A stretch of 64,000 nucleotides of DNA from Flavobacteriales bacterium UBA4466 (lineage in GTDB: Bacteria; Bacteroidota; Bacteroidia; Flavobacteriales_D; Crocinitomicaceae). Numbering within the stretch: position 1 is the stretch's first letter; each line of letters starts with the position of its first letter. A program made the translations under genes and the position numbers. The notes beneath the pieces are model-generated. The model did no database searches. It was not told the DNA's origin and saw only the letters and a list, made by a program, of their open reading frames with translations. The stretch covers positions 124,001-188,000 of the forward strand of contig CAJJBE010000004.1 of NCBI GenBank assembly GCA_905182335.1, written 5' to 3'. Positions 1 to 64,000 of this stretch are shown piece after piece.

Positions 1-1701
1 CCTGTATATATTGAACTAGAGAAAGTATATCGGCAAGAGGATGAAAGCTTCATTGATATCCTAAATAACCTTCGTAATAATGAAATCACAGAAAGTGATA
101 TAGCTATCCTTAACAAACATGTTCAGCAAAATTTCAAATCTGTTGATCATAATGATTATATCACACTAACAACACATAATTCAGATGCGGATAGAATTAA
201 CCTAGGTGCATTGAAACGTTTAGAATCTAAATCTGTCAGTTTTGATTCTGAGATTACGGGTAGTTTTCCGCAGCATTTATTTCCATTGGATGAAACGTTG
301 GAATTAAAAATAGGGGCCCAAGTCATGTTTATAAAGAATGATGTTTCTCAGGATAAAGAATTCTATAATGGGAAAATGGGAAAAATTATAGGATTAGACG
401 ATGATGAAATTCGCGTGAACTTCCCAAAGGAAAATAAAACAATTAGTGTTGATCGTTACGAATGGAATAATATTCAGTACACATTAAACCCATCTACGAG
501 TGAAGTGGATGAAAAAGTACTGGGTACATTCGTTCATTTCCCGCTTAAGCTAGCTTGGGCAATAACGGTACATAAAAGTCAAGGACTTACTTTTGAAAAA
601 GCGGTCATAGATTTGTCTAAGGTATTTGTGCCGGGACAGGCTTATGTTGCCTTATCACGTCTTCGGTCATTGGATGGATTAGTTCTTTTGAATCCCATTA
701 GAGTGAATGGACTTTCAATCGACAAGGATGTGGCTTCTTATGCGAAGTCCAAGAATGAAGTAGTTGATTTGGACAAAACACTGCAAGAAGAAACGTTTAA
801 TTTTTTGAGAGACTTATTGACAATGACGTATGACTGGGTAGAGCTAATGAATAAATGGAAAACACATGAGAAGACATATAAGAATCATGGCGTAAAATCT
901 CTTAAAGGGAAGAATTTGGCATGGGCAACACAGCAGGTCCAGATTTTGAGCGGGACGATTGATCCGTCTAGGAAATTTAGAAATCAACTGACCAATCTAT
1001 TTAACGAGCAAAAGGTTGACTTAGAGTTCATCTACAAAAGAACAACTTCAGCGTACGATTATTTCTTTAAAGTCTTGGACGGGATGTTGTATTCCAATTT
1101 GAAGAAAATGGCTGAGCTCCAATCACAAAAGAATACGAAGCAGTATAACGAAGAATTGGAAGAATTGGACGTGTTATTGACAGAGACTGTTTTGAGGGTG
1201 AAAAAAGTAACAAGAGTTATTGAAGCAATAATGAATGGTCAACCGTTGGATAAAAAGCACATTTGGACAGCTGACATTAAGGGGTATAAAAGCACAAAAA
1301 TCGAATTGGTTAAAAATGAAATGCGAGTGGATAATGCAACCTTTGACTTTGACACTGATTTTGTTCAATTAAAAACGAAGAGTACAAAAACTAAACTTTC
1401 CAAAGAGAAAAAAGAGTCTACTTACGAGGTTACATTGAAGCTAATCAAGAAAGGAGCCCCTATTGAGCATATCGCTAGAGAAAGGCAGCTTTCTGCTGGA
1501 ACAATATCAGCACATTGTGTTCGCTTACTTAAAACTGAAAAAATAGATCTAAAAGATGTTATGGATAGCAAACTTATCAATGAACTTTATGATGTGTTCG
1601 AAGAGTATGAAGGAGGTTCAATGACCCCTCTTAAAGATAAGGTTGGAGAAAAATATACTTGGGATGAGTTAAAACTTTATCAAGCTTCTTTACTCGTGTA
1701 G
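1..1701 (+). CDS. PIF1/RecD-like superfamily 1 DNA helicase with C-terminal helix-turn-helix domain, 3' part
   Basis: The reading frame is open from the first base of the window, so the N-terminal Walker A/B half lies upstream and only about 566 codons are seen. The visible part holds a helicase core with the late SF1 motifs: AWAITVHKSQGLTFEKAV at about nt 553-606 and GQAYVALSRLRSLDG at about nt 634-678. These are the classical motifs V and VI of PIF1/RecD-type helicases, used in ATP coupling and single-strand binding. A long charged linker follows. The region at about nt 1420-1540 resembles the winged or HTH_40-type domain found at the C-terminus of RecQ and of many Bacteroidota helicases (GAPIEHIARERQLSAGTISA). 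The likely role is ATP-dependent DNA unwinding in repair or replication. The exact subfamily cannot be fixed without the N-terminus. Confidence 0.85.
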   Translation, partial: PVYIELEKVYRQEDESFIDILNNLRNNEITESDIAILNKHVQQNFKSVDHNDYITLTTHNSDADRINLGALKRLESKSVSFDSEITGSFPQHLFPLDETLELKIGAQVMFIKNDVSQDKEFYNGKMGKIIGLDDDEIRVNFPKENKTISVDRYEWNNIQYTLNPSTSEVDEKVLGTFVHFPLKLAWAITVHKSQGLTFEKAVIDLSKVFVPGQAYVALSRLRSLDGLVLLNPIRVNGLSIDKDVASYAKSKNEVVDLDKTLQEETFNFLRDLLTMTYDWVELMNKWKTHEKTYKNHGVKSLKGKNLAWATQQVQILSGTIDPSRKFRNQLTNLFNEQKVDLEFIYKRTTSAYDYFFKVLDGMLYSNLKKMAELQSQKNTKQYNEELEELDVLLTETVLRVKKVTRVIEAIMNGQPLDKKHIWTADIKGYKSTKIELVKNEMRVDNATFDFDTDFVQLKTKSTKTKLSKEKKESTYEVTLKLIKKGAPIEHIARERQLSAGTISAHCVRLLKTEKIDLKDVMDSKLINELYDVFEEYEGGSMTPLKDKVGEKYTWDELKLYQASLLV

Positions 1702-2077
1702 CTTCTTTTTGTTGGTAAGGTTTATCATTCGAAAACACACATCTCTTGGTCATTTTTTCAAATCCTTCTACTGTTAGGTCTCAACACGATAAGGCCAAAT
1801 GATTCATTTGAAATAGATTTCACTTGAAATTCTATTGCATATACTCGCATTTTTCTCGTAATTTAAATCTTCTAGGATTATCTCCTACATAACTCATTTC
1901 AGCAGTAAAAGAAAGCCATGCCCATGATAGCTTTCTCCGAAGGGGCGTGAGAATAATAATATTGTTGCCCAATTGATAAAAAGATAGTAAAAGACTTGTA
2001 ATAAAAACAACTATTTTCATAACTTAATATAGAATGAGCCCTAACTTTACAATTACCAACCGATCAAATACAGAAAC
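1702..2077. other. 376-bp intergenic gap, no convincing gene
   Basis: The gap holds no RNA gene or clear terminator that I can recognise. A 62-codon minus-strand frame (1832-2020) begins with a hydrophobic signal-like stretch (MKIVVFITSLLLSF). The rest is low-complexity and unlike any family I know, so I do not call it as a gene. The right end carries the probable recJ promoter. Confidence 0.5.
2042..2049 (+). promoter_or_regulatory. Bacteroidota-type -7 element (TAACTTTA) upstream of recJ
   Basis: TAACTTTA fits the Bacteroidota -7 consensus TAnnTTTG in seven of eight positions and lies 28 bases before the recJ ATG. No clean TTTG -33 box is seen at the ideal spacing, so the call rests on the -7 box alone. 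Confidence 0.4.
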
Positions 2078-3802
2078 ATGCAAAAAAGATGGCAGATTAA
2101 AACGCCAATGGATAGTAAAACTGTTGATGAGTTTCGTTCAGAATTAAAAGTAACCCCAATTGTAGCAGAGTTACTTTTACAAAGAAAGGTTAATAGTTTT
2201 CCTGAAGCAGAAGGGTTTTTTAGACCAAAATTAGATCAGCTACATGATCCATTCTTAATGAAGGACATGGAGTTGGCCGTTGATCGTTTGCAAGAGGCTA
2301 TTGATGAAGGCCAAAAAGTACTGCTATTTGGTGATTATGATGTGGACGGAACAACCGCAGTTGCATCAATGTACACGTTTTTAAAAGATACATTACCCAT
2401 TGACTTCTATATTCCTGATCGATACAAGGAAGGTTATGGATTGAGCATTATGGGAATCGATTTTGCAAAGGAGCACTCTGTTGACTTAATAATTTCTTTG
2501 GATTGCGGGATAAAGGCGATAGATGAAATTGCCCATGCGCGATCTTTAGGTATTGATTTTATTGTTTGTGATCATCATACACCGGGGGAAGGCCTCCCTA
2601 ATGCGATTATATTGGACCCCAAACGTAGGGATTGTAATTATCCGTTTGATGAATTGTCGGGATGTGGAGTTGGATTCAAATTACTTCAGGGCCTATGTGA
2701 TCATAATGGGTGGTCATATGATAAATTATTTGAGCTATTAGATTTTTTAGCAATAAGTATTGGAGCAGACATTGTCCCTATGACTGGTGAAAACCGTGTA
2801 CTCTCCTATCACGGAATGAGATCATTAAATGAGAACCCAAGGGTTGCATTTAAAGAATTACTAGCATTAGCCAAGAAGCAGCTTCCTGTAACATTAACTG
2901 ATGTTATTTTTTCAATCGCGCCAAGAATTAATGCGGCGGGTCGCTTAAGATCGGGACGATACGCCGTAGAGCTCATGATATCTGAACATACAGAAGAGAT
3001 TAATGTTTTGGCAGAAGAGATTAATAATGACAATATTGAAAGGCGTCAGTTGGACTCTGAAATAACAGAAGAAGCTTTGGCGATTTTAGCGAATGACGAG
3101 AACACAAAAAACAAGGTTACAAATGTTGTATTTCAAGCAAACTGGCACAAAGGTGTAGTTGGCATCGTTGCTTCTCGAATTATTGAAAAATACTATAAGC
3201 CAACAATTGTGTTAACAGAATCAAATGGTTTGGTCACGGGTTCTGCCCGATCAATTAAAGATTTTAACGTTTATGATGCCATTAGTGAGTGCTCAGATCT
3301 TTTGGAACAGTTTGGCGGGCATAAATTCGCTGCTGGCTTAACAATGAAGCCAGAAAATGTTGAGGAGTTTAAGGTTAAGTTTGAGAAAGTGTCAGCAAGA
3401 AGTATCACTAAAGAGATGCTAATCGAAGAGCAAGATGTAGATATTGAAATAGAGTTCAACGAAATTTTCAAACCGGAAGAGAATCGCTTGAAAATACCAC
3501 AGTTGAAACGCATTTTACGTCAATTTGAGCCTCATGGCCCTGGAAACATGAAACCCGTTTTCCTGTCAAAAAATGTCTATTCTACAGATGTCCGTGCGCT
3601 AAAGGATGTACATTTGAAACTGTCAATAACTCAGCCTGAGTACGATGTCGTTATTGAGGGTATTGGATTTAATTTAGGAGAAAAACTTGATTTAGTAGCA
3701 TCCGGAATGCCTTTTGACTTAGTCTATACACTTGAGATTAATAAATGGAGAGATCGTGAAACACTGCAGTTGAATATAAAAGATATAAGAGAAACAGTAT
3801 AA
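2078..3802 (+). CDS. recJ: Single-stranded-DNA-specific exonuclease RecJ
   Basis: RecJ is a 5'-to-3' single-strand DNA exonuclease that acts in recombinational and mismatch repair. The protein has 574 residues, the normal length for the family. The DHH phosphoesterase domain is intact: GDYDVDGTTA at about residues 84-93, SLDCGIKA at about 141-148, and the defining DHH motif (CDHHTPGEG) at about 164-172. The DHHA1 nucleic-acid-binding part follows, with a GRLRSGRYA loop near residue 287 and GSARSIKDFNVYDA near 387. The GGHK motif (FGGHKFAAG) lies near residue 411. The C-terminal OB-fold-like region is present. The ATG at 2078 fits the family N-terminus, and a -7 box lies just upstream. The gene is followed by a strong hairpin terminator. 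Confidence 0.96.
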   Translation: MQKRWQIKTPMDSKTVDEFRSELKVTPIVAELLLQRKVNSFPEAEGFFRPKLDQLHDPFLMKDMELAVDRLQEAIDEGQKVLLFGDYDVDGTTAVASMYTFLKDTLPIDFYIPDRYKEGYGLSIMGIDFAKEHSVDLIISLDCGIKAIDEIAHARSLGIDFIVCDHHTPGEGLPNAIILDPKRRDCNYPFDELSGCGVGFKLLQGLCDHNGWSYDKLFELLDFLAISIGADIVPMTGENRVLSYHGMRSLNENPRVAFKELLALAKKQLPVTLTDVIFSIAPRINAAGRLRSGRYAVELMISEHTEEINVLAEEINNDNIERRQLDSEITEEALAILANDENTKNKVTNVVFQANWHKGVVGIVASRIIEKYYKPTIVLTESNGLVTGSARSIKDFNVYDAISECSDLLEQFGGHKFAAGLTMKPENVEEFKVKFEKVSARSITKEMLIEEQDVDIEIEFNEIFKPEENRLKIPQLKRILRQFEPHGPGNMKPVFLSKNVYSTDVRALKDVHLKLSITQPEYDVVIEGIGFNLGEKLDLVASGMPFDLVYTLEINKWRDRETLQLNIKDIRETV

Positions 3803-3832
3803 AAAAAAAGGGAGCATTTAGCTCCCTTTTTT
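3801..3832. terminator. Bidirectional rho-independent terminator between recJ and the trans-sulfuration gene
   Basis: The stem GGGAGC/GCTCCC (3810-3815 and 3821-3826) has a five-base loop, an A9 run on the left and a T6 run on the right. It can therefore stop transcription from both the plus-strand recJ and the minus-strand gene that ends at 3849. Confidence 0.9.
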
Positions 3833-3848
3833 ATTAGTGATTTGTTCT

Positions 3849-5132
3849 TTAAACACTACCTAATGCTTGGTTTATGTCAGTAATTAAGTCATTATAGTTT
3901 TCTACTCCAATAGACAGACGAACAAGTTTCTCTGTAATATGCATTACTTTTTTCTCTACTGGATCAACATCTGCATGTGTCATTGTTTCAGGATGTTCGG
4001 CTAAACTTTCGGTTCCACCTAGCGAAACAGCAAGTTTAATCAGTTTTAAGTTGTCTAAAAATGCAAATGCTTCTTTTTCCCCCCCTTTGATGTCGAACGA
4101 AATCATTGCGCCATAAGAAAGATATTGTTTTTTAATAATTGCTTTTTCAGAGTCTGTTCCGTGCTTAGCGGTATTTCCTAAATAATAAACCTTTTCAACC
4201 ATTGAATGATTATCTAAGAATTCAGCTACATGTATAGCGTTTGTTGCTTGTTGATCCATTCTAACTTTCAGTGTTTCCAAGCTTCTCATTAACAGCCAGC
4301 CAGTCCATGGTCCAGCCATATTCCCTAAGAATGTTCTTAATCCTTTAATGCGCCCCATCAGCTCTTTAGATCCAAGGCATGCCCCAGCAATTACATCTGA
4401 ATGTCCCCCAATGTATTTAGTGGCAGAATACAAAACTAAGTCAGCACCGTGTTTAAGAGGGTGCTGCCATAATGGCCCCATATACGTATTGTCAACTGAA
4501 AAAACGGCAGTTTTTTCTTCTGTCGCAAAATGGTTTTTAATTTCTGTACACATTTTAATGTCAATCACTGCATTTGTTGGGTTAGCTGGTGTTTCAATAT
4601 GAATCATTGCTAATCTGTCAGCGCGGCCACTTGCATTGATTTTTTCAATAATCTCTTCTTTAGTTTCTCCCGCCATAAAACCAATAGATTGAATCTTTAG
4701 TTTCTTTAGAAAGTGATTTATGAAATGATCTGTTCCACCATAAACAGGTTTGCTATACAAAAGCAAATCACCTGGCTCCATGAATTCCATCATTGCGGTA
4801 GAGATAGCCGACATACCACTTTCAAAAATAGCGCAGTCTTCAGCACCATCCCAAAGACAAAGTCTATTCTCTAAGATTTCTAAATCAGGGTTGTTCAACC
4901 TACTATAGATAAGCCCCATTTCTTCATCTTCATCTTTTTCCCGCAAGCCATAGGCAACTTCAAAAAAGCGTTTACCCTGCATTGCATTAACAAAGACAAA
5001 GGTAGATGTTTGAAATATTGGGCACTTAATTGCTCCTTCTGATAAAGCTGGCTTGTAGCCATAGCTCATCATTAAACTTTCTGGTCTCATACTTGAATAA
5101 TCCATATTAATCCTGTTTTTTTTATTAAACAT
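3849..5132 (-). CDS. PLP-dependent trans-sulfuration enzyme (cystathionine gamma-synthase / methionine gamma-lyase family)
   Basis: This is a Cys/Met-metabolism PLP enzyme of 427 residues. The PLP lysine sits in LYSATKYIGGHSD at about residues 234-246. The family segments SGMSAIST, SVDNTYMGPLWQHPL, ETPANPTN and SLGGTESLAEHP are all present. These enzymes make or break C-S bonds in methionine, homocysteine and cystathionine. The loop that carries the key cysteine in methionine gamma-lyases reads PVYGGTDHF here, as in cystathionine gamma-synthases, so the substrate is uncertain. The N-terminus is slightly long, and an internal Met (MDYSSMRPES, start at 5105) is an equally good start. It is transcribed divergently from an Lrp-type regulator 116 bp away, which suggests control by that regulator in response to an amino acid (inference). 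Confidence 0.9.
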   Translation of the reverse strand: MFNKKNRINMDYSSMRPESLMMSYGYKPALSEGAIKCPIFQTSTFVFVNAMQGKRFFEVAYGLREKDEDEEMGLIYSRLNNPDLEILENRLCLWDGAEDCAIFESGMSAISTAMMEFMEPGDLLLYSKPVYGGTDHFINHFLKKLKIQSIGFMAGETKEEIIEKINASGRADRLAMIHIETPANPTNAVIDIKMCTEIKNHFATEEKTAVFSVDNTYMGPLWQHPLKHGADLVLYSATKYIGGHSDVIAGACLGSKELMGRIKGLRTFLGNMAGPWTGWLLMRSLETLKVRMDQQATNAIHVAEFLDNHSMVEKVYYLGNTAKHGTDSEKAIIKKQYLSYGAMISFDIKGGEKEAFAFLDNLKLIKLAVSLGGTESLAEHPETMTHADVDPVEKKVMHITEKLVRLSIGVENYNDLITDINQALGSV

Positions 5133-5248
5133 AATAAAACATCTATATATGTGGGTTGTAAAAGAATATAAAACTACAATTAGGGATATATTTACGTTTT
5201 AAATCCTTATTTTTGATTGAATAAGAGCTAATAAAAGAATTATTTTCT

Positions 5249-5695
5249 ATGGAGAATAAATTAGATAGAATTGATGGAGCAATATTGGAGATTCTTAAAG
5301 AGAATTCTAAAATTGTAACTAAAGAAATTGCTTTGAAAGTTGGATTGACAGTAACGCCAACTTATGAACGAATCAAAAGATTAGAAAGAATAGGAGTGAT
5401 TACTGGGTATACAGCTTGCCTAAACAAGAAGCTTATAGGAAAGGGTCTTCAAGTATTTTGTCAGGTATCGTTGAAGGAACATAATCTTGAGCTGCTAGAA
5501 AGTTTTGAGCAAATGGTGGTTAGTTTTGATGAGGTTTCAACTTGCTACCATATTGCAGGAGATCACGATTATGCCTTGTTAATTGAGGTCGCAGACATGG
5601 GCGAATACGAAGCTTTCTTAAAGCAGAGCCTAGCTACAATACCAAGTATTATGAATGTACAAAGTTCTTTTGTAATGAGCGCGATTAAAGAATGA
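5249..5695 (+). CDS. Lrp/AsnC family transcriptional regulator
   Basis: The protein has 148 residues, typical for the family. It has an N-terminal winged helix-turn-helix (LDRIDGAILEILKENSK, then VTPTYERIKRLERIGVI) and a C-terminal RAM/AsnC ligand-binding domain (about residues 65-145, including ISGDHD-like AGDHDYALLIEV). Members bind amino acids and form octamers on DNA. It stands head to head with the trans-sulfuration enzyme at 3849-5132, so that gene is the likely target; the effector is not known. The gene ends in a 10-bp hairpin terminator shared with the convergent dehydrogenase gene. Confidence 0.94.
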   Translation: MENKLDRIDGAILEILKENSKIVTKEIALKVGLTVTPTYERIKRLERIGVITGYTACLNKKLIGKGLQVFCQVSLKEHNLELLESFEQMVVSFDEVSTCYHIAGDHDYALLIEVADMGEYEAFLKQSLATIPSIMNVQSSFVMSAIKE

Positions 5696-5696
5696 G

Positions 5697-5722
5697 AAAG
5701 GGAAGCTATTGCTTCCCTTTTC
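5697..5722. terminator. Bidirectional hairpin terminator between the lrp-type gene and the acyl-CoA dehydrogenase
   Basis: A perfect 10-bp stem, AAAGGGAAGC (5697-5706) and GCTTCCCTTT (5711-5720), has a four-base loop. The flanking A and T tracts on the two strands let it serve both convergent genes. Confidence 0.85.
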
Positions 5723-5740
5723 AATAGAAAACAGTAATAG

Positions 5741-6946
5741 TTATTTTACGGGTTCTCTTGTAAATGCAGGGATCCCTGTAATATCCATACCCGTAATTAA
5801 TAGATGTATATCATGAGTGCCTTCATAAGTAATAACAGATTCAAGGTTTGCCATATGTCGCATAATTGAGTATTCACTAGTAATACCCATGGCTCCATGG
5901 ATTTGACGTGCTTCTCGAGCAATGTTTAATGCAATTTCACAGTTATTTCTCTTTGCCATTGAGATTTGAGCAGAAGTTGCTTTTCCTTCATTTCTCAATT
6001 GTCCCAATCTCAATGTTAGCAATTGTGCTTTTGTGATTTCGGTAATCATTTCAGCCAATTTCTTTTGAATCAATTGGAAACCCCCAATTGGATTTCCAAA
6101 TTGGGTTCTTTCTTTAGAATATCTTAGTGCTTGATCATAACAATCCATCGCGGCTCCAAGAGCGCCCCAGGCAATTCCAAAACGAGCAGAATCTAAACAT
6201 TCTAATGGGGCACCTAGACCTGATTTTCCAGGAAGTATATTTGTTTTAGGAACTTTAACGTTAACGAAAATCAATTCGCCAGTTGCAGATGCTCTAAGGG
6301 AAAGTTTTCCATGCATTTCTGGTGTTGAAAAACCTTCCATACCACGCTCAACAACTAACCCGTGAATCCTTCCGCTTTCGTCTTTTGCCCAAACAACCGC
6401 AATATCTGCGAATGGAGCATTTGAGATCCACATTTTAGCTCCATTAAGAATTACATGGTCTCCAGCATCCTTAAAGTTAGAAAGCATCCCGCTAGGATTA
6501 GACCCATGGTCAGGCTCAGTTAAACCAAAACAACCGATCATTTCACCTGTTGCAAGTGAGGGTAAATATTTTTGTTTTTGCTCTTCATTTCCGTATTTCC
6601 AAATTGGATACATAACTAATGAACTCTGAACAGAAGCGGTAGATCTTAATCCAGAATCACATCGTTCAAGCTCTTGCATTATTAATCCATAAGAAATCTG
6701 ATCAAGTCCAGGACCCCCATACTCTTCAGGGATATAGGGTCCAAAAGCACCTATTTCACCTAGCCCAGGGAGTATGTGATTTGGAAATGTTGCATTTTCA
6801 TAATGATCATCAATAATCGGAGACACTTCTTTTTTTACCCATGCTCTAGCAGCGTCACGAACTAGCTTGTGCTCTTCAGAAAGCAAGTCATCCATATTAA
6901 AGTAATCAGGATGTGTGTATAAATCAGTTTTCATATTTAAATTCAT
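5741..6946 (-). CDS. Acyl-CoA dehydrogenase, glutaryl-CoA dehydrogenase-like
   Basis: This is an FAD-dependent acyl-CoA dehydrogenase of 401 residues. It carries the signatures of the glutaryl-CoA dehydrogenase subgroup: RSTASVQSSLVMYPI near residue 100, CFGLTEPDHGSNPSGM near 140, WISNAPFADIAVVWAKD near 170, and the catalytic glutamate in TYEGTHDIH near residue 374. Such enzymes oxidise and decarboxylate glutaryl-CoA to crotonyl-CoA in lysine/tryptophan breakdown and pass electrons to ETF. The assigned start gives MNLNMKTDLY; a second Met (start at 6934) is the more likely start if transcription begins at the TAAATTTG box just upstream. It is a single-gene unit, convergent with the Lrp gene. 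Confidence 0.9.
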   Translation of the reverse strand: MNLNMKTDLYTHPDYFNMDDLLSEEHKLVRDAARAWVKKEVSPIIDDHYENATFPNHILPGLGEIGAFGPYIPEEYGGPGLDQISYGLIMQELERCDSGLRSTASVQSSLVMYPIWKYGNEEQKQKYLPSLATGEMIGCFGLTEPDHGSNPSGMLSNFKDAGDHVILNGAKMWISNAPFADIAVVWAKDESGRIHGLVVERGMEGFSTPEMHGKLSLRASATGELIFVNVKVPKTNILPGKSGLGAPLECLDSARFGIAWGALGAAMDCYDQALRYSKERTQFGNPIGGFQLIQKKLAEMITEITKAQLLTLRLGQLRNEGKATSAQISMAKRNNCEIALNIAREARQIHGAMGITSEYSIMRHMANLESVITYEGTHDIHLLITGMDITGIPAFTREPVK

Positions 6947-6956
6947 TTAAGTGCAA

Positions 6957-6964
6957 CAAATTTA
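6957..6964 (-). promoter_or_regulatory. -7 element (TAAATTTG) for the acyl-CoA dehydrogenase gene
   Basis: On the minus strand TAAATTTG matches the TAnnTTTG consensus exactly, 10 bases before the first possible ATG and 22 before the second. No perfect -33 box is seen. Confidence 0.45.
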
Positions 6965-7044
6965 ATGATATTTTTTGTCTGCGCTAGATTTTTTTCAATT
7001 TCAGAAAATATCTTTCTTATCTTCGGGATTCGAAGAATAGTAGA

Positions 7045-7752
7045 ATGAATTTTTCACTTAGCTTACATCTTGTTCTAAGCGTAATTCCCAGCGAATTAAC
7101 CTTGAGAGACCACCCTATAACGATTTTTATAGGATCTGGGCTATGCATATCCTTTCTGCTAATTGCATTTGCTAAATTGATTAAAGCAGATGTTTATTTT
7201 ACCATGGTAACGTCATTAACAAAAATAAAGGGCTTAGGAGCACACACAAGAGAATCTTATCCAGTGAATAGGATAGCCTCTTTATTTTTGGTAATTAACA
7301 ATATAGTTGCTACAGCAACTATATTGTTAATTCTATTTAGTTCATCAACAGTTCAAGCTCACTACAGCAAGGAAATTTCAATATTTATACCGATAAGTCT
7401 ACTTAGTGGGCATATAGGATCAATGTATTTTGTTCGCCTGATTACAGGCGAAAAAAGTGTTTTTGTAGAGCCAATAATTATGAAAATAGTTGGAGCTCAA
7501 TTTTTAGGTCTTTTTTACTTTATAGTATCTTTGATGTGGGCTTTAAATCCGTTTGATCAAACTATATTAATAAATATCATTCTATGGTCTTTCTTAATTG
7601 AGAACTCAATAAGGCTATTTAAGAGCATATCAGCAGTTTATCATCAAGGAGTTTCTTTGTATTATATAATTTTGTATTTTTGCACCCTCGAAATCCTTCC
7701 GATGATTGTAGCTTACTACGTTATATTTGGTGATTTTGATTTAACAAGGTGA
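7045..7752 (+). CDS. DUF4271 integral membrane protein
   Basis: The protein has 235 residues and about six hydrophobic segments (near residues 28-46, 80-98, 112-130, 150-168, 172-190 and 205-226). Internal features such as TMVTSLTKIKGLGAH and the position directly upstream of a uroporphyrinogen-III synthase gene match the DUF4271 family of Bacteroidota. Its function is unknown. The 20-bp gap to hemD implies co-transcription, and the linkage hints at a role connected with heme synthesis or the envelope, though that is only inference. Confidence 0.75.
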   Translation: MNFSLSLHLVLSVIPSELTLRDHPITIFIGSGLCISFLLIAFAKLIKADVYFTMVTSLTKIKGLGAHTRESYPVNRIASLFLVINNIVATATILLILFSSSTVQAHYSKEISIFIPISLLSGHIGSMYFVRLITGEKSVFVEPIIMKIVGAQFLGLFYFIVSLMWALNPFDQTILINIILWSFLIENSIRLFKSISAVYHQGVSLYYIILYFCTLEILPMIVAYYVIFGDFDLTR

Positions 7753-7772
7753 TTAATTAAAAGCAAATAAAA

Positions 7773-8525
7773 TTGGCTATCAAAACTATATTGGTTTCAC
7801 AACCTAAGCCGGAAGGGAAGAAGTCGCCGTATTTTGATTTGGCGCAGAAATATGATCTTAAAATCGATTTTAGGCCGTTTATTCACGTTGAAGGGATTGC
7901 TGCTCAAGAGTTCAGATCTCAAAAAATTGATTTGAAGAGCCATACTGCTGTAATTTTAACATCAAAAACAGCCGTAGATCATTATTTTAGAATTGCTCAA
8001 GAAATGAGATTCGAAGTGCCTGATAGTATGAAGTATTTCTGTATCTCTGAGGCGGTTGCGTATTATTTACAAAAGTATGTTGCGTACCGTAAAAGAAAAA
8101 TATTTTTCGGGAAACAGACAATAGTAGATCTAGTAGATGTTTTAAAGAAGCATAAAAAAGATCAGTTTTTCTTGCCGTGCACAGATATTTTAAGGGACAA
8201 TATTCCATCAACTTTAGAGTCAAATGGCTTTAGTTTCACTAAAGCTGTTTTATACAGAACAGTTGCTTCTGATTTGTCAAACTTAGAAAATGTTTATTAT
8301 GACATGCTGGTCTTTTACAGCCCAGGAGGAATAGAGTCATTATTAAAAAACTATCCTAAGTTTAAGCAAAACACAACTGTTATCGCTGCTTTTGGTCCTA
8401 CAACGGCCAATGCAATTGTAAAGAATAAATTGAGACTAGATTTACATGCCCCTCAGCCCAATGCTCCATCAATGACTGGAGCAATTGAGAATTATGTGAA
8501 ACAGCAATTGAAAAACAAAAAATAA
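7773..8525 (+). CDS. hemD: Uroporphyrinogen-III synthase (HemD)
   Basis: HemD closes hydroxymethylbilane to uroporphyrinogen III in tetrapyrrole synthesis. The sequence of 250 residues shows the two-lobed family pattern: IKTILVSQPKPEGKKSPY at the N-terminus, ILTSKTAVDHYF near residue 60, FLPCTDILRDNIP near 131, LVFYSPGGIESLL near 180, and AAFGPTTANAI near 205. The only credible start is a TTG at 7773, because an in-frame TAA lies five codons upstream and no ATG intervenes. The gene follows the DUF4271 gene closely. HemD proteins diverge strongly, so the assignment rests on these motifs plus context. Confidence 0.85.
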   Translation: MAIKTILVSQPKPEGKKSPYFDLAQKYDLKIDFRPFIHVEGIAAQEFRSQKIDLKSHTAVILTSKTAVDHYFRIAQEMRFEVPDSMKYFCISEAVAYYLQKYVAYRKRKIFFGKQTIVDLVDVLKKHKKDQFFLPCTDILRDNIPSTLESNGFSFTKAVLYRTVASDLSNLENVYYDMLVFYSPGGIESLLKNYPKFKQNTTVIAAFGPTTANAIVKNKLRLDLHAPQPNAPSMTGAIENYVKQQLKNKK

Positions 8526-8658
8526 TTAATATTATACCATCTTATTTAAAAAGAGGGTTATTACTTCTTATTTAGGAGATTTCAGTTTAATTTCCAAACG
8601 GTTTTATTCTTAATTTTTGACCGAATATATGTTTTTTTAACAGATACAAGTCATTCTA

Positions 8659-8690
8659 TTTGGTTTCAGAGGATTAAGAATGTAACTTTA
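8659..8690 (+). promoter_or_regulatory. Bacteroidota sigma-type promoter (TTTG-N20-TAACTTTA)
   Basis: TTTG at 8659-8662 and TAACTTTA at 8683-8690 are 20 bases apart, the spacing expected for the Bacteroidota housekeeping promoter. The ATG of the Omp28-like gene follows 29 bases later. This is the cleanest promoter in the window. Confidence 0.65.
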
Positions 8691-8719
8691 TGATTATTAA
8701 AAATTAAAACAATTAAACT

Positions 8720-9778
8720 ATGAAAAAATTATTACTATGTACGAGCTTACTTCTAGTGGGTTCTGCTTTTGGTCAATACTCAGAGGACTTTGAGGGGACT
8801 ACAGGTACGGCATTACCTTCTGGCTGGACACAAGTCACAGCTGCTACAGATGGAGGTTACCTTTCGGGAACGGACATGTCAAGTGAGTATTTTCCAATAC
8901 CAGCTCATACACGTTATGTAGGTACAAATGATGATGCTTGTGATTGTGATAAGGCAAACGAAAAATTGATTTCTACTTCATTTATTGTTCCAACAAACGG
9001 AATATTATCATTTGAATATGTTTTACCAGGTGGATATGGCGAAACGGCTGAAGTTGGTATCTCTACTGATGGCGGCACTACAAGCACACAAGTTATTACT
9101 TTAGCTCCTGCTGGGGATTGGACTACAGCATCTGCGAACATATCTTCTTATGCTGGTCAAACAGTTAATATCGTTTGGAATTACAACGACCAAGGCGTAT
9201 GGGCGTATGGGTTAATGCTTGATGATGTTGATGTTTTTACACCGGCAACAGTTGATATGGAAATGACTGCTCTTACTACAATTTCTACAGTCGTTGCTGG
9301 AAATGCAGCTATTACAGGAACTGTAACAAGCTTCGGTGCTGATGTAGTGAACTCTATTGAAGTAACATGGGATGATGGTTCAGGATCAAACTCTGCTACC
9401 TTTCCTGTTAGCTTAAACTATGGTGATACATATAATTTTACGCATACAACATCATTAGTTGCAGCAGCTGGAATGACTTATAATCTTAACGTCTGTGTTG
9501 TTGCTAATTCAGATGCGGATCCTTCTAACAACTGTGTTTCAGGTGTTATAAGTGCTGTGTCTGAGCTTGTACCTAAAGTTACTGTTGGTGAAGAGAAAAC
9601 AGGTGAATGGTGCGGATGGTGTCCTCGTGGTGCTGTTGCATTAGCTAATATGTCTTTATCTAATCCTTCTGATTTTATTGGTATTGCTGTCCATAATGGA
9701 GATGCAATGACTGTGTCGTCTTACGATGGTGGCATTGGCGAACTATGTTCCAGGAGGATACCCAGGAGGAGGAGTTGA
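8720..9778 (+). CDS. Omp28-like secreted protein, N-terminal part of a frameshifted gene
   Basis: This is the first half of a gene that runs on in another frame from 9726. It encodes 352 residues before a premature TGA. A signal peptide (MKKLLLCTSLLLVGSAFGQ) is followed by a choice-of-anchor/MAM-like beta domain at about residues 20-172 (YSEDFEGTTGTALPSGW to LMLDDVDVF), then a CARDB-like module at about 176-280, then the start of an Omp28-type thioredoxin fold with a CxxC centre (GEWCGWCPRG) near residue 297. The last eleven or so residues (ELCSRRIPRRRS) are out-of-frame translation. Joined to 9726-10589 the product would be about 622 residues. Without the second half the protein lacks its type IX sorting domain and would not be anchored or secreted properly (inference). 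Confidence 0.8.
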   Translation: MKKLLLCTSLLLVGSAFGQYSEDFEGTTGTALPSGWTQVTAATDGGYLSGTDMSSEYFPIPAHTRYVGTNDDACDCDKANEKLISTSFIVPTNGILSFEYVLPGGYGETAEVGISTDGGTTSTQVITLAPAGDWTTASANISSYAGQTVNIVWNYNDQGVWAYGLMLDDVDVFTPATVDMEMTALTTISTVVAGNAAITGTVTSFGADVVNSIEVTWDDGSGSNSATFPVSLNYGDTYNFTHTTSLVAAAGMTYNLNVCVVANSDADPSNNCVSGVISAVSELVPKVTVGEEKTGEWCGWCPRGAVALANMSLSNPSDFIGIAVHNGDAMTVSSYDGGIGELCSRRIPRRRS

Positions 9779-10589
9779 TCGTGTTGAATCAGGGGATCCT
9801 GGTGACTTTCTAGCAATGCACAACGCGCGCGCTAGCATGATTCCTCCCGCTTCTGTTTCTGTAAATAGTGAGATTAATGGCTCAACTGCTACAGTTACTG
9901 TTTCTGCTGATTTTGTAGGTGCTTTGTCTGGAGACTATAGATTAGCTGTCGTTCTTATTGAAGATGCTGTTTCTGGATCAGGACAAGCTAACTATTATAA
10001 TGATGGACAATCTGGAGCAATGGCTTTCCCAAACACAGGTTCTATGCCTAATTTTAACTTTGTTGGTGGAGGTGCTACCGTCACTCCAGTATTGCATGAT
10101 CATGTTGCTAGAGCTTTAGGAAGTAACCAAATTAATGGAGCACCAGGCTCATTGCCTAACTCAATTAGTTCAGGCTCTAATCATACACATACGTATACTT
10201 TTCCAATTAATTCTTCATGGTCTCCTTGGAAAATGCATGCAGTAGGAATGCTCGTAAATGGAACTACAGGTGAAATTTTAAACGCAGGTATTACAAGTGG
10301 TGTTTTAGGGTTAAATGATTTAGCCGAAAATAACTTTAATGTTAGTGCTATTCCTAATCCAACTAATGGTGTATCTAACATTATGGTCGATTTAGATATT
10401 GCTGCTGAAATGAGTATCGTTGTTGTTGATGTTATTGGAAATGTTGTTTATAACATGACAAGTACTGAAATAGCAGCTGGATCTTATAAAGCTTCAGTTG
10501 ATTTATCTAACAATGCGAATGGTGTTTATTTTGCACAAGTTGTATTGAATGACACAGTTAAGACGGTTAAAATTATCGTTGAAAAATAA
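9726..10589 (+). CDS. Omp28-like secreted protein, C-terminal part with T9SS type A sorting domain (frameshifted)
   Basis: This frame continues the Omp28-like gene after a one-base shift near 9737-9741. In frame from 9741 it reads NYVPGGYPGGGVDR, which joins naturally to SSYDGGIG from the upstream frame. The ATG at 9726 precedes the join and is probably not a true start. The rest is the Omp28 C-terminal beta domain and, from about residue 205, a type A sorting domain (VSAIPNPTNGVSNIMV ... GVYFAQVVLNDTVKTVKI) that directs export through the type IX system. On its own this piece has no signal peptide. A strong terminator follows. Confidence 0.75.
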   Translation: MVALANYVPGGYPGGGVDRVESGDPGDFLAMHNARASMIPPASVSVNSEINGSTATVTVSADFVGALSGDYRLAVVLIEDAVSGSGQANYYNDGQSGAMAFPNTGSMPNFNFVGGGATVTPVLHDHVARALGSNQINGAPGSLPNSISSGSNHTHTYTFPINSSWSPWKMHAVGMLVNGTTGEILNAGITSGVLGLNDLAENNFNVSAIPNPTNGVSNIMVDLDIAAEMSIVVVDVIGNVVYNMTSTEIAAGSYKASVDLSNNANGVYFAQVVLNDTVKTVKIIVEK

Positions 10590-10612
10590 TTAGTGTATAT
10601 ATATTAATAATT

Positions 10613-10642
10613 AAGCCCTGAATTTTATTCAGGGCTTTTTTT
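10613..10642 (+). terminator. Rho-independent terminator after the Omp28-like gene
   Basis: GCCCTGAA (10615-10622) pairs with TTCAGGGC (10628-10635) across a five-base loop and is followed by T7 (10636-10642). It lies only ten bases before the next ATG, so the downstream gene must be read through or have a promoter inside this region. Confidence 0.9.
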
Positions 10643-10652
10643 ACCTTTAAGG

Positions 10653-12290
10653 ATGAATAAAAGTTTGATTATTTTTTTGTTGCTTACTTCTTTCAGTTTT
10701 GGACAGCAAACAGTAGGGCTATTTCAGTATACAACAGATGCTTTTCCAGGGTATACATTGTTTGCGCCATCGGGATCTGACAATACTTGGTTAATTGACA
10801 ATTGTGGAGACGCACAATATATTTGGCAAAGCTCATATAGACCAGGTGCTAGCGTTGATTTATTAGATGATGGAACATTGATTAGAGCTTGTAGGTTTGA
10901 TAATGAATCTCAAATTAGTGCAGGAGGTGCAGGAGGAAGAATTGAGGCAATTCAGCTAGACCAACAAATCGCATGGTCTTTTGAGTATTCGAATGATTCC
11001 GTAAGGTTACACCATGATTTTGAATTAATGGATAATGGCAACATATTAATGATCGCGTGGGATGCCAAAACACAGCAGCAAGTGATTGATGCGGGTAGAG
11101 AACCTATAATTACTACAGCAAATGGACTTTGGCCAGATCACGTTATTGAGTACGACCCAGTAAATGATGAAATTGTTTGGAGGTGGAATGCTTGGGATCA
11201 TCTTGTTCAAGAGTTTGATGCTACTAAGCCAAATTATGGAATAGTGGCTGATCATCCGGAGTTATTTAATCTAAATTTTGATCGTGGGAATGGACAACCT
11301 GATTGGCAACATTTTAATTCAATAGCTTATAATGAAGAACTAGATCAGATTGTACTATCAAGTCCTTTTTGGAACGAGGTATACATAATTGATCATTCAA
11401 CTTCTAGTCTTGAGGCCGCGAGCCACTCAGGAGGTGAATATGGGAAGGGAGGAGATATTCTTTGGCGTTGGGGTAACCCAGAAATGTATGGAGCTGGCGA
11501 CAGCACTAATCAGCAATTATTTTTTCAACATGATGCGCATTGGATTCCTTCAGGTTATCGTCATGAAAACAAGTTGATTTTATATAATAATGGACAGGGG
11601 AGAAGTCCTGAAGAGTATTCAACAGTCGATATAATTGCACCTTTAATTCTTTCTGATGGTAATTATGGAATGGACGCATCAGGGAACTATTTTCCTGATT
11701 TTCCTGATTACATCTACACCGCTCCCAGTGAAACGACTTTTTTTAGTCACATTGTATCAAGCGCAGATATGCTTCCAAATGGAAATATAATTATTGATGA
11801 AGGGTCGAAAGGCCACTTTTTTGAGGTTGACAGTTCAGGTGTTCTTGTTTGGGATTATGTCAATCCAATAGTTCAAAATAATAATATTTTAGCTCAAGAG
11901 GAACCCGTTAATGGTCAACAAGCATTAGTTTTTAGAGCTCGGAGAATAGCGCATGATTATCCTGGTGTAATGGTGTTACCAATGACAAATACAGGTCCGA
12001 TTGAGCTACAGCCATATCAAAGTAACTGCCTAACTCAGTTAAGCTTGAGCAAGAAAGAAATTAAATCTTTACGGGTCTATCCTTCACCTACTTCAGGGGC
12101 ACTATTTGTTCAGAATGTAGATGCTAGCATGGATTATTCTATTTGTAATTCCCTAGGGCAAGTAATTATTTCAGGAACATTTAATAGTCATTCTATAAAT
12201 GTAAATAAATTGGATTCTGGCACTTACTTTTTAATGATTTTAGATACAAACACCGGAGTAAACTCAACAGCTTCGTTCGTTAAAAATTAG
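10653..12290 (+). CDS. Secreted arylsulfotransferase (ASST)-fold protein with T9SS sorting domain
   Basis: The protein has 545 residues: a signal peptide (MNKSLIIFLLLTSFSFGQ), then a beta-propeller of the arylsulfotransferase family. It shows the repeated W-containing blades and the typical histidine-rich segments LHHDFELMDNGNILMIAWD, LWPDHVIEYDP, DWQHFNSIAYN and FQHDAHWIPSG. The C-terminus from about residue 465 is a type A sorting domain (LRVYPSPTSGALFVQN ... GTYFLMILDT). The family transfers sulfate between phenols in some bacteria, but many Bacteroidota relatives have no tested activity, so the enzymatic role is uncertain. It probably acts outside the cell. A paralogue of the same architecture is at 53530-54894. 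Confidence 0.82.
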   Translation: MNKSLIIFLLLTSFSFGQQTVGLFQYTTDAFPGYTLFAPSGSDNTWLIDNCGDAQYIWQSSYRPGASVDLLDDGTLIRACRFDNESQISAGGAGGRIEAIQLDQQIAWSFEYSNDSVRLHHDFELMDNGNILMIAWDAKTQQQVIDAGREPIITTANGLWPDHVIEYDPVNDEIVWRWNAWDHLVQEFDATKPNYGIVADHPELFNLNFDRGNGQPDWQHFNSIAYNEELDQIVLSSPFWNEVYIIDHSTSSLEAASHSGGEYGKGGDILWRWGNPEMYGAGDSTNQQLFFQHDAHWIPSGYRHENKLILYNNGQGRSPEEYSTVDIIAPLILSDGNYGMDASGNYFPDFPDYIYTAPSETTFFSHIVSSADMLPNGNIIIDEGSKGHFFEVDSSGVLVWDYVNPIVQNNNILAQEEPVNGQQALVFRARRIAHDYPGVMVLPMTNTGPIELQPYQSNCLTQLSLSKKEIKSLRVYPSPTSGALFVQNVDASMDYSICNSLGQVIISGTFNSHSINVNKLDSGTYFLMILDTNTGVNSTASFVKN

Positions 12291-12394
12291 ATTAAACCCA
12301 CTATATCTATTCGCCTAAGAGCTTGACTTTATTGTCTCTGTGGTCACTTGTTACAAATGGTTTTAGTACCTTTATCAGCTTGAAAATACCCTAT

Positions 12395-14659
12395 ATGTCA
12401 AAAATTAGAAAACAAGATGCCTTGGATTATCACTCAGCTGGAAAACCAGGGAAAATTGAGGTAGTTCCCACGAAACCGTATGCAACACAAAGAGACCTTT
12501 CATTAGCTTATTCTCCTGGTGTAGCAGAGCCTTGCCTGGAAATTGCTAAAAACCCAGAGGACGTCTATAAATATACAAGTAAAGGAAATTTAGTTGCTGT
12601 AATATCCAATGGAACTTCGGTTCTTGGACTTGGAAATATAGGGGCAGCGGCATCAAAACCTGTAATGGAAGGGAAAGGACTTCTATTCAAGATATTTGCG
12701 GATATTGATGTATTTGACATTGAAGTTGACGCTTCCGACCCAGAAATTTTTATTCAAACAGTGAAGGCAATTGCTCCTACTTTTGGTGGGATTAACCTCG
12801 AAGATATTAAGGCCCCCGAGGCTTTTGAGATAGAGCGAAGACTTAAAGAGGAATTGGATATCCCTGTAATGCATGATGATCAACATGGAACGGCAATTAT
12901 TTCATCTGCTGCTTTGTTGAATGCATTAGAGTTAGCAAAAAAGAAAATTGAAAAAGTGAAGATTGTTGTTTCTGGAGCTGGAGCTTCGGCTCTTTCTTGT
13001 GCGAAGTTATATCATGCTCTTGGAGCAAAAATTGAAAATATCTTCATGTTTGATTCGAAAGGGTTAATTCATGCAGGCCGTCAAGATTTAGACGATACAA
13101 AGAAGCTTTTTGCTAAACACACGAAGACAGTTGAATTTGCAGAAGCTTTTAAAAAAGCAGATGTTTTTCTTGGGCTTTCTAGAGGGGGCCTTGTAGATAA
13201 AGAGATGATTAAGAAAATGGCTAAAGATCCGATTGTATTTGCATTAGCGAATCCAGACCCAGAAATCTCTTACAAAGATGCAACATCGGTTCGTGAAGAT
13301 ATTATAATGGCTACCGGAAGGTCTGATCATCCTAATCAAGTAAATAATGTTCTTGGATTCCCATTCATTTTTAGAGGGGCCCTCGATGTAAGGGCAAAAA
13401 CGATTAATGAAGAAATGAAATTGGCTGCGGTTAATGCAATTGCCTCATTGGCCAAAGAGTCTATTCCTGAAGAGGTAATTGAGGCATACGGAGAAAAGAA
13501 TATTTCTTTTGGGAGAGAACAATTTATACCAAAACCATTAGACCCGCGGTTGATTTATTACGTTGCCCCAGCAGTTGCTAAAGCTGCAATGGATTCAGGT
13601 GTAGCTTTAGCTCCAATTGAAGATTGGGAGGCTTACGAAATGGAATTGAAAAACCGACTTGGCCTAGATAATAAACTGATCAGAAATATTACAGAAAAGG
13701 CACAGCGTTCTCCTAAGCGTGTAGTTTTTGCTGAAGCTGACAACATTAAAATACTTAAGGCTGCTCAAACGGCATTTGAAGAAGGTATAGCGATTCCTAT
13801 TTTATTAGGACGTAAAGCAAAAATAGAGTTGTTAATTGAAGAATATAGCCTTGAATTTTCAGATGTGGAGATTGTCGATCCAAAATCTGATGAAGAGACC
13901 GATCGTAGAACCCAGTTTGGGCTAGCTTTCTTTGAAAAAAGAATAAGAAAAGGTGTTACAGAGTATGAGGCAATTCAAATTATGCGTGAGCGTAATCACT
14001 TCGGTGCAATGATGGTTGAAATGGGGGATGCTGATGCAATGATTTCAGGCATTACTCGAAATTATCGTGACGTTCTTAGACCGGCAATTCAAACAGTTGG
14101 ACTTCAGAAAGAGATTACGAAAGTGGCAGGAATGTATATTTTAAACACGAAGAGAGGGCCATTATTTTTGGCTGACACAACGATAAACTTAAATCCATCG
14201 GCAGAGGATATTGCAGAGATTACGTCGAACGTAGCGAAGACAATTCGCAAGTTTAAAGTGACACCGAGAGTAGCCTTATTGAGTTACTCAAATTTCGGGT
14301 CAGGGGTTGGTGAGGACGCTAAAAAAATGTCTAAAGCAGTTGAGATTATTAGAGAGAACGATCCTCATTTAATTGTTGATGGGGAAGTTCAGGCCAATTT
14401 TGCATTAAACAATGCCTTAATGAATGAACAATTTTCATTTTCGACGTTAGCAAACAAGAAAGTTAATACACTGATATTTCCTAACTTATCCTCTGGGAAT
14501 ATTGCATATAAACTTTTACAAGAAATGACCGAAGGTGACGCCATTGGGCCAGTACTTGTAGGATTGAAAAAATCTATTCACGTATTACAAATGGGCTCTT
14601 CCGTTCGTGAGATTATCAACATGGTTAAAGTCGCAGTTGTGGATGCTCAAAACAAATAA
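12395..14659 (+). CDS. maeB: NADP-dependent malic enzyme with C-terminal phosphate acetyltransferase domain (MaeB)
   Basis: MaeB decarboxylates malate to pyruvate with NADP+, feeding biosynthesis. The start at 12395 gives [20 protein letters not shown], the family N-terminus; the upstream TTG at 12323 would add an unlikely 24-residue leader. Length is then 754 residues. The malic domain (about 15-155) has [24 protein letters not shown] and [12 protein letters not shown]. The Rossmann domain has [15 protein letters not shown] near residue 193 and [10 protein letters not shown]. From about residue 425 a PTA-like domain runs to the end ([13 protein letters not shown] ... [21 protein letters not shown]); in MaeB enzymes it is regulatory, binding acetyl-CoA, rather than catalytic. 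A TACCTTTA box at 12367-12374 may be its promoter. ruvA follows after three bases. Confidence 0.95.
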
Positions 14660-14662
14660 AGA

Positions 14663-15238
14663 ATGATAGGACAATTAAACGGAAGATTAATAGAAAAGAA
14701 TCCTACAAATCTTGTTATTGATTGTGGTGGTGTAGGCTATGAAGTAAAAATATCATTGAATACATTCAGCGCTTTAGGCTCAGATGAAAGCATTCGTGTA
14801 TATACCAAGCTGGTGGTTCGCGAAGATGCTCAGATTTTATATGGATTTGCTGATGTTGTAGAACGTGAAATGTTTAACCACTTAGTTTCAGTATCTGGTA
14901 TTGGACCGAATACTGCTATGATTATGCTTTCATCTTTGCTTCCAGAGGAAATTGCTGTAGCAATTCAGTCAGAAGATGTAAAAACAATTCAAAGTATAAA
15001 AGGGATAGGAGCTAAGACTGCACAGCGTGTTATTATAGACTTGAAGGATAAAATGGTGAAAATGGCATTCTCAACTGAAAATATCTTCAATTCAAACAAT
15101 ACTAATCAATTTGATGCGTTAACTGCTTTGGTTTCCTTAGGTTTTGATAAAAAGTCTGCGGAGAAAGCTGTCGATAAAGTTAGCACTGGAGAAGAATCTG
15201 TTGAACAATTGATTAAGGAGGCATTGAAAATATTATAG
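14663..15238 (+). CDS. ruvA: Holliday junction branch migration protein RuvA
   Basis: RuvA binds four-way DNA junctions and loads RuvB. Its 191 residues include the N-terminal OB-fold (MIGQLNGRLIEKNPTNLVIDCGGVGYEV), the paired helix-hairpin-helix motifs LVSVSGIGPNTAMIML (near residue 73) and IQSIKGIGAKTAQRVIIDLKDK (near 110), and the C-terminal RuvB-contacting domain (about 148-191). It sits between maeB and sprA, an arrangement common in Bacteroidota, while its partner ruvB is about 30 kb away at 44884. Spacing to both neighbours is only a few bases. Confidence 0.97.
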   Translation: MIGQLNGRLIEKNPTNLVIDCGGVGYEVKISLNTFSALGSDESIRVYTKLVVREDAQILYGFADVVEREMFNHLVSVSGIGPNTAMIMLSSLLPEEIAVAIQSEDVKTIQSIKGIGAKTAQRVIIDLKDKMVKMAFSTENIFNSNNTNQFDALTALVSLGFDKKSAEKAVDKVSTGEESVEQLIKEALKIL

Positions 15239-15263
15239 ATTGAGAACGATTAGATTGCTACAT

Positions 15264-18200
15264 ATGAAATGTACTCTTGCCTTGCTGCTTTTTTTTGCTG
15301 GGTGGAGCTATGGACAGGATACTCTAGTCTATCCAATCAATAATAATATTGACCCTACACAAACGACTCCCCAAAGCTTTGATTTAGGGGACCCTAGTTC
15401 TGTCCAACCTACTATTGTATATGACCCCGTAACAGGCACATATATTTTTCAAGAAACGATAGGAGAGTTGAATTATCGCAATCCTTCGATGATGACACTC
15501 GAGGAGTATATTGAATATGAGCGTCAAAAAGCATTACAAGATAATTGGAAAGAAAAAATAGATGAGCAAACAGCAGAAAATCAACCATTAGAATTCCCAA
15601 TTAAAATTGGAAGTAAAGTCTTTGAAAACTTCTTTGGTTCTGATCAGATTACAATTCGCCCTCAAGGTAGTGTTGAGCTGTCTTTTGGTGTTAATTCTTC
15701 TAGATATGACAACCCCTTAATTCCTGTAAGACAACGAAAAATTACGCGGTTTGATTTCGATCAGCAAATTAACTTAAACTTAGTTGGTCAGATTGGAACT
15801 AAATTAAAACTGGGAGTTAGCTATAATACACAAGCAGCATTCGACTTTGATAATGTTTCAAAACTTGAGTATGCGGGTAATGAAGATCAAATTATTCAGA
15901 AAATTGCATTAGGGAATGTAGCAATGGAGCTGCCAACGTCTTTAATTCAAGGTTCTCAAACTTTATTTGGTGCAAGTACGCAATTGAAGTTTGGTAAAAC
16001 AACCGTTGATTTAATTGCGGCATCTTCGAAAGGAAGACGTCAAGAAATAAATATTACAGGGAAAGCTCAAGTTCAAGAATTTGAATTGACTGCAGATAAC
16101 TACGAAGCAAATCGCCACTACTTCCTAAACCTTTATCATAAAGATCATTACGATGAAGGAATGTCAACACTTCCCATTGTAAACTCTACTATTAATATCA
16201 ATCGTATAGAGGTCTGGTTAACGAATAAAACAAACAACACTGAGAATACAAGAAATATTATTGCATTCACTGATTTGGGGGAAGAAAAAGCATATAATTG
16301 CGAAGGTAATCCAGGCTCTTTTACAGGAGTAGATTTACCATCAAACAATGCTAATGGCATTTATAAATGGGCTTCGGTTGATGAGCCTAACATCAGAACT
16401 TTCGTCAATTCTGTAGCTTCATTAAGTAGTCAAGGAAGTCAGCCTGGACCATTCGAGCAAGCCGTTAATTATGAGAAAGTTGAGAATGCAAGAAAACTTA
16501 CAGAACAAGAATTTACTTACAATGCGCAATTAGGGTTCATATCCCTGAACCTTCCATTGAATAATGATGAGGTTTTGGCCGTTGCATATGAATATACCTA
16601 TCGTGGTGACACCTATCAAGTAGGGGAGTTCTCTACGGATGGTATTGACGGTCAGGATGCACTTTTATTAAAATTGATTAAACCAACAATTACAAACCCT
16701 AAGAATAAATTGTGGGATTTAATGATGAAGAACGTTTATTCAACAGGAGCATATCAAGTAGGTCAGGATGGGTTTAGATTAGATTTATTATATAACAATC
16801 CATCCACCTCTTTAATGGTTCCCTTCTTTCCGGCAGATAATTTAGGGCAAAATATTACAGGAATTGATGATAAGCAATTAGTTACTCTGCTAGATATGGA
16901 TAAGATTAATCAAAATAACCAACCTTTCTCGGATGGTATATTTGATTTTGTTCCAATTCAATTTAATGGTAATAGAGCTGAAAATGGTGGCACGATTAAT
17001 ACTAGAAATGGTCGTGTCTATTTCAGTACAGTTGAGCCATTTGGGAAAACACTGGCAGATAAATTAGATGCTGCAGGAGTTTCTGATGTAATTATTGATC
17101 GTGTTTCATATACTGAGCTATATGATTCAACAAAAACCGCAGCTCAACAAATTCCTAGTAAAAATAGATTCAGTTTTAAAGGAGAATACGAATCTTCAAT
17201 TACTTCTGATATTCCATTAAATGCATTGAACGTTCCTGAAGGTGCCGTGTCTATAACAGCAGGCGGAATAAGACTTACTGAGGGTGTTGACTATACAGTT
17301 GATTATAACTTGGGCCGTGTCAAAATCTTAAACTCGGGTATTCTTGAGTCAAATGCACCTATTAAAATTTCAATTGAAAGTAATTCTGTATTTGGATTCC
17401 AGTCGAAATCTCTCTTTGGAGCTCGTGTGGCCCATCGTTTTAGTAATCGATTGAATATAGGTGCTACGTGGATGCGAATGATGGAACGGCCCGTTACACA
17501 GAAAGTTGACATTGGAAGTGAACCATTTAAGAACAATGTAATTGGGCTTGACTTACAATTTAATGCTGATGTTCCATTTTTAACCAAACTTGTTGATTAT
17601 CTACCGGTTATTTCAACCAAAGAAAAATCGACAATTTCGTTTACAGGGGAGTTTGCGCATTTAATTCCAGGGCAACCTAAGGCAATTAATAAAGAAGGGA
17701 CTTCTTATATTGATGATTTCGAAGGTGCCCAAAGTACAATTGATTTAAAGTCTGCTGCTTCTTGGCATTTAGCTTCTGTCCCTCAAGGGCAAATAGATTT
17801 ATTCCCTGAAGTGGTTAACAAAAACTTAACGGCTGGTTTCAAAAGAGCAAAAACATCTTGGTATACAATTGACCCATTATTTTATCAAAGCGGTAATTTA
17901 ACACCACAGCACATTATTAGCAATCCCGCACAGTTATCAGATAGTAGAATGCGTGCAGTAAATCAAAAGGATATTTGGCCGAATTGGGACCCTCAATATG
18001 GGTCCATTCAAAACGTTCAAATGTTAGAACTAGGTTATTATCCAAAGGAACGGGGGATGTATAATTATGACACTACGAATACTGTAAATTCTGACGGTAC
18101 ATTTATCAATCCTGAAAATCGTTGGGGTGGTATAATGAGGTCATTGACTACAACAGATTTTGAACAAACAAACGTAGAATACATACAGCTATGGATGATG

Positions 18201-21200
18201 GATCCATTTAACCTTGATGCTGAAAATGTTGACCCAAATTCAACCCATAATGGGGGAGACTTATATTTTAACTTAGGGAACATAAGTGAAGATATTTTAC
18301 CGGATTCGCGAAAGAGTTTTGAGAATGGGTTGCCAGCTACAGGGTCTTTTATTGATGATAATTTAGACACGACTGTTTGGGCAAGAGTTTCAACTCAACA
18401 GGTTGTTGTGAATGCTTTTGATAACGACCCAAATGCAAGGGTAAATCAGGATGTTGGTCTGGATGGCTGGAACAACATTGATGAGAGTATTCATTATTCT
18501 AATTATGTAAATTGGGTGCAGAATAACACTATTTTAGACCCTACGGCAAAGGCGCGTATGATTTCTGATCCATCAAATGATGATTATAACTATTATAGAG
18601 ATGATGTTTATGATACGCAACAACTAAATATACTTGAGCGTTATAAGAAGTATAACGGAATGGAGGGGAATTCTCCAACCACTGAAATGTCTAATGTTGC
18701 TAATGCAGATGGCTATCCTACCTTGGGCACAAACTCTCCCGATGTAGAAGATGTAAATCAAGACAATAATTTATCAGAAACTGAAAGCTATTTCCAATAT
18801 AAGGTAAGCCTTCGTCCAAATGAGATGCAGGTTGGACAAAACTTTATTACAGATGTTCAAACATATGATAAAGGGAATGGAGAACTTGAAAAATGGTATC
18901 AGTTAAAAATTCCAATTCGGGATTTTGAAAAGAAGATTAACGGAATAAATGACTTTCGTTCTATACGTTTCATGCGTATGTTCATGAAAGATTTCAATGA
19001 AGAAGTTGTATTGCGTTTTGCTCGTTTAGAATTTATTCGTGGCGAATGGAGAAGATTCTATGATGATTTAACAGAACCAGGTGAAGGTATTGTTGTAGAT
19101 CCAAACTTAACAACATTTAATGTTGGTGCAGTAAACATTCAAGAGAATGATAAGCGTGTGCCAATTGAATACAAGGTTCCACCAGGAATTACACAAGAAG
19201 TTGATCCTTCTCAAACATTCCAGCGCCTTTTGAATGAACAATCATTGAGTCTAGAGGTATGTGATTTACAAGATGGAGATGCTAGAGCAGCATATAGAAA
19301 TGTGCAGTTTGATGTTAGGGCATATAAGAAGTTGAAAATGTTCGTTCACGCAGAGGAAGTTGATCCTTTGAAAGCATTAGACGATGATGATATTACTTTG
19401 TTTGTTCGTTTGGGGACCGATTTTACAGATAATTATTATGAATACGAACTTCCTTTGAAGACATCTGCTTGGGGAGCAAGTACCGACACAGATATTTGGC
19501 CGGAAGAAAACTTCATGGAGATTGTTTTCGAAGACCTACTAAACCTGAAGAAAGGGCGTAATGAGTTGATTAATTCGGGATCTCTCAGTGCTTCATATGT
19601 TGTAGAATATTCAAAAGTAGATCCTGCCAATGCAGAACGAATTATAAAAGTAAAAGGCAGTCCAAATTTGCAAGCATTAAAAGTTATGATGATTGGTGTG
19701 CGCAATCCACACAAAGATTCGCATGAGATTGACGATTGGGCTGAGGACGGGAGCCCTAAATGTGCTATTGTTTGGGTTAATGAACTAAGATTAACAGACT
19801 TCGTAAGTGAAGGAGGGTCTGCGGCAGTTGCCCAAATGCAAGTTCAATTAGCTGATTTTGCCAATGTGAGTATGTCTGGTAATTATTCAGGGATTAATTG
19901 GGGTTCTGTTGAAAGCCGAGTACAAGATCGTCAGAGAAATGAGCAAATTGGATTCGATATGAATGCAAATGTTCAGCTAGGGCAATTCTTCGGAAAACAA
20001 GCGAAAGTTTCGTTACCCTTCTTCTATGGATATTCAATGGGAATTGTGAATCCAGAGTATGATCCTTTTAACCCTGACATCAAACTGAAGGATTATAATG
20101 ATGATGCGACCCGCAAAGAACGAGCTAAATTAGGGCAAGATTTTATAGAGCGTAAATCATATAACTTCACGAATGTCCGTAAGGAGATGAAAGCTGGAGC
20201 AAAACCTCATTTCTGGAGAGCTTCTAACTGGTCTGCAAATTACGCATATTCTGAAACCTACGAACGCGATTTCAATACGAATTACGACATAACAAAGACT
20301 TGGGGCGGAGGGTTGAATTATAACTATTCCTTCGATGTGAAAGCAGTTATGCCATTCAAGAACGTTAAATTTTTAAAGAAATCAAAATGGTTCGCTTTAG
20401 TTAGAGATTTCAACCTCTATTTGAAGCCGAAGAATGTTTCCTTTGGAACAGACTTATTGAGAACATACAATGAGCGTCAGGTTAGAAATAATATTGTTCC
20501 TGATTATGAGTTTTCTCCAGTATACATGAAGCTTTTTAATTGGAATCGTAATTATGCCTTAGCTTATGATCTTACTAAGAAGCTTAAATTCAATTTCACG
20601 GCGAATAATCTTTCTATATTTGAAGAGGCTGATGGACAAGTAGATCGAAAAGAAGATCCAGACGGTTACCGTGTTTTCCAAGATTCAATCAAATCTCAGA
20701 TGTCTACCTTGGGTAAGGCTATGGATTACACGCATAGCTATAGTATAAATTATACACTTCCTTTAGATAAGATACCAGCTACTGATTGGATGAATGCGAG
20801 TATTAAATATGCCGCAACGTATAATTGGCAAAGAGCTCCTTTAGCACAATCATCATTTGGTAATATAGTGCAAAACAGTCGCAATATTAATATGACAGGT
20901 CAGCTGAACTTTACGAACCTATACAACAAGGTCCCTTTCTTCAAGAAGGTTAATAAGGGGGGGAAATCAAACAGAAGAGGTATTAGTAGAGAGGAGGATG
21001 AAGAAAAAGGAGGCGTTAAGAAGGATGAAAATGGCGAAGAAGCTATTTCAGAAGATACAGAGAAACCTGAATCTGAAATGACGAAGAAAGAGCTTCGTGA
21101 AAAGAGAAAGAAAGAGCGAAAAGAAAAACGAAAGAAGAAAAAAGAAAAACGTGAGAAGAAGCGAAAGGGAAAAGTTCATCCTGTCGCGGGCTTCTTAGCA

Positions 21201-22577
21201 CGAATAATTATGAGTGTTCGAAATGTTTCAGGTACTTATGCTTTAACTGATGGCACATTATTACCAGGATATAATCAAGAAGTCGGAGTTCTAGGTTTTA
21301 ACCCAAGCTTCAGTAGTGGAATGGCTGGATTTATCTTAGGGCAACAACGCTATGATATTTGGGGGCGTGAAACGGGATATAATATTGCTGAAACATCTCG
21401 AGATAATGGATGGTTAGTTCAAAATGAAAACTTAAACAAACAATATACAAGCATGCATTCGAAAAACTTAAATCTTAGAGCGAGCCTTGAACCAATGAAA
21501 GACTTGACGGTTGAGCTTACTCTATTAAGAACATATAGTAAAAGTCAAAATGAATTCTTTAGATGGAATTCGCTGACTTCAAACTTTGAAAGTCAAAGCA
21601 AGGTAGATGTCTCAACATTAACTTATTCGAATGTTTCAATTAACTCTGCTTTTACTGCTTTAGGAGATGGCTATAAATCATCTGTGTTTGATAATCTTTT
21701 GGCAAATAGAAAACTTGTTTCACAAATGTTAGGAGCAGAAAACGGAAATTCAGATCAGCTAAATTCTGGGTATTATGATGGTTACAGTGGAACGCAACAA
21801 GAAGTTATCTTAGGGGCATTCATGACTTCATATACACAGCGCGAGGTGAATGAAAAGAGTATTAAACCAATTAAGAATGTTCCATTACCGAACTGGTCTA
21901 TAAACTACAATGGATTAAAGAACTTTAAATTCATGAAAAAGCACTTGAAAAACTTTGTTTTACGTCATGCATACAGCTCAACTGTAAGTATTTCTGGAAT
22001 GCAGTCTAATCTTACAGCTGATTTTGATGACAATGGAGATGCTACAGCACGTGATTTGAATAGTAATTTTATTGCTCAAAGTCAGATTCAAAACATTGTA
22101 GTTAGTGAGCGTTTCTCTCCATTAATTGGAATGGATGCCACTTGGATTATTAAAGGTCAAGGATTGATCACGAAGTTTGAGTATAAGAAAGATCGCTCAG
22201 CAACATTATCATTAAACAACAATCAGGTAACTGAAATTTTAGGTGATGAATGGGTGATCGGTGTTGGATATAAATTTGCGAAATTAAAACTGCCATTTGA
22301 AAAAATTCCTGCGAGCCCTGTTAATATTCGATTTGACTTTTCTTTTAGAGATAATTTGACAGTAATTAGAAAAGTAGTGGAGAATACAAATCAAGCTACT
22401 GCGGGTCAAAAGGTGATTTCAATTAAGGCCTCTGCAGATTATAACATGTCTCGTTATTTGACACTTCAATTGTACTATGACCAAACGTTAAACACACCTA
22501 AGATTGCGACATCTTATCCAACGGGAAATTTAGCCGCGGGAATCAGGTTAAGATTTAATCTAGCGGGAGTTCAATAA
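15264..22577 (+). CDS. sprA: Type IX secretion system outer-membrane translocon SprA (SOV)
   Basis: SprA is the very large outer-membrane barrel through which T9SS cargo leaves the cell and is needed for gliding where that occurs. The ATG at 15264 gives a clean signal peptide (MKCTLALLLFFAGWSYGQD); a TTG at 15240 in the same frame would add eight residues. The length of about 2437 residues is normal for SprA. Recognisable family segments include FFGSDQITIRPQGSVELSFG near residue 125, YIDDFEGAQSTIDLKS near 820, and the C-terminal barrel repeats up to LAAGIRLRFNLAGVQ. A lysine/glutamate-rich insertion lies at about residues 1895-1972. The cargo in this window includes the sorting-domain proteins at 9.7, 10.6 and 53.5 kb. 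It follows ruvA within one or two bases of TTG or 25 of ATG. Confidence 0.96.
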   Translation: MKCTLALLLFFAGWSYGQDTLVYPINNNIDPTQTTPQSFDLGDPSSVQPTIVYDPVTGTYIFQETIGELNYRNPSMMTLEEYIEYERQKALQDNWKEKIDEQTAENQPLEFPIKIGSKVFENFFGSDQITIRPQGSVELSFGVNSSRYDNPLIPVRQRKITRFDFDQQINLNLVGQIGTKLKLGVSYNTQAAFDFDNVSKLEYAGNEDQIIQKIALGNVAMELPTSLIQGSQTLFGASTQLKFGKTTVDLIAASSKGRRQEINITGKAQVQEFELTADNYEANRHYFLNLYHKDHYDEGMSTLPIVNSTININRIEVWLTNKTNNTENTRNIIAFTDLGEEKAYNCEGNPGSFTGVDLPSNNANGIYKWASVDEPNIRTFVNSVASLSSQGSQPGPFEQAVNYEKVENARKLTEQEFTYNAQLGFISLNLPLNNDEVLAVAYEYTYRGDTYQVGEFSTDGIDGQDALLLKLIKPTITNPKNKLWDLMMKNVYSTGAYQVGQDGFRLDLLYNNPSTSLMVPFFPADNLGQNITGIDDKQLVTLLDMDKINQNNQPFSDGIFDFVPIQFNGNRAENGGTINTRNGRVYFSTVEPFGKTLADKLDAAGVSDVIIDRVSYTELYDSTKTAAQQIPSKNRFSFKGEYESSITSDIPLNALNVPEGAVSITAGGIRLTEGVDYTVDYNLGRVKILNSGILESNAPIKISIESNSVFGFQSKSLFGARVAHRFSNRLNIGATWMRMMERPVTQKVDIGSEPFKNNVIGLDLQFNADVPFLTKLVDYLPVISTKEKSTISFTGEFAHLIPGQPKAINKEGTSYIDDFEGAQSTIDLKSAASWHLASVPQGQIDLFPEVVNKNLTAGFKRAKTSWYTIDPLFYQSGNLTPQHIISNPAQLSDSRMRAVNQKDIWPNWDPQYGSIQNVQMLELGYYPKERGMYNYDTTNTVNSDGTFINPENRWGGIMRSLTTTDFEQTNVEYIQLWMMDPFNLDAENVDPNSTHNGGDLYFNLGNISEDILPDSRKSFENGLPATGSFIDDNLDTTVWARVSTQQVVVNAFDNDPNARVNQDVGLDGWNNIDESIHYSNYVNWVQNNTILDPTAKARMISDPSNDDYNYYRDDVYDTQQLNILERYKKYNGMEGNSPTTEMSNVANADGYPTLGTNSPDVEDVNQDNNLSETESYFQYKVSLRPNEMQVGQNFITDVQTYDKGNGELEKWYQLKIPIRDFEKKINGINDFRSIRFMRMFMKDFNEEVVLRFARLEFIRGEWRRFYDDLTEPGEGIVVDPNLTTFNVGAVNIQENDKRVPIEYKVPPGITQEVDPSQTFQRLLNEQSLSLEVCDLQDGDARAAYRNVQFDVRAYKKLKMFVHAEEVDPLKALDDDDITLFVRLGTDFTDNYYEYELPLKTSAWGASTDTDIWPEENFMEIVFEDLLNLKKGRNELINSGSLSASYVVEYSKVDPANAERIIKVKGSPNLQALKVMMIGVRNPHKDSHEIDDWAEDGSPKCAIVWVNELRLTDFVSEGGSAAVAQMQVQLADFANVSMSGNYSGINWGSVESRVQDRQRNEQIGFDMNANVQLGQFFGKQAKVSLPFFYGYSMGIVNPEYDPFNPDIKLKDYNDDATRKERAKLGQDFIERKSYNFTNVRKEMKAGAKPHFWRASNWSANYAYSETYERDFNTNYDITKTWGGGLNYNYSFDVKAVMPFKNVKFLKKSKWFALVRDFNLYLKPKNVSFGTDLLRTYNERQVRNNIVPDYEFSPVYMKLFNWNRNYALAYDLTKKLKFNFTANNLSIFEEADGQVDRKEDPDGYRVFQDSIKSQMSTLGKAMDYTHSYSINYTLPLDKIPATDWMNASIKYAATYNWQRAPLAQSSFGNIVQNSRNINMTGQLNFTNLYNKVPFFKKVNKGGKSNRRGISREEDEEKGGVKKDENGEEAISEDTEKPESEMTKKELREKRKKERKEKRKKKKEKREKKRKGKVHPVAGFLARIIMSVRNVSGTYALTDGTLLPGYNQEVGVLGFNPSFSSGMAGFILGQQRYDIWGRETGYNIAETSRDNGWLVQNENLNKQYTSMHSKNLNLRASLEPMKDLTVELTLLRTYSKSQNEFFRWNSLTSNFESQSKVDVSTLTYSNVSINSAFTALGDGYKSSVFDNLLANRKLVSQMLGAENGNSDQLNSGYYDGYSGTQQEVILGAFMTSYTQREVNEKSIKPIKNVPLPNWSINYNGLKNFKFMKKHLKNFVLRHAYSSTVSISGMQSNLTADFDDNGDATARDLNSNFIAQSQIQNIVVSERFSPLIGMDATWIIKGQGLITKFEYKKDRSATLSLNNNQVTEILGDEWVIGVGYKFAKLKLPFEKIPASPVNIRFDFSFRDNLTVIRKVVENTNQATAGQKVISIKASADYNMSRYLTLQLYYDQTLNTPKIATSYPTGNLAAGIRLRFNLAGVQ

Positions 22578-23035
22578 TGATTATTCGTCAAATAGAGCCT
22601 AAAGATGTGTCGGAAGTAATGGGTTTAATCCGTGGGCTTGCTGAATATGAAAAAGACTTGAAGTCTGTAACAAACACTATAGAAAGATTGTCAGCCGATA
22701 TTTTTAAAAATCATCATTGTGATTCGCTTGTTGCTGAAGTAGAGGAAGTAATTGTTGGGTTTTCACTTTATTACACATCATATTCTACATGGAAGGGACC
22801 ATGCCTTTATCTGGAAGACCTATTCGTTTTACCGAAATTTCGTTCAATGGGTGTTGGATCTAAACTGTTTGATCACCTAGTGAGTAAAGCTCAAAATAAT
22901 GGTTTTGCTCGTATGGATTGGCAAATTTTAGATTGGAATCAACTCGCCATTGACTTTTATGAACGTAAAGGTGCCTTAATAGATAATGATTGGCTAAATG
23001 GGCATATCTTTTTCTTTGAAAACGAAGTAAAATGA
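22577..23035 (+). CDS. GNAT family N-acetyltransferase (diamine acetyltransferase-like)
   Basis: The protein has 152 residues with the GNAT fold: the acetyl-CoA-binding beta-bulge LYLEDLFVLPKFRSMGVGSKLFD near residues 80-102 (the R/QxxGxG/A motif is RSMGVG) and the C-terminal WQILDWNQLAIDFYERKGA. This pattern is close to spermidine/thialysine acetyltransferases, but the substrate cannot be set from sequence alone. The start overlaps the sprA stop by one base (TAATG), so it is translated from the same transcript. Its link to secretion is positional only. Confidence 0.88.
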   Translation: MIIRQIEPKDVSEVMGLIRGLAEYEKDLKSVTNTIERLSADIFKNHHCDSLVAEVEEVIVGFSLYYTSYSTWKGPCLYLEDLFVLPKFRSMGVGSKLFDHLVSKAQNNGFARMDWQILDWNQLAIDFYERKGALIDNDWLNGHIFFFENEVK

Positions 23036-23913
23036 ATATTTTAATAGCTGGTGGAACGGGGTTAATTGGTCAAGCATTAATGAAGAAGCTTTCAAGTAAA
23101 GGCCATACTGTTTCTATATTGTCTCGCTCCAAAGGAGAAAGCTTAATAACTTGGGACATTAAATCTGGAATAATTGAATCAACCGATTTAGCTAATGTTG
23201 AAGTCATAATTAATTTGAGTGGAGCTGGAATTGCAGATAAAAGATGGACAAAAGATCGAAAAAAAGAGTTGCTTGATTCACGTGTAGAAACAGCTAAAGT
23301 ACTCTTTGCTCATAAGGGAAGAATGCCCAAGTTGAAACAATACATATCTGCTTCAGGGATAAATTGTTACGGGAACGATTTAAATCCTAGTGGATATGTT
23401 GAGTCAGATTCCTTTGGGACTGATTATATTTCATCCCTTGTTCAAAACTGGGAAGAAGCGGCTGACTTATTTAAAACCCATGTTCCAACAGTAAAAATAC
23501 GTACTGGAATCGTTTTGTCTAATACTGGAGGGGCTATTGAAAAGATGATTAAACCAATACACTTCGGTTTAGGGGCCGCAATTGCTAGCGGCAATCAAGT
23601 ACTTCCGTGGATTCATATCGACGATTTGACAGGCTTATTTGCTCATATTATTACAGCTGAATTAGATGGCTCATTTAATGCGCTTGCTGAAAACACTTCA
23701 AACAGAGAGTTTATGAATACGTTAGCTAATTCAATTGGGAAAAAGAATAGGCTTCCGGCGGTTCCAGGAGCCGTATTAAAAATCATATTTGGGGAAATGG
23801 CAACCTTATTGATACGCGGTGTCCACGTTTCAAATAGTAAAATCAAAAAAACAGGTTTCACATTCAAGTATCCAACCCTTGAATTAGCACTTAAGGATTT
23901 AAATCTAAAGTAA
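23032..23913 (+). CDS. TIGR01777-type NAD(P)-dependent epimerase/oxidoreductase (YfcH-like)
   Basis: An extended short-chain dehydrogenase/reductase of 293 residues. The Rossmann glycine motif is at the extreme N-terminus (MNILIAGGTGLIGQALMKKL). Family features follow: VIINLSGAGIADKRWT near residue 59, SASGINCYGN near 107, VKIRTGIVLSNTGGAI near 160 and the C-terminal DUF1731-type region (LPAVPGAVLKIIFGEMA). The substrate of this family is unknown. It overlaps the GNAT gene by four bases (ATGA), which makes it the last gene of the maeB-ruvA-sprA run. Confidence 0.9.
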   Translation: MNILIAGGTGLIGQALMKKLSSKGHTVSILSRSKGESLITWDIKSGIIESTDLANVEVIINLSGAGIADKRWTKDRKKELLDSRVETAKVLFAHKGRMPKLKQYISASGINCYGNDLNPSGYVESDSFGTDYISSLVQNWEEAADLFKTHVPTVKIRTGIVLSNTGGAIEKMIKPIHFGLGAAIASGNQVLPWIHIDDLTGLFAHIITAELDGSFNALAENTSNREFMNTLANSIGKKNRLPAVPGAVLKIIFGEMATLLIRGVHVSNSKIKKTGFTFKYPTLELALKDLNLK

Positions 23914-23995
23914 ATCTTTCGCTAGGTTGAATAATTCAGAGCGCTCCCCTTTTTTAGCCTAAGATGTCTAGAGCAAGTAAAGAGTTAATTTTAAC

Positions 23996-24121
23996 TTAAA
24001 TTAATATTGTATTAAAAGTGTCACTGCCATCCTCATTAAAAGAGATGTCATCGAGGATATTTCTACAGCTATAAATACCGGTAAAGAGCATAAAAACTAA
24101 AAAGCTAACTAAAAGTTTCAT
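23996..24121 (-). CDS. Possible 41-residue lipoprotein-like peptide
   Basis: The ATG at 24121 opens a short frame that begins MKLLVSFLVFMLFTGIYSC, a lysine followed by a hydrophobic stretch ending in a lipobox-like cysteine at residue 19. It then gives an acidic tail (NILDDISFNEDGSDTF) and a TAA. The composition is what one expects of a tiny Bacteroidota lipoprotein (S/C then acidic residues). I do not recognise a homologue and chance is not excluded. Confidence 0.3.
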   Translation of the reverse strand: MKLLVSFLVFMLFTGIYSCRNILDDISFNEDGSDTFNTILI

Positions 24122-24206
24122 ATGCCAAGTGTATTTAAATTTCGTTAATCAAAAGCAGAACCACGAATGAATTGACGTAAAGCTTTAGTATTTCTTGAAT
24201 ACTCGT

Positions 24207-24214
24207 TATATTTG
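24207..24214 (+). promoter_or_regulatory. -7 element (TATATTTG) upstream of ridA
   Basis: TATATTTG is an exact match to TAnnTTTG, 42 bases before the ridA ATG. A weak -33-like CTTTAG lies about 20 bases upstream. Confidence 0.45.
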
Positions 24215-24256
24215 CAAATTAAACACATTCATTACATATAAAAACACAACATCCGA

Positions 24257-24691
24257 ATGTCAAGTGAAAATAGAATTTCAACAAACAAAGCACCTAAGCC
24301 TGTTGGTTTGTATCCTCATGCCCGTAAGGCGGGGGGGTTATTGTTTTTATCAGGTGTTGGCCCGCGCGTTGCGGGTTCAGATGAGGTTGATTCAGTAGTT
24401 CCAGGCTTAAAATTGGATAAGAATGGAAATTTTATCGAGTTTGATTTTGAAAAACAATGTCGGAGTGTCTTTGATAATGTTCGTGTAATCCTTGAGGAGT
24501 CGGGCTCAAGTTGGAACGATTTAGTCGATGTCACTGTCTTTTTAGTAAATATGAAACGCGATTTTCAGATTTATAATAAAATATACGCTGAATATTTCAA
24601 GGATAATTTACCTTGTAGAACAACCGTAGAAATTAATTCATTACCAACTCCGATTGCTATTGAATTGAAATGTATAGCAATAATTAAGTAA
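24257..24691 (+). CDS. RidA family protein (enamine/imine deaminase family)
   Basis: The protein has 144 residues with the RidA/YjgF/UK114 fold: KPVGLYPHARKAGGLLFLSG at the N-terminus, VFDNVRVILEESGSSWNDLVDVTVFL in the middle, and the C-terminal signature LPCRTTVEINSLPTPIAIELKCIAI with the catalytic arginine of the PxR/CRT segment. Members hydrolyse reactive enamines from PLP enzymes. The long N-terminal part and GVGPR segment resemble the aminomuconate-deaminase-like subgroup of tryptophan breakdown, which I cannot confirm because no kynurenine-pathway genes are adjacent. Two bases separate it from the next gene. Confidence 0.9.
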   Translation: MSSENRISTNKAPKPVGLYPHARKAGGLLFLSGVGPRVAGSDEVDSVVPGLKLDKNGNFIEFDFEKQCRSVFDNVRVILEESGSSWNDLVDVTVFLVNMKRDFQIYNKIYAEYFKDNLPCRTTVEINSLPTPIAIELKCIAIIK

Positions 24692-24693
24692 TT

Positions 24694-25272
24694 ATGATCA
24701 GATTTATTATTCGCTGCACAGTTGCAGTATTATCTTTGTTTTTCACCGTTGTATTGTTCTACAATGGTTATTGGGGATGGGGAATCGTTATGATTCTAAT
24801 AACAGCTGTGGTTGGCCTATCGTTCTTCAGAAATGAGAATATGGTTTTAGCATTGAATGCTATGAGAACAGGAGACACTGACAAGGCTTCGAAGTTTATT
24901 AATAAGATCACACATCCGCAATTTTTACCAAAGAAGCAACACGCTTATATTTTGTTCTTGAAAGCAGTATTGAATACACAAGAACTTGGTCTTTCTGAAA
25001 GTGAAGCCTATTTGCGAAAAGCAATGTCATTAGGCTTGAGAACAGGTCAAGATAACGCGGTAGCAAGAATGCACTTAGCAGGTATTTGTGCGCAAACAGG
25101 CAGAAAGAAAGATGCATTAACTCTTTTGGCTGAGGCTAAAAAGTTAGACACAGGTGGAATGATGAAAGATCAAATCAATCAAATGCAAAAACAACTTCAA
25201 GTAGCGCCTTCTAAAAACCAAATGCGTATGTCGCAAATGATGGGAGGAAGAAGAAAAACACCACGTAGATAG
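24694..25272 (+). CDS. Small membrane-anchored protein with TPR-like helical domain
   Basis: The protein has 192 residues. Two adjacent hydrophobic segments (about residues 8-24 and 28-45) anchor it in the inner membrane. The rest is helical with TPR-like spacing (NAMRTGDTDKASKFINKI, AYILFLKAVLNTQELGLSES, ARMHLAGICAQTGRKKDAL). The tail is basic and methionine-rich (MRMSQMMGGRRKTPRR). I recognise it as a conserved but uncharacterised Bacteroidota type; the function is unknown. It lies in an apparent operon with ridA and the following methyltransferase (two bases or fewer between stops and starts). Confidence 0.75.
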   Translation: MIRFIIRCTVAVLSLFFTVVLFYNGYWGWGIVMILITAVVGLSFFRNENMVLALNAMRTGDTDKASKFINKITHPQFLPKKQHAYILFLKAVLNTQELGLSESEAYLRKAMSLGLRTGQDNAVARMHLAGICAQTGRKKDALTLLAEAKKLDTGGMMKDQINQMQKQLQVAPSKNQMRMSQMMGGRRKTPRR

Positions 25273-25273
25273 A

Positions 25274-26131
25274 ATGCCAGAAGAACGCTTATATACCACA
25301 GGATGGGAAGATTACGAATTAATCGACGCTGGAGGGGGTAAAAAATTGGAGCGTTGGGGTTCAGTTATAACTATTCGACCGGAACTTCAAGCTTATTTTA
25401 AGTCAGGGAAATCTTTTGACGAATGGGATAAGCTGGCAAATTGGGAGTTTATTTCTAGTAGGGGGCAATCTGGTAAATGGAAGTGTTTGAAGCAAGGAAG
25501 TCCAAAAGAATGGGTCATTGCATATAATAATTTAACATTCAATCTTAAGCTCACAAAATTTAAACATGTTGGCCTATTTCCGGAGCAGCGACTAAACTGG
25601 GATTTTTTAACTAAACGTCTGAAAGAGAACGATAAATTTTTAAATTTGTTCGCTTATACAGGCGCGGCATCTGTCGTAGCAAAAAAAACTTGCGGAACTG
25701 TTTTGCATGTAGACTCTGTTAAACAATTATTGGGTTGGGCAAAAGAGAATATGGAATCGAGTGACCTTTCTGATATCAAATGGGTTCATGAAGATGCATT
25801 GAAGTTTGTAGCCCGTGAGGTCAAGAGGAAAAACCATTATCATGGAATAATGATGGATCCCCCTGCCTGGGGAATTGGAGCCAAAAAAGAGAAGTGGAAA
25901 TTGGAAGACAAATTAGAAGAACTTATTATTCAAGCCGGAAAAGTTATTGGGCGAAAAGGATTTTTGGTATTGAATACATATTCGCCAAAAATTGACATAA
26001 GAACACTCGAGGTTGCTGGAAAAGTACATTTTGAGAAGGGAAGAAGTGAAGTGCGTGAATTGTGGATGAAAACAACAACTGGAAAAGACCTTTTTTACGG
26101 AAACTTACTTCGAGTTCATCCGATGAATTGA
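25274..26131 (+). CDS. Class I SAM-dependent methyltransferase (RlmI/RlmK-like, probable rRNA methyltransferase)
   Basis: The protein has 285 residues. The SAM-binding motif is FLNLFAYTGAASVVA near residues 117-131 and the motif IV catalytic loop is MMDPPAWGIG near 194-203. Both match the SAM-dependent methyltransferases of the COG1092 type that modify 23S rRNA cytosines. The N-terminal PUA-like domain seen in RlmI is short or absent. The target base is unknown. Its 3' end overlaps the convergent dehydrogenase gene by 16 bases. Confidence 0.85.
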   Translation: MPEERLYTTGWEDYELIDAGGGKKLERWGSVITIRPELQAYFKSGKSFDEWDKLANWEFISSRGQSGKWKCLKQGSPKEWVIAYNNLTFNLKLTKFKHVGLFPEQRLNWDFLTKRLKENDKFLNLFAYTGAASVVAKKTCGTVLHVDSVKQLLGWAKENMESSDLSDIKWVHEDALKFVAREVKRKNHYHGIMMDPPAWGIGAKKEKWKLEDKLEELIIQAGKVIGRKGFLVLNTYSPKIDIRTLEVAGKVHFEKGRSEVRELWMKTTTGKDLFYGNLLRVHPMN

Positions 26132-27057
26132 TTCAATATTTTATCTGCTAAAACATCACTGAGCTTGAAATAACTTTCATCTGTCCATCCTCCAACATGG
26201 GGAGATAAGATTACTTTTTTTGATTTCATTAAATAGTTGAAATCAGGAGGTAATTCTTGCTCAAAAAAGGATTCAAAACTATCTTTTTCATATTCGAGGA
26301 CATCGAGGCATGCACCAAGAATTATTCCCTCTTTCATCCCTTTAACTAAAGCTGCTGTTTTGATAACCTTTCCTCGAGATAAATTGATTAAATATATGCT
26401 ATGCCTAAAGCTATTGAAGAATTTTTCATTAGCGAAATAGACGGTTTCCTCATTTTGAGGAATATGAAAACTTACAATATCAGCCTGGTGATAAATTTCT
26501 TCTAAACTTGATTCTTTAACAGTTGAACTTCCAAAGGCAGACTTATATTTATCATAGGCAAGAACCTGAACATCGAACCCTCTCAGTTTCTTAGCGAAAG
26601 CTTGGCCATTATTCCCAAAACCGATTAGACCAATTGTTTTCCCATCTAATTCAATACCTCTGTTTCCTTCACGATTCCATTTTCCATTTCGAACCTCGGC
26701 ATCAGCGGTTGGGATTTTATTAAACAAACCAAGAAGCATTGCTAGGGCGTGTTCGCCGACGGCATTTCTATTTCCCTCAGGGGCGTTATATAGAGTTATC
26801 CGTCTCTGTTCACAGTAATCAACATCAACCCCCTCCATTCCGGCACCAGAACGCCCGATAAACTTAAGAGAATGACAATTGGAAAGAAGATCTGCATCCA
26901 TTTTAAACCTAGAACGTATAATAATACCATCTGCATCAGACAATACATTTAAGCAATCATTATAATTAAGTATTGTACCATCAATACATGTAAAACCATG
27001 TGCTAATAAGCGCTCTTTTAAAATTGAATGAACAGTATCAAGGAAAACAACTTTCAT
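26116..27057 (-). CDS. D-isomer-specific 2-hydroxyacid dehydrogenase
   Basis: The protein has 313 residues with the two-domain fold of NAD-dependent D-2-hydroxyacid dehydrogenases. It has GRSGAGMEGVDVDYC near residue 88, NAVGEHALAMLLGL near 118, the Rossmann motif IGLIGFGNNGQAFAKKL near 150, the catalytic-arginine segment INLSRGKVI near 230, and the histidine segment LSPHVGGWT near 293. These reduce 2-keto acids or oxidise phosphoglycerate; it lacks the ACT domain of typical SerA, so the substrate is open. It lies 12 bases from mgtE on the same strand. Confidence 0.9.
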   Translation of the reverse strand: MKVVFLDTVHSILKERLLAHGFTCIDGTILNYNDCLNVLSDADGIIIRSRFKMDADLLSNCHSLKFIGRSGAGMEGVDVDYCEQRRITLYNAPEGNRNAVGEHALAMLLGLFNKIPTADAEVRNGKWNREGNRGIELDGKTIGLIGFGNNGQAFAKKLRGFDVQVLAYDKYKSAFGSSTVKESSLEEIYHQADIVSFHIPQNEETVYFANEKFFNSFRHSIYLINLSRGKVIKTAALVKGMKEGIILGACLDVLEYEKDSFESFFEQELPPDFNYLMKSKKVILSPHVGGWTDESYFKLSDVLADKILNQFIG

Positions 27058-27069
27058 AAATTTGTTGAC

Positions 27070-28425
27070 TTACATTCCGTACGCAAGTACTCCAATCGTT
27101 AAATATATAAACAGGCCAAGGACGTCATTTAATGTTGTAATGAATGGTCCTGTAGCCAACGCAGGGTCTATTTTGTACTTATATAGCATAAGTGGTATCA
27201 ACGTGCCAAAAATAGCAGCAAAAACAACAACAGTTAATAACGAGACACTTACGACAAACCCAAGAGTAGCACTATGAAAGACAAATGCAATCCCATAGAT
27301 TATAATAGACAAAAGGAGCCCATTAACCAATCCAACGAGCGCTTCTTTTCTTAATTTCTTAAAGGTAGATCCAAATTGGTCTGTTTCTCTAGCTAGTGAC
27401 TGAACTACAATGGCAGAAGATTGAACGCCAACATTTCCTCCCATAGCTGTAATAAGAGGGATAAAAAATGCTAATTGCGGAACCTTGCTAATTCCACCTT
27501 CAAACATTGAAATCACATAAGCTCCAAGAACGCCTCCCAATAAGCCAATTAATAACCAAGGGATACGTGCTCTAGATATTCTCCAAACACTATCACTGGA
27601 TTCAATATTTTCGGAAATACCTGACGCCAACTGAAAATCCTTATCAGCCTCATCCATAATTACATCGACAACGTCATCAATTGTAATCCGCCCAACTAGC
27701 TTATTTTGAATATCAACAACAGGAACAGAAACCAAATCATATTTTTCCATGATCCTGGCAACATCTTCGTTGTCATCACTCGTCTTAACCGAGATTATGT
27801 TTTTACTTTGGTATAAGTTGCTTATTTTTGTTGTTGGGTTTGCAAACAAGAGACTTTTTAATGATAAATATCCAACCAGCTTATTATTTTCATCTACAAC
27901 GTAAATTGTAAATATTTTCTCAACCTCTTCAGCCTGCTTTCGTAATTCAACAACACATCTATTTACAGGCCATTCTGCTTTTGCCTGAATAAACTCTTTT
28001 TGCATTAACCCACCAGCAGTATCAGGCTCATAGTTCAGCAAGTCTACAATGTCTTCCGCAGTTTCAACATCAGAAATGTGACCGATTACTTCTTCGATTT
28101 GTTCCTTTGGGAATTCACTAATTAAATCGGTAGCATCATCAGAGTCCATAAACTCCAATTGATCAGCAATTTCTTTAGACGAAAAAGTGCGAATAATATT
28201 GTCTCGAAGATCTTCGTCTAGCTCAACCAAGACAGCTACTTGTAGTTCTTCCGCAAGAAGATTGTATAGGTAAGCAGAATCTTCAAATTCTAACTTATCA
28301 ATAATCTCAGCGATATCTGCATGATGTAAAACAAAAAGATTTTTCTCCACCCAAGAAGTATCCTTCTGTTCAATGGCAGTAATTAATAACTCAAGAAACT
28401 TTTTCGTTAATTCGAAACCCATCAC
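27070..28425 (-). CDS. mgtE: Magnesium transporter MgtE
   Basis: MgtE is a homodimeric Mg2+ channel of the inner membrane, gated by cytoplasmic Mg2+. The 451 residues show the N-domain (about 1-130, with LEFMDSDDATDLISEFP), a CBS pair (about 135-255, including YLSLKSLLFANPTTKISNL and GRITIDDVVDVIMDEADKD), and five transmembrane helices from about residue 280 (SRARIPWLLIGLLGGVLGAY, AMGGNVGVQSSAIVVQSLAR, and DPALATGPFITTLNDVLGL with the conserved pore aspartate). All parts are intact. It shares the strand with the genes on either side. Confidence 0.95.
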   Translation of the reverse strand: MMGFELTKKFLELLITAIEQKDTSWVEKNLFVLHHADIAEIIDKLEFEDSAYLYNLLAEELQVAVLVELDEDLRDNIIRTFSSKEIADQLEFMDSDDATDLISEFPKEQIEEVIGHISDVETAEDIVDLLNYEPDTAGGLMQKEFIQAKAEWPVNRCVVELRKQAEEVEKIFTIYVVDENNKLVGYLSLKSLLFANPTTKISNLYQSKNIISVKTSDDNEDVARIMEKYDLVSVPVVDIQNKLVGRITIDDVVDVIMDEADKDFQLASGISENIESSDSVWRISRARIPWLLIGLLGGVLGAYVISMFEGGISKVPQLAFFIPLITAMGGNVGVQSSAIVVQSLARETDQFGSTFKKLRKEALVGLVNGLLLSIIIYGIAFVFHSATLGFVVSVSLLTVVVFAAIFGTLIPLMLYKYKIDPALATGPFITTLNDVLGLFIYLTIGVLAYGM

Positions 28426-28500
28426 TCAGTTTTTTCAACAAAGATAATACTTTTGTCTTGGAAGAATGAAATCCAACTTGGAGACATAATAAAAGGGTGT

Positions 28501-30039
28501 TTAATCGAGTTTTTTCTCCTTTTGATTCGAGAAAAAAAGACCTAAAAATAATGCGTAGAAAGTAACTCCTGTTTGTGTTTCCAGCGTATCCTCAATTAAG
28601 AATGATAACAATACGACCACGATAAAACTCAATCCCAAGATATCTTTATTCCTCAAATTTAATCGAATGAATTGTATATGCACGCCAATGAAAATACTTA
28701 TTCCTAAAATTCCTAAAGTGATAAATACCGTGAGGTACATGTTGTGAGAGCGATGCTGATTTTCTGCTGTTAATAGCGTACTCGATTTTTTGTAATATGA
28801 TTTGAATACATCATCAATGTCCCCTGTTCCAACACCAAGAATATAGTTATCGGACAGAATGCAAAATCCAGTTTTCCAGTATTCTAAGCGTTCTAAAAGT
28901 GAATGGCTATTGGGATCTGCACCATTGTTTAGTTGGAATTTCACGCTATATGCCCGGGCCATTAATCCTGTTTTAATATAACTCGCATCACCATTTTCTA
29001 TTGATTGGATATCTTCCATTGTTAGTTTGGATAATCCTTCAGCATCTTTTGGCAAGTCCTTTGAAGATAGATATCGAATAATGGTAGATTTAATTGGTTG
29101 ACCTTTTCGGTCCAAAGAATCAAACCCGACATTCGAATATATCGGCCAATCAATTCTTAATTCGGGTTCACAAACTAAGATATAAATTGGTTTTTCAGTA
29201 ATCGGAGAAATAATACCGAAATGGTTTGTATAATACTGCCCTTTTGCCGTCTTCCTTGGCAGGTCTTTATAATCAGATTCGTTAATCTTAATTGGAGTGA
29301 AAACCCAGAATATAAAAAATGTGGACACGCCTATTAAGACTGAAATAATTGAACTTATTACTGCTCGGCTTAGATGCCATAGCTTATAAAACAAAAACAG
29401 AAGTAAGATTCCATATAGGGTTAGATATCCGGTTATGACTTGACTGTAATAGGTATAAAAAGTAAGCCATAAAATGAGCATAGAAAGAAGTAGCCAATAT
29501 TTCTTCAAATAAAACAAGAAGTATAGCAATATTGCAATAGAAAATGTAACCGTTAAAGCATACCTAACATGTGAAGATAAAATTGACATTCCGCGTATAT
29601 CATCATAATCACGGTTGCCAATCCAGTGCTGATACATCCCGAAATTAATTAATGAGACTAGAATTGTAGACGTAACAAATACAATTAAAATTAGATGTAA
29701 ATGTTTACGGTTGAATATTGGTTTAGCAGCGAGCGAAGTAGTTATTATTAGCAGGGGAAGCTTTACTTTGAAGTCATGGGCTGCATAGTTAAAATTAAAC
29801 GTCCAAAGCAAGCTAAGAAGGTTGAATAAGAAGAATACAATAACTAAGTGGTAAACTCTATTTTGCTTGATATTACTCCAATAGGTTTTAAACTCAGACT
29901 CTAACAATAGGTTTAGAATCAAAAATATCATAGACATTGACATCACAACCTTGTTTAAGGGGGTCCCAAAAGCTAGAGCGCAAAGCCAAAGAACATGTAG
30001 AGAAGTGTGTGTGTTTTGTCCTAATATTCGGTTCAACAT
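28501..30039 (-). CDS. O-antigen ligase-like polytopic membrane protein (Wzy/WaaL family)
   Basis: The protein has 512 residues with about ten hydrophobic helices, a long extracytoplasmic loop (about residues 245-385) and the Wzy_C/O-antigen ligase signature in RLEYWKTGFCILSDNYILGVGTGD followed by HRSHNMYLTVFITLGILG near residues 385-455. Such proteins polymerise or ligate surface polysaccharide. No other glycan genes are next to it, so its partner pathway is unknown. The start MLNRILGQNTHTSLH is the only good one. The S41 protease gene lies upstream on the same strand, 34 bases away. Confidence 0.82.
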   Translation of the reverse strand: MLNRILGQNTHTSLHVLWLCALAFGTPLNKVVMSMSMIFLILNLLLESEFKTYWSNIKQNRVYHLVIVFFLFNLLSLLWTFNFNYAAHDFKVKLPLLIITTSLAAKPIFNRKHLHLILIVFVTSTILVSLINFGMYQHWIGNRDYDDIRGMSILSSHVRYALTVTFSIAILLYFLFYLKKYWLLLSMLILWLTFYTYYSQVITGYLTLYGILLLFLFYKLWHLSRAVISSIISVLIGVSTFFIFWVFTPIKINESDYKDLPRKTAKGQYYTNHFGIISPITEKPIYILVCEPELRIDWPIYSNVGFDSLDRKGQPIKSTIIRYLSSKDLPKDAEGLSKLTMEDIQSIENGDASYIKTGLMARAYSVKFQLNNGADPNSHSLLERLEYWKTGFCILSDNYILGVGTGDIDDVFKSYYKKSSTLLTAENQHRSHNMYLTVFITLGILGISIFIGVHIQFIRLNLRNKDILGLSFIVVVLLSFLIEDTLETQTGVTFYALFLGLFFSNQKEKKLD

Positions 30040-30073
30040 AATTAGGTAGAGGCTATAGTTTTCTTAAGAACGC

Positions 30074-31729
30074 TTATTTTCTCAGAATAGTATTGTACTG
30101 TCTATTATCTTGAAGGACTTCCAATGATTTTTTAATGAAAACATCGTCCTTGAATGAGTTTTTTGCTCTTCCAGATTGATAATAATATCTTGAAATAATT
30201 TCATTTTCAAGCAATGATTTAATTTGAGATTTAAACTTGGCTAAATCCCGTTCTTTTGACGGGATAACTTTATTCATTAAGGCCTTAAACTCAACTTCTG
30301 AATCTTCAAAGAAACCTTCTTCCTCTGCCGTTTTTTGCATTTCCTTTAACATCTCTTCGGACGCAGTAGAGTATTTGAATTCTTGGTCTAATACATATTT
30401 TTTGAACGACTCATATTCTTCATCTGACAATTCAAATGTCGTTGCATCTGCAATTGCTGCATGTGCATAGTAGTATTTTGTCGCAAAATCGAAGAGTAAG
30501 TTGTTTCTATAGATAGTAGCAGTTAAACGACTCATCTCTTTTAACTCAACGTTAATATCTGGATCTATACCGCGTCCGTCAATTACAGAACGACCATTTT
30601 TAGTTTTGAATATTTTAACCAAAGAATCTGGTATCTCTGAAGCATGCCCACTATCTTTGTTGTCGTAATACTCAAGACGTTGCACACATCTTCCCGAAGG
30701 AGTATAGTATTTAGCAATTGTCAGCTTTACTTTTGACCCATAGTTTAAATTGTAGGTTCTCTGGACAAGGCCTTTGCCATAAGATTGTGTTCCGATGATT
30801 ACCGCACGGTCCAAGTCTTGTAAACTTCCAGAAACAATTTCACTGGCAGAAGCAGAATTTTTATCCACTAAAACAACTAAAGGAATTTCTAAATCCATCG
30901 GCGCTTCCGTTGTTTTATAAACATGATTTTCTTCAACAACTCTTCCTTTTGTAGAAACAACAATTTGGTTTTTATCAATGAACATATTAATAATACGAAC
31001 AGCTTCAATTAAAAGCCCACCACCATTGCCGCGTAAATCCAGAACAAGTTCCTTCATGCCTTGATTTTTTAATGCTGAGAATGCAGCTTTTACATCTGAA
31101 GATGCTGAACGTGTAAAACTATTAAGTTTGATATATCCTATTGTCTCATCTAACATCCCTGAGTAAGGAACATCTGGAAGTTTGATTTCATCACGAGTAA
31201 CGGTTATTATTTTTGTTTCTTCAAAATTACGCTCTATCTTAATTCTTAGATCAGCGCCTTTGGGTCCTTTTAAGGCAGATGAAACATCAGAGGAAGATTT
31301 ATTCTCCATGTTTTTCCCGTCAATTTCCATAATTTTATCTCCAGCTTTTAATCCTGATTTTTCTGCAGGATTACCTTCATATGGCTCTGATATATAAACG
31401 AAGTTATCATTTTTACGAATCAAGGCCCCAATACCACCGTATTGCCCTGTAGTCATTAATTGATAATCTTCAATATTAGATTCGTGATAATATACAGTAT
31501 AAGGGTCAAGTTCTTTTAACATTGCATCTATAGCGATCTTTGACATCTTTCCTGTCTCTAGGTCATCAACATAATATTTTTCAAGATGTTCATAAATTTG
31601 ATCAAGTAATTCAAGGCTACGAATAACTTCAAACCCGTTCGATTGCGAAAAAGTTGATGTTGTAAATGTCATCGAAAGAATAGTGAGTACTATTCGGAAG
31701 TGGGTCAGTATATTAAGGATGCGATTCAT
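30074..31729 (-). CDS. S41 family C-terminal processing peptidase (CtpA/Prc-like)
   Basis: This periplasmic serine protease has 551 residues. The order is: signal segment (about residues 8-28), N-terminal helical region, PDZ domain (about 90-175, with GGIGALIRKNDNFVYISEP and SGLKAGDKIMEIDGKNM), then the S41 catalytic core with the nucleophile in NSASASEIVSGSL (serine near residue 291) and the lysine in GTQSYGKGLVQ (near residue 316). The tail of about 160 residues is helical. Its ATG overlaps the end of rnpA by 17 bases, so the two are translationally linked. Confidence 0.93.
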   Translation of the reverse strand: MNRILNILTHFRIVLTILSMTFTTSTFSQSNGFEVIRSLELLDQIYEHLEKYYVDDLETGKMSKIAIDAMLKELDPYTVYYHESNIEDYQLMTTGQYGGIGALIRKNDNFVYISEPYEGNPAEKSGLKAGDKIMEIDGKNMENKSSSDVSSALKGPKGADLRIKIERNFEETKIITVTRDEIKLPDVPYSGMLDETIGYIKLNSFTRSASSDVKAAFSALKNQGMKELVLDLRGNGGGLLIEAVRIINMFIDKNQIVVSTKGRVVEENHVYKTTEAPMDLEIPLVVLVDKNSASASEIVSGSLQDLDRAVIIGTQSYGKGLVQRTYNLNYGSKVKLTIAKYYTPSGRCVQRLEYYDNKDSGHASEIPDSLVKIFKTKNGRSVIDGRGIDPDINVELKEMSRLTATIYRNNLLFDFATKYYYAHAAIADATTFELSDEEYESFKKYVLDQEFKYSTASEEMLKEMQKTAEEEGFFEDSEVEFKALMNKVIPSKERDLAKFKSQIKSLLENEIISRYYYQSGRAKNSFKDDVFIKKSLEVLQDNRQYNTILRK

Positions 31730-32111
31730 CTAGTTTCTTTATGATTTTATCAAATAGTTTAGCGATCTTCTTTTGAAGAATAATATGATCAAATTCTTCA
31801 GGAGTTGAATATACCAAAAACAAAGCGATTTGTTTATTGTTCTGCTTAAGGTACGATTCAATTATATTTTTATTTACGCGAAATGCCTCCTTTGATTTAC
31901 GTTTGATTAAGTTTCGTTGAACTGCTTTTTTAAACGTACGCTTAGGAGCAGAAAAGACTACTTTAAAAGGAGTTTTAGTATCAAATTCAACTTCTTTAAG
32001 GATTGCAACAAAAGGGTAGGACTTGATTGTAGTACCTGTATCAAAAAGCGAATGTATAATTGTTTTACTACAGAGTTTGTAATTCTTCCCGAGCTTATAA
32101 TTCATACTCAA
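31713..32111 (-). CDS. rnpA: Ribonuclease P protein component
   Basis: RnpA assists RNase P RNA in 5' tRNA maturation. The 132 residues carry the family pattern: the N-terminal LGKNYKLCSKTIIHSLFDTG, VVFSAPKRTFKKAVQRNLIKRKSKEAFR with the conserved basic RNR-like motif (QRNLIKRKSKEAF, about residues 64-76), and the C-terminal half. It has no rpmH neighbour, unlike the common bacterial order; in Bacteroidota rnpA is often placed as here with an S41 protease. Two bases separate it from the upstream SPOR-like gene. Confidence 0.93.
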   Translation of the reverse strand: MSMNYKLGKNYKLCSKTIIHSLFDTGTTIKSYPFVAILKEVEFDTKTPFKVVFSAPKRTFKKAVQRNLIKRKSKEAFRVNKNIIESYLKQNNKQIALFLVYSTPEEFDHIILQKKIAKLFDKIIKKLDESHP

Positions 32112-32113
32112 TA

Positions 32114-32533
32114 TTAATTTGAAGTATTCTCTTTTTCTAAACGAGGGAGGTTAATCTTTTCTTTTATGATAAAGCTAGTTGGGAATTCTGCCTTGATTCC
32201 TGATTTTACCTTTTCAGCTTCTAAGCGTGTTCTGAAGTCGCCAGCCTTCAGAAAGAAATTAGGCGCACTATAAGTAATGTATGTATCAACGGTGTTGTAT
32301 TTAGACATGAATTTTACTTTTGCAGAATTAATTTTACTTTTTTCTGAATCGAAAAACAGTTGGATTCTAAATCCATCAATTTTAGGATTGACACCAGGCG
32401 GAATGATCACACTTTGTTTCTCTACTAGAGCGTCAATTCTGATATCCTTAATAATTTCTATATTACCTCCTTGTGCGAAAAGAAGGTTTATACTCATTGT
32501 TATCCCTAAAATTAGGATTGTTTTTTTTCTCAT
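32114..32533 (-). CDS. Exported SPOR-like domain protein
   Basis: The protein has 139 residues. It has a signal peptide (MRKKTILILGITMSINLLFAQ) and a C-terminal SPOR-like domain of about 70 residues (DGFRIQLFFDSEKSKINSAK ... PNFFLKAGDFRTRLEAEKV). SPOR domains bind glycan strands of septal peptidoglycan that lack stem peptides, so the protein is probably periplasmic and cell-wall linked. It heads the minus-strand operon with rnpA and the S41 protease. Confidence 0.82.
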   Translation of the reverse strand: MRKKTILILGITMSINLLFAQGGNIEIIKDIRIDALVEKQSVIIPPGVNPKIDGFRIQLFFDSEKSKINSAKVKFMSKYNTVDTYITYSAPNFFLKAGDFRTRLEAEKVKSGIKAEFPTSFIIKEKINLPRLEKENTSN

Positions 32534-32729
32534 ACTACTGCTAAGTTACAAAATAGTTCAATCAATATTTGTGCCGAATTAATTTAAGATGTTCTAAACT
32601 TTTGGTTTGGGGCATGTTGTGAAAGTATGTGAATTTGAATAGGAGGATTATCTTATTTAGAATCGTTTTAAATTAAGTTTTTTCGCATTGAAATCGTCAT
32701 AAAACTGTCATAAAATCTCACTTTTCTAC

Positions 32730-32737
32730 TAAATTTG
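32730..32737 (+). promoter_or_regulatory. -7 element (TAAATTTG) for the alternative complex III operon
   Basis: TAAATTTG matches TAnnTTTG exactly, 47 bases before the actA ATG. The 251-bp gap 32534-32784 holds no gene. No perfect -33 box is seen. Confidence 0.5.
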
Positions 32738-32784
32738 CTATCGTCGAAAACTGTTTTTTCGATGTTGGACTAACAGTTTTTTAC

Positions 32785-34125
32785 ATGAAAATATCTAGTA
32801 GTCAGATGTTTAGAGATATTAGTAAATGGTGCTTTGGAGCACTAGCATTGTTGTTATTTACTGGGCCGTTTAAGGCCCAAGCACAAGGTGATGCACTTTT
32901 TAAAGCAAAGTGTGCAACATGTCACCAAGTTTTTAAGGATGGCACAGGACCGAAACTTTATGAGGTTCGCCAGAAGTGGACTGATGGTGGTGCTGCCGAA
33001 GGTTCAATTTTCCAATGGGTAAATAACTGGAAAAACGCTGTGGCTATAGATCCGTATGCTAAGACAGTTTCAAATTGGTCTGAAACTGCAATGAGTGCAT
33101 TTCCAGAGTTGTCAAAAGAGCAAATCACAAGTATTTTTGATTGGGTTGATTCTCAAGAACAAGCTACAACTAAAAATGGCGGAGACCCCCTATCTGTTAG
33201 CGCCGTAGAGCAAGAGTCTAGTTTGTCTTGGGCCTGGATTATAATGGGTGTCATATTTGTAGTTATAATTTTAGCCGTGGGTGGTGTCCGGCGTCAATTA
33301 AAGGCTGCTTCTTCTGAAATGGAAGGGAAGGCAATTGATGATGACATGACGTATACGGATGAGTTAAAGCAATGGGCTTGGGCTAACAGAAAAGTTGTAG
33401 TTGTTGGAATTATTTCAATTGTCTTAGGTTTGGTAGTAGCTCTCTTTTTAAGTCTATATTCTGTAGGTCTCGTTGAAAACTATCAACCTTCTCAGCCGAT
33501 ATCTTTCCCTCATTCAGTTCATGCTGGAACGAACGCTATTGACTGTAAATATTGTCACAATTCAGTAACAAAGTCAAAATCTGCTGGCTTGCCAACAGTT
33601 AATGTTTGTATGAACTGTCACAAGCAAATTAGTGGTGAAACACCAGAACAGCAAGAGCAAATTCAGAAAATCTATGATGCTGCAGGATATGACCCTTCGG
33701 GAGCAGGGAGGTACACAGGAGATACCAAAGAAATCATTTGGAATAGAGTTCATGTTCTACCTGACCATGTTTATTTTAATCACTCTCAACACGTTGAGGT
33801 GGGAGGCGTAGACTGTAAGCAGTGTCACGGAGATATGGAAAAAATGATGGAAACTGCAAAAGTTCAAACAATTGAAGATTTGAACAAAGTTGAGGGTAAC
33901 ATTCAATTATCTAAAACGACTTTAACAATGGGTTGGTGCATTGAATGTCACAAAGAGAAAGAAATTTCTAATGGCACATTGGATACTAAGAAAGATGGTT
34001 ATTATGATGAAATCCATAAGCGTTTGATGGATGGCGATAAAGAATTATATGGTAAATACCTAGAGGATGGAAAAGTAACCGTGATGGAATTAGGCGGATG
34101 GGAATGCGCTAAATGTCACTATTAA
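32785..34125 (+). CDS. actA: Alternative complex III subunit ActA, multiheme cytochrome c
   Basis: ActA carries c-type hemes that take electrons from the quinol-oxidising part of alternative complex III. The 446 residues contain six CXXCH heme sites: one near residue 38 (CATCH) in an N-terminal monoheme cytochrome domain, and five in the C-terminal half (CKYCH, CMNCH, CKQCH, CIECH, CAKCH; about residues 254 to 443). An N-terminal signal segment and two membrane helices (about 148-168 and 205-230) lie between. Pentaheme ActA is standard; the extra N-terminal heme domain makes this a hexaheme protein. First gene of the actABCDEF-coxBA operon. The frame ends 29 bases before the likely actB ATG. 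Confidence 0.93.
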   Translation: MKISSSQMFRDISKWCFGALALLLFTGPFKAQAQGDALFKAKCATCHQVFKDGTGPKLYEVRQKWTDGGAAEGSIFQWVNNWKNAVAIDPYAKTVSNWSETAMSAFPELSKEQITSIFDWVDSQEQATTKNGGDPLSVSAVEQESSLSWAWIIMGVIFVVIILAVGGVRRQLKAASSEMEGKAIDDDMTYTDELKQWAWANRKVVVVGIISIVLGLVVALFLSLYSVGLVENYQPSQPISFPHSVHAGTNAIDCKYCHNSVTKSKSAGLPTVNVCMNCHKQISGETPEQQEQIQKIYDAAGYDPSGAGRYTGDTKEIIWNRVHVLPDHVYFNHSQHVEVGGVDCKQCHGDMEKMMETAKVQTIEDLNKVEGNIQLSKTTLTMGWCIECHKEKEISNGTLDTKKDGYYDEIHKRLMDGDKELYGKYLEDGKVTVMELGGWECAKCHY

Positions 34126-34154
34126 TAAAGAACAGAAGAATTCTAAAGAAGAAT

Positions 34155-37100
34155 ATGGGAATGGAAAGAAAATATTGGAAAGATATAGATGAGCTTAAAG
34201 AGACTTCATCATTCTTAGAGTCCAGAGACCAAGAATTTCCAGTGGAAAATTCAGTTGAAGAGTTTTTGTCTGATGAAAATTTACAAGAATCGTCTGCAGG
34301 ACGTAGAGATTTCTTGAAGTTCTTAGGATTTACTGTCGCTGCTGCTACTGTTGCGGCATGTGAAGCTCCTGTAACTAAGGCGATTCCTTATGTAAATAAA
34401 CCAGAAAATGTTACTCCGGGTATGCCAACATGGTATGCCTCTACTTATTACGATGGAAACTCTTATGCTAGTATTGTTATTAAAACTAGAGAGGGGCGAC
34501 CTATTTTAATTAAGGGAAACAAAGATTTTGGGATTACGCATGGGAATATGAATCCACAAATCGCCGCTTCGGTCTTAAGCCTTTACGATAGCGAAAGATT
34601 AACTCGCCCAAGGATTAATGGAGTTGGCGGATCATATTCAGATTTAGACAAGAATGTCATATCTGAGCTAAAATCAGCAAAGAAGGTCGTTATATTATCT
34701 AATACGATTATTAGCCCTTCTATGAACGAAGCGATTCTTAATTTGGGGGAATCTATAGGTGTCGATAAAACTGAACATATTCAGTATGATGCAGTATCTT
34801 ATGCTGGTATTCGTAATGCAAATAAGATTTCTTTTGAGGGTTTAACAGATGAGTTCACTGGTTCAGGAATTATTCCAAGTTATGATTTTACTAAAGCTAA
34901 AACTGTTATTAGCATCGGAGCTGATTTCTTAAACTCTTGGCTGTTACCTACTCAGTTCTCAGGGCAGTATGGGTTCAGTCGTAATCCTGATGGAGAATGG
35001 ATGTCAAAACACTTTCATTTTGAATCTGTAATGTCCATTACGGGTTCAAATGCAGACGTGCGGGGAATGATAAAACCATCAGAGCAAAAGAATGTTTTGT
35101 CTTTTATGTTAAAAGCATTTGGTGTTAATACAGGTGTTGATAATAAATTAAATCCAATAACTAAAAAGAAGGTGGAAGAGGCTATTTCCTCATTAAAAAC
35201 TTCTGGATCTCAATCATTGGTAGTTTGTGGTTCAAACGAAACTTCACTTCAAGTTTTAACAAATAAATTAAACTCAGTAATTGGAGCTTACAAGGTAACT
35301 ATTAATGTAAATAACCCTATTCATTTATTCAAATCAGAAGATGAAAAAATGGGTGCATTTGTTGAGGATATAATTAAAGGCACAGTGCCAGAAGCTGTCA
35401 TCTTTTATGGCGTAAACCCCGTGTATACTTTATCTAACGGGTCAGAATTTGGAAAAGGTGTTCAGAAAATAAAGACTTCAGTGTCAATGTCTTTGTATGC
35501 TGATGAAACAGCATCGTTATGTAAATATGTTGCTTCTGACCTTCATCCATTAGAGTCTTGGAATGATCACAGGCCAGTTGAAAATCACTTTAGTATCGCT
35601 CAGCCAACGATAAGACCGCTTCATAGTACAGCTTCTGCCTTAGAGTCTATGTTAGTATGGGCAGGTAAGGCAAAAAGAGCTGGAAAAGACTCTAAAGTAT
35701 CTTATGACTTCATTAGAGGTTTATGGGAAGAAAAAGGTTTTCAAGACCCTTCTCAAGATAAGTACAATGATTTTGAATCCTACTGGAATATCATTGTTCA
35801 CAACAGCTCAGCAAACATGATTGGAGTAGCTCCAGAGGAAGTAGCTTTTAATTCAGATTCATTGAAGAGCCTGAAATTCAAGGAATATCCAGGTGATCGT
35901 GAGATTGTTTTATATCAAAAAGCTGGAATGGGTATAGGCCTTCAGGCAAATAACCCATGGTTACAAGAAATGCCAGATCCAATGACTAAGGTTACTTGGG
36001 ATAATTGTATCACTATGAATCCAGTTGAAATGGATGGCTACGCGACTACATTTGATCAGGAAAATGGATTAAATCTTGCGAAGGTTAAAGTTGGCAATGC
36101 TGAGCTTACGCTACCCGTATATCCATTGCCTGGTCAAACACCTGGTACTATTGGGATTGCACTTGGTTATGGTCGAGGAGGTAATGGTGAGAAAATAGGT
36201 AAAGCTGCATACCAAACAAAAGAGTATGGAGGATATGAAATGAATGAAAATGGAAACCCGAAACCTATAGGACAGAATGCATTTAAATTAGTGAATATTT
36301 CGAATGGAACATTCTCCTTCAGTACTTCGGGATCAATAGAGAGGTTAGATGAAATGTATCCAATTGCAGCTACTCAAATTCACTCTACTGTTATGGGTCG
36401 TCATTCAGTCGTTCGTGAAACTACTTTAGATATATATAAATCAAAAGATAAGCAAGCATATAACCCTGATCATACACTTCAGAAGTTAGATGAAAATGGT
36501 CATCATGTTGATGCACCGATGAAAGACTTTGACCTTTGGGATGCTCATCCAGTTGAAAAAATTGGACATCGTTGGGCAATGACTATAGATTTGAATTCAT
36601 GTTTTGGTTGTGGCACATGTTTAATAGCTTGTCAAGCTGAGAATAACGTTCCAGTTGTTGGTAAAACAGAGGTAAGAAAAGGACGTGAGATGCATTGGTT
36701 AAGAATTGACCGTTATTTTGCATCTGATGAAGAGGCTACTATTGGTCTCAGAAAAAAGCATAATAAAAGTAAAATGGAATGGTTTGCAGATGCTGAAAAC
36801 CCAGCGTTAAACCCTAAGGTTGTCCATCAGCCAATGATGTGTCACCATTGCAACCATGCTCCATGTGAAACTGTTTGTCCAGTTGCAGCAACAACACACA
36901 GTAATGAAGGATTAAATCAAATGACATATAACAGGTGTATAGGTACAAGATATTGTGCGAATAACTGCCCTTACAAAGTTCGTCGTTTTAACTGGTTCAA
37001 TTATCCATCATACAAGGCCCAAGCGGAAATTAATCCTGCACAGGATGATTTAGGTCGAATGGTATTAAATCCAGATGTTACTGTAAGGACTAGAGGCGTA

Positions 37101-37475
37101 ATGGAGAAATGTTCTATGTGCGTTCAAAATATTCAGGCTTCTAAATTAAAAGCTAAGGTTGAGGGCAGAGCTGTTACTGATCAAGATACCTCTTCAGCAT
37201 GTGGAGATGCATGTCCTGCTGGAGCAATTACATTTGGAGATTGGAATGACATCAAATCAATGGTGCGTAAGAGTGCTGATGATAAGAGATCTTACCAAGC
37301 ATTAGAAGAAATCGGAGTGAAACCTAATGTTTGGTTTAAAGTCAAAGTTAGAAACGAAGAGAATAAGGAATTAGATGCTCTTCAAGTAGTCAAAGAATCA
37401 CATCACCAAGGGCATGAAGATGCACATGGTGCGGGTCACGTTTCTGAAGGAAATGGAGAACATAGTAATCATTAA
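34155..37475 (+). CDS. actB: Alternative complex III subunit ActB, molybdopterin-like domain fused to iron-sulfur domain
   Basis: ActB is the large peripheral subunit of alternative complex III. With the start at 34155 it has 1106 residues; an ATG at 34113 in the same frame overlaps actA and gives a less family-like N-terminus (the family begins near KYWKDIDELK). A twin-arginine-like segment with lipobox (GRRDFLKFLG ... AAC) lies at about residues 48-66. The first part (about 70-750) resembles molybdopterin oxidoreductases but in ACIII binds no cofactor. The C-terminal part (about 800-1020) has the cysteine clusters of four Fe-S clusters: CFGCGTCLIAC, CHHCNHAPCETVCP, CIGTRYCANNCP and CSMC with CGDACP. 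A His/Gly-rich tail ends it. Confidence 0.95.
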   Translation: MGMERKYWKDIDELKETSSFLESRDQEFPVENSVEEFLSDENLQESSAGRRDFLKFLGFTVAAATVAACEAPVTKAIPYVNKPENVTPGMPTWYASTYYDGNSYASIVIKTREGRPILIKGNKDFGITHGNMNPQIAASVLSLYDSERLTRPRINGVGGSYSDLDKNVISELKSAKKVVILSNTIISPSMNEAILNLGESIGVDKTEHIQYDAVSYAGIRNANKISFEGLTDEFTGSGIIPSYDFTKAKTVISIGADFLNSWLLPTQFSGQYGFSRNPDGEWMSKHFHFESVMSITGSNADVRGMIKPSEQKNVLSFMLKAFGVNTGVDNKLNPITKKKVEEAISSLKTSGSQSLVVCGSNETSLQVLTNKLNSVIGAYKVTINVNNPIHLFKSEDEKMGAFVEDIIKGTVPEAVIFYGVNPVYTLSNGSEFGKGVQKIKTSVSMSLYADETASLCKYVASDLHPLESWNDHRPVENHFSIAQPTIRPLHSTASALESMLVWAGKAKRAGKDSKVSYDFIRGLWEEKGFQDPSQDKYNDFESYWNIIVHNSSANMIGVAPEEVAFNSDSLKSLKFKEYPGDREIVLYQKAGMGIGLQANNPWLQEMPDPMTKVTWDNCITMNPVEMDGYATTFDQENGLNLAKVKVGNAELTLPVYPLPGQTPGTIGIALGYGRGGNGEKIGKAAYQTKEYGGYEMNENGNPKPIGQNAFKLVNISNGTFSFSTSGSIERLDEMYPIAATQIHSTVMGRHSVVRETTLDIYKSKDKQAYNPDHTLQKLDENGHHVDAPMKDFDLWDAHPVEKIGHRWAMTIDLNSCFGCGTCLIACQAENNVPVVGKTEVRKGREMHWLRIDRYFASDEEATIGLRKKHNKSKMEWFADAENPALNPKVVHQPMMCHHCNHAPCETVCPVAATTHSNEGLNQMTYNRCIGTRYCANNCPYKVRRFNWFNYPSYKAQAEINPAQDDLGRMVLNPDVTVRTRGVMEKCSMCVQNIQASKLKAKVEGRAVTDQDTSSACGDACPAGAITFGDWNDIKSMVRKSADDKRSYQALEEIGVKPNVWFKVKVRNEENKELDALQVVKESHHQGHEDAHGAGHVSEGNGEHSNH

Positions 37476-37497
37476 TTGAAACAAAAACCCTATTGTA

Positions 37498-39216
37498 ATG
37501 CATAAGGAAGCAGCAATTAGAGAACCCCTCATTCTAGGTCACAAGACCTTTAGTGACGTCACAGAAGATGTTTGCAGGCCAATTGAGGATAAAGCGCCAA
37601 AAACATGGTATGTCCTGTTTGGTATTGCACTTATTATTGGAATTTATGGTATTGGATGCATCCTTTACCTCTTAGGAACAGGAGTAGGTGTTTGGGGGTT
37701 GAATAAAACGATTGGTTGGGCATGGGATATTACAAACTTCGTTTGGTGGGTAGGTATTGGTCATGCTGGCACATTGATTTCTGCTGTGCTTTTATTATTT
37801 CGCCAGAAATGGAGAATGGCCATTAACCGTTCTGCAGAGGCAATGACAATATTTGCCGTATTCATGGCTGGATTATTTCCGTTAATTCACATGGGACGTA
37901 TATGGGTAGGTTACTGGGTAATGCCATTGCCAAATCAATTTGGTTCGTTATGGGTTAACTTTAATTCACCCCTTCTTTGGGATGTATTCGCTATTTCAAC
38001 ATATTTATCAGTTTCATTAGTATTCTGGTATATTGGTTTAATACCTGATTTCGCTACAATTCGTGATAGGGCGAAAAAGCCGGTTTCTAAAAAAATGTAC
38101 GGAATCTTATCGTTTGGATGGTCAGGCCGTGCTAAACATTGGAATAGATTTGAATTAATTTCATTAGTGTTAGCAGGCTTAGCAACTCCGCTTGTATTCT
38201 CTGTGCACTCAATTGTATCTTTCGATTTCGCCACTTCAGTTATACCAGGGTGGCATACTACAATTTTCCCTCCTTACTTTGTTGCAGGAGCTGTATTCTC
38301 AGGTTTTGCAATGGTACAAACATTGATGCTTGTTATGCGTAAGGCAATGAATCTTGAAGCATACATACACACAAGACATGTCGAGTATATGAATATTGTA
38401 ATTATGGTAACAGGATCGATTGTAGGGACTGCATACATTACTGAGTTATTTGTTTCTTGGTATTCAGGTGTTGAGTATGAAGCGTATGCATTCATTAATA
38501 GAGCAACAGGACCATACTGGTGGGCATATGCTTCAATGATGACTTGTAATGTTATTTCACCGCAGTTAATGTGGTTCAGAAAGTTAAGACGAAGCTTAAT
38601 CTTCACATTCATTATTTCTATCGTTGTAAATATCGGTATGTGGTTTGAGCGGTATGTAATTATTGTTACTTCTATTCATAGAGATTATCTTCCATCTTCA
38701 TGGAGTATGCATTACCCAAGTCATATTGATATTGGAGTATATGTTGGTACAATTGGATTGTTCTTTGTTTTCTTCTTGTTGTTTGCTAGATATTTCCCAG
38801 TATTGCCAATTGCAGAGATTAAATCAATTTTGAAGTCTTCAGGGGAGTCATATAAAAACTCACCAAATACGCATAAAGAGACCGTTAAACCAACACCTTT
38901 TATTCAAAATGTAAAAGAAGTTAAGGCGAAGTTAACTCGGGATGAACTTTCTGCAAAAACGACGGCTTTGATTTCAAAATTAGGAGCTGTTTCAGAAGAA
39001 ACAAAAGACAATTTGAAATTGATTTCAGGAGTTGGACCTGTATTAGAAGGTAAACTGAATAAAATTGGAATCTACACTTACTTGCAGGTAAGTAAAATGA
39101 CGACAGAAGAATATCATCTCCTTGATGAATTGACTGGCTCTTCAAAAGGGCGTTCTGAACGTGATGATTGGGCAGGGCAGGTTAAGAAACTCATGAATAA
39201 ATCTAACAATCAATAG
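37498..39216 (+). CDS. actC: Alternative complex III subunit ActC (NrfD-like) with C-terminal helix-hairpin-helix tail
   Basis: ActC is the integral membrane, quinone-binding subunit of the NrfD/PsrC family. The first 440 residues give about ten transmembrane helices, with features such as WWVGIGHAGTLISAVLLLF near residue 82 and HMGRIWVGYWVMPLPNQ near 128. The protein is about 100 residues longer than a plain ActC. The extension ends in a helix-hairpin-helix-like domain, LKLISGVGPVLEGKLNKIGI, at about residues 503-560. I infer that the tail lies on the cytoplasmic side and could bind nucleic acid or another protein. It is followed by actD after three bases. Confidence 0.94.
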   Translation: MHKEAAIREPLILGHKTFSDVTEDVCRPIEDKAPKTWYVLFGIALIIGIYGIGCILYLLGTGVGVWGLNKTIGWAWDITNFVWWVGIGHAGTLISAVLLLFRQKWRMAINRSAEAMTIFAVFMAGLFPLIHMGRIWVGYWVMPLPNQFGSLWVNFNSPLLWDVFAISTYLSVSLVFWYIGLIPDFATIRDRAKKPVSKKMYGILSFGWSGRAKHWNRFELISLVLAGLATPLVFSVHSIVSFDFATSVIPGWHTTIFPPYFVAGAVFSGFAMVQTLMLVMRKAMNLEAYIHTRHVEYMNIVIMVTGSIVGTAYITELFVSWYSGVEYEAYAFINRATGPYWWAYASMMTCNVISPQLMWFRKLRRSLIFTFIISIVVNIGMWFERYVIIVTSIHRDYLPSSWSMHYPSHIDIGVYVGTIGLFFVFFLLFARYFPVLPIAEIKSILKSSGESYKNSPNTHKETVKPTPFIQNVKEVKAKLTRDELSAKTTALISKLGAVSEETKDNLKLISGVGPVLEGKLNKIGIYTYLQVSKMTTEEYHLLDELTGSSKGRSERDDWAGQVKKLMNKSNNQ

Positions 39217-39219
39217 GAC

Positions 39220-39753
39220 ATGACTGACAGAGTAATATATGCAATGTATGACGATGATGATGTACTGAAAGACGGGGCAAAACATTTAGTTGCTAAAGGA
39301 GTCAAAGTGGAAGAGGTGTTTTCTCCTTTCCCTATTCACGGAATAGACCCAATAATTGGAGTAGAGCAAACACGTTTAGGGATATTTGCATTTATCTATG
39401 GATTAATTGGATTGACATTGGCAACAGTGGGAATGAGGTTTTTCATGATTGTTGATTGGCCAATGAATATTGGAGGGAAACCAAACTTTTCTTACATGGA
39501 GAATATGTTAGCGTTTGTTCCAATTACATTTGAGTTTACTGTATTGTGTGCAGCACACGGTATGGCAATCACTTATTTTATTGCAAACAGAACGTTACCA
39601 GGAATGAAAGCTCAAAATCCAGATCCAAGAACAACAGATGATCGTTTCGTGATTGAATTAAGAGCCTCTCAGAACTCAAAGTTTTCTGCTGCAGAATTAG
39701 AGTCTTTGGTTAAAGAAACAGGTATGGTAGAAATTGAGCAAAAAGAAATTTAA
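39220..39753 (+). CDS. actD: Alternative complex III subunit ActD (DUF3341)
   Basis: ActD is a small membrane subunit of alternative complex III. It has 177 residues with a cytoplasmic N-terminal domain (YDDDDVLKDGAKHLVAKGV ... FSPFPIHGID), then two helices (about residues 52-72 and 98-118) with the DUF3341 pattern RLGIFAFIYGLIGL and FVPITFEFTVLCAAHG. The cytoplasmic tail is short. The gene is three bases after actC. Confidence 0.94.
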   Translation: MTDRVIYAMYDDDDVLKDGAKHLVAKGVKVEEVFSPFPIHGIDPIIGVEQTRLGIFAFIYGLIGLTLATVGMRFFMIVDWPMNIGGKPNFSYMENMLAFVPITFEFTVLCAAHGMAITYFIANRTLPGMKAQNPDPRTTDDRFVIELRASQNSKFSAAELESLVKETGMVEIEQKEI

Positions 39754-39773
39754 TAATTTTTCATACAACACTG

Positions 39774-40484
39774 ATGAAAATAAAATTTAGAGTAATATTA
39801 AGTATATCCATCATAGCGGTTACAACATTAATGTTCGTATCATGTGCTTCGGATCCAGACAGCTCCGGTTTAGAGTATATGCCCGACATGTATCGTTCTC
39901 CGGCAATTGAGCCTTATGTTGATTATGGTGAAGTTAGAGGGAGAGAGAATAAAGATCTTAAGTTAAAGCGCTCTGCTATGATTCCTCCTTCGGGAACTAT
40001 TCCTTATTATGGTACTGATTCAGCAACTGTAGCTTTAATGATGCCCTATGCAAGAAAAGCAAATGTTGCTATGAAATCTACACACGGAATGTATGATGCT
40101 GTTTTAACAAAAGAAAATGAGTATGATTTTGCATTAGCGGATAAAAATCCTTTAAAGCTTACCTCAGATAATATGGGAGATTTATTTGATACGGGCAAAA
40201 AATTATTTACTGCAAATTGTGCCCATTGTCATGGAGCGAAAGGAAATGGAAACGGACCAATGGTTGTCAGTGGGGCTTATGTTGGCGTTCCAGATTATGC
40301 TAATTTAACTAACCTAAGTGATGGACAAATATTCTATTCTATTTACTATGGTAAAGGTATGATGGGTGCGCATAATTCACTATTGGATAAAAGAGAAATA
40401 TGGACCTTAGTTCACTACATTAGAAAGTTTCAAGATACTGATTATGGCACTTCTCAATCAGCTAAGGCTTTAGAAGCAAATTAA
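39774..40484 (+). CDS. actE: Alternative complex III subunit ActE, monoheme cytochrome c lipoprotein
   Basis: ActE is a lipoprotein cytochrome c that sits on the periplasmic face of the complex. The 236 residues have a lipobox (LMFVSCASDP, cysteine near 24), DMYRSPAIEPYVDYG near residue 37, and one CXXCH heme site (CAHCH) near residue 150 in GKKLFTANCAHCHGAKGNG, with a distal methionine probably in GMMGAHNSLL. It belongs to the act operon and lies 20 bases after actD. Confidence 0.94.
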   Translation: MKIKFRVILSISIIAVTTLMFVSCASDPDSSGLEYMPDMYRSPAIEPYVDYGEVRGRENKDLKLKRSAMIPPSGTIPYYGTDSATVALMMPYARKANVAMKSTHGMYDAVLTKENEYDFALADKNPLKLTSDNMGDLFDTGKKLFTANCAHCHGAKGNGNGPMVVSGAYVGVPDYANLTNLSDGQIFYSIYYGKGMMGAHNSLLDKREIWTLVHYIRKFQDTDYGTSQSAKALEAN

Positions 40485-40520
40485 TCTTAGGATAATTATC
40501 AAATCGACTAACACAAGAAG

Positions 40521-41708
40521 ATGGAATTCAAAATAGCAAATAAAGCGAAAAGGTTAACACTCATATTGATGATTATGGGGGTTATATTTACCGGATTTGG
40601 TATCGCTTTAACTTGGAAAGATCACAATTTTGGGCAGCGCTTTATGGCGAATGGATTAATTAACAGTTTCTTTTTCTTTTCGATAGGAATGGGAGCATTA
40701 TTCTTCTTAGCATTGGCTTATGCAACAGAGACAGGATGGTATGCTGCAATAAAGAAAGTCGTTGAAGCAGTAACGGGCTTTATTCCTTATGGGATTGGTT
40801 TTATGGTACTGATTCTTTTGGCTCTAACATTAACTGATGGGGGTCATATTTATACTTGGATGGACCCAGAAGTTGTTGCTAATGATGAAATCATAAAAGC
40901 AAAATCATTCTATTTAAACAAAGGTTTTTTCTGGATTAGAACAATTGTCTATTTAGGGGTTTATTATATGTTTTGGAAAGGATTTAAGAAAAGATCTTTG
41001 GAAGAAGATAGAATAGGAGGGACAGAAATTCACTTTAAAAACTACAAAAAAGGTGCTTTATTTTTAGTGTACTTTTCTGTCTTTAGTTCTACTTCCTCTT
41101 GGGATTGGTTAATGTCAATTGATGTTCACTGGTTCTCTACATTATTTGGATGGTATACATTTTCTGGAATTTGGTGTTCTTCCATGGTTGTTTTGGTTAT
41201 TTTAACTTTATACCTAAAGAAGTTAGGCTATTTACCGAAGGTTAATGATAGCCATATTCATGATTTAGGGAAATGGACTTTTGCCACATCATTCTTGTGG
41301 TCTTATTTATGGTTCTCACAGTACATGCTAATCTGGTATGCTAATATTGGTGAAGAGGTCGTTTATTACATGATGAGAATTGAAAACTTCAAAGTGCTTT
41401 ACTTTGGTATGTTCGTTGTAAACTTTGTATTCCCGATGTTATTGTTAATGTCTAGAGAAGCTAAACGTCATTCAGGTATTTTGACTATCGTTGGATTAAT
41501 CATTTTGAGTTCTCACTGGGTTGACGTATACATTATGATTTCCGCTGGTTCTATGGGAGCGACTGCTTCCATCGGGTTCATGGAAATTGGCATGGCTATA
41601 TTGATGGCTGGAATTTTTATAAGAGTGATATTGTACAACCTGACGAAAGCACCGCTTAGTCCTGTTAATCATCCATTCTTAGATGAAAGTATTCATCATG
41701 AAATATAA
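40521..41708 (+). CDS. actF: Alternative complex III subunit ActF, membrane quinol:cytochrome c oxidoreductase subunit
   Basis: ActF is the second NrfD-related membrane subunit of alternative complex III. The 395 residues have ten hydrophobic helices, including WYAAIKKVVEAVTGFIPYGI near residue 73, SVFSSTSSWDWLMSIDVHWFSTLFGWYTFSG near 184, and WSYLWFSQYMLIWYANIGEE near 258, where the conserved aromatic and charged residues of the family are found. It lies between actE and coxB in the operon. Confidence 0.94.
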   Translation: MEFKIANKAKRLTLILMIMGVIFTGFGIALTWKDHNFGQRFMANGLINSFFFFSIGMGALFFLALAYATETGWYAAIKKVVEAVTGFIPYGIGFMVLILLALTLTDGGHIYTWMDPEVVANDEIIKAKSFYLNKGFFWIRTIVYLGVYYMFWKGFKKRSLEEDRIGGTEIHFKNYKKGALFLVYFSVFSSTSSWDWLMSIDVHWFSTLFGWYTFSGIWCSSMVVLVILTLYLKKLGYLPKVNDSHIHDLGKWTFATSFLWSYLWFSQYMLIWYANIGEEVVYYMMRIENFKVLYFGMFVVNFVFPMLLLMSREAKRHSGILTIVGLIILSSHWVDVYIMISAGSMGATASIGFMEIGMAILMAGIFIRVILYNLTKAPLSPVNHPFLDESIHHEI

Positions 41709-41740
41709 ATAAATACACTTATCAAGATAATTTATAATAG

Positions 41741-42949
41741 ATGGTAATTAAATTAGTCATAATAGCGGTAATTATTTTAGGAGTAATCGCAATCGCTCAG
41801 TTAATGAGAGTTTATGAGATATCTTCTAAGCTAAGAAAGAATAACGAAGCTGAAATCAGTACTCGTGATAATAAGCTCAATGCAAATTTGATGCTTTTAT
41901 TTATGCTTGCAATGTTCGGTGGTTTTATTTGGTTAATGTTAACTTACGGCTGGACAGGTCGTGGAGAAGCTGCTTCAGTTCATGGTATAGAAATCGATTG
42001 GTTGTTGAACTTGAACTTCATAATCATAATTGCAGTTTTCTTTATAACAAACGCTTTGTTGTTTGGTTTTGCATATAAGTATGTTAAAAGACCAGGTGTT
42101 AAAGCATTCTTTTATCCTCATAACAATAAGTTAGAGATGTTGTGGACTATAACTCCTGCAGTTGTGTTAGCAGTGATAATAATTTTAGGGCTTAAAACTT
42201 GGAATGAGGCAACTTCTGGGGCAAAAGCTGAATCAATACGCGTAGAGTTGTTTTCTAAACAATTTGATTGGACTGCTCGTTATTCGGGTGTCGATAATAC
42301 ATTAGGAAAATTTGACTATAAAGTAACTACTGACAATAATGAATTAGCTATTTTAACCACTAATACTATTGATACAGCTATCCAACAAATGGAAAATGGT
42401 ATTATGGGGATAAAAACGTTAGAAGATAGGCTGAATGATGAGCATTTAATGCTTGCTCCTAAGGATAGAGATGCAATGATGGAGGATTTAGATCGAAAGA
42501 ACAATCTTGTTCGATTGCTATATCAAATGAAAGGGAGGCATGACTCTAGATTAGATGCTCAAGCTTGGGATGATTTTATCCAGAAAGACACCTTGTATTT
42601 ATGTAAAGGCAAGGAGTATGAATTTAATTTTAGATCAAAAGATGTCATTCACTCAGCTTATTTTCCTCACTTTAGAGCTCAAATGAATACTGTGCCTGGG
42701 ATGACTACTAGGTTCAAATTCATTCCAATTGTTTCTACTATTGAAATGCGTGATAAAAAGAATGACACAAAATTTAATTACGCTTTGCTTTGTAATAAGA
42801 TATGTGGTGGAGCACACTACAAAATGAAGATGATGGTTGTTGTTTTAGAAGAGTCCGAGTATAAAAAATGGGAAGATTCTAAATTAACAGAAACTTTCAG
42901 AGATAAATATTTCGCTTCTACTGTAGTGTCTGTAATTGAAGAAATATAA
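41741..42949 (+). CDS. coxB: Cytochrome c oxidase subunit II (CuA)
   Basis: Subunit II takes electrons from cytochrome c into the CuA centre. The 402 residues have an N-terminal helix followed by two further hydrophobic helices (about residues 45-75 and 85-110, then 130-150), and a cupredoxin domain. The CuA ligands lie in HSAYFPHFRAQMN (histidine, near residue 303) and CNKICGGAHYKM (two cysteines, histidine, methionine; near residues 350-362). Between the first strands is an inserted helical segment of about 80 residues (about 205-285), a feature I know from Bacteroidota subunit II proteins. Coupled to subunit I 51 bases downstream. Confidence 0.93.
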   Translation: MVIKLVIIAVIILGVIAIAQLMRVYEISSKLRKNNEAEISTRDNKLNANLMLLFMLAMFGGFIWLMLTYGWTGRGEAASVHGIEIDWLLNLNFIIIIAVFFITNALLFGFAYKYVKRPGVKAFFYPHNNKLEMLWTITPAVVLAVIIILGLKTWNEATSGAKAESIRVELFSKQFDWTARYSGVDNTLGKFDYKVTTDNNELAILTTNTIDTAIQQMENGIMGIKTLEDRLNDEHLMLAPKDRDAMMEDLDRKNNLVRLLYQMKGRHDSRLDAQAWDDFIQKDTLYLCKGKEYEFNFRSKDVIHSAYFPHFRAQMNTVPGMTTRFKFIPIVSTIEMRDKKNDTKFNYALLCNKICGGAHYKMKMMVVVLEESEYKKWEDSKLTETFRDKYFASTVVSVIEEI

Positions 42950-43000
42950 GAGCTGAAAAGGGCAAGAAGACTAGATTATAATAAATTAAAATATATAGAA

Positions 43001-44806
43001 ATGGCGGTAGTAGCGCATGAGGCAAACGGACATCAAGATTCTCACGATCACCACAAGGAGAGTTTTGTATCAAAGTATATTTTTACCCAAGATCATAAAA
43101 TGATTGGTAAGCAGTTCCTAATGACTGCTGTATTCATGGGTGTAGTGGCAATGTTATTGTCGACGCTATTTAGAATTCAAATTGCTTGGCCAGGGGAGGG
43201 CTCAGATTTCGTATCATTCTTTTTAGGTAATGAATGGGCTCCAGGGGGAGTAATGAAAGAAGACATGTACTTAGGATTGGTTACAATCCACGGTACTATC
43301 ATGGTTTTCTTCCTTTTAACAGGGGGCTTGTCAGGGACTTTTTCGAACATGTTAATTCCATTGCAAATTGGTGCTCGTGATATGGCGTCAGGATTTTTGA
43401 ACATGTTATCATACTGGTTCTTTTTCTTGTCTTCGATCATCATGTTGGCTTCTTTATTCGTTGAATCAGGGCCAGCAATGTCTGGATGGACCGTTTACCC
43501 ACCATTATCAGCATTACCGCAAGCGGTAAGTGGATCAGGATTAGGAATGACTCTTTGGTTGTTCTCTATGGCGATTTTCATTGCTTCTTCATTAATTGGG
43601 TCTTTGAACTATATAGTAACAGTATTAAACTTACGTACGAAGGGAATGACAATGACTAAATTACCACTAACTATCTGGGCGTTTTTTATTACTGCAATTA
43701 TTGGTGTATTATCTTTCCCTGTTCTTTTCTCAGCGGCTTTATTGTTAATAATGGATAGAATGGCTGGAACGAGTTTTTATTTATCTGACATTATAGTAGG
43801 CGGAGAGATGCTATCGCAACATGGTGGTTCGCCATTGTTATACCAGCACTTGTTTTGGTTCTTAGGTCACCCTGAGGTATATATCGTATTAATTCCTGCG
43901 CTAGGACTATCTTCGGAGGTGATTTCTACAAACTCTCGTAAGCCGATCTTCGGATATAGAGCAATGATTGGTTCTATCTTAGCGATTGCATTCTTATCGT
44001 TTATTGTATGGGCGCATCACATGTTCGTTACAGGGATGAACCCTTTCTTAGGATCAGTATTTGTCTTTACAACATTGTTAATTGCGATACCATCAGCGGT
44101 TAAAGTATTTAATTACATAACAACGCTATGGAGAGGGTCAATTATCTTCACACCAGCAATGCTATTCACAATCGGGCTAGTTTCAACATTTATTACAGGA
44201 GGGGTTACAGGTATTATCTTGGCTGATGCAGCATTGGACATTACGATACATGACACCTATTTTGTTGTAGCTCACTTCCATGTTGTAATGGGGTTGTCAG
44301 CAGTCTTTGGTATGTTTGCTGGTGTTTATCACTGGTTCCCTAAAATGTTCGGTAGAATGATAAATACTCGTATGGGGTATGTTCACTTCTGGATTACAAT
44401 TATTGGGGCTTATGGCGTGTTTTTCCCAATGCACTTCGTTGGATTGGCAGGAGCTCCTAGACGTTATTATAATTATTCTGTTTATCAAGATTTCGACGTT
44501 GAAACATTTAATTTAATGTTGGACCTGAATGTTATCATTACAATCTTTGCAATTATTGCAGCACTAGGTCAAGGTATCTTCTTGTTCAACTTCTTCTATA
44601 GTATATTTAGAGGGCCTAAAGCTGATCAAAACCCTTGGAGGTCAAACACATTAGAATGGACTACTCCTGTTGAGCATATTCATGGTAACTGGCCAGGTGA
44701 ATTGCCAACTGTGCATAGATGGCCTTATGATTATTCTAAGCCAGGAGCTCAAGAGGATTTTATTCCTCAAAACGTTCCTTTGAAAGAGGGTGAAGAAGAG
44801 CATTAA
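43001..44806 (+). CDS. coxA: Cytochrome c oxidase subunit I
   Basis: This is the catalytic heme-copper subunit that reduces O2 to water and pumps protons. The 601 residues have at least twelve helices. Its low-spin heme and CuB ligands are visible: GTIMVFFLLTGGL near residue 93, the cross-linked His-Tyr in WFLGHPEVYIVLIPALG near 285-301, WAHHMFVTG (two CuB histidines) near 334, and HFHVVMG near 425 for the hemes. The GHPEVY form places it in the A1-like group. A histidine-rich N-terminus precedes the first helix. It is the last gene of the operon; subunits III and IV are not adjacent. A hairpin terminator follows. Confidence 0.95.
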   Translation: MAVVAHEANGHQDSHDHHKESFVSKYIFTQDHKMIGKQFLMTAVFMGVVAMLLSTLFRIQIAWPGEGSDFVSFFLGNEWAPGGVMKEDMYLGLVTIHGTIMVFFLLTGGLSGTFSNMLIPLQIGARDMASGFLNMLSYWFFFLSSIIMLASLFVESGPAMSGWTVYPPLSALPQAVSGSGLGMTLWLFSMAIFIASSLIGSLNYIVTVLNLRTKGMTMTKLPLTIWAFFITAIIGVLSFPVLFSAALLLIMDRMAGTSFYLSDIIVGGEMLSQHGGSPLLYQHLFWFLGHPEVYIVLIPALGLSSEVISTNSRKPIFGYRAMIGSILAIAFLSFIVWAHHMFVTGMNPFLGSVFVFTTLLIAIPSAVKVFNYITTLWRGSIIFTPAMLFTIGLVSTFITGGVTGIILADAALDITIHDTYFVVAHFHVVMGLSAVFGMFAGVYHWFPKMFGRMINTRMGYVHFWITIIGAYGVFFPMHFVGLAGAPRRYYNYSVYQDFDVETFNLMLDLNVIITIFAIIAALGQGIFLFNFFYSIFRGPKADQNPWRSNTLEWTTPVEHIHGNWPGELPTVHRWPYDYSKPGAQEDFIPQNVPLKEGEEEH

Positions 44807-44826
44807 TATTTTTATTTGAAATATTG

Positions 44827-44859
44827 AAAGCCCTTTGTCATTTGACAGAGGGCTTTTTG
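44827..44859 (+). terminator. Rho-independent terminator of the respiratory operon
   Basis: AAAGCCCT-T-TGTCA (44827-44840) folds against TGACA-G-AGGGCTTT (44843-44856), 13 pairs with one T/G bulge-like mismatch, then a T run. It marks the end of actABCDEF-coxBA. Confidence 0.9.
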
Positions 44860-44867
44860 TATTTTTG
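44860..44867 (+). promoter_or_regulatory. -7 element (TATTTTTG) for ruvB-queG
   Basis: TATTTTTG is an exact TAnnTTTG match directly after the coxA terminator and 17 bases before the ruvB TTG. A TTTG at 44834-44837 lies 22 bases upstream within the terminator stem. It supports a short leader and the TTG start. Confidence 0.4.
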
Positions 44868-44883
44868 AGTAAATTCAAATTAC

Positions 44884-45906
44884 TTGGAGGATACATTTGA
44901 TTATAAAGAAGAGGCAGGTAGTCGTGGCGATCAGGACTATGATAAAGTGTTGCGACCTAAAAAGCTAGACGACTTTACAGGACAACCAAAAATTGTAGAG
45001 AACCTTGAGATCTTTATTAAAGCTGCAATTCTTAGGAATGAACCACTAGACCATGTTTTATTACATGGGCCTCCAGGACTAGGTAAAACAACCTTGGCAC
45101 ATATTATAGCGAATGAACTGAATGTTGGTTTTAAGGTTACTAGTGGGCCTGTTTTAGACAAGCCAGGTGATCTAGCTGGCCTACTTACAAACTTGGATGT
45201 AGGTGATGTTTTATTCATTGATGAAATACACCGTCTTAGCCCGGTTATTGAAGAGTATTTGTATTCTGCAATGGAAGATTATAGTATTGACATCTTAATT
45301 GATAGTGGGCCAAATGCTAGAACTGTTCAAATTGCATTAAACCCATTTACTTTAATTGGCGCAACAACTAGATCTGGTTTGCTAACCTCTCCATTGAGGG
45401 CAAGGTTTGGAATTAATCTAAGATTAGAGTATTACAACTCTAAAACGTTAACATTAATCGTTGAACGGTCTGCTGATTTATTAGGTATTCCAACTACGGA
45501 AGAAGCAGCTTATCAAATAGCAAGTCGAAGTAGAGGAACGCCACGTATAGCGAATGCTTTGCTTCGTAGGGTACGTGATTTTGCCCAAATTAAAGGAGAT
45601 GGCACCATAACATTAGATATTACGAATATGGCTCTTACAGCTTTAAACGTAGATCAAAATGGATTGGACGAAATGGATAATAAAATATTAACAGTAATAA
45701 TCGATAAATTTCAAGGCGGTCCAGTGGGAATGACAACAATTGCTACTGCTATTGGTGAAAACGCAGGAACTATTGAAGAGGTTTATGAACCATTTTTAAT
45801 TCAAGAAGGATTTTTAATGCGTACGGCACGTGGACGTAAAGTTACCGAGAAGGCTTATCAGCATTTAGGTAAGGACAAAGGGTATACTCAAGGAGGAATG
45901 TTTTAA
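44884..45906 (+). CDS. ruvB: Holliday junction branch migration DNA helicase RuvB
   Basis: RuvB is the AAA+ motor that drives branch migration with RuvA. The 340 residues have Walker [15 protein letters not shown] near residues 60-73, Walker [14 protein letters not shown] near 108-120, sensor 1 [18 protein letters not shown] near 158-175 (including the arginine finger), and the C-terminal winged helix ([20 protein letters not shown]). The start is a TTG at 44884 that gives [12 protein letters not shown]; no better ATG is available. The partner ruvA is at 14663. queG follows ten bases later. Confidence 0.97.
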
Positions 45907-45915
45907 AAGCTTAAT

Positions 45916-46842
45916 TTGAGTAATAAATCTAAATACACACGATTAATTAAAGACAAAGCAAAAGAGCTAGGCTTTTTTTATACTGGAGTTTCTAAAGCGG
46001 ATTTTTTAGAAGAAGAAGCAGGACAATTAGAAGATTGGTTGAAAAATGGCAAGCATGGTGAAATGACCTATATGGAAAATCACTTTGACAAACGTTTAGA
46101 TCCTCGTATTTTAGTCGATGGTGCTAAATCTGTAGTTTCGTTGTTGTTGAATTATTTTCCTGAAGCTAGTGAACAGCAAGAGGGAGCACCAAAAATATCT
46201 AAATACGCCTATGGAGAAGACTATCATTTTGTAATTAAAGACAAATTAAAAGCACTATTTCAATTTATTCAAGATGAAATAGGGGAAGTAGGAGGCAGAG
46301 TCTTCGTAGATTCTGCACCAGTTATGGATAAGGCATGGGCAAGGCGTAGTGGATTAGGCTGGATGGGTAAGAACGCTAATATTATTCACCCTAAACATGG
46401 ATCATTCTTTTTTATCGCAGAGCTAATAATCGATCTTGAACTAGAAGAGGATGGCCCAATAAAAGATTATTGTGGAACATGCACAAAATGCATTGATGCT
46501 TGTCCTACCGATGCTATTGTAGCTCCTTACAAAATTGATGGCTCTAAGTGCATATCATACTTAACTATTGAACTTAAGGATCAAATCCCTAGTGAATTTA
46601 AAGGAAAAATGGATAATTGGATGTTTGGCTGTGATATTTGTCAAGATGTTTGTCCGTGGAACCGGTTTTCAAAACCACACAATCAAGCGGAGTTTAACCC
46701 ACATGATCAATTATTGAGAATGTCAAAATCTGAATGGGAAGACATATCTGAAGAATTATTTCGTGAAGTTTTTAAGAAAAGTCCTGTCAAAAGAACAAAA
46801 TATGATGGGCTTAAAAAAAATATTAAGTTTATTACCTATTAA
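45916..46842 (+). CDS. queG: Epoxyqueuosine reductase QueG
   Basis: QueG performs the last step of queuosine synthesis in tRNA, reducing epoxyqueuosine with a cobalamin cofactor and two [4Fe-4S] clusters. The 308 residues have the cluster motifs [16 protein letters not shown] near residue 190 and [11 protein letters not shown] near 237, plus [15 protein letters not shown] near 95 and [17 protein letters not shown] near 140. The start is a TTG at 45916 ([20 protein letters not shown]). It forms an operon with ruvB. Confidence 0.95.
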
Positions 46843-46864
46843 TTAATGCAAAATAGTTTAAATA

Positions 46865-46905
46865 AAAAGGGAGAGACTATTTGGCTTTTTATATAAATGG
46901 TCTCT
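46865..46905 (-). terminator. Hairpin terminator after rseP (minus strand)
   Basis: AGAGACTATTT (46872-46882) pairs with AAATGGTCTCT (46895-46905) through one G-T wobble. On the minus strand the stem is followed by CCCTTTTT. It overlaps the rseP stop and separates rseP from the convergent queG. Confidence 0.65.
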
Positions 46906-48232
46906 AACCACCAAATATTGCACGGTATAAGTCATTGCCATTCGCGTAAAGCAGTAAGGTCATCAGGATGAAAAAACCTACATATTGCGCGTATTCAAGC
47001 ACTTTTCCGGGAGCTTCTTTTCCAGTAATCATTTCATATAATAAGAACACTACATGCCCACCATCTAATGCTGGAATCGGCAGAATATTCATGAATGCTA
47101 AAATAATTGAAATTAAGGCGGTATTCAACCAGAATTTCTCCCAGTCCCATTGAGCAGGGAATAAATTCCCTATCGCTCCAAATCCCCCTAAAGAAGTTGC
47201 GCCTTTCTTTGTAAACAAGAACTTCAATTGTCCTACGTAATCAACTAAAGTAGTCATCCCACGATCAAACCCTCTTCCGATACTTTCGCCAAATCCGTAA
47301 TTCACGGTTTGAATTTTATCTTTTTCAATAAAACTCTCAGCGCTATAAACCATTCCAATTGTACTATCAGCCCTAACAGCAGTGGGAAATGATATTTCTT
47401 TACCATTACGCATAATTTTTACGTTTATCGTTTCCCCCGCATTTTTCGCAAAAACCGATAGAATGTCACCATAATAAACATCAACATTTCCAATCGAACG
47501 AATTTCATCTCCTTTTTTAAGACCTACTACTTCAGCAATCTCGGCTGAATCGACAGATTGAATAACGGCATAGCTTTGTAAGGTAACTACTGGAAATGCT
47601 CCTGCTTCGAAAAGCTCATAATCTATATCATCGGGAAGTGTAATCTCTTTTATATCTCCATTAGGAAGCTTAACACTTAAATCACGCTGACCTCTTAAAA
47701 GGATACCATTATTTATATCATTGACATGAGTAATTTCTTTACCATTAATGGCAATAATATTATCACCATTATTGATTTTGTATTTTGCCAATGCCGAATG
47801 AATATTTAATCCGTGCTCCAAATCTTTTGTGTGAACTTGCTCTTCTCCCCAAGTAAAAACCACAAAGATGTATATAAGAACGCCCAATATTAGGTTTACC
47901 ACGACACCGCCAATCATTACAATTAGTCGCTGCCAAGCTGGCTTTGATCGAAACTCCCAAGGTTCTGGAGGTTTAGCCATTTGCTCTTTATCCATAGACT
48001 CATCTATCATTCCTGATATTTTCACATACCCTCCTAATGGGAGCCATCCAATTCCCCACTCTGTGTCACCTATTTTCTTTTTGAAAAGGGAGAACCAAGG
48101 ATTAAAGAATAAGTAGAATTTTTCTACACGAATCTTGAAAAAACGCGCTGCCAAATAATGACCGAATTCGTGTAGTACAACTAGTATTGATAGAGATAGT
48201 AGTAGCTGTGCTGCTTTGATTAAAATGTCCAT
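46904..48232 (-). CDS. rseP: RIP metalloprotease RseP (site-2 protease)
   Basis: RseP is an intramembrane zinc protease that cleaves membrane proteins such as anti-sigma factors. The 442 residues have the zinc motif HEFGH near residues 21-25 in the first helix, a PDZ-type pair in the middle (EHGLNIHSALAKYKINNGDNI near 143, and AEVVGLKKGDEIRSIGNVDV near 232), and the second metal motif LDGGH near residue 390 (ILPIPALDGGHVVFLLYEM). Four membrane segments fit the family. The neighbour upstream on the same strand is a 119-residue protein of unknown function, 30 bases away. Confidence 0.95.
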   Translation of the reverse strand: MDILIKAAQLLLSLSILVVLHEFGHYLAARFFKIRVEKFYLFFNPWFSLFKKKIGDTEWGIGWLPLGGYVKISGMIDESMDKEQMAKPPEPWEFRSKPAWQRLIVMIGGVVVNLILGVLIYIFVVFTWGEEQVHTKDLEHGLNIHSALAKYKINNGDNIIAINGKEITHVNDINNGILLRGQRDLSVKLPNGDIKEITLPDDIDYELFEAGAFPVVTLQSYAVIQSVDSAEIAEVVGLKKGDEIRSIGNVDVYYGDILSVFAKNAGETINVKIMRNGKEISFPTAVRADSTIGMVYSAESFIEKDKIQTVNYGFGESIGRGFDRGMTTLVDYVGQLKFLFTKKGATSLGGFGAIGNLFPAQWDWEKFWLNTALISIILAFMNILPIPALDGGHVVFLLYEMITGKEAPGKVLEYAQYVGFFILMTLLLYANGNDLYRAIFGG

Positions 48233-48262
48233 AGTAAAATGTATGAGTGTAAATATATTGTT

Positions 48263-48622
48263 TTATGTCGTAGGAGTAAGATGAGCATAGTCATTCTGAA
48301 TGAAATAAGAGGTAAGAGCCTCTTTCATCAGGTGCTGTTGCTCCCTATCATTAATCGGGGGGATTTCCTTTATTAGTTTAAAATGAGGCCATTGTTCTTC
48401 ATCACGACCCTCAAACTCATAATATCCATAAGGCTCTAGAAGAGTACAAATTGCAACATGTAGAAGGTCTGTTTTTTCTGCTTTAGAAAAATCTTTGTAT
48501 CCAACACCTAATTCGTTCACTCCCACAAGGAATAAAATGGCCTGCAGATCCATTCCTTCTCCAAATGTTAACTCCAGCTGGCTTTTAACTTGTTGGAATT
48601 TCAATTCAATGTCATAATCCAT
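48263..48622 (-). CDS. Conserved hypothetical protein upstream of rseP
   Basis: The protein has 119 residues, is acidic, has no membrane segment or signal peptide, and is probably cytoplasmic and helical. It contains LFLVGVNELGVGYKDFSKAEKTDL near residue 30 and DLLHVAICTLLEPYGYYEF near 57, suggesting a conserved fold, but I do not recognise a family. The 30-bp distance to rseP suggests co-transcription, so it may modulate that protease (inference). No functional claim is made. Confidence 0.7.
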   Translation of the reverse strand: MDYDIELKFQQVKSQLELTFGEGMDLQAILFLVGVNELGVGYKDFSKAEKTDLLHVAICTLLEPYGYYEFEGRDEEQWPHFKLIKEIPPINDREQQHLMKEALTSYFIQNDYAHLTPTT

Positions 48623-48703
48623 GCAGCTAAAATAAACATTAAGATGTAATAGACGTCAAATTAAGTGCGGCTTTATTTAGTTATTATTAACTTCGAAAAA
48701 AAC

Positions 48704-49342
48704 ATGAATATGAAAAAAAGTATATTTTTATTGTTAGGCATCTCGGTCTTATTGATATTTACATCATGTAAAGGAGATTCTATAGAATCAGAAGAATCAG
48801 GAGGGAGTTCTGCGAGAGCATGTTTTTACTCGTATAATGAAGGAACAACTAAGTTTCAATGGACGGCATTTAAAACGACAAATAAAGTAGGAGTAGCAGG
48901 GGGTTTCAATAATATTACAATTAGAAGTGAGAAGTCTGATGATCCAATGATTGTATTGAAATCAATCGCTTTCAATATGTCAACGGCTTCTGTTGAAACG
49001 AATAATGAAGATCGAAACGCAAAGGTGGCAAAGTATTTTTTCGAAACAATTAACACGTCTGAAATTACAGGAAATGTAACGTCTATTAATGATGATGGAG
49101 AATGTAGAATTAGCGTTAAGATGAATGGGGTATCTATTGATATTGTTGGAGATTACACATTCGAAAATAACATATTCATGTTTAATTCAGAGATTGATGT
49201 CTCATCTTGGAATGCACTCCCTGGAATTACCGCCTTAAATAACGTTTGTGAGGATGTACATACTGGTGAAGATGGTATTTCTAAATTGTGGCCTAAAGTA
49301 GAGTTGTCGTTCATCACAAAATTAAAATCCGATTGCGATTAA
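48704..49342 (+). CDS. YceI-like lipoprotein
   Basis: The start at 48704 (MNMKKSIFLLLGISVLLIFTSC) gives a lipoprotein signal with cysteine at about residue 22; a GTG at 48665 would add an implausible leader. The mature part of about 190 residues matches the lipocalin-like YceI fold: FYSYNEGTTKFQWTAFKTTNKVGVAGGFNNI near residue 40, SIAFNMSTASVETNNEDRNAKVAKYFF near 77, and a C-terminal WPKVELSFITKLK. YceI proteins bind polyisoprenoids or similar lipids in the periplasm. It is probably anchored in the membrane. The CvpA gene follows after 12 bases. Confidence 0.82.
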   Translation: MNMKKSIFLLLGISVLLIFTSCKGDSIESEESGGSSARACFYSYNEGTTKFQWTAFKTTNKVGVAGGFNNITIRSEKSDDPMIVLKSIAFNMSTASVETNNEDRNAKVAKYFFETINTSEITGNVTSINDDGECRISVKMNGVSIDIVGDYTFENNIFMFNSEIDVSSWNALPGITALNNVCEDVHTGEDGISKLWPKVELSFITKLKSDCD

Positions 49343-49354
49343 GCTTTCTTTTGA

Positions 49355-49921
49355 ATGAATTTCATTGACATCATTTTCATTGCTCTTTTCACTTACGCTG
49401 CTTGGCGTGGGTTTAAAAAAGGATTTATCATTGAATTGTTTACTTTTTTAGCTCTCTTTGTTGCCCTCTATGCAGGAATTCATTTTTCTAGTGTCGTCAC
49501 AAACATATTGAAAAACATCCTCAATTTTAGCTCGGATTATTTACCGACAATATCATTTGCGATTGTATTTTTAGTCGTTGGTGCTATGGTCTATTTTGGC
49601 GGAAAGGCTTTGGAGAAAGTCGTATCTGTAGTTCAATTAAGTTTAGCGAATAAATTGTTAGGGGCTTTCTTTTCTATGCTTAAAATAACCTTTTTCTTTG
49701 GTGGAATGATTCTTCTTGTAGAATCGTTTGACGAAAAAGAGGATATTATTTCTGGTGAGGCTAAAAATGAATCTTTAATTTACTATCCGGTAAGGAAAAT
49801 TATAACAACCTGTATCCCTGCTTTTGAAGAAAGCACACTCTTTTTAAAAGAGACATTAAGGGATGGGTTGGGTGGTGCTTTACCAGAAGACATTTTAAAT
49901 TTCCATAAATTTGATAAATAA
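49355..49921 (+). CDS. CvpA family membrane protein
   Basis: The protein has 188 residues. Four hydrophobic segments (near residues 3-18, 25-48, 62-85 and 100-120) and the N-terminal pattern NFIDIIFIALFTYAAWRGFKKGF match the CvpA family, known from colicin V production in E. coli and linked to envelope stress. In Bacteroidota its role is unknown. The ATG at 49355 overlaps no neighbour. The promoter box for prs lies beyond its stop. Confidence 0.85.
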   Translation: MNFIDIIFIALFTYAAWRGFKKGFIIELFTFLALFVALYAGIHFSSVVTNILKNILNFSSDYLPTISFAIVFLVVGAMVYFGGKALEKVVSVVQLSLANKLLGAFFSMLKITFFFGGMILLVESFDEKEDIISGEAKNESLIYYPVRKIITTCIPAFEESTLFLKETLRDGLGGALPEDILNFHKFDK

Positions 49922-49954
49922 ACAAATAGGAGTTATTTTTTATCTTAAATATAC

Positions 49955-49962
49955 TACCTTTG
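49955..49962 (+). promoter_or_regulatory. -7 element (TACCTTTG) for prs
   Basis: TACCTTTG is an exact match to TAnnTTTG, 19 bases before the prs ATG. It fits a short leader, as is usual in Bacteroidota. Confidence 0.55.
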
Positions 49963-49981
49963 CTCTCTTCAATAATAAGTT

Positions 49982-50917
49982 ATGTCTACAGGAATAAAGA
50001 TATTTTCGGGGCGCGCGTCAAAAATTCTATCTGAAAAGGTAGCATCCGCTTATGGAGTTTCTTTAGGAGACGTTAAACTTACTAGCTTTAGTGATGGTGA
50101 ATTTCAACCTTCTTATGAAGAAACGGTTAGAGGTCAAGATGTATTCATTGTACAATCTACGATGCCACCCGCTGACAATTTATTTGAGTTATTGTTAATG
50201 GTTGATGCAGCTAAACGAGCATCTGCCAGAAAAATAATTGTAGTAATTCCTTATTTTGGTTTTGCACGTCAAGACAGAAAAGATAAGCCGCGTGTTGCTA
50301 TTGGAGCGAAATTAGTAGCGAATATGCTAATGGCAGCCGGTATAGATCGAATTATGACGATGGATTTACATGCAGATCAAATTCAAGGATTCTTTGAGGT
50401 TCCTGTTGATCACTTATTTGGATCTACAATATTTTATCCAGAGATTGAAAAATTAAATAATGGAAATTTGATAATGGCTGCACCAGATGCTGGTGGGACA
50501 AAAAGATCAAATTCATATGCCAAACGTCTTAATGTTGGCTTGGCAATTTGCCACAAGCAACGTAAGAAACCAAATGAAATAGCAGAAATGACTGTAATTG
50601 GAGATGTTGCTGGGAAGGATGTTATCCTTGTCGATGATATGTGCGATACCGCAGGAACTTTAACAAAAGCTGCTGATTTGTTTATGGAAAAAGGAGCGAA
50701 AAGTGTTCGTGCATTTTGTACACACGCCGTTCTGTCTGGTCCAGCTTTCGATAGGATTACAAATTCGTCAATTTTAGAATTAATTGTTACGGATACAATT
50801 CCATTGTCTCAAACACATGATAAGATTCGTGTTATAAGCGTTGCAGATTTATTTGCAGATGTTATCAAGCGCATGGTTAACAATGAGTCAATTAGTTCAC
50901 ATTTTATAATCTCATAA
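49982..50917 (+). CDS. prs: Ribose-phosphate pyrophosphokinase
   Basis: Prs makes PRPP from ribose 5-phosphate and ATP, the precursor for purines, pyrimidines, histidine and tryptophan. The 311 residues match the class I family: SLGDVKLTSFSDGEFQPSYE near residue 26, FIVQSTMPPADNLFELLLMV near 55, FGFARQDRKDKPR near 90, TMDLHADQIQGFFEVPVD near 126, and the PRPP loop ILVDDMCDTAGTLTKAAD near 216. The L25 gene follows after ten bases, a frequent pairing in bacteria. Confidence 0.97.
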   Translation: MSTGIKIFSGRASKILSEKVASAYGVSLGDVKLTSFSDGEFQPSYEETVRGQDVFIVQSTMPPADNLFELLLMVDAAKRASARKIIVVIPYFGFARQDRKDKPRVAIGAKLVANMLMAAGIDRIMTMDLHADQIQGFFEVPVDHLFGSTIFYPEIEKLNNGNLIMAAPDAGGTKRSNSYAKRLNVGLAICHKQRKKPNEIAEMTVIGDVAGKDVILVDDMCDTAGTLTKAADLFMEKGAKSVRAFCTHAVLSGPAFDRITNSSILELIVTDTIPLSQTHDKIRVISVADLFADVIKRMVNNESISSHFIIS

Positions 50918-50927
50918 ATAAATAAAA

Positions 50928-51566
50928 ATGAAAAAAGCGCAATTGAGCGGTTCGCTAAGAGCGAGCGTAGGGAAAAAGGAAAATTCTGCACTAAGAGGTG
51001 AAGGAAAAGTTCCTTGCGTGCTTTATGGATCAGGTGAGCAAACTCACTTTTCTGTAAGAGCAGTAGACGTAGAGAAAATGATATTCTCTCCAGATGTATA
51101 TCAAGTTGAATTGGATATCGACGGAAAAAAAGCAATGGCCATTATTCAAGCTAAGCAAATGCACCCTGTAAGAGACACAGCAGTTCACGTTGATTTCTTG
51201 GAGTTGAATGATAAAAAGCCTGTAAAAGTTAGCTTACCAGTTAGAGTTACAGGTGCTGCACCTGGAGTTTTGAATGGCGGTAAATTAAGACAGCCATACA
51301 GAATGTTACGAGTAATTGGTTTGCCTGGATCTCTTCCAGAGGAAATAATGATCGATATATCTACATTGAAAATTGGTGATTCTATTCGTGTTTCTGAATT
51401 AAAGATAGAAGGAATGGAATTTAATGAGCCAGCAAACGCTGTAGTTATTGGTGTTAAAATGGCAAGAGGTGCTGCTGAAGAAGAAGCTGAAGAAGAAGCT
51501 GCGGCTGCTGCTGCGGCTGCTGAGACAGCAGAAGGAGGGGCTGAAGAAGCTCCCGCTGCGGAATAA
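50928..51566 (+). CDS. rplY: 50S ribosomal protein L25/general stress protein Ctc
   Basis: This is a long-form L25 (Ctc) that binds 5S rRNA. The 212 residues have the L25 domain (SLRASVGKKENSALRGEGKVPCVLYGSGE near residue 6, then VHVDFLELNDKKPVKVSLPVR near 86) and the C-terminal TL5-like beta domain. The last 33 residues are an almost pure alanine/glutamate tail, which is common in Bacteroidota Ctc proteins. It forms an operon with prs and ends in a strong terminator. Confidence 0.94.
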   Translation: MKKAQLSGSLRASVGKKENSALRGEGKVPCVLYGSGEQTHFSVRAVDVEKMIFSPDVYQVELDIDGKKAMAIIQAKQMHPVRDTAVHVDFLELNDKKPVKVSLPVRVTGAAPGVLNGGKLRQPYRMLRVIGLPGSLPEEIMIDISTLKIGDSIRVSELKIEGMEFNEPANAVVIGVKMARGAAEEEAEEEAAAAAAAAETAEGGAEEAPAAE

Positions 51567-51584
51567 TCTTATTCATCAAAATAT

Positions 51585-51619
51585 AAAGGTCCCGATTATT
51601 CATTGGGACCTTTTTTTTT
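51585..51619 (+). terminator. Rho-independent terminator after the L25 gene
   Basis: AAAGGTCCC (51585-51593) pairs with GGGACCTTT (51605-51613), and the run of T continues to 51619. The rest of the 238-bp gap to 51804 is AT-rich with no gene seen. Confidence 0.9.
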
Positions 51620-51804
51620 AACTAAATTTTAATGTTCAATTTATATTTTTTGTTACAATAAATGAGTTGTTGAGAAATATAACTACTCTATAGAACTAAT
51701 TCGCTTATTCAGTTAGTTTAAAAAAAAAATTGTTTACACTTAATACTTTATGCATGAGTATATAAAATATACTTTCTTAACACATTATTCTTGAATAATT
51801 TAAA

Positions 51805-52269
51805 TTAAGCAAAATGGATAATTTCTTGTCTCTTTAGTGCCAATCTTCTTTTTTCTAAAGGTCGAACACCTCTCTGAAGCACATCAAGATATGCACGCTC
51901 AGAGCGGTTTTCTATTGTCTTTAGTGCTTTTTCTAAAGCCGCTTTTAATTCAGTTATATCTATAGGTTTTAATAGATAATCTAGCGGATTAAATTTAATT
52001 GCTTTAATTGCGAACTCTTCATATGCCGTAATAAAGATCACTTCAAATGTTTTATTTGGCATAGAGGCTAATACATCAAAACCAGTTCCATCAGGCATCT
52101 TAATATCCAAGAAAACAATATCTGGATTATGTATTTTAATAGCTTTAATTCCAGACTTAACATTTCTACCTTCAGGAATTGTTTCAATATCCATATCAAA
52201 TGACTCAATCATTTCAGCAATGAGTTGTCTTGTTCTATTTTCGTCGTCTATTATTAGTACTTTTTTCAT
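51805..52269 (-). CDS. LytTR-type response regulator lacking its DNA-binding domain
   Basis: The protein has 154 residues with an intact receiver domain: acidic pair in MKKVLIIDDENRTRQ, phosphorylated aspartate near residue 55 in DIVFLDIKMPDGTG, threonine near residue 82 in VIFITAYEEFA, and the lysine in DYLLKPIDITEL near residue 102. The C-terminus ends RRLALKRQEIIHFA, the point where LytTR-domain regulators in Bacteroidota begin their DNA-binding domain, and then a TAA follows. The next 200 bases on the minus strand encode no LytTR remnant in any frame that I can see. It may therefore act as a single-domain receiver, or the gene may be decayed. No histidine kinase is adjacent; the CUB-SPOR gene lies upstream on the same strand. 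Confidence 0.85.
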   Translation of the reverse strand: MKKVLIIDDENRTRQLIAEMIESFDMDIETIPEGRNVKSGIKAIKIHNPDIVFLDIKMPDGTGFDVLASMPNKTFEVIFITAYEEFAIKAIKFNPLDYLLKPIDITELKAALEKALKTIENRSERAYLDVLQRGVRPLEKRRLALKRQEIIHFA

Positions 52270-52377
52270 GTTTGATTTTTTAACTTTATAGTATCGTTCT
52301 TTTAATATATTCGAAGGATAGAATTTAGATTAATATTTAATCTAAGACCTCTCTGTAAATTTTCAACCAGTATTATC

Positions 52378-53229
52378 TTAATAATCTACGTCAACAATCA
52401 TTTCATTAGCAACAAGTTCTCTTTTTCGTGCCTCATTGAAACCAATACGAACACCATTATAATAACCCACAGTGAAAGCATCGCCATATCCAAGCGCTTT
52501 AATCTGAGATTCAGTATTAACTGCTGCATCGCTAGTTTTAAATAAACCTGTCATATAACGTGTTATATTTGCTGATACGATTTTTTCACGATGTATCGGG
52601 CTAAATTCTTTCATTAAAGTTTTAGGAATAGGTTCAGAAAATGCTCCGATTTGAACACGAAAAACTAGCCCTGAAGAATAGTCTACAACTTTATCAGTAT
52701 TTTCAGCAGAGTCAAAATTAGACAAGACTGTTGAATAAGAAGCTACCCATCCATCTAACAAGTTAGAGCAATCACTTCGGAATTCTATTAATAATGAACC
52801 AGAGGAAGAAATAATTGTTCCAGGTGAACTGCTACCTGTATAGCTCCCAATCAAAGGTGAATCTATAGAGTTACCATCATAGATGAAGAGGTTATCATAT
52901 TCATCTTCAATATTGAAAGCGGTAAAGTCAATAGTAATAGATTTCGCGTTTAAGGGCTCTATCAGCCATAATTGAAATTCATTATTCGTATAGTCATCCA
53001 AAGCTCCACCCGTATCATGAAAGTTATCTGAGTTCTTTGTCAGCTTTGTTGTTGTTGGAGCTTTATCAATGATGGGATAGTACTTTTTCAAGCCTACATT
53101 CATTGAAGAGTTTTTAATAACTTGCCTGATATTGCTAGTTGATTCTTGCGCATTAGCTTCGGAAGTAAAAATAATAGCTGTTAGTGCCATTGAGACAATT
53201 GCAACGATTGTTAGAAGTGTTTTCTTCAT
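52378..53229 (-). CDS. Secreted protein with CUB domain and SPOR-like domain
   Basis: The protein has 283 residues. A signal peptide (MKKTLLTIVAIVSMALTAII ... ANAQ, cleavage near 27) is followed by a short linker, a CUB-type beta domain at about residues 70-167 (EFQLWLIEP, YDNLFIYDGNSIDSPLIGSYTG, SGSLLIEFRSDCSNLLDGWVASY), and a SPOR-like domain at about 190-275 (GLVFRVQIGAFSEPIP ... IKALGYGDAFTVGYYNGVRI). CUB domains bind carbohydrate or protein partners; SPOR domains bind peptidoglycan. I infer a periplasmic or surface protein that links the wall to another ligand. It is upstream of the truncated response regulator on the same strand, 108 bases away. Confidence 0.78.
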   Translation of the reverse strand: MKKTLLTIVAIVSMALTAIIFTSEANAQESTSNIRQVIKNSSMNVGLKKYYPIIDKAPTTTKLTKNSDNFHDTGGALDDYTNNEFQLWLIEPLNAKSITIDFTAFNIEDEYDNLFIYDGNSIDSPLIGSYTGSSSPGTIISSSGSLLIEFRSDCSNLLDGWVASYSTVLSNFDSAENTDKVVDYSSGLVFRVQIGAFSEPIPKTLMKEFSPIHREKIVSANITRYMTGLFKTSDAAVNTESQIKALGYGDAFTVGYYNGVRIGFNEARKRELVANEMIVDVDY

Positions 53230-53529
53230 GATTTTATTTTTAGTTGATTAACTATAAATCAAATCACTTCTTTTTTTACCTAGACATCAATTATTTCAGC
53301 CTTTTTAAAAGATAAATACACAACAATACTAATTGAGTAATCGTCATTACCACTCATACACCTAAGTGTAAACACTTAGAATGATAGATGCCTTAATAAT
53401 TAAAGATTTAGAGTGCTTAATTTAATATGGAGTATTATAGTAAATTTTGATAGTACTTTTAGTGTGATTGAAATCTTATTATTGAAGAAAGCTATACTTG
53501 TTAAAGTATAGCTAAAATAGAGGAAAAAG
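53230..53529. other. 300-bp intergenic gap with an 18-bp palindromic motif
   Basis: The gap upstream of the CUB-SPOR gene is AT-rich, with no gene or RNA seen. It contains the near-palindrome CTAAGTGTAAACACTTAG at 53362-53379 (an 8-bp inverted repeat with a two-base centre), about 135 bases before the CUB-SPOR start. No clear promoter box is found. Confidence 0.5.
53362..53379. promoter_or_regulatory. 8-bp inverted repeat, possible operator
   Basis: CTAAGTGT and ACACTTAG form a perfect 8-bp inverted repeat around AA. A 12-base half of it (TAAGTGTAAACA) also occurs at 51731-51742 on the opposite strand, just beyond the response regulator stop. The pair flanks the two genes. It could be a regulator site, but no such regulator is identified. 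Confidence 0.3.
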
Positions 53530-54894
53530 TTATTTTATTACGCTTAGCTTAGTGAAGGCAGATTTTTTTTCTGAAGATAGTTTTAGGATGTAATTTCCAC
53601 TAGGTAATCCATGCTTGATTCTTATGTTTTCTTGATTGCTTGAGACAGGGATTTTATTTTCTAATAAAAGGGCTCCCTTATGATTAAAGATTTCGTATTT
53701 TAAATACCCTTCATATTTTTCAAAAAACTTAACAGAAATGTTTTCGTCTGAAGGATTCGGATAAATAGAGAAAAACGCCTCGTCAAGTTTAGATTCAATT
53801 GTATTAGCTATTGGTTCATTGTAGAAACTCCAGTCGTATTTATTAGCACAATATACATTTTGTCCGGTATTAAATTCCATTTCAAAAACCACCTCATTAT
53901 TTGGACTCACTTCCGTAATTACAGAGCCTCTATTTACAATTTGGTTATTCCCAAAATTAATCAAGGTATTACCATTATTCAACCTTTGAATACTTCCTAT
54001 AGATGGAGTAAACAAAGAGTCTTGATGAACAAATTCCCAAACTTTTGTTGCAGTATGATTATCTAGATTTAATACGTATTCTACACCTCTAGATCGTTTA
54101 ATACCGCCAGTGTAGTCATCGCTATAATTTCCATTATCATACATTATGTAATGGTTATTCCCAAGACTTTTTATACAATGTTGTTTTGAAAATGGGTAGT
54201 CATTTTCAAAAGAGAAGTCGCTTTGATCTCCTCCAAATCTCCAAATTATTTCCCCTGTTGTTCTGTGTATTTTCGTTATTTCTGAAATGGTACGATTAGA
54301 AATAAGCAAATGACCATCTTCATCTATATCAATTGCATTACAATGTAGAAAGTCAATATTTAGATTATTATAGTCGATTTGAGAATAGTTCGATAGAAAA
54401 AAATGATCCCAGCTTAACCATTCAAAAACTAAATTATGGTTTGAATCAAGCTCTTGAATTACAAGCCCAAAAACAGTGCTATTAGAGGAGCCTTGATTTG
54501 AAATACTATCTGTTGCATAATCTTGTTGGTCATAAGCAAATAATATATAATTACCATTTTGCAATGCAATAAAATCATGATTGTCAGCAATATATCCATT
54601 TTGGCAGGAAACGCTATCTACTATGTTTTTTAAGGAATCCATTACTAACCACCTTTTTTGTAGCCTATCGAAAAACGTGATTTTGTTATTAAGGTTTACT
54701 TTCCATCCCCATCCTTTCAAATCAAAATTCTGAGTATAGATGAGTGTCCCAGATGAGTCTAATATATTTACAGGCTTTACTGGCTGTCCCCCGACATGAA
54801 AAAACAGGTTACCAGTATGGGCACCATTATTAGTTATAATGTTATAGTCAGGTTGTGCAAATCCTAAAAAAGGAATAAGGCAAACAGCAAACAT
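53530..54894 (-). CDS. Arylsulfotransferase (ASST)-fold protein with T9SS sorting domain
   Basis: The protein has 454 residues. The N-terminus (MFAVCLIPFLGFAQPDYN) is an unusually uncharged signal peptide. An upstream ATG (54902) in another frame would give MFKCLLFALF, and both halves would join if the A6 run at 54866-54871 had one more base. The body is a beta-propeller of the arylsulfotransferase family (DNHDFIALQNGNYILFAYDQ, LHCNAIDIDEDGHLLISNR, EIIWRFGGDQSDF, KQHCIKSLGNNHYIMYDNG). It ends in a type A sorting domain (FFSIYPNPSDENISV ... GNYILKLSSEKKSAFTKL). It is a paralogue of the gene at 10653. The enzymatic role is unproven. Confidence 0.8.
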   Translation of the reverse strand: MFAVCLIPFLGFAQPDYNIITNNGAHTGNLFFHVGGQPVKPVNILDSSGTLIYTQNFDLKGWGWKVNLNNKITFFDRLQKRWLVMDSLKNIVDSVSCQNGYIADNHDFIALQNGNYILFAYDQQDYATDSISNQGSSNSTVFGLVIQELDSNHNLVFEWLSWDHFFLSNYSQIDYNNLNIDFLHCNAIDIDEDGHLLISNRTISEITKIHRTTGEIIWRFGGDQSDFSFENDYPFSKQHCIKSLGNNHYIMYDNGNYSDDYTGGIKRSRGVEYVLNLDNHTATKVWEFVHQDSLFTPSIGSIQRLNNGNTLINFGNNQIVNRGSVITEVSPNNEVVFEMEFNTGQNVYCANKYDWSFYNEPIANTIESKLDEAFFSIYPNPSDENISVKFFEKYEGYLKYEIFNHKGALLLENKIPVSSNQENIRIKHGLPSGNYILKLSSEKKSAFTKLSVIK

Positions 54895-55010
54895 TTAAAC
54901 ATAAAAAAAGTAAAAAAGAAGATTAATAATAACCTTTTTTTTTTTACAGAGCAATATTAATAGAATTGTCTTCACCTTTTAAAGGTGTAAAAGGTTTTAG
55001 TGTAGGGGGC

Positions 55011-56906
55011 TTATTTCCGTCCTTTTCTCCGCCTTTCTTCAAGCCAACTAGGAACCCTAGAGCTTGAAGTGTTTCCGTCTAAGAGTTTTTCTGCTAAATC
55101 CATGCGATTCGCTTTTTGTAAGGATTTCTTTATAAAGGAATGATTTTCTCTTTTGTACCAGAAGAAGAATCTACGTTGATTTAACTTCTCTTCTTTCTCT
55201 TTTACTGTACGATGAGGTCTTAGTGTATAAGGATGAACTCCACTATAATAAATAACTGTGGCAACGGTCATAGGTGTTGGTGTGAAATCTTGAACTTGTT
55301 CTAGCTGGAAACCCATATCCTTTGTTTCAACAGCCAAATTAGCCATATCCTCGTCTTCACATCCGGGGTGAGATGATATAAAATAAGGAATTAAAGGTTG
55401 ATTTAAATTATGCTTAGCTGATATTTTATCGTACTTTTCTTTGAATTTATGGAAGTATTTAAATGATGGTTTACGCATCATTTTTAAAGTATTATCAGAT
55501 GTGTGTTCCGGCGCCACTTTTAGTCTACCGCTGATGTGACGGGTAACAACTTGCTCAATGTATTCATCGTGATTACCATCACCATTATTTTTATTAAAAT
55601 CATCTACTAATAGATCATATCGAATTCCAGACCCTACAAAAGCTTTCTTTACACCGGGGTGAGCATCAACTTTTTTGTAAAGTTCAGTCATTGGCTTGTG
55701 AGATGTATCTAGATTTGAACAGATAACGGGGTGTATACAACTCGGGCTAGAGCACTTAGCACAAATGGCCTCGTCTTTACCTTGCATGCGATACATATTT
55801 GCTGATGGCCCTCCTAAATCGGATATATAGCCTTTAAAATCTGGATGACCTACAACTTGGTCTACTTCTTTTAGAATCGACTTTTCACTACGTGACGCAA
55901 TGAATTTTCCTTGATGTGCACTAATCGTGCAGAAACTGCACCCTCCAAAACATCCACGATGCATGTTAATTGAAAACTTGATCATATCGTAGGCTGGAAT
56001 AGCTCCACGTTTTTTATACTTAGGGTGAGGCAATCGAGTATAGGGTAAATCAAAAGATTCATCAATCTCTTTTTCAATCATGGTTTTATATGGCGGATTG
56101 ATTACCAGGGTTTTGTTCCCAATTTTTTGAGTAATCCGATTTGCTTCCCATTTATTTGACTCAACTTCAACTATTTTGAAATTGGCCGCGTACTTTATCT
56201 TGTCTTCTAAGCAATCTTCATGACTCGCCATTTCAACGGTTTTCCAATTCTTATTCTTAGGAAGAGGGTCACTTTCTTCAATTAAAAAAGCAACCTGCTT
56301 AACAGTCGATAGACTTTTAAAAGGCACCCCTCTTTTGAGTAATTGAAGAACTTCTCTTAAAGGTTGGTCTCCCATTCCATACACCAATAAATCAGCACCT
56401 GAATCTTCTAAAATGGAAGGAAATAATCTATCTTCCCAATAATCATAATGAGTAACACGCCTTAACGATGCCTCGATTCCACCAATCAAAATAGGAACAT
56501 CGGGATAAAGTTCTTTAAGAATTTTAGAGTAAACAACCGTCGCGTAATCTGGTCTGAATCCTGCAACTCCACCTGGAGTGTAAGCATCAGTAGACCTTAA
56601 CCTTTTATTTGCCGTATAGTGATTTACCATGGAGTCCATACAGCCCCCAGTTACTCCGAAAAACTTTTTGGGTTTCCCGAATTTTTTGAAGTCTCTTAAA
56701 TCATCTTTCCAGTTAGGTTGTGCAACAATAGCAACTGAGAATCCTTCGTCTTCAATTATACGTCCAACAACAGCTGTTCCAAAAGCTGGGTGGTCCACAT
56801 AGGCATCGCCTGAAATTAGGACAACATCCACTTCATCAAACCCTCGTTTTTCGAGTTCTTTTTTTGTTAAGGGTAACCAATCTGTTATAGGGCGTTCAAT
56901 CGACAT
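55011..56906 (-). CDS. YgiQ family radical SAM protein (UPF0313)
   Basis: The protein has 631 residues, typical of YgiQ. The radical SAM cysteine motif is CFGGCSFC near residue 320, in INMHRGCFGGCSFCTISAHQ. The N-terminal B12-like region (DVVLISGDAYVDHPAFGTAV) and segments PILIGGIEASLRRVTHYDYW near 138 and LKVAPEHTSDNTLKMMRKP near 464 fit the family. Its reaction is unknown. The gene is transcribed alone and the C-terminal lysine/arginine-rich tail (WLEERRRKGRK) is normal for the family. Confidence 0.93.
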   Translation of the reverse strand: MSIERPITDWLPLTKKELEKRGFDEVDVVLISGDAYVDHPAFGTAVVGRIIEDEGFSVAIVAQPNWKDDLRDFKKFGKPKKFFGVTGGCMDSMVNHYTANKRLRSTDAYTPGGVAGFRPDYATVVYSKILKELYPDVPILIGGIEASLRRVTHYDYWEDRLFPSILEDSGADLLVYGMGDQPLREVLQLLKRGVPFKSLSTVKQVAFLIEESDPLPKNKNWKTVEMASHEDCLEDKIKYAANFKIVEVESNKWEANRITQKIGNKTLVINPPYKTMIEKEIDESFDLPYTRLPHPKYKKRGAIPAYDMIKFSINMHRGCFGGCSFCTISAHQGKFIASRSEKSILKEVDQVVGHPDFKGYISDLGGPSANMYRMQGKDEAICAKCSSPSCIHPVICSNLDTSHKPMTELYKKVDAHPGVKKAFVGSGIRYDLLVDDFNKNNGDGNHDEYIEQVVTRHISGRLKVAPEHTSDNTLKMMRKPSFKYFHKFKEKYDKISAKHNLNQPLIPYFISSHPGCEDEDMANLAVETKDMGFQLEQVQDFTPTPMTVATVIYYSGVHPYTLRPHRTVKEKEEKLNQRRFFFWYKRENHSFIKKSLQKANRMDLAEKLLDGNTSSSRVPSWLEERRRKGRK

Positions 56907-57015
56907 ACTGCAAAACTAAACTAAAAAACTGAAAAGAAATTTCATATAATAGCTAAAGAGTATTTATCTTGTAAGAATACCTAAATAATGCATGATTTTA
57001 TGAGACTTATAGCAG

Positions 57016-57909
57016 TTGGTATTGTTAATACTGTTTGTAATAAATGGTTGTTCGGAGCAAAAACGTCAGATATCCTTGAACAAGAAAGTGGTTTACCAAC
57101 CTTTCTTATTTAATATGCAACAGTATTTCTCTGATCATGAATATAACATGTCATTTCCGATTTGGTTTAATGATAGGGTGTTGAAACAGAAAAAAATAAA
57201 GGAAATTAGATTGAATGGATTCCCATCTTCGCTCGATATAGATCTAATTGACAATTCGCCTAAACACAAAAAAGTGTATTCATTTAATGAACAAGGTGAT
57301 TTAGTTTCAGTGCATTTTGAGCAGTTTTATGAAAACATGAAAGTAGGGTCATACCTATTCGAATATTCAACAGCGAAAGACGAGAATGGGTTTTCTAAGG
57401 TAGAAAAGAGTATTGTTCCCAATTCAGATCAAAAGTCGTCAGAGCATTATTTTATATATGAGAAAGAGAAGTGCGGTGACAAATTTTTAATGTATCGAGA
57501 TGAGTTTTCAGGGGACTATTTATTTTATATGTTGAATGAGCAGAACTGGGGTGCTCTTTCTATAGATTCGGTTTTTAATCCAACGATAGAAGATAAAATT
57601 ATATTAGGAACACCATCTATCCCCTATAAATCTTATCGTGTTGAAAATATAGTAAAAGAGCTGAATATTGTTAATTTCAAATATGATAAATCGGAAGAGT
57701 TTGTTCAGGAGATAAAGTATGATGAAAATGGGATATGTTTGGGTTTTATTGACTCAACATTTAGCGGGAATAAATTCTTGAAATCTGAACTAAACTTTTT
57801 TGAAATAGAGGGAGGCCTCCCTGTGAAAATTATTAATGAGAGCAAGTCTAATAAGTCTGCATCAAGCTATTTTCATATTGAAATAATTGAATACATCTTC
57901 TTTAAATAG
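57016..57909 (+). CDS. Hypothetical lipoprotein with a broken signal peptide frame
   Basis: The frame codes for 297 residues. It begins at a TTG (57016) and gives MVLLILFVINGCSEQKR, a lipobox with cysteine near residue 12 but no basic N-terminus. An in-frame TAG lies at 57010-57012. An ATG at 57000 in another frame reads MRLIA up to the join, so removal of one G at about 57015 would give the normal lipoprotein signal MRLIALVLLILFVINGC. The rest is hydrophilic and aromatic-rich, with repeated Tyr/Phe (YENMKVGSYLFEYS, SGDYLFYMLNEQNWGALS). I do not recognise a family. It may be an envelope lipoprotein; its function is unknown. Confidence 0.6.
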   Translation: MVLLILFVINGCSEQKRQISLNKKVVYQPFLFNMQQYFSDHEYNMSFPIWFNDRVLKQKKIKEIRLNGFPSSLDIDLIDNSPKHKKVYSFNEQGDLVSVHFEQFYENMKVGSYLFEYSTAKDENGFSKVEKSIVPNSDQKSSEHYFIYEKEKCGDKFLMYRDEFSGDYLFYMLNEQNWGALSIDSVFNPTIEDKIILGTPSIPYKSYRVENIVKELNIVNFKYDKSEEFVQEIKYDENGICLGFIDSTFSGNKFLKSELNFFEIEGGLPVKIINESKSNKSASSYFHIEIIEYIFFK

Positions 57910-57972
57910 AAATAGGTCTAGAGGTAATGTAGAGTAAGCGTATTTACTTCTTAGTTTATCCATTAAGTTGAT

Positions 57973-57980
57973 TATTTTTG
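57973..57980 (+). promoter_or_regulatory. -7 element (TATTTTTG) for pepA
   Basis: TATTTTTG matches TAnnTTTG exactly and lies 20 bases before the pepA ATG. The -33 region (TTAG near 57951) is weak. Confidence 0.4.
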
Positions 57981-58000
57981 TTTATTAAAAAAAATAAAGA

Positions 58001-59392
58001 ATGCAGTTAATAAATAAGATTAACGAAGAATACACGAAGAATCGTATAATTATCGGTTCAGAGGAAAACATTCCAGTTACGCTTTCAACAGAAGATAAAG
58101 AGTTGTTCTCTGATTTCTTATTGTTGGAAGAGGAAGTGAAAATTCTATCAAGCCTTGATTCAATCATTGCCTTAGTAAATGTCAATCCTGATAACGAGAG
58201 GATGCGTGTTGCTGGTTCAAAAGTAAGAAGCGTTTTAAATAAAGAGACCGAGGCAATTACCGTTCATGGAAGATCACAGGATTGCTTTTCGTTTATTGAA
58301 GGATTGATGTTGTCGAATTATCAATTTAACAAGTATTTTTCGGATGCTGAAAAAAGAACGAATAAGCTAAATTCAATCAGTGTTGATAATAGTTTTTCGG
58401 CTTCAGACCTCGAGGAGCTTTTGAATATTACAAAAGCAGTGTCTTGGGCAAGGGATATGGTAAATGAACCCGTTTCTTTCTTAAACGCAGAACAACTATC
58501 GGAAGAGATAAAAGCCTTAGGGGATGATTCTGATTTAAAGATTACGGTACTTGAAAAATCGCAAATCGAAGCCTTGAAGATGGGGGGACTTCTAAGTGTA
58601 AACAAAGGGTCAATTGACCCACCAACGTTTACAATAGCAGAATATAAACCAGCTAATGCGGCTAATTCAAAACCAATTGTTTTAGTTGGCAAAGGTGTTG
58701 TGTATGACACAGGAGGATTAAGCCTTAAGCCAACAGCTCAGTCTATGGACATTATGAAGAGTGACATGGGTGGAGCTGCTTGTGTGGCAGGAGCAATCTA
58801 CTTAGCGGCAAAGCAAAACCTCCCATTACATATTATTGGGTTAATTCCAGCTACAGATAATAGGCCAGGTTTAAATGCTTATGCTCCAGGTGATGTGATT
58901 ACAATGTTTAATGGCACAACGGTTGAGGTTTTGAATACAGATGCTGAAGGAAGAATGATTTTAGCGGACGCACTTTCTTATTCTGCTAAATTTGATCCAG
59001 AGGTTGTTATTGATGCTGCCACATTAACAGGTGCTGCCCACCGTGCTATCGGTATGCATGCCTCGATAATTATGGGAAATGCAAATGATAAATATTTTGA
59101 ACAGTTAGAACTAGCTGGAAATAATTCATTCGAACGCGTAGTTCGCTTTCCTTTTTGGGATGAATATTTAGAAGAAATGAAATCGCCAATTGCTGACTTA
59201 AAAAATCTAGGGGGCCCTTCTGGAGGAATGATTACTGCAGGAAAATTTTTAGAGCAGTTTGTTAAATCGCCATATGTACATATCGATATTGCTGGCCCAG
59301 CATGGTTAGATAAAAATGAAGCCTACAGAACCAAGGGAGGTTCTGGTGTAGGTGTTAGGTTGCTATATAACTTCCTTAAAAATTATACTTAA
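58001..59392 (+). CDS. Leucyl aminopeptidase, M17 family
   Basis: This is a cytosolic aminopeptidase with two divalent metals. Its 463 residues show the full M17 catalytic centre: LVGKGVVYDTGGLSLKP near residue 227 (lysine and aspartate ligands), KSDMGGAACVAGAI near 250, and the signature NTDAEGRMILADAL near 310-323. The N-terminal domain is shorter and more divergent than in E. coli PepA. It overlaps pdxA by one base (TAATG), so the two are translationally coupled. Confidence 0.94.
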   Translation: MQLINKINEEYTKNRIIIGSEENIPVTLSTEDKELFSDFLLLEEEVKILSSLDSIIALVNVNPDNERMRVAGSKVRSVLNKETEAITVHGRSQDCFSFIEGLMLSNYQFNKYFSDAEKRTNKLNSISVDNSFSASDLEELLNITKAVSWARDMVNEPVSFLNAEQLSEEIKALGDDSDLKITVLEKSQIEALKMGGLLSVNKGSIDPPTFTIAEYKPANAANSKPIVLVGKGVVYDTGGLSLKPTAQSMDIMKSDMGGAACVAGAIYLAAKQNLPLHIIGLIPATDNRPGLNAYAPGDVITMFNGTTVEVLNTDAEGRMILADALSYSAKFDPEVVIDAATLTGAAHRAIGMHASIIMGNANDKYFEQLELAGNNSFERVVRFPFWDEYLEEMKSPIADLKNLGGPSGGMITAGKFLEQFVKSPYVHIDIAGPAWLDKNEAYRTKGGSGVGVRLLYNFLKNYT

Positions 59393-60504
59393 TGGATAAG
59401 ATTAAAGAGTCAAATAAAGAGACCATAACAAGATCGCCTGTTCGTGTAGGTATCTCAATAGGAGATGTAAATGGTATAGGCCCTGAAGTGATAATGAAAG
59501 CATTAAATGATACGCGTTTGTTATTGGATTGTACTCCAATTATTTATGGGTCATCTAAAGTGTTTTCGTTTCATAAGGAAAACCTAGATATCAAAGAATT
59601 TGTTTTTTTGAATTCAGACTCCGTTGACGGTGTTAGAGATAAAAACATTAACGTAGTTAATATTTGGAAAGATGAGATTAAATTTGAATTAGGCAAAGCA
59701 ACATCTGATGGAGGTCGTTTAGCCTTTGAATCACTTGAGGCAGCGACTAGTGATTTGGCTTCGGGGAAGATAGATGTACTTGTTACTGCCCCAATATCAA
59801 AAGATGCAATGAGCCAGTCTGGATTTAAATTCCCTGGTCATACAGAGTATTTAGCTGATATGTCCGGAGAGGCTGAAGCGCTTATGTTGATGGTTGCTCC
59901 GTCACTTCGTTTAGGACTAGTGACTAGTCATATTCCATTGAAAGATGTAACTACGACGCTAACAGCAGATAAGGTTTATGATAAGATAAAGTCTTTTGCT
60001 GCTAGTTTGACTAAAGATTTTGGAATCCGTAGGCCAAAGATTGCTGTATTTGGAGTAAATCCTCATGCTGGCGAAAGTGGAAAAATGGGAACGGAAGAGT
60101 TAGAGTCAATTATACCAGGGATTAACAAAGCTAAAAATGAAGAAATTATAGCTTTCGGGCCATTTCCAGCAGATGGTTTTTTTGGGTCTAGCGCTCAGCA
60201 AAACTATGATGGTGTTTTAGCGATGTATCATGATCAAGGATTGGCTGCGTTTAAGGCACTTTCATTTGATGAAGGCGTAAATTTCACGGCAGGGCTACCG
60301 ATTATCCGAACATCTCCAGATCACGGAACAGCCTATGATATTGTTGGGCAGGACAAAGCATCTGGAGCTTCAATGAGAAACGCAATTTATATGGCCATTG
60401 ATGTTTTCTGGAACCACCAACTAGAAAAGGAAATAACAGCTAATCCACTTGAAATGCAAAAAAGAGTCGATTTCAGAAAAGATAAAAGAAAAGAAACAGA
60501 ATAG
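59392..60504 (+). CDS. pdxA: 4-hydroxythreonine-4-phosphate dehydrogenase PdxA
   Basis: PdxA oxidises 4-phosphohydroxy-L-threonine in the DXP-dependent pyridoxal phosphate pathway. The 370 residues have the family motifs: SIGDVNGIGPEVIMKAL near residue 23, VTAPISKDAMSQSGFKFPGHTEYLAD near 130 (metal and substrate histidine), GVNPHAGESGKMG near 222, AMYHDQGLAAFK near 280 and TSPDHGTAYDI near 305. The length is slightly longer than E. coli PdxA because of N- and C-terminal charged ends. It is co-transcribed with pepA. Confidence 0.95.
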   Translation: MDKIKESNKETITRSPVRVGISIGDVNGIGPEVIMKALNDTRLLLDCTPIIYGSSKVFSFHKENLDIKEFVFLNSDSVDGVRDKNINVVNIWKDEIKFELGKATSDGGRLAFESLEAATSDLASGKIDVLVTAPISKDAMSQSGFKFPGHTEYLADMSGEAEALMLMVAPSLRLGLVTSHIPLKDVTTTLTADKVYDKIKSFAASLTKDFGIRRPKIAVFGVNPHAGESGKMGTEELESIIPGINKAKNEEIIAFGPFPADGFFGSSAQQNYDGVLAMYHDQGLAAFKALSFDEGVNFTAGLPIIRTSPDHGTAYDIVGQDKASGASMRNAIYMAIDVFWNHQLEKEITANPLEMQKRVDFRKDKRKETE

Positions 60505-60540
60505 AGGAGGTTAAAATAAAAAGTAGTATTCGTCAGGGTT

Positions 60541-60562
60541 AAAGTTAAAATTGTTAACTTTA
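60541..60562 (+). promoter_or_regulatory. Promoter -7 box inside an inverted repeat, upstream of DUF177-rpmF
   Basis: TAACTTTA (60555-60562) is a near-consensus -7 box. It overlaps the right arm of the 8-bp inverted repeat AAAGTTAA (60541-60548) and TTAACTTT (60554-60561), so a repressor or hairpin here could control the DUF177-rpmF genes. The DUF177 GTG start is 36 bases downstream. Confidence 0.4.
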
Positions 60563-60598
60563 CCGCCCCTACTTCTAGTGTGAGGTCGGGAAATTTAG

Positions 60599-61162
60599 GT
60601 GAAAGTGAAGTTAAATAGAGATTATATTATACCCTTTGTTGGTTTAAAGATAGGGGCGCACAAATTTGAGTTTAACATTACAGACACGTTCTTTGATAAC
60701 TATGAGTATTCAATAATTCGCAGGGGAAATGTTAAGATCGAGCTGATTTTAGACAAAAAAGAAACAATGCTTATTGGTAATTATGCCATCAGAGGAGTTG
60801 TCCAGTCTGAATGCGATCGTTGTACTGACCCAATCGAAATTGACGTTGCAGGGGATTATCAACTTGTTTATAAGTTTGATAACGAGGCTTGTGACGACGA
60901 ATCATTAATTATTATTTACCCTGAAGAATTTGAATTGGATATTTCTGTAAATATTCTTGAGCTCATGATGGTTTCTTTGCCCTTGAGGTCAATTCATGAT
61001 GAAGGTGAGTGTAATGAGGAAATGATTGAACAATTAAAGGAGTATGTATTAGTTGAAGAAAAATTTGATAATGAAGACGATGAGGACTTGTCTGATGATT
61101 CAGAAGACGAAGATAACGATGATATTGATCCTCGTTGGTCAGTATTAAAAGGATTAAAATAG
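60599..61162 (+). CDS. DUF177 (YceD-like) protein upstream of rpmF
   Basis: The protein has 187 residues. The DUF177 domain is indicated by the CxxC zinc-like pair with the conserved upstream block (AIRGVVQSECDRCTDPIEI, about residues 63-81) and by VNILELMMVSLPLRSIHDEGEC near 118-139. The tail is strongly acidic (EKFDNEDDEDLSDDSEDED) and ends in DPRWSVLKGLK, the usual C-terminus of the family. In other bacteria DUF177/YceD is needed for 23S rRNA accumulation or processing. The start is a GTG at 60599 (no ATG fits). The gene sits next to rpmF, which is the classic pairing. Confidence 0.9.
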   Translation: MKVKLNRDYIIPFVGLKIGAHKFEFNITDTFFDNYEYSIIRRGNVKIELILDKKETMLIGNYAIRGVVQSECDRCTDPIEIDVAGDYQLVYKFDNEACDDESLIIIYPEEFELDISVNILELMMVSLPLRSIHDEGECNEEMIEQLKEYVLVEEKFDNEDDEDLSDDSEDEDNDDIDPRWSVLKGLK

Positions 61163-61265
61163 AAGTGAAAGCATTTAGTATAAACGCAGAAAACTGCAAA
61201 AGGTGATTATTAAGTTTGAAGTAGAAATACAGATGACAAGTAAATAAAAAAGTAAACAAAGTAAA

Positions 61266-61457
61266 ATGGCACATCCAAAACGAAAAATCTCGAAAACGAG
61301 ACGTGACAAAAGAAGAACTCACGTGAAGGCTGAGGCAAAAAACATTTCAACATGCGCAACTACTGGGCAACCACATTTATTTCATCATGCTCATTGGCAT
61401 GAAGGTAAATTGTACTACAAAGGTAAGGTAGTTGCAGAAAAAGAAGTTGCAGTTTAA
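61266..61457 (+). CDS. rpmF: 50S ribosomal protein L32
   Basis: L32 is a small 50S protein. The 63 residues begin [20 protein letters not shown], as in other L32 proteins. The second zinc-type cysteine pair of many L32 proteins is absent (only one cysteine, in [12 protein letters not shown]), as in zinc-independent forms. It lies 103 bases after DUF177, and the plsX gene that follows rpmF in many bacteria is not present before fabH. Confidence 0.96.
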
Positions 61458-61500
61458 GTAACTGTGAGTTAATTCTTCACTAATGAGGATTGATATTAGA

Positions 61501-61608
61501 GTTCTAAAAAGTGGGGTAAGACCCACTATATAATACTCTTCAATGGGGGCCTTAAAGCCCAAAGGCGACCGGGGTGATTCTTGTGTGGCCTTTCATTGTT
61601 TTTAGAAC
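61501..61608 (+). ncRNA. Candidate structured RNA between rpmF and fabH
   Basis: The segment is bracketed by a perfect 10-bp pairing, GTTCTAAAAA (61501-61510) with TTTTTAGAAC (61599-61608). Inside it are a hairpin GTGGG/CCCAC (61511-61526), then a stem CAATG (61541-61545) with CATTG (61594-61598), then a hairpin GGGC/GCCC (about 61547-61560), and a stem AAAGGC (61561-61566) with GCCTTT (61588-61593). It is GC-richer than its surroundings and has no coding frame. An outer stem, asymmetric bubble and apical stems resemble the layout of 6S-type RNAs, but I cannot confirm a family. The opposite strand would end in GTGGG-loop-CCCAC then T5, a terminator-like shape, so the strand is uncertain. A leader for fabH is also possible. 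Confidence 0.45.
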
Positions 61609-61640
61609 TATATTGTCTGATGGTTTCATCAATTTTATCA

Positions 61641-61662
61641 GTGAGAATGTATACATTGTCAC
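61641..61662. promoter_or_regulatory. 22-bp imperfect palindrome, possible operator upstream of fabH
   Basis: GTGAgAATGTATACATTgTCAC has a perfect 12-bp core (AATGTATACATT) and matching GTGA/TCAC ends with one mismatched pair. It lies 49 bases before the fabH ATG and fits a dimeric repressor of fatty-acid synthesis, though no such protein is identified here. Confidence 0.45.
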
Positions 61663-61710
61663 TAGTTTAATAGTAGGAATTTTTGATTAAAACAGAGTAT
61701 TAAATTTATT

Positions 61711-62700
61711 ATGAGTAAAATAACTGCAGGAATAACAGGAGTACAGGGCTATTTACCAGAATATGTTCTTACGAATGAAGAGCTTTCTACAATCGTAGAC
61801 ACCAATGACGAATGGATTACATCTAGAACAGGAATAAAGGAAAGGCGTATCATGAAAGATGGTGCATCTTCTGATATGGCTACTGGTGCAGTTGAGGCTT
61901 TGCTAAAGAAAACGAATATAGCACCTGAAGATGTTGATTTGGTTATTTTGGCTACTGTAACTCCAGACTACCCTTTCCCTAGTACAGCTAATGTATTGTG
62001 TGATAAAGTCGGAATGAAGAATGCATGGGGATTCGATTTAATCGCGGCGTGTTCAGGATTTATTTACGGACTTGCTACAGGTGCTCAATTTATTGAAACG
62101 GGGAGGTATAAGAAAGTAATTGTTGTTGGAGTAGATAAAATGAGTTCAATCATCGATTACGAAGACAGAACGACTTGCGTAATCTTTGGAGATGGTGCTG
62201 GTGCAGTAATGCTAGAACCAAATGAAGAAGGTTTAGGAGTTCAAGACTTTATCCTTCGCTCTGATGGTTCAGGAAGAAATTACTTACTTCAGCCTGGTGG
62301 AGGTTCAAAAAATCCAGCATCAGCGGAGACAGTTGAAAAGAAAATGCACTTTGTAAAACAAGAAGGAAAACAAGTTTTCAAATTTGCAGTAACAAATATG
62401 GCCGAGGTCTCTGCGGAAATAATGGAGAAGAATAACCTAACAAGCGATGATGTTGATTGGCTTGTCCCTCATCAAGCGAACTTAAGGATTATTGACGCCA
62501 CAGCAAAACGCATGGGGCTTCCAAAAGAAAAAGTTATGATAAACATTGAGAAGTATGGCAATACAACCGCTGGAACCTTGCCTTTATGTTTATGGGATTA
62601 TGAAAAGCAATTAAAGAAAGGGGATACGCTAATATTATCTGCATTTGGTGGAGGTTTCACTTGGGGCGCAGTATATATTAAATGGGCATATAACTCGTAA
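61711..62700 (+). CDS. fabH: Beta-ketoacyl-ACP synthase III (FabH)
   Basis: FabH starts each fatty acid chain by condensing acetyl-CoA with malonyl-ACP. The 329 residues have the catalytic cysteine near residue 113 in [16 protein letters not shown], the histidine in [20 protein letters not shown] near 252, and the asparagine in [20 protein letters not shown] near 282. The N-terminus ([26 protein letters not shown]) is standard. It precedes accB, so the initiation and carboxylation steps of fatty-acid synthesis are encoded together. Confidence 0.96.
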
Positions 62701-62735
62701 AAAATATTATTTTTACACTATTAAACTAGTAAGAA

Positions 62736-63212
62736 ATGAACATTAAAGAAGTACAAGATTTAATCAAGTTTGTCGCTAAATCAGGTGTTAGTGAAGTACA
62801 AATCGAACAAAAAGATTTTAAAATCACAATCAAGTCTGAAGACAAAAAAGAGGATAGACAAATTTACGTTCAAGCACCTGCTGCTTTATCAGCACAGGAT
62901 ATAAAGCCTTTAGCTGTTGCATCAGCTCCTGCTGTAACTCTAACTGAAACTACTGCAAGTGAAGATTCAAAATATTTAACGGTTAAGTCTCCAATGATAG
63001 GAACGTTCTATCGTTCATCAGGGCCAGATAAAGATGTCTTTGTATCTGTCGGAGATACAATTGGAACTGGAGATACAGTTTGTATAATTGAAGCAATGAA
63101 ATTATTCAATGAGATTGAAGCAGAAATTAAAGGTAAAATCGTTAAGATTTTAGTTGATGATGCTACGCCAGTTGAATATGACCAGCCACTATTCTTGGTA
63201 GATCCTTCTTAA
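62736..63212 (+). CDS. accB: Acetyl-CoA carboxylase biotin carboxyl carrier protein (AccB)
   Basis: AccB carries the biotin of acetyl-CoA carboxylase. The 158 residues have a flexible Ala/Pro-rich linker (about 48-72) and the C-terminal biotinyl domain with the biotinylated lysine near residue 122 in [19 protein letters not shown]. The [15 protein letters not shown] segment near residue 86 is the usual start of the domain. accC follows after 64 bases. Confidence 0.97.
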
Positions 63213-63230
63213 TCGATTTATATTAGGCTC

Positions 63231-63261
63231 ACTTGTTTTAACAAGTAGACGTTTTTTTTTT
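63231..63261 (+). terminator. Weak hairpin with T tract between accB and accC
   Basis: ACTTGTT (63231-63237) pairs with AACAAGT (63240-63246), then five other bases, then ten T. The gap between stem and T tract makes it a weak terminator, perhaps an attenuator that lowers accC expression relative to accB (inference). Confidence 0.3.
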
Positions 63262-63276
63262 ATAAAATTTTCAGGA

Positions 63277-64000
63277 ATGTTCAAAAAAATATTAATTGCC
63301 AATAGGGGAGAAATCGCTTTGCGAGTAATTCGTACATGTAAAGAAATGGGTATTAAAACTGTTGCGGTTTATTCGACTGCGGATAAAGACAGTCTTCCCG
63401 TTCGATTTGCTGATGAGGCCGTTTGTATTGGTCCTGCGATCAGTGCACTGTCATACTTATCAATCCCTAATATTATTGCAGCTGCAGAGATTACAAATGC
63501 AGATGCTATTCACCCTGGTTACGGTTTCCTTTCAGAGAATGAAAAATTTTCTAAAGTTTGTGAAGAGCATAATATCAAATTTATTGGTGCTACTCCTGAA
63601 CAGATTGCAGGAATGGGAGATAAGGCTAGTGCGAAAGCAACAATGATTGCAGCGGGAGTGCCTTGCATACCAGGTTCTGTAGGTCTTCTTAAAGATTTAA
63701 AAGAGGCGATAAGCACCGCGAAAAAAATTAAATATCCAATCATTCTTAAGGCAACAGCAGGTGGTGGTGGTAAAGGAATGCGTGTGGTATGGAAAGAGGA
63801 AGAGATGGAGGCAGCTTGGGACGGTACTCGTGCTGAATCGGCAGCAGCCTTCGGAAACAATGGCCTTTACATGGAGAAATTCATTGAAGAACCTAGACAC
63901 ATTGAAATTCAAATTGCGGGGGACCAATACGGAAATGCCTGCCATTTATCGGAAAGAGATTGTTCTATTCAACGTCGTCACCAAAAGCTGGTAGAGGAAA
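63277..64000 (+). CDS. accC: Biotin carboxylase AccC, N-terminal part (3' end outside window)
   Basis: The ATG at 63277 opens a frame that runs off the end of the window (about 241 codons seen). It begins [20 protein letters not shown], the standard biotin carboxylase N-terminus. [11 protein letters not shown] is near residue 86, the ATP-grasp glycine loop [14 protein letters not shown] is near 157-170, and [15 protein letters not shown] is near 200. AccC carboxylates the biotin on AccB with bicarbonate and ATP, the first half of the acetyl-CoA carboxylase reaction. A weak hairpin lies between accB and accC. Confidence 0.95.

Follow-up and report, generated by a model that had tools for sequence, protein, structure and literature searches.

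6S RNA binds RNA polymerase, and a long closing stem is conserved in its family. Xist is a mammalian non-coding RNA that arose from a protein gene since lost. Three kinds of bacterial RNA invite comparison with the locus described here: the autogenous leaders of ribosomal-protein messengers (r-leaders; PMC7247131), the leader-peptide attenuators (PMC9723704) and 6S-Flavo RNA (RF01685; PMC2864571). The accessible portion of the r-leader survey lists no Bacteroidota leader for L32, the product of rpmF (PMC7247131). As far as the excerpted text of PMC2864571 describes it, a large search for bacterial structured RNAs began from intergenic regions, so an element inside a gene would have been passed over. 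In the open-licence literature, we recognized no description of an RNA element within plsX or in the rpmF-fabH interval.

The window, that is, the whole stretch of DNA analyzed, comprises 64,000 nucleotides of Flavobacteriales bacterium UBA4466 (family Crocinitomicaceae), and its features are given in Table 1. A sequence-only reading had singled out a strongly folded segment of 108 nt (61501-61608) at the usual position of plsX. Pfam matches for the flanking rpmF and fabH genes confirm this position, and the strong folding is borne out. The plus strand folds at -39.6 kcal/mol vs -26.22 (sd 3.59) for shuffles (z -3.73; 1 of 200 as stable) and the minus strand at -30.6 (z -2.99; 0 of 200 as stable). 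The closing stem is also as it had been described, a perfect 10-bp helix in which GTTCTAAAAA is fully complementary to TTTTTAGAAC.

Table 1. Coordinates of the features around the rpmF-fabH spacer of the window
Feature	Position	Strand	Evidence or remark
YceD (DUF177) gene, upstream neighbor of rpmF	60599..61162	+	Pfam PF02620, E 1.4e-17
rpmF, ribosomal protein L32	61266..61457	+	Pfam PF01783, E 5.9e-20
Inverted repeat over former plsX start codon (TTCTTCACTAATGAGGA)	61473..61489	+	Candidate RNA helix; pairs hardly vary
Putative short ORF from former plsX start, 16 codons + stop	61483..61533	+	Ends 28 nt before the hairpin
5' hairpin, common to the window and its two closest genomes (G015, G023) only	61498..61539	+	Covariation
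Outer stem of the sequence-only reading, left arm	61501..61510	+	Perfect in the window; two closest relatives without compensatory change
Core hairpin and last tail base, AAAGGCGAC-stem-loop-stem-GTGGCCTTTC	61561..61594	+	Covariation; model R1 match, E 1.9e-10
Outer stem of the sequence-only reading, right arm	61599..61608	+	Perfect in the window; two closest relatives without compensatory change
fabH, 3-oxoacyl-ACP synthase III	61711..62700	+	Pfam PF08541 and PF08545

Compensatory changes in relatives had been proposed as the test of this fold. The outer stem fails it and an inner hairpin, described below, passes. Across the three closest genomes, no pair of the outer stem has changed on both sides, and the stem is partly broken without compensation. 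With 86.7% of its cells paired, it does not exceed shuffles (87.8%), and the absence of covariation in these three sequences speaks against it as the conserved feature. In the 5' hairpin of the same genomes, 4 of 15 pairs have changed on both sides, a count reached by 5 of 500 shuffles. Because some bases are used by both, the 5' hairpin and the outer stem are partly mutually exclusive. As the outer stem lacks compensation whereas the 5' hairpin compensates, the 108-nt fold is a local elaboration around an older core. Extra hairpins are specific to single plsX-less lineages. In one plsX-less genome (locus L056, genome G028) GTATAAATGATCC-TTCG-GGCTTTTCATTTATAC directly follows the core hairpin and, judged by eye, could form a second long hairpin. 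A wider outer helix, also seen by eye (e.g., AACG with CGTT in G022 and G028), is absent from the 44-sequence consensus fold. Between the core hairpin and fabH lies AGTGAGAATGTATACATTGTCACT (61640-61663), a 24-bp near-perfect palindrome that is near-identical in G015 and G023 and is the sole such site in the genome when up to 3 mismatches are allowed; it is perhaps a fabH operator.

The overall outline of the window's own fold had also suggested a 6S-type RNA, a proposal that now seems scarcely credible. In a covariance-model search that included 6S-Flavo and related families, no Rfam family reached its gathering score in the window. Five weak matches appeared at the locus up to E 10, none to a 6S family, and the five sub-threshold matches to 6S-Flavo in the whole genome all lie on other contigs (best 25.8 bits vs a cut-off of 85). 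The corresponding loci of 8 relatives gave no supported match; a single chance-like match fell off the hairpin. The outer stem behind the analogy is not conserved in the three sequences, and in most relatives the corresponding place is coding plsX sequence.

The inner hairpin is found in relatives in the usual form UAGGCGAC-stem-loop-stem-GUGGCCUUUC, with a lower stem and flanking letters that are nearly fixed and an upper stem that varies and compensates (for instance CAAGA/UCUUG, CAGGA/UCCUG, ACACAGA/UUUGUGU and AGAGA/UCUCU). Standard pairs fill 97.2% of the pair cells in 33 sequences (32 distinct). In the same sequences, 16 cells have changed on both sides vs 5.8 (sd 2.0) in shuffles, none of 500 shuffles reached 16, and slid versions of the pairing gave at most 8. 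The weakest measure was the number of pairs with a double change (4 vs 2.3; 28 of 500 shuffles as high). RNAalifold, given 44 sequences with flanks, predicted the core hairpin as the sole pairing, with compensatory changes in 4 of its 9 pairs. The hunch that a functional folded RNA occupies the plsX position thus survives in this inner hairpin, which covaries.

Read on the plus strand, the non-Watson-Crick cells of the core stem comprise 22 GU and 1 UG vs 1 AC, 2 CU and 1 AA. The predominance of G-U on this strand, together with the paired changes of the two arms, favors RNA over DNA and the plus over the minus strand. A site acting as DNA (a protein operator, or a recombination or segregation site) would fit an inverted repeat with fixed outer letters and at most one strong copy per genome. 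Because the arms change in pairs with G-U intermediates on one strand, we consider it very improbable. A minus-strand RNA with a built-in terminator, also raised by the sequence-only reading, is unlikely since one-sided stem changes are G-U on the plus strand; no terminator-like site was found inside 61501-61608 on either strand. Two genera deviate: g29 has an altered lower stem (GGT..TGCC) and g30 lacks the U-rich tail. Comparison of relatives shows the core hairpin to be a conserved plus-strand RNA structure that lies behind rpmF and is independent of the PlsX protein.

At E 2e-5 or better, a covariance model of the element (R1, 33 sequences) matched 87 of the 200 family genomes, in 7 genera and in 33 of the 34 genomes of the window's genus, and in an order-wide draw of 349 genomes it gave only three matches outside the family (E 0.001 to 0.008); both searches used fast filters, which can lose weak matches. 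Strong matches are confined to Crocinitomicaceae and lie beside rpmF. Of forty R1 matches examined, 34 coincide with plsX. The remaining six are weak (L178, L179 and L181-L184; E 5e-4 or worse) and lie away from rpmF, plsX and fabH; L179 and L181 look like ordinary terminators and L182 lies within another gene. An exact pattern retrieved 27 stretches in named genomes, from records of Fluviicola, Crocinitomicaceae, Flavobacteriales, Taishania pollutisoli and three less specific names, and rpmF adjoins the motif in every one. None of the relatives searched by pattern has two copies, and at most one strong copy occurs per genome. We rejected a regulon of several copies, the second-best R1 match in the window's genome having an E value of only 0.2. 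Because almost every locus with a strong match has rpmF, plsX and fabH together, synteny is silent on which gene is the target. The plsX that holds the element in Taishania pollutisoli (L220) is full-length. In Flavobacteriales bacterium UBA2040 (locus L206, 5364-6574), plsX is split into one part for residues 1-193 and another for residues 195-312, with 278 nt between them and the hairpin intact; this split is an insertion or an assembly fault.

Within the genus, 30 loci allowed the rpmF-fabH gap to be read. Seventeen measure about 965 nt and contain plsX, 12 measure 89-353 nt and lack it, and one (L048) is a broken contig. Where plsX is intact, the hairpin lies about 110 nt past the start codon, over codons for IGDQ..ILSGLS. 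In 20 congeners, the excess of synonymous identity over codons 38-49 is 0.346, vs a mean of 0.066 and a maximum of 0.166 elsewhere in the gene. In 10 plsX genes of more distant origin (other genera, other families), the corresponding codons give -0.040. We kept 69 distinct full-length plsX frames. A larger set of 52 plsX genes, 50 after removal of near-copies, gave an excess of 0.385 at the hairpin; this set was selected partly by the hairpin pattern, and therefore the 20 congeners, chosen by kinship, are the fair test. The comparison shows that the hairpin within plsX is constrained beyond what the protein appears to need. About 30 nt upstream of the hairpin, the leucine codon 28 of plsX in relatives (e.g., L039) shows an unusually constant synonymous choice, with an excess of 0.55. 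An upstream GAAAGG, noticed by eye at several loci as a possible antiterminator partner of CCUUUC, was rejected as explicable by coding, with little synonymous-identity excess at its codons.

A search for PlsX over 60 relatives failed to find the gene in 13 genomes of the genus, namely the window's own and 12 of 33 congeners. Twelve of these 13 genomes keep the hairpin (11 of 12 short gaps in the 30-locus reading); the exception, G001, has an 89-nt gap and lost plsX and hairpin together. Among 22 genomes of the genus searched for plsY (PF02660), the gene is missing in all 8 without plsX and in 2 of the 14 with it. As plsY is missing beside plsX, the whole PlsX-PlsY route seems gone. Judging by the eight genomes missing both (G000, G001, G007, G008, G015, G016, G018 and G021), the acyl-phosphate route to phosphatidic acid has been lost repeatedly within one genus. 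By parsimony, which alone cannot separate losses from regains, the presence of plsX requires at least 6 state changes on a 41-row fabH tree; the starred branches force 6, the bootstrap range is 6-7, and 7 are counted if only losses are allowed. This tree covers 33 of the 34 genomes of the genus (G011 has no fabH match) and 8 others, and as a single-gene tree it has weak deep branches; two g30 rows fall within the window's genus with hardly any support.

One account of the retained hairpin is that it is an undecayed remainder of plsX. The short spacers do hold such remains: the start of the gene in 12 of 12 and its 3' end in several (e.g., L052, L056 and L057). We compared the spacers of 11 of the 12 plsX-less genomes that carry the element (G032 joined only from the analysis of the start region on). 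Mean identity is 0.80 for the element (lowest 0.51) and 0.47 for the rest of the spacer (highest 0.77). The element exceeds the rest in all 55 pairs of gaps, whereas in a functionless pseudogene no part would stand above the decay background. The compensatory changes, the constraint already present in coding plsX and the retention of the hairpin through the state changes counted above also speak against a plain relic, which is strongly disfavored. Some plsX losses are perhaps recent, so that part of the hairpin conservation could be slow decay. That the hairpin is still present where plsX has been deleted suggests a function of the RNA itself.

The start of plsX also left its mark. A loose pattern detected the inverted repeat over the start codon (TTCTTC..ATGAAGA and variants) at 28 of the 29 congener loci counted, the genus comprising 34 genomes. 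In each of the 12 plsX-less genomes that carry the hairpin, the frame from this start either runs through the hairpin or stops no more than 30 nt short of it, vs 3 of 24 for the other frames. Seven of these genomes have the stop 6-8 nt ahead of the hairpin and one has it 13 nt ahead; in the window the distance is 28 nt, and in the other 3 genomes the stop lies past the hairpin. In shuffles, the joint probability of this retention is 1.6e-5 over 7 lineages and 8.6e-5 over 6, under a control that assumes complete decay when some losses may be recent. The encoded peptides are alike in their first residues only. Because of this and because the frame ends before the hairpin in 9 of 12 genomes, the hairpin does not appear to be kept for the peptide.

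A short frame that often stops just ahead of a stem with a U-rich tail, which many species have, raises the possibility of an intrinsic terminator or a ribosome-controlled attenuator between rpmF and the fatty-acid genes, in which the hairpin and UUUCUU would halt the polymerase except when the hairpin is covered by a ribosome translating the short ORF. The accessible part of PMC9723704 proposes leader-peptide attenuation for amino-acid operons of a flavobacterium. We nevertheless consider this explanation quite improbable. Terminator scores were above 0 in 3 of 11 plsX-less loci and in 1 of 57 plsX genes (the 57 of 69 that matched the scoring pattern; 12 did not), vs 39 and 47 for two ordinary terminators of relatives, and some plsX-less loci lie near the threshold. 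In most lineages the tail has not turned into a T-run after the loss of plsX, and in g30 the U-rich tail is missing altogether. Plain intrinsic termination is not supported.

Alternatively, a small RNA transcribed here, within plsX wherever that gene persists, could act in trans and be kept after the loss for regulating other messengers. This would agree with the independence of the element from PlsX and with the extra hairpins around it in the window's clade. Against it, the letters of the apical stem and loop vary, leaving no constant unpaired seed in the hairpin. No good terminator was found, and a scan of sigma-70 type, which does not cover Bacteroidota promoters, found no promoter-like site upstream of the hairpin. 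We consider a trans-acting RNA unlikely.

The reading we prefer, with a probability of roughly 0.55, is that the element is a cis-acting, translation-linked RNA hairpin of the yceD-rpmF-(plsX)-fabH messenger that has outlived its host gene, plsX. In plsX-less genomes the hairpin lies 102-134 nt from rpmF; its distance to fabH is 52-186 nt without plsX and some 800 nt with it. We infer action in cis because the distance to rpmF is steady and that to fabH is not, and because the open frame seems to be kept up to the hairpin. The fixed lower stem suggests a specific partner. Ribosomes starting at the old plsX start would run up to or through the hairpin, and an RNA-binding factor could read its sequence-fixed lower stem and UUUC tail. 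The first candidates for this factor would be L32, YceD or an RNase; YceD is reportedly linked to 23S rRNA accumulation in plants (PMC5049393). The factor might determine how stable the rpmF messenger is or how it is processed, and how strongly downstream fabH is expressed. Any mechanism beyond 'cis-acting and translation-linked' is a guess. Evidence against the preferred reading is that G001 lacks both plsX and the element, that g29 and g30 vary in the lower stem and the tail, respectively, and that the tree is built from one gene.

A bolder version, which we advance tentatively and lean against, is that a regulatory hairpin lay within an enzyme gene and that each of six or seven losses of plsX in one genus trimmed the gene to three remnants, namely the hairpin, the start signal and a short junk ORF. 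A bacterial gene would then have been converted naturally, and repeatedly, into a regulatory RNA, and the ribosome on the junk ORF would belong to a device by which L32 synthesis is coupled to the onset of fatty-acid synthesis. The loss of plsX exposes a hidden element. Because the gene was deleted again and again while the hairpin stayed, nature has in effect run an experiment in which the role of the RNA can be told apart from that of the protein. A connection of a ribosomal-protein gene with fatty-acid synthesis thereby becomes open to testing, and the case suggests looking for more such elements as conserved islands at the sites of lost genes.

Of the functions named in the sequence-only reading, a fabH or ribosomal-operon leader comes nearest to the evidence, but the element lies behind rpmF and inside plsX and is thus not a leader. 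It resembles the r-leaders as a small, clade-specific and covarying RNA structure tied to a ribosomal-protein gene. It differs from them in its place, downstream of rpmF and inside the next gene instead of in the leader, and in having only candidate ligands. With 6S-Flavo RNA it shares the host phylum, Bacteroidota, and a structured RNA. The difference is that the element is a 33-nt core hairpin in a coding gene, with no match to that family and an outer stem that is not conserved. The short open frame ending just before the hairpin recalls the leader-peptide attenuators. Unlike in those systems, the peptide is unconserved past its first residues, the hairpin is a poor terminator and we noticed no control codons. 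Like Xist, the element has a putative non-coding function at the site of a lost protein gene. In the bacterial case, however, the element is constrained while the gene still codes, and the loss of the gene recurs within a single genus.
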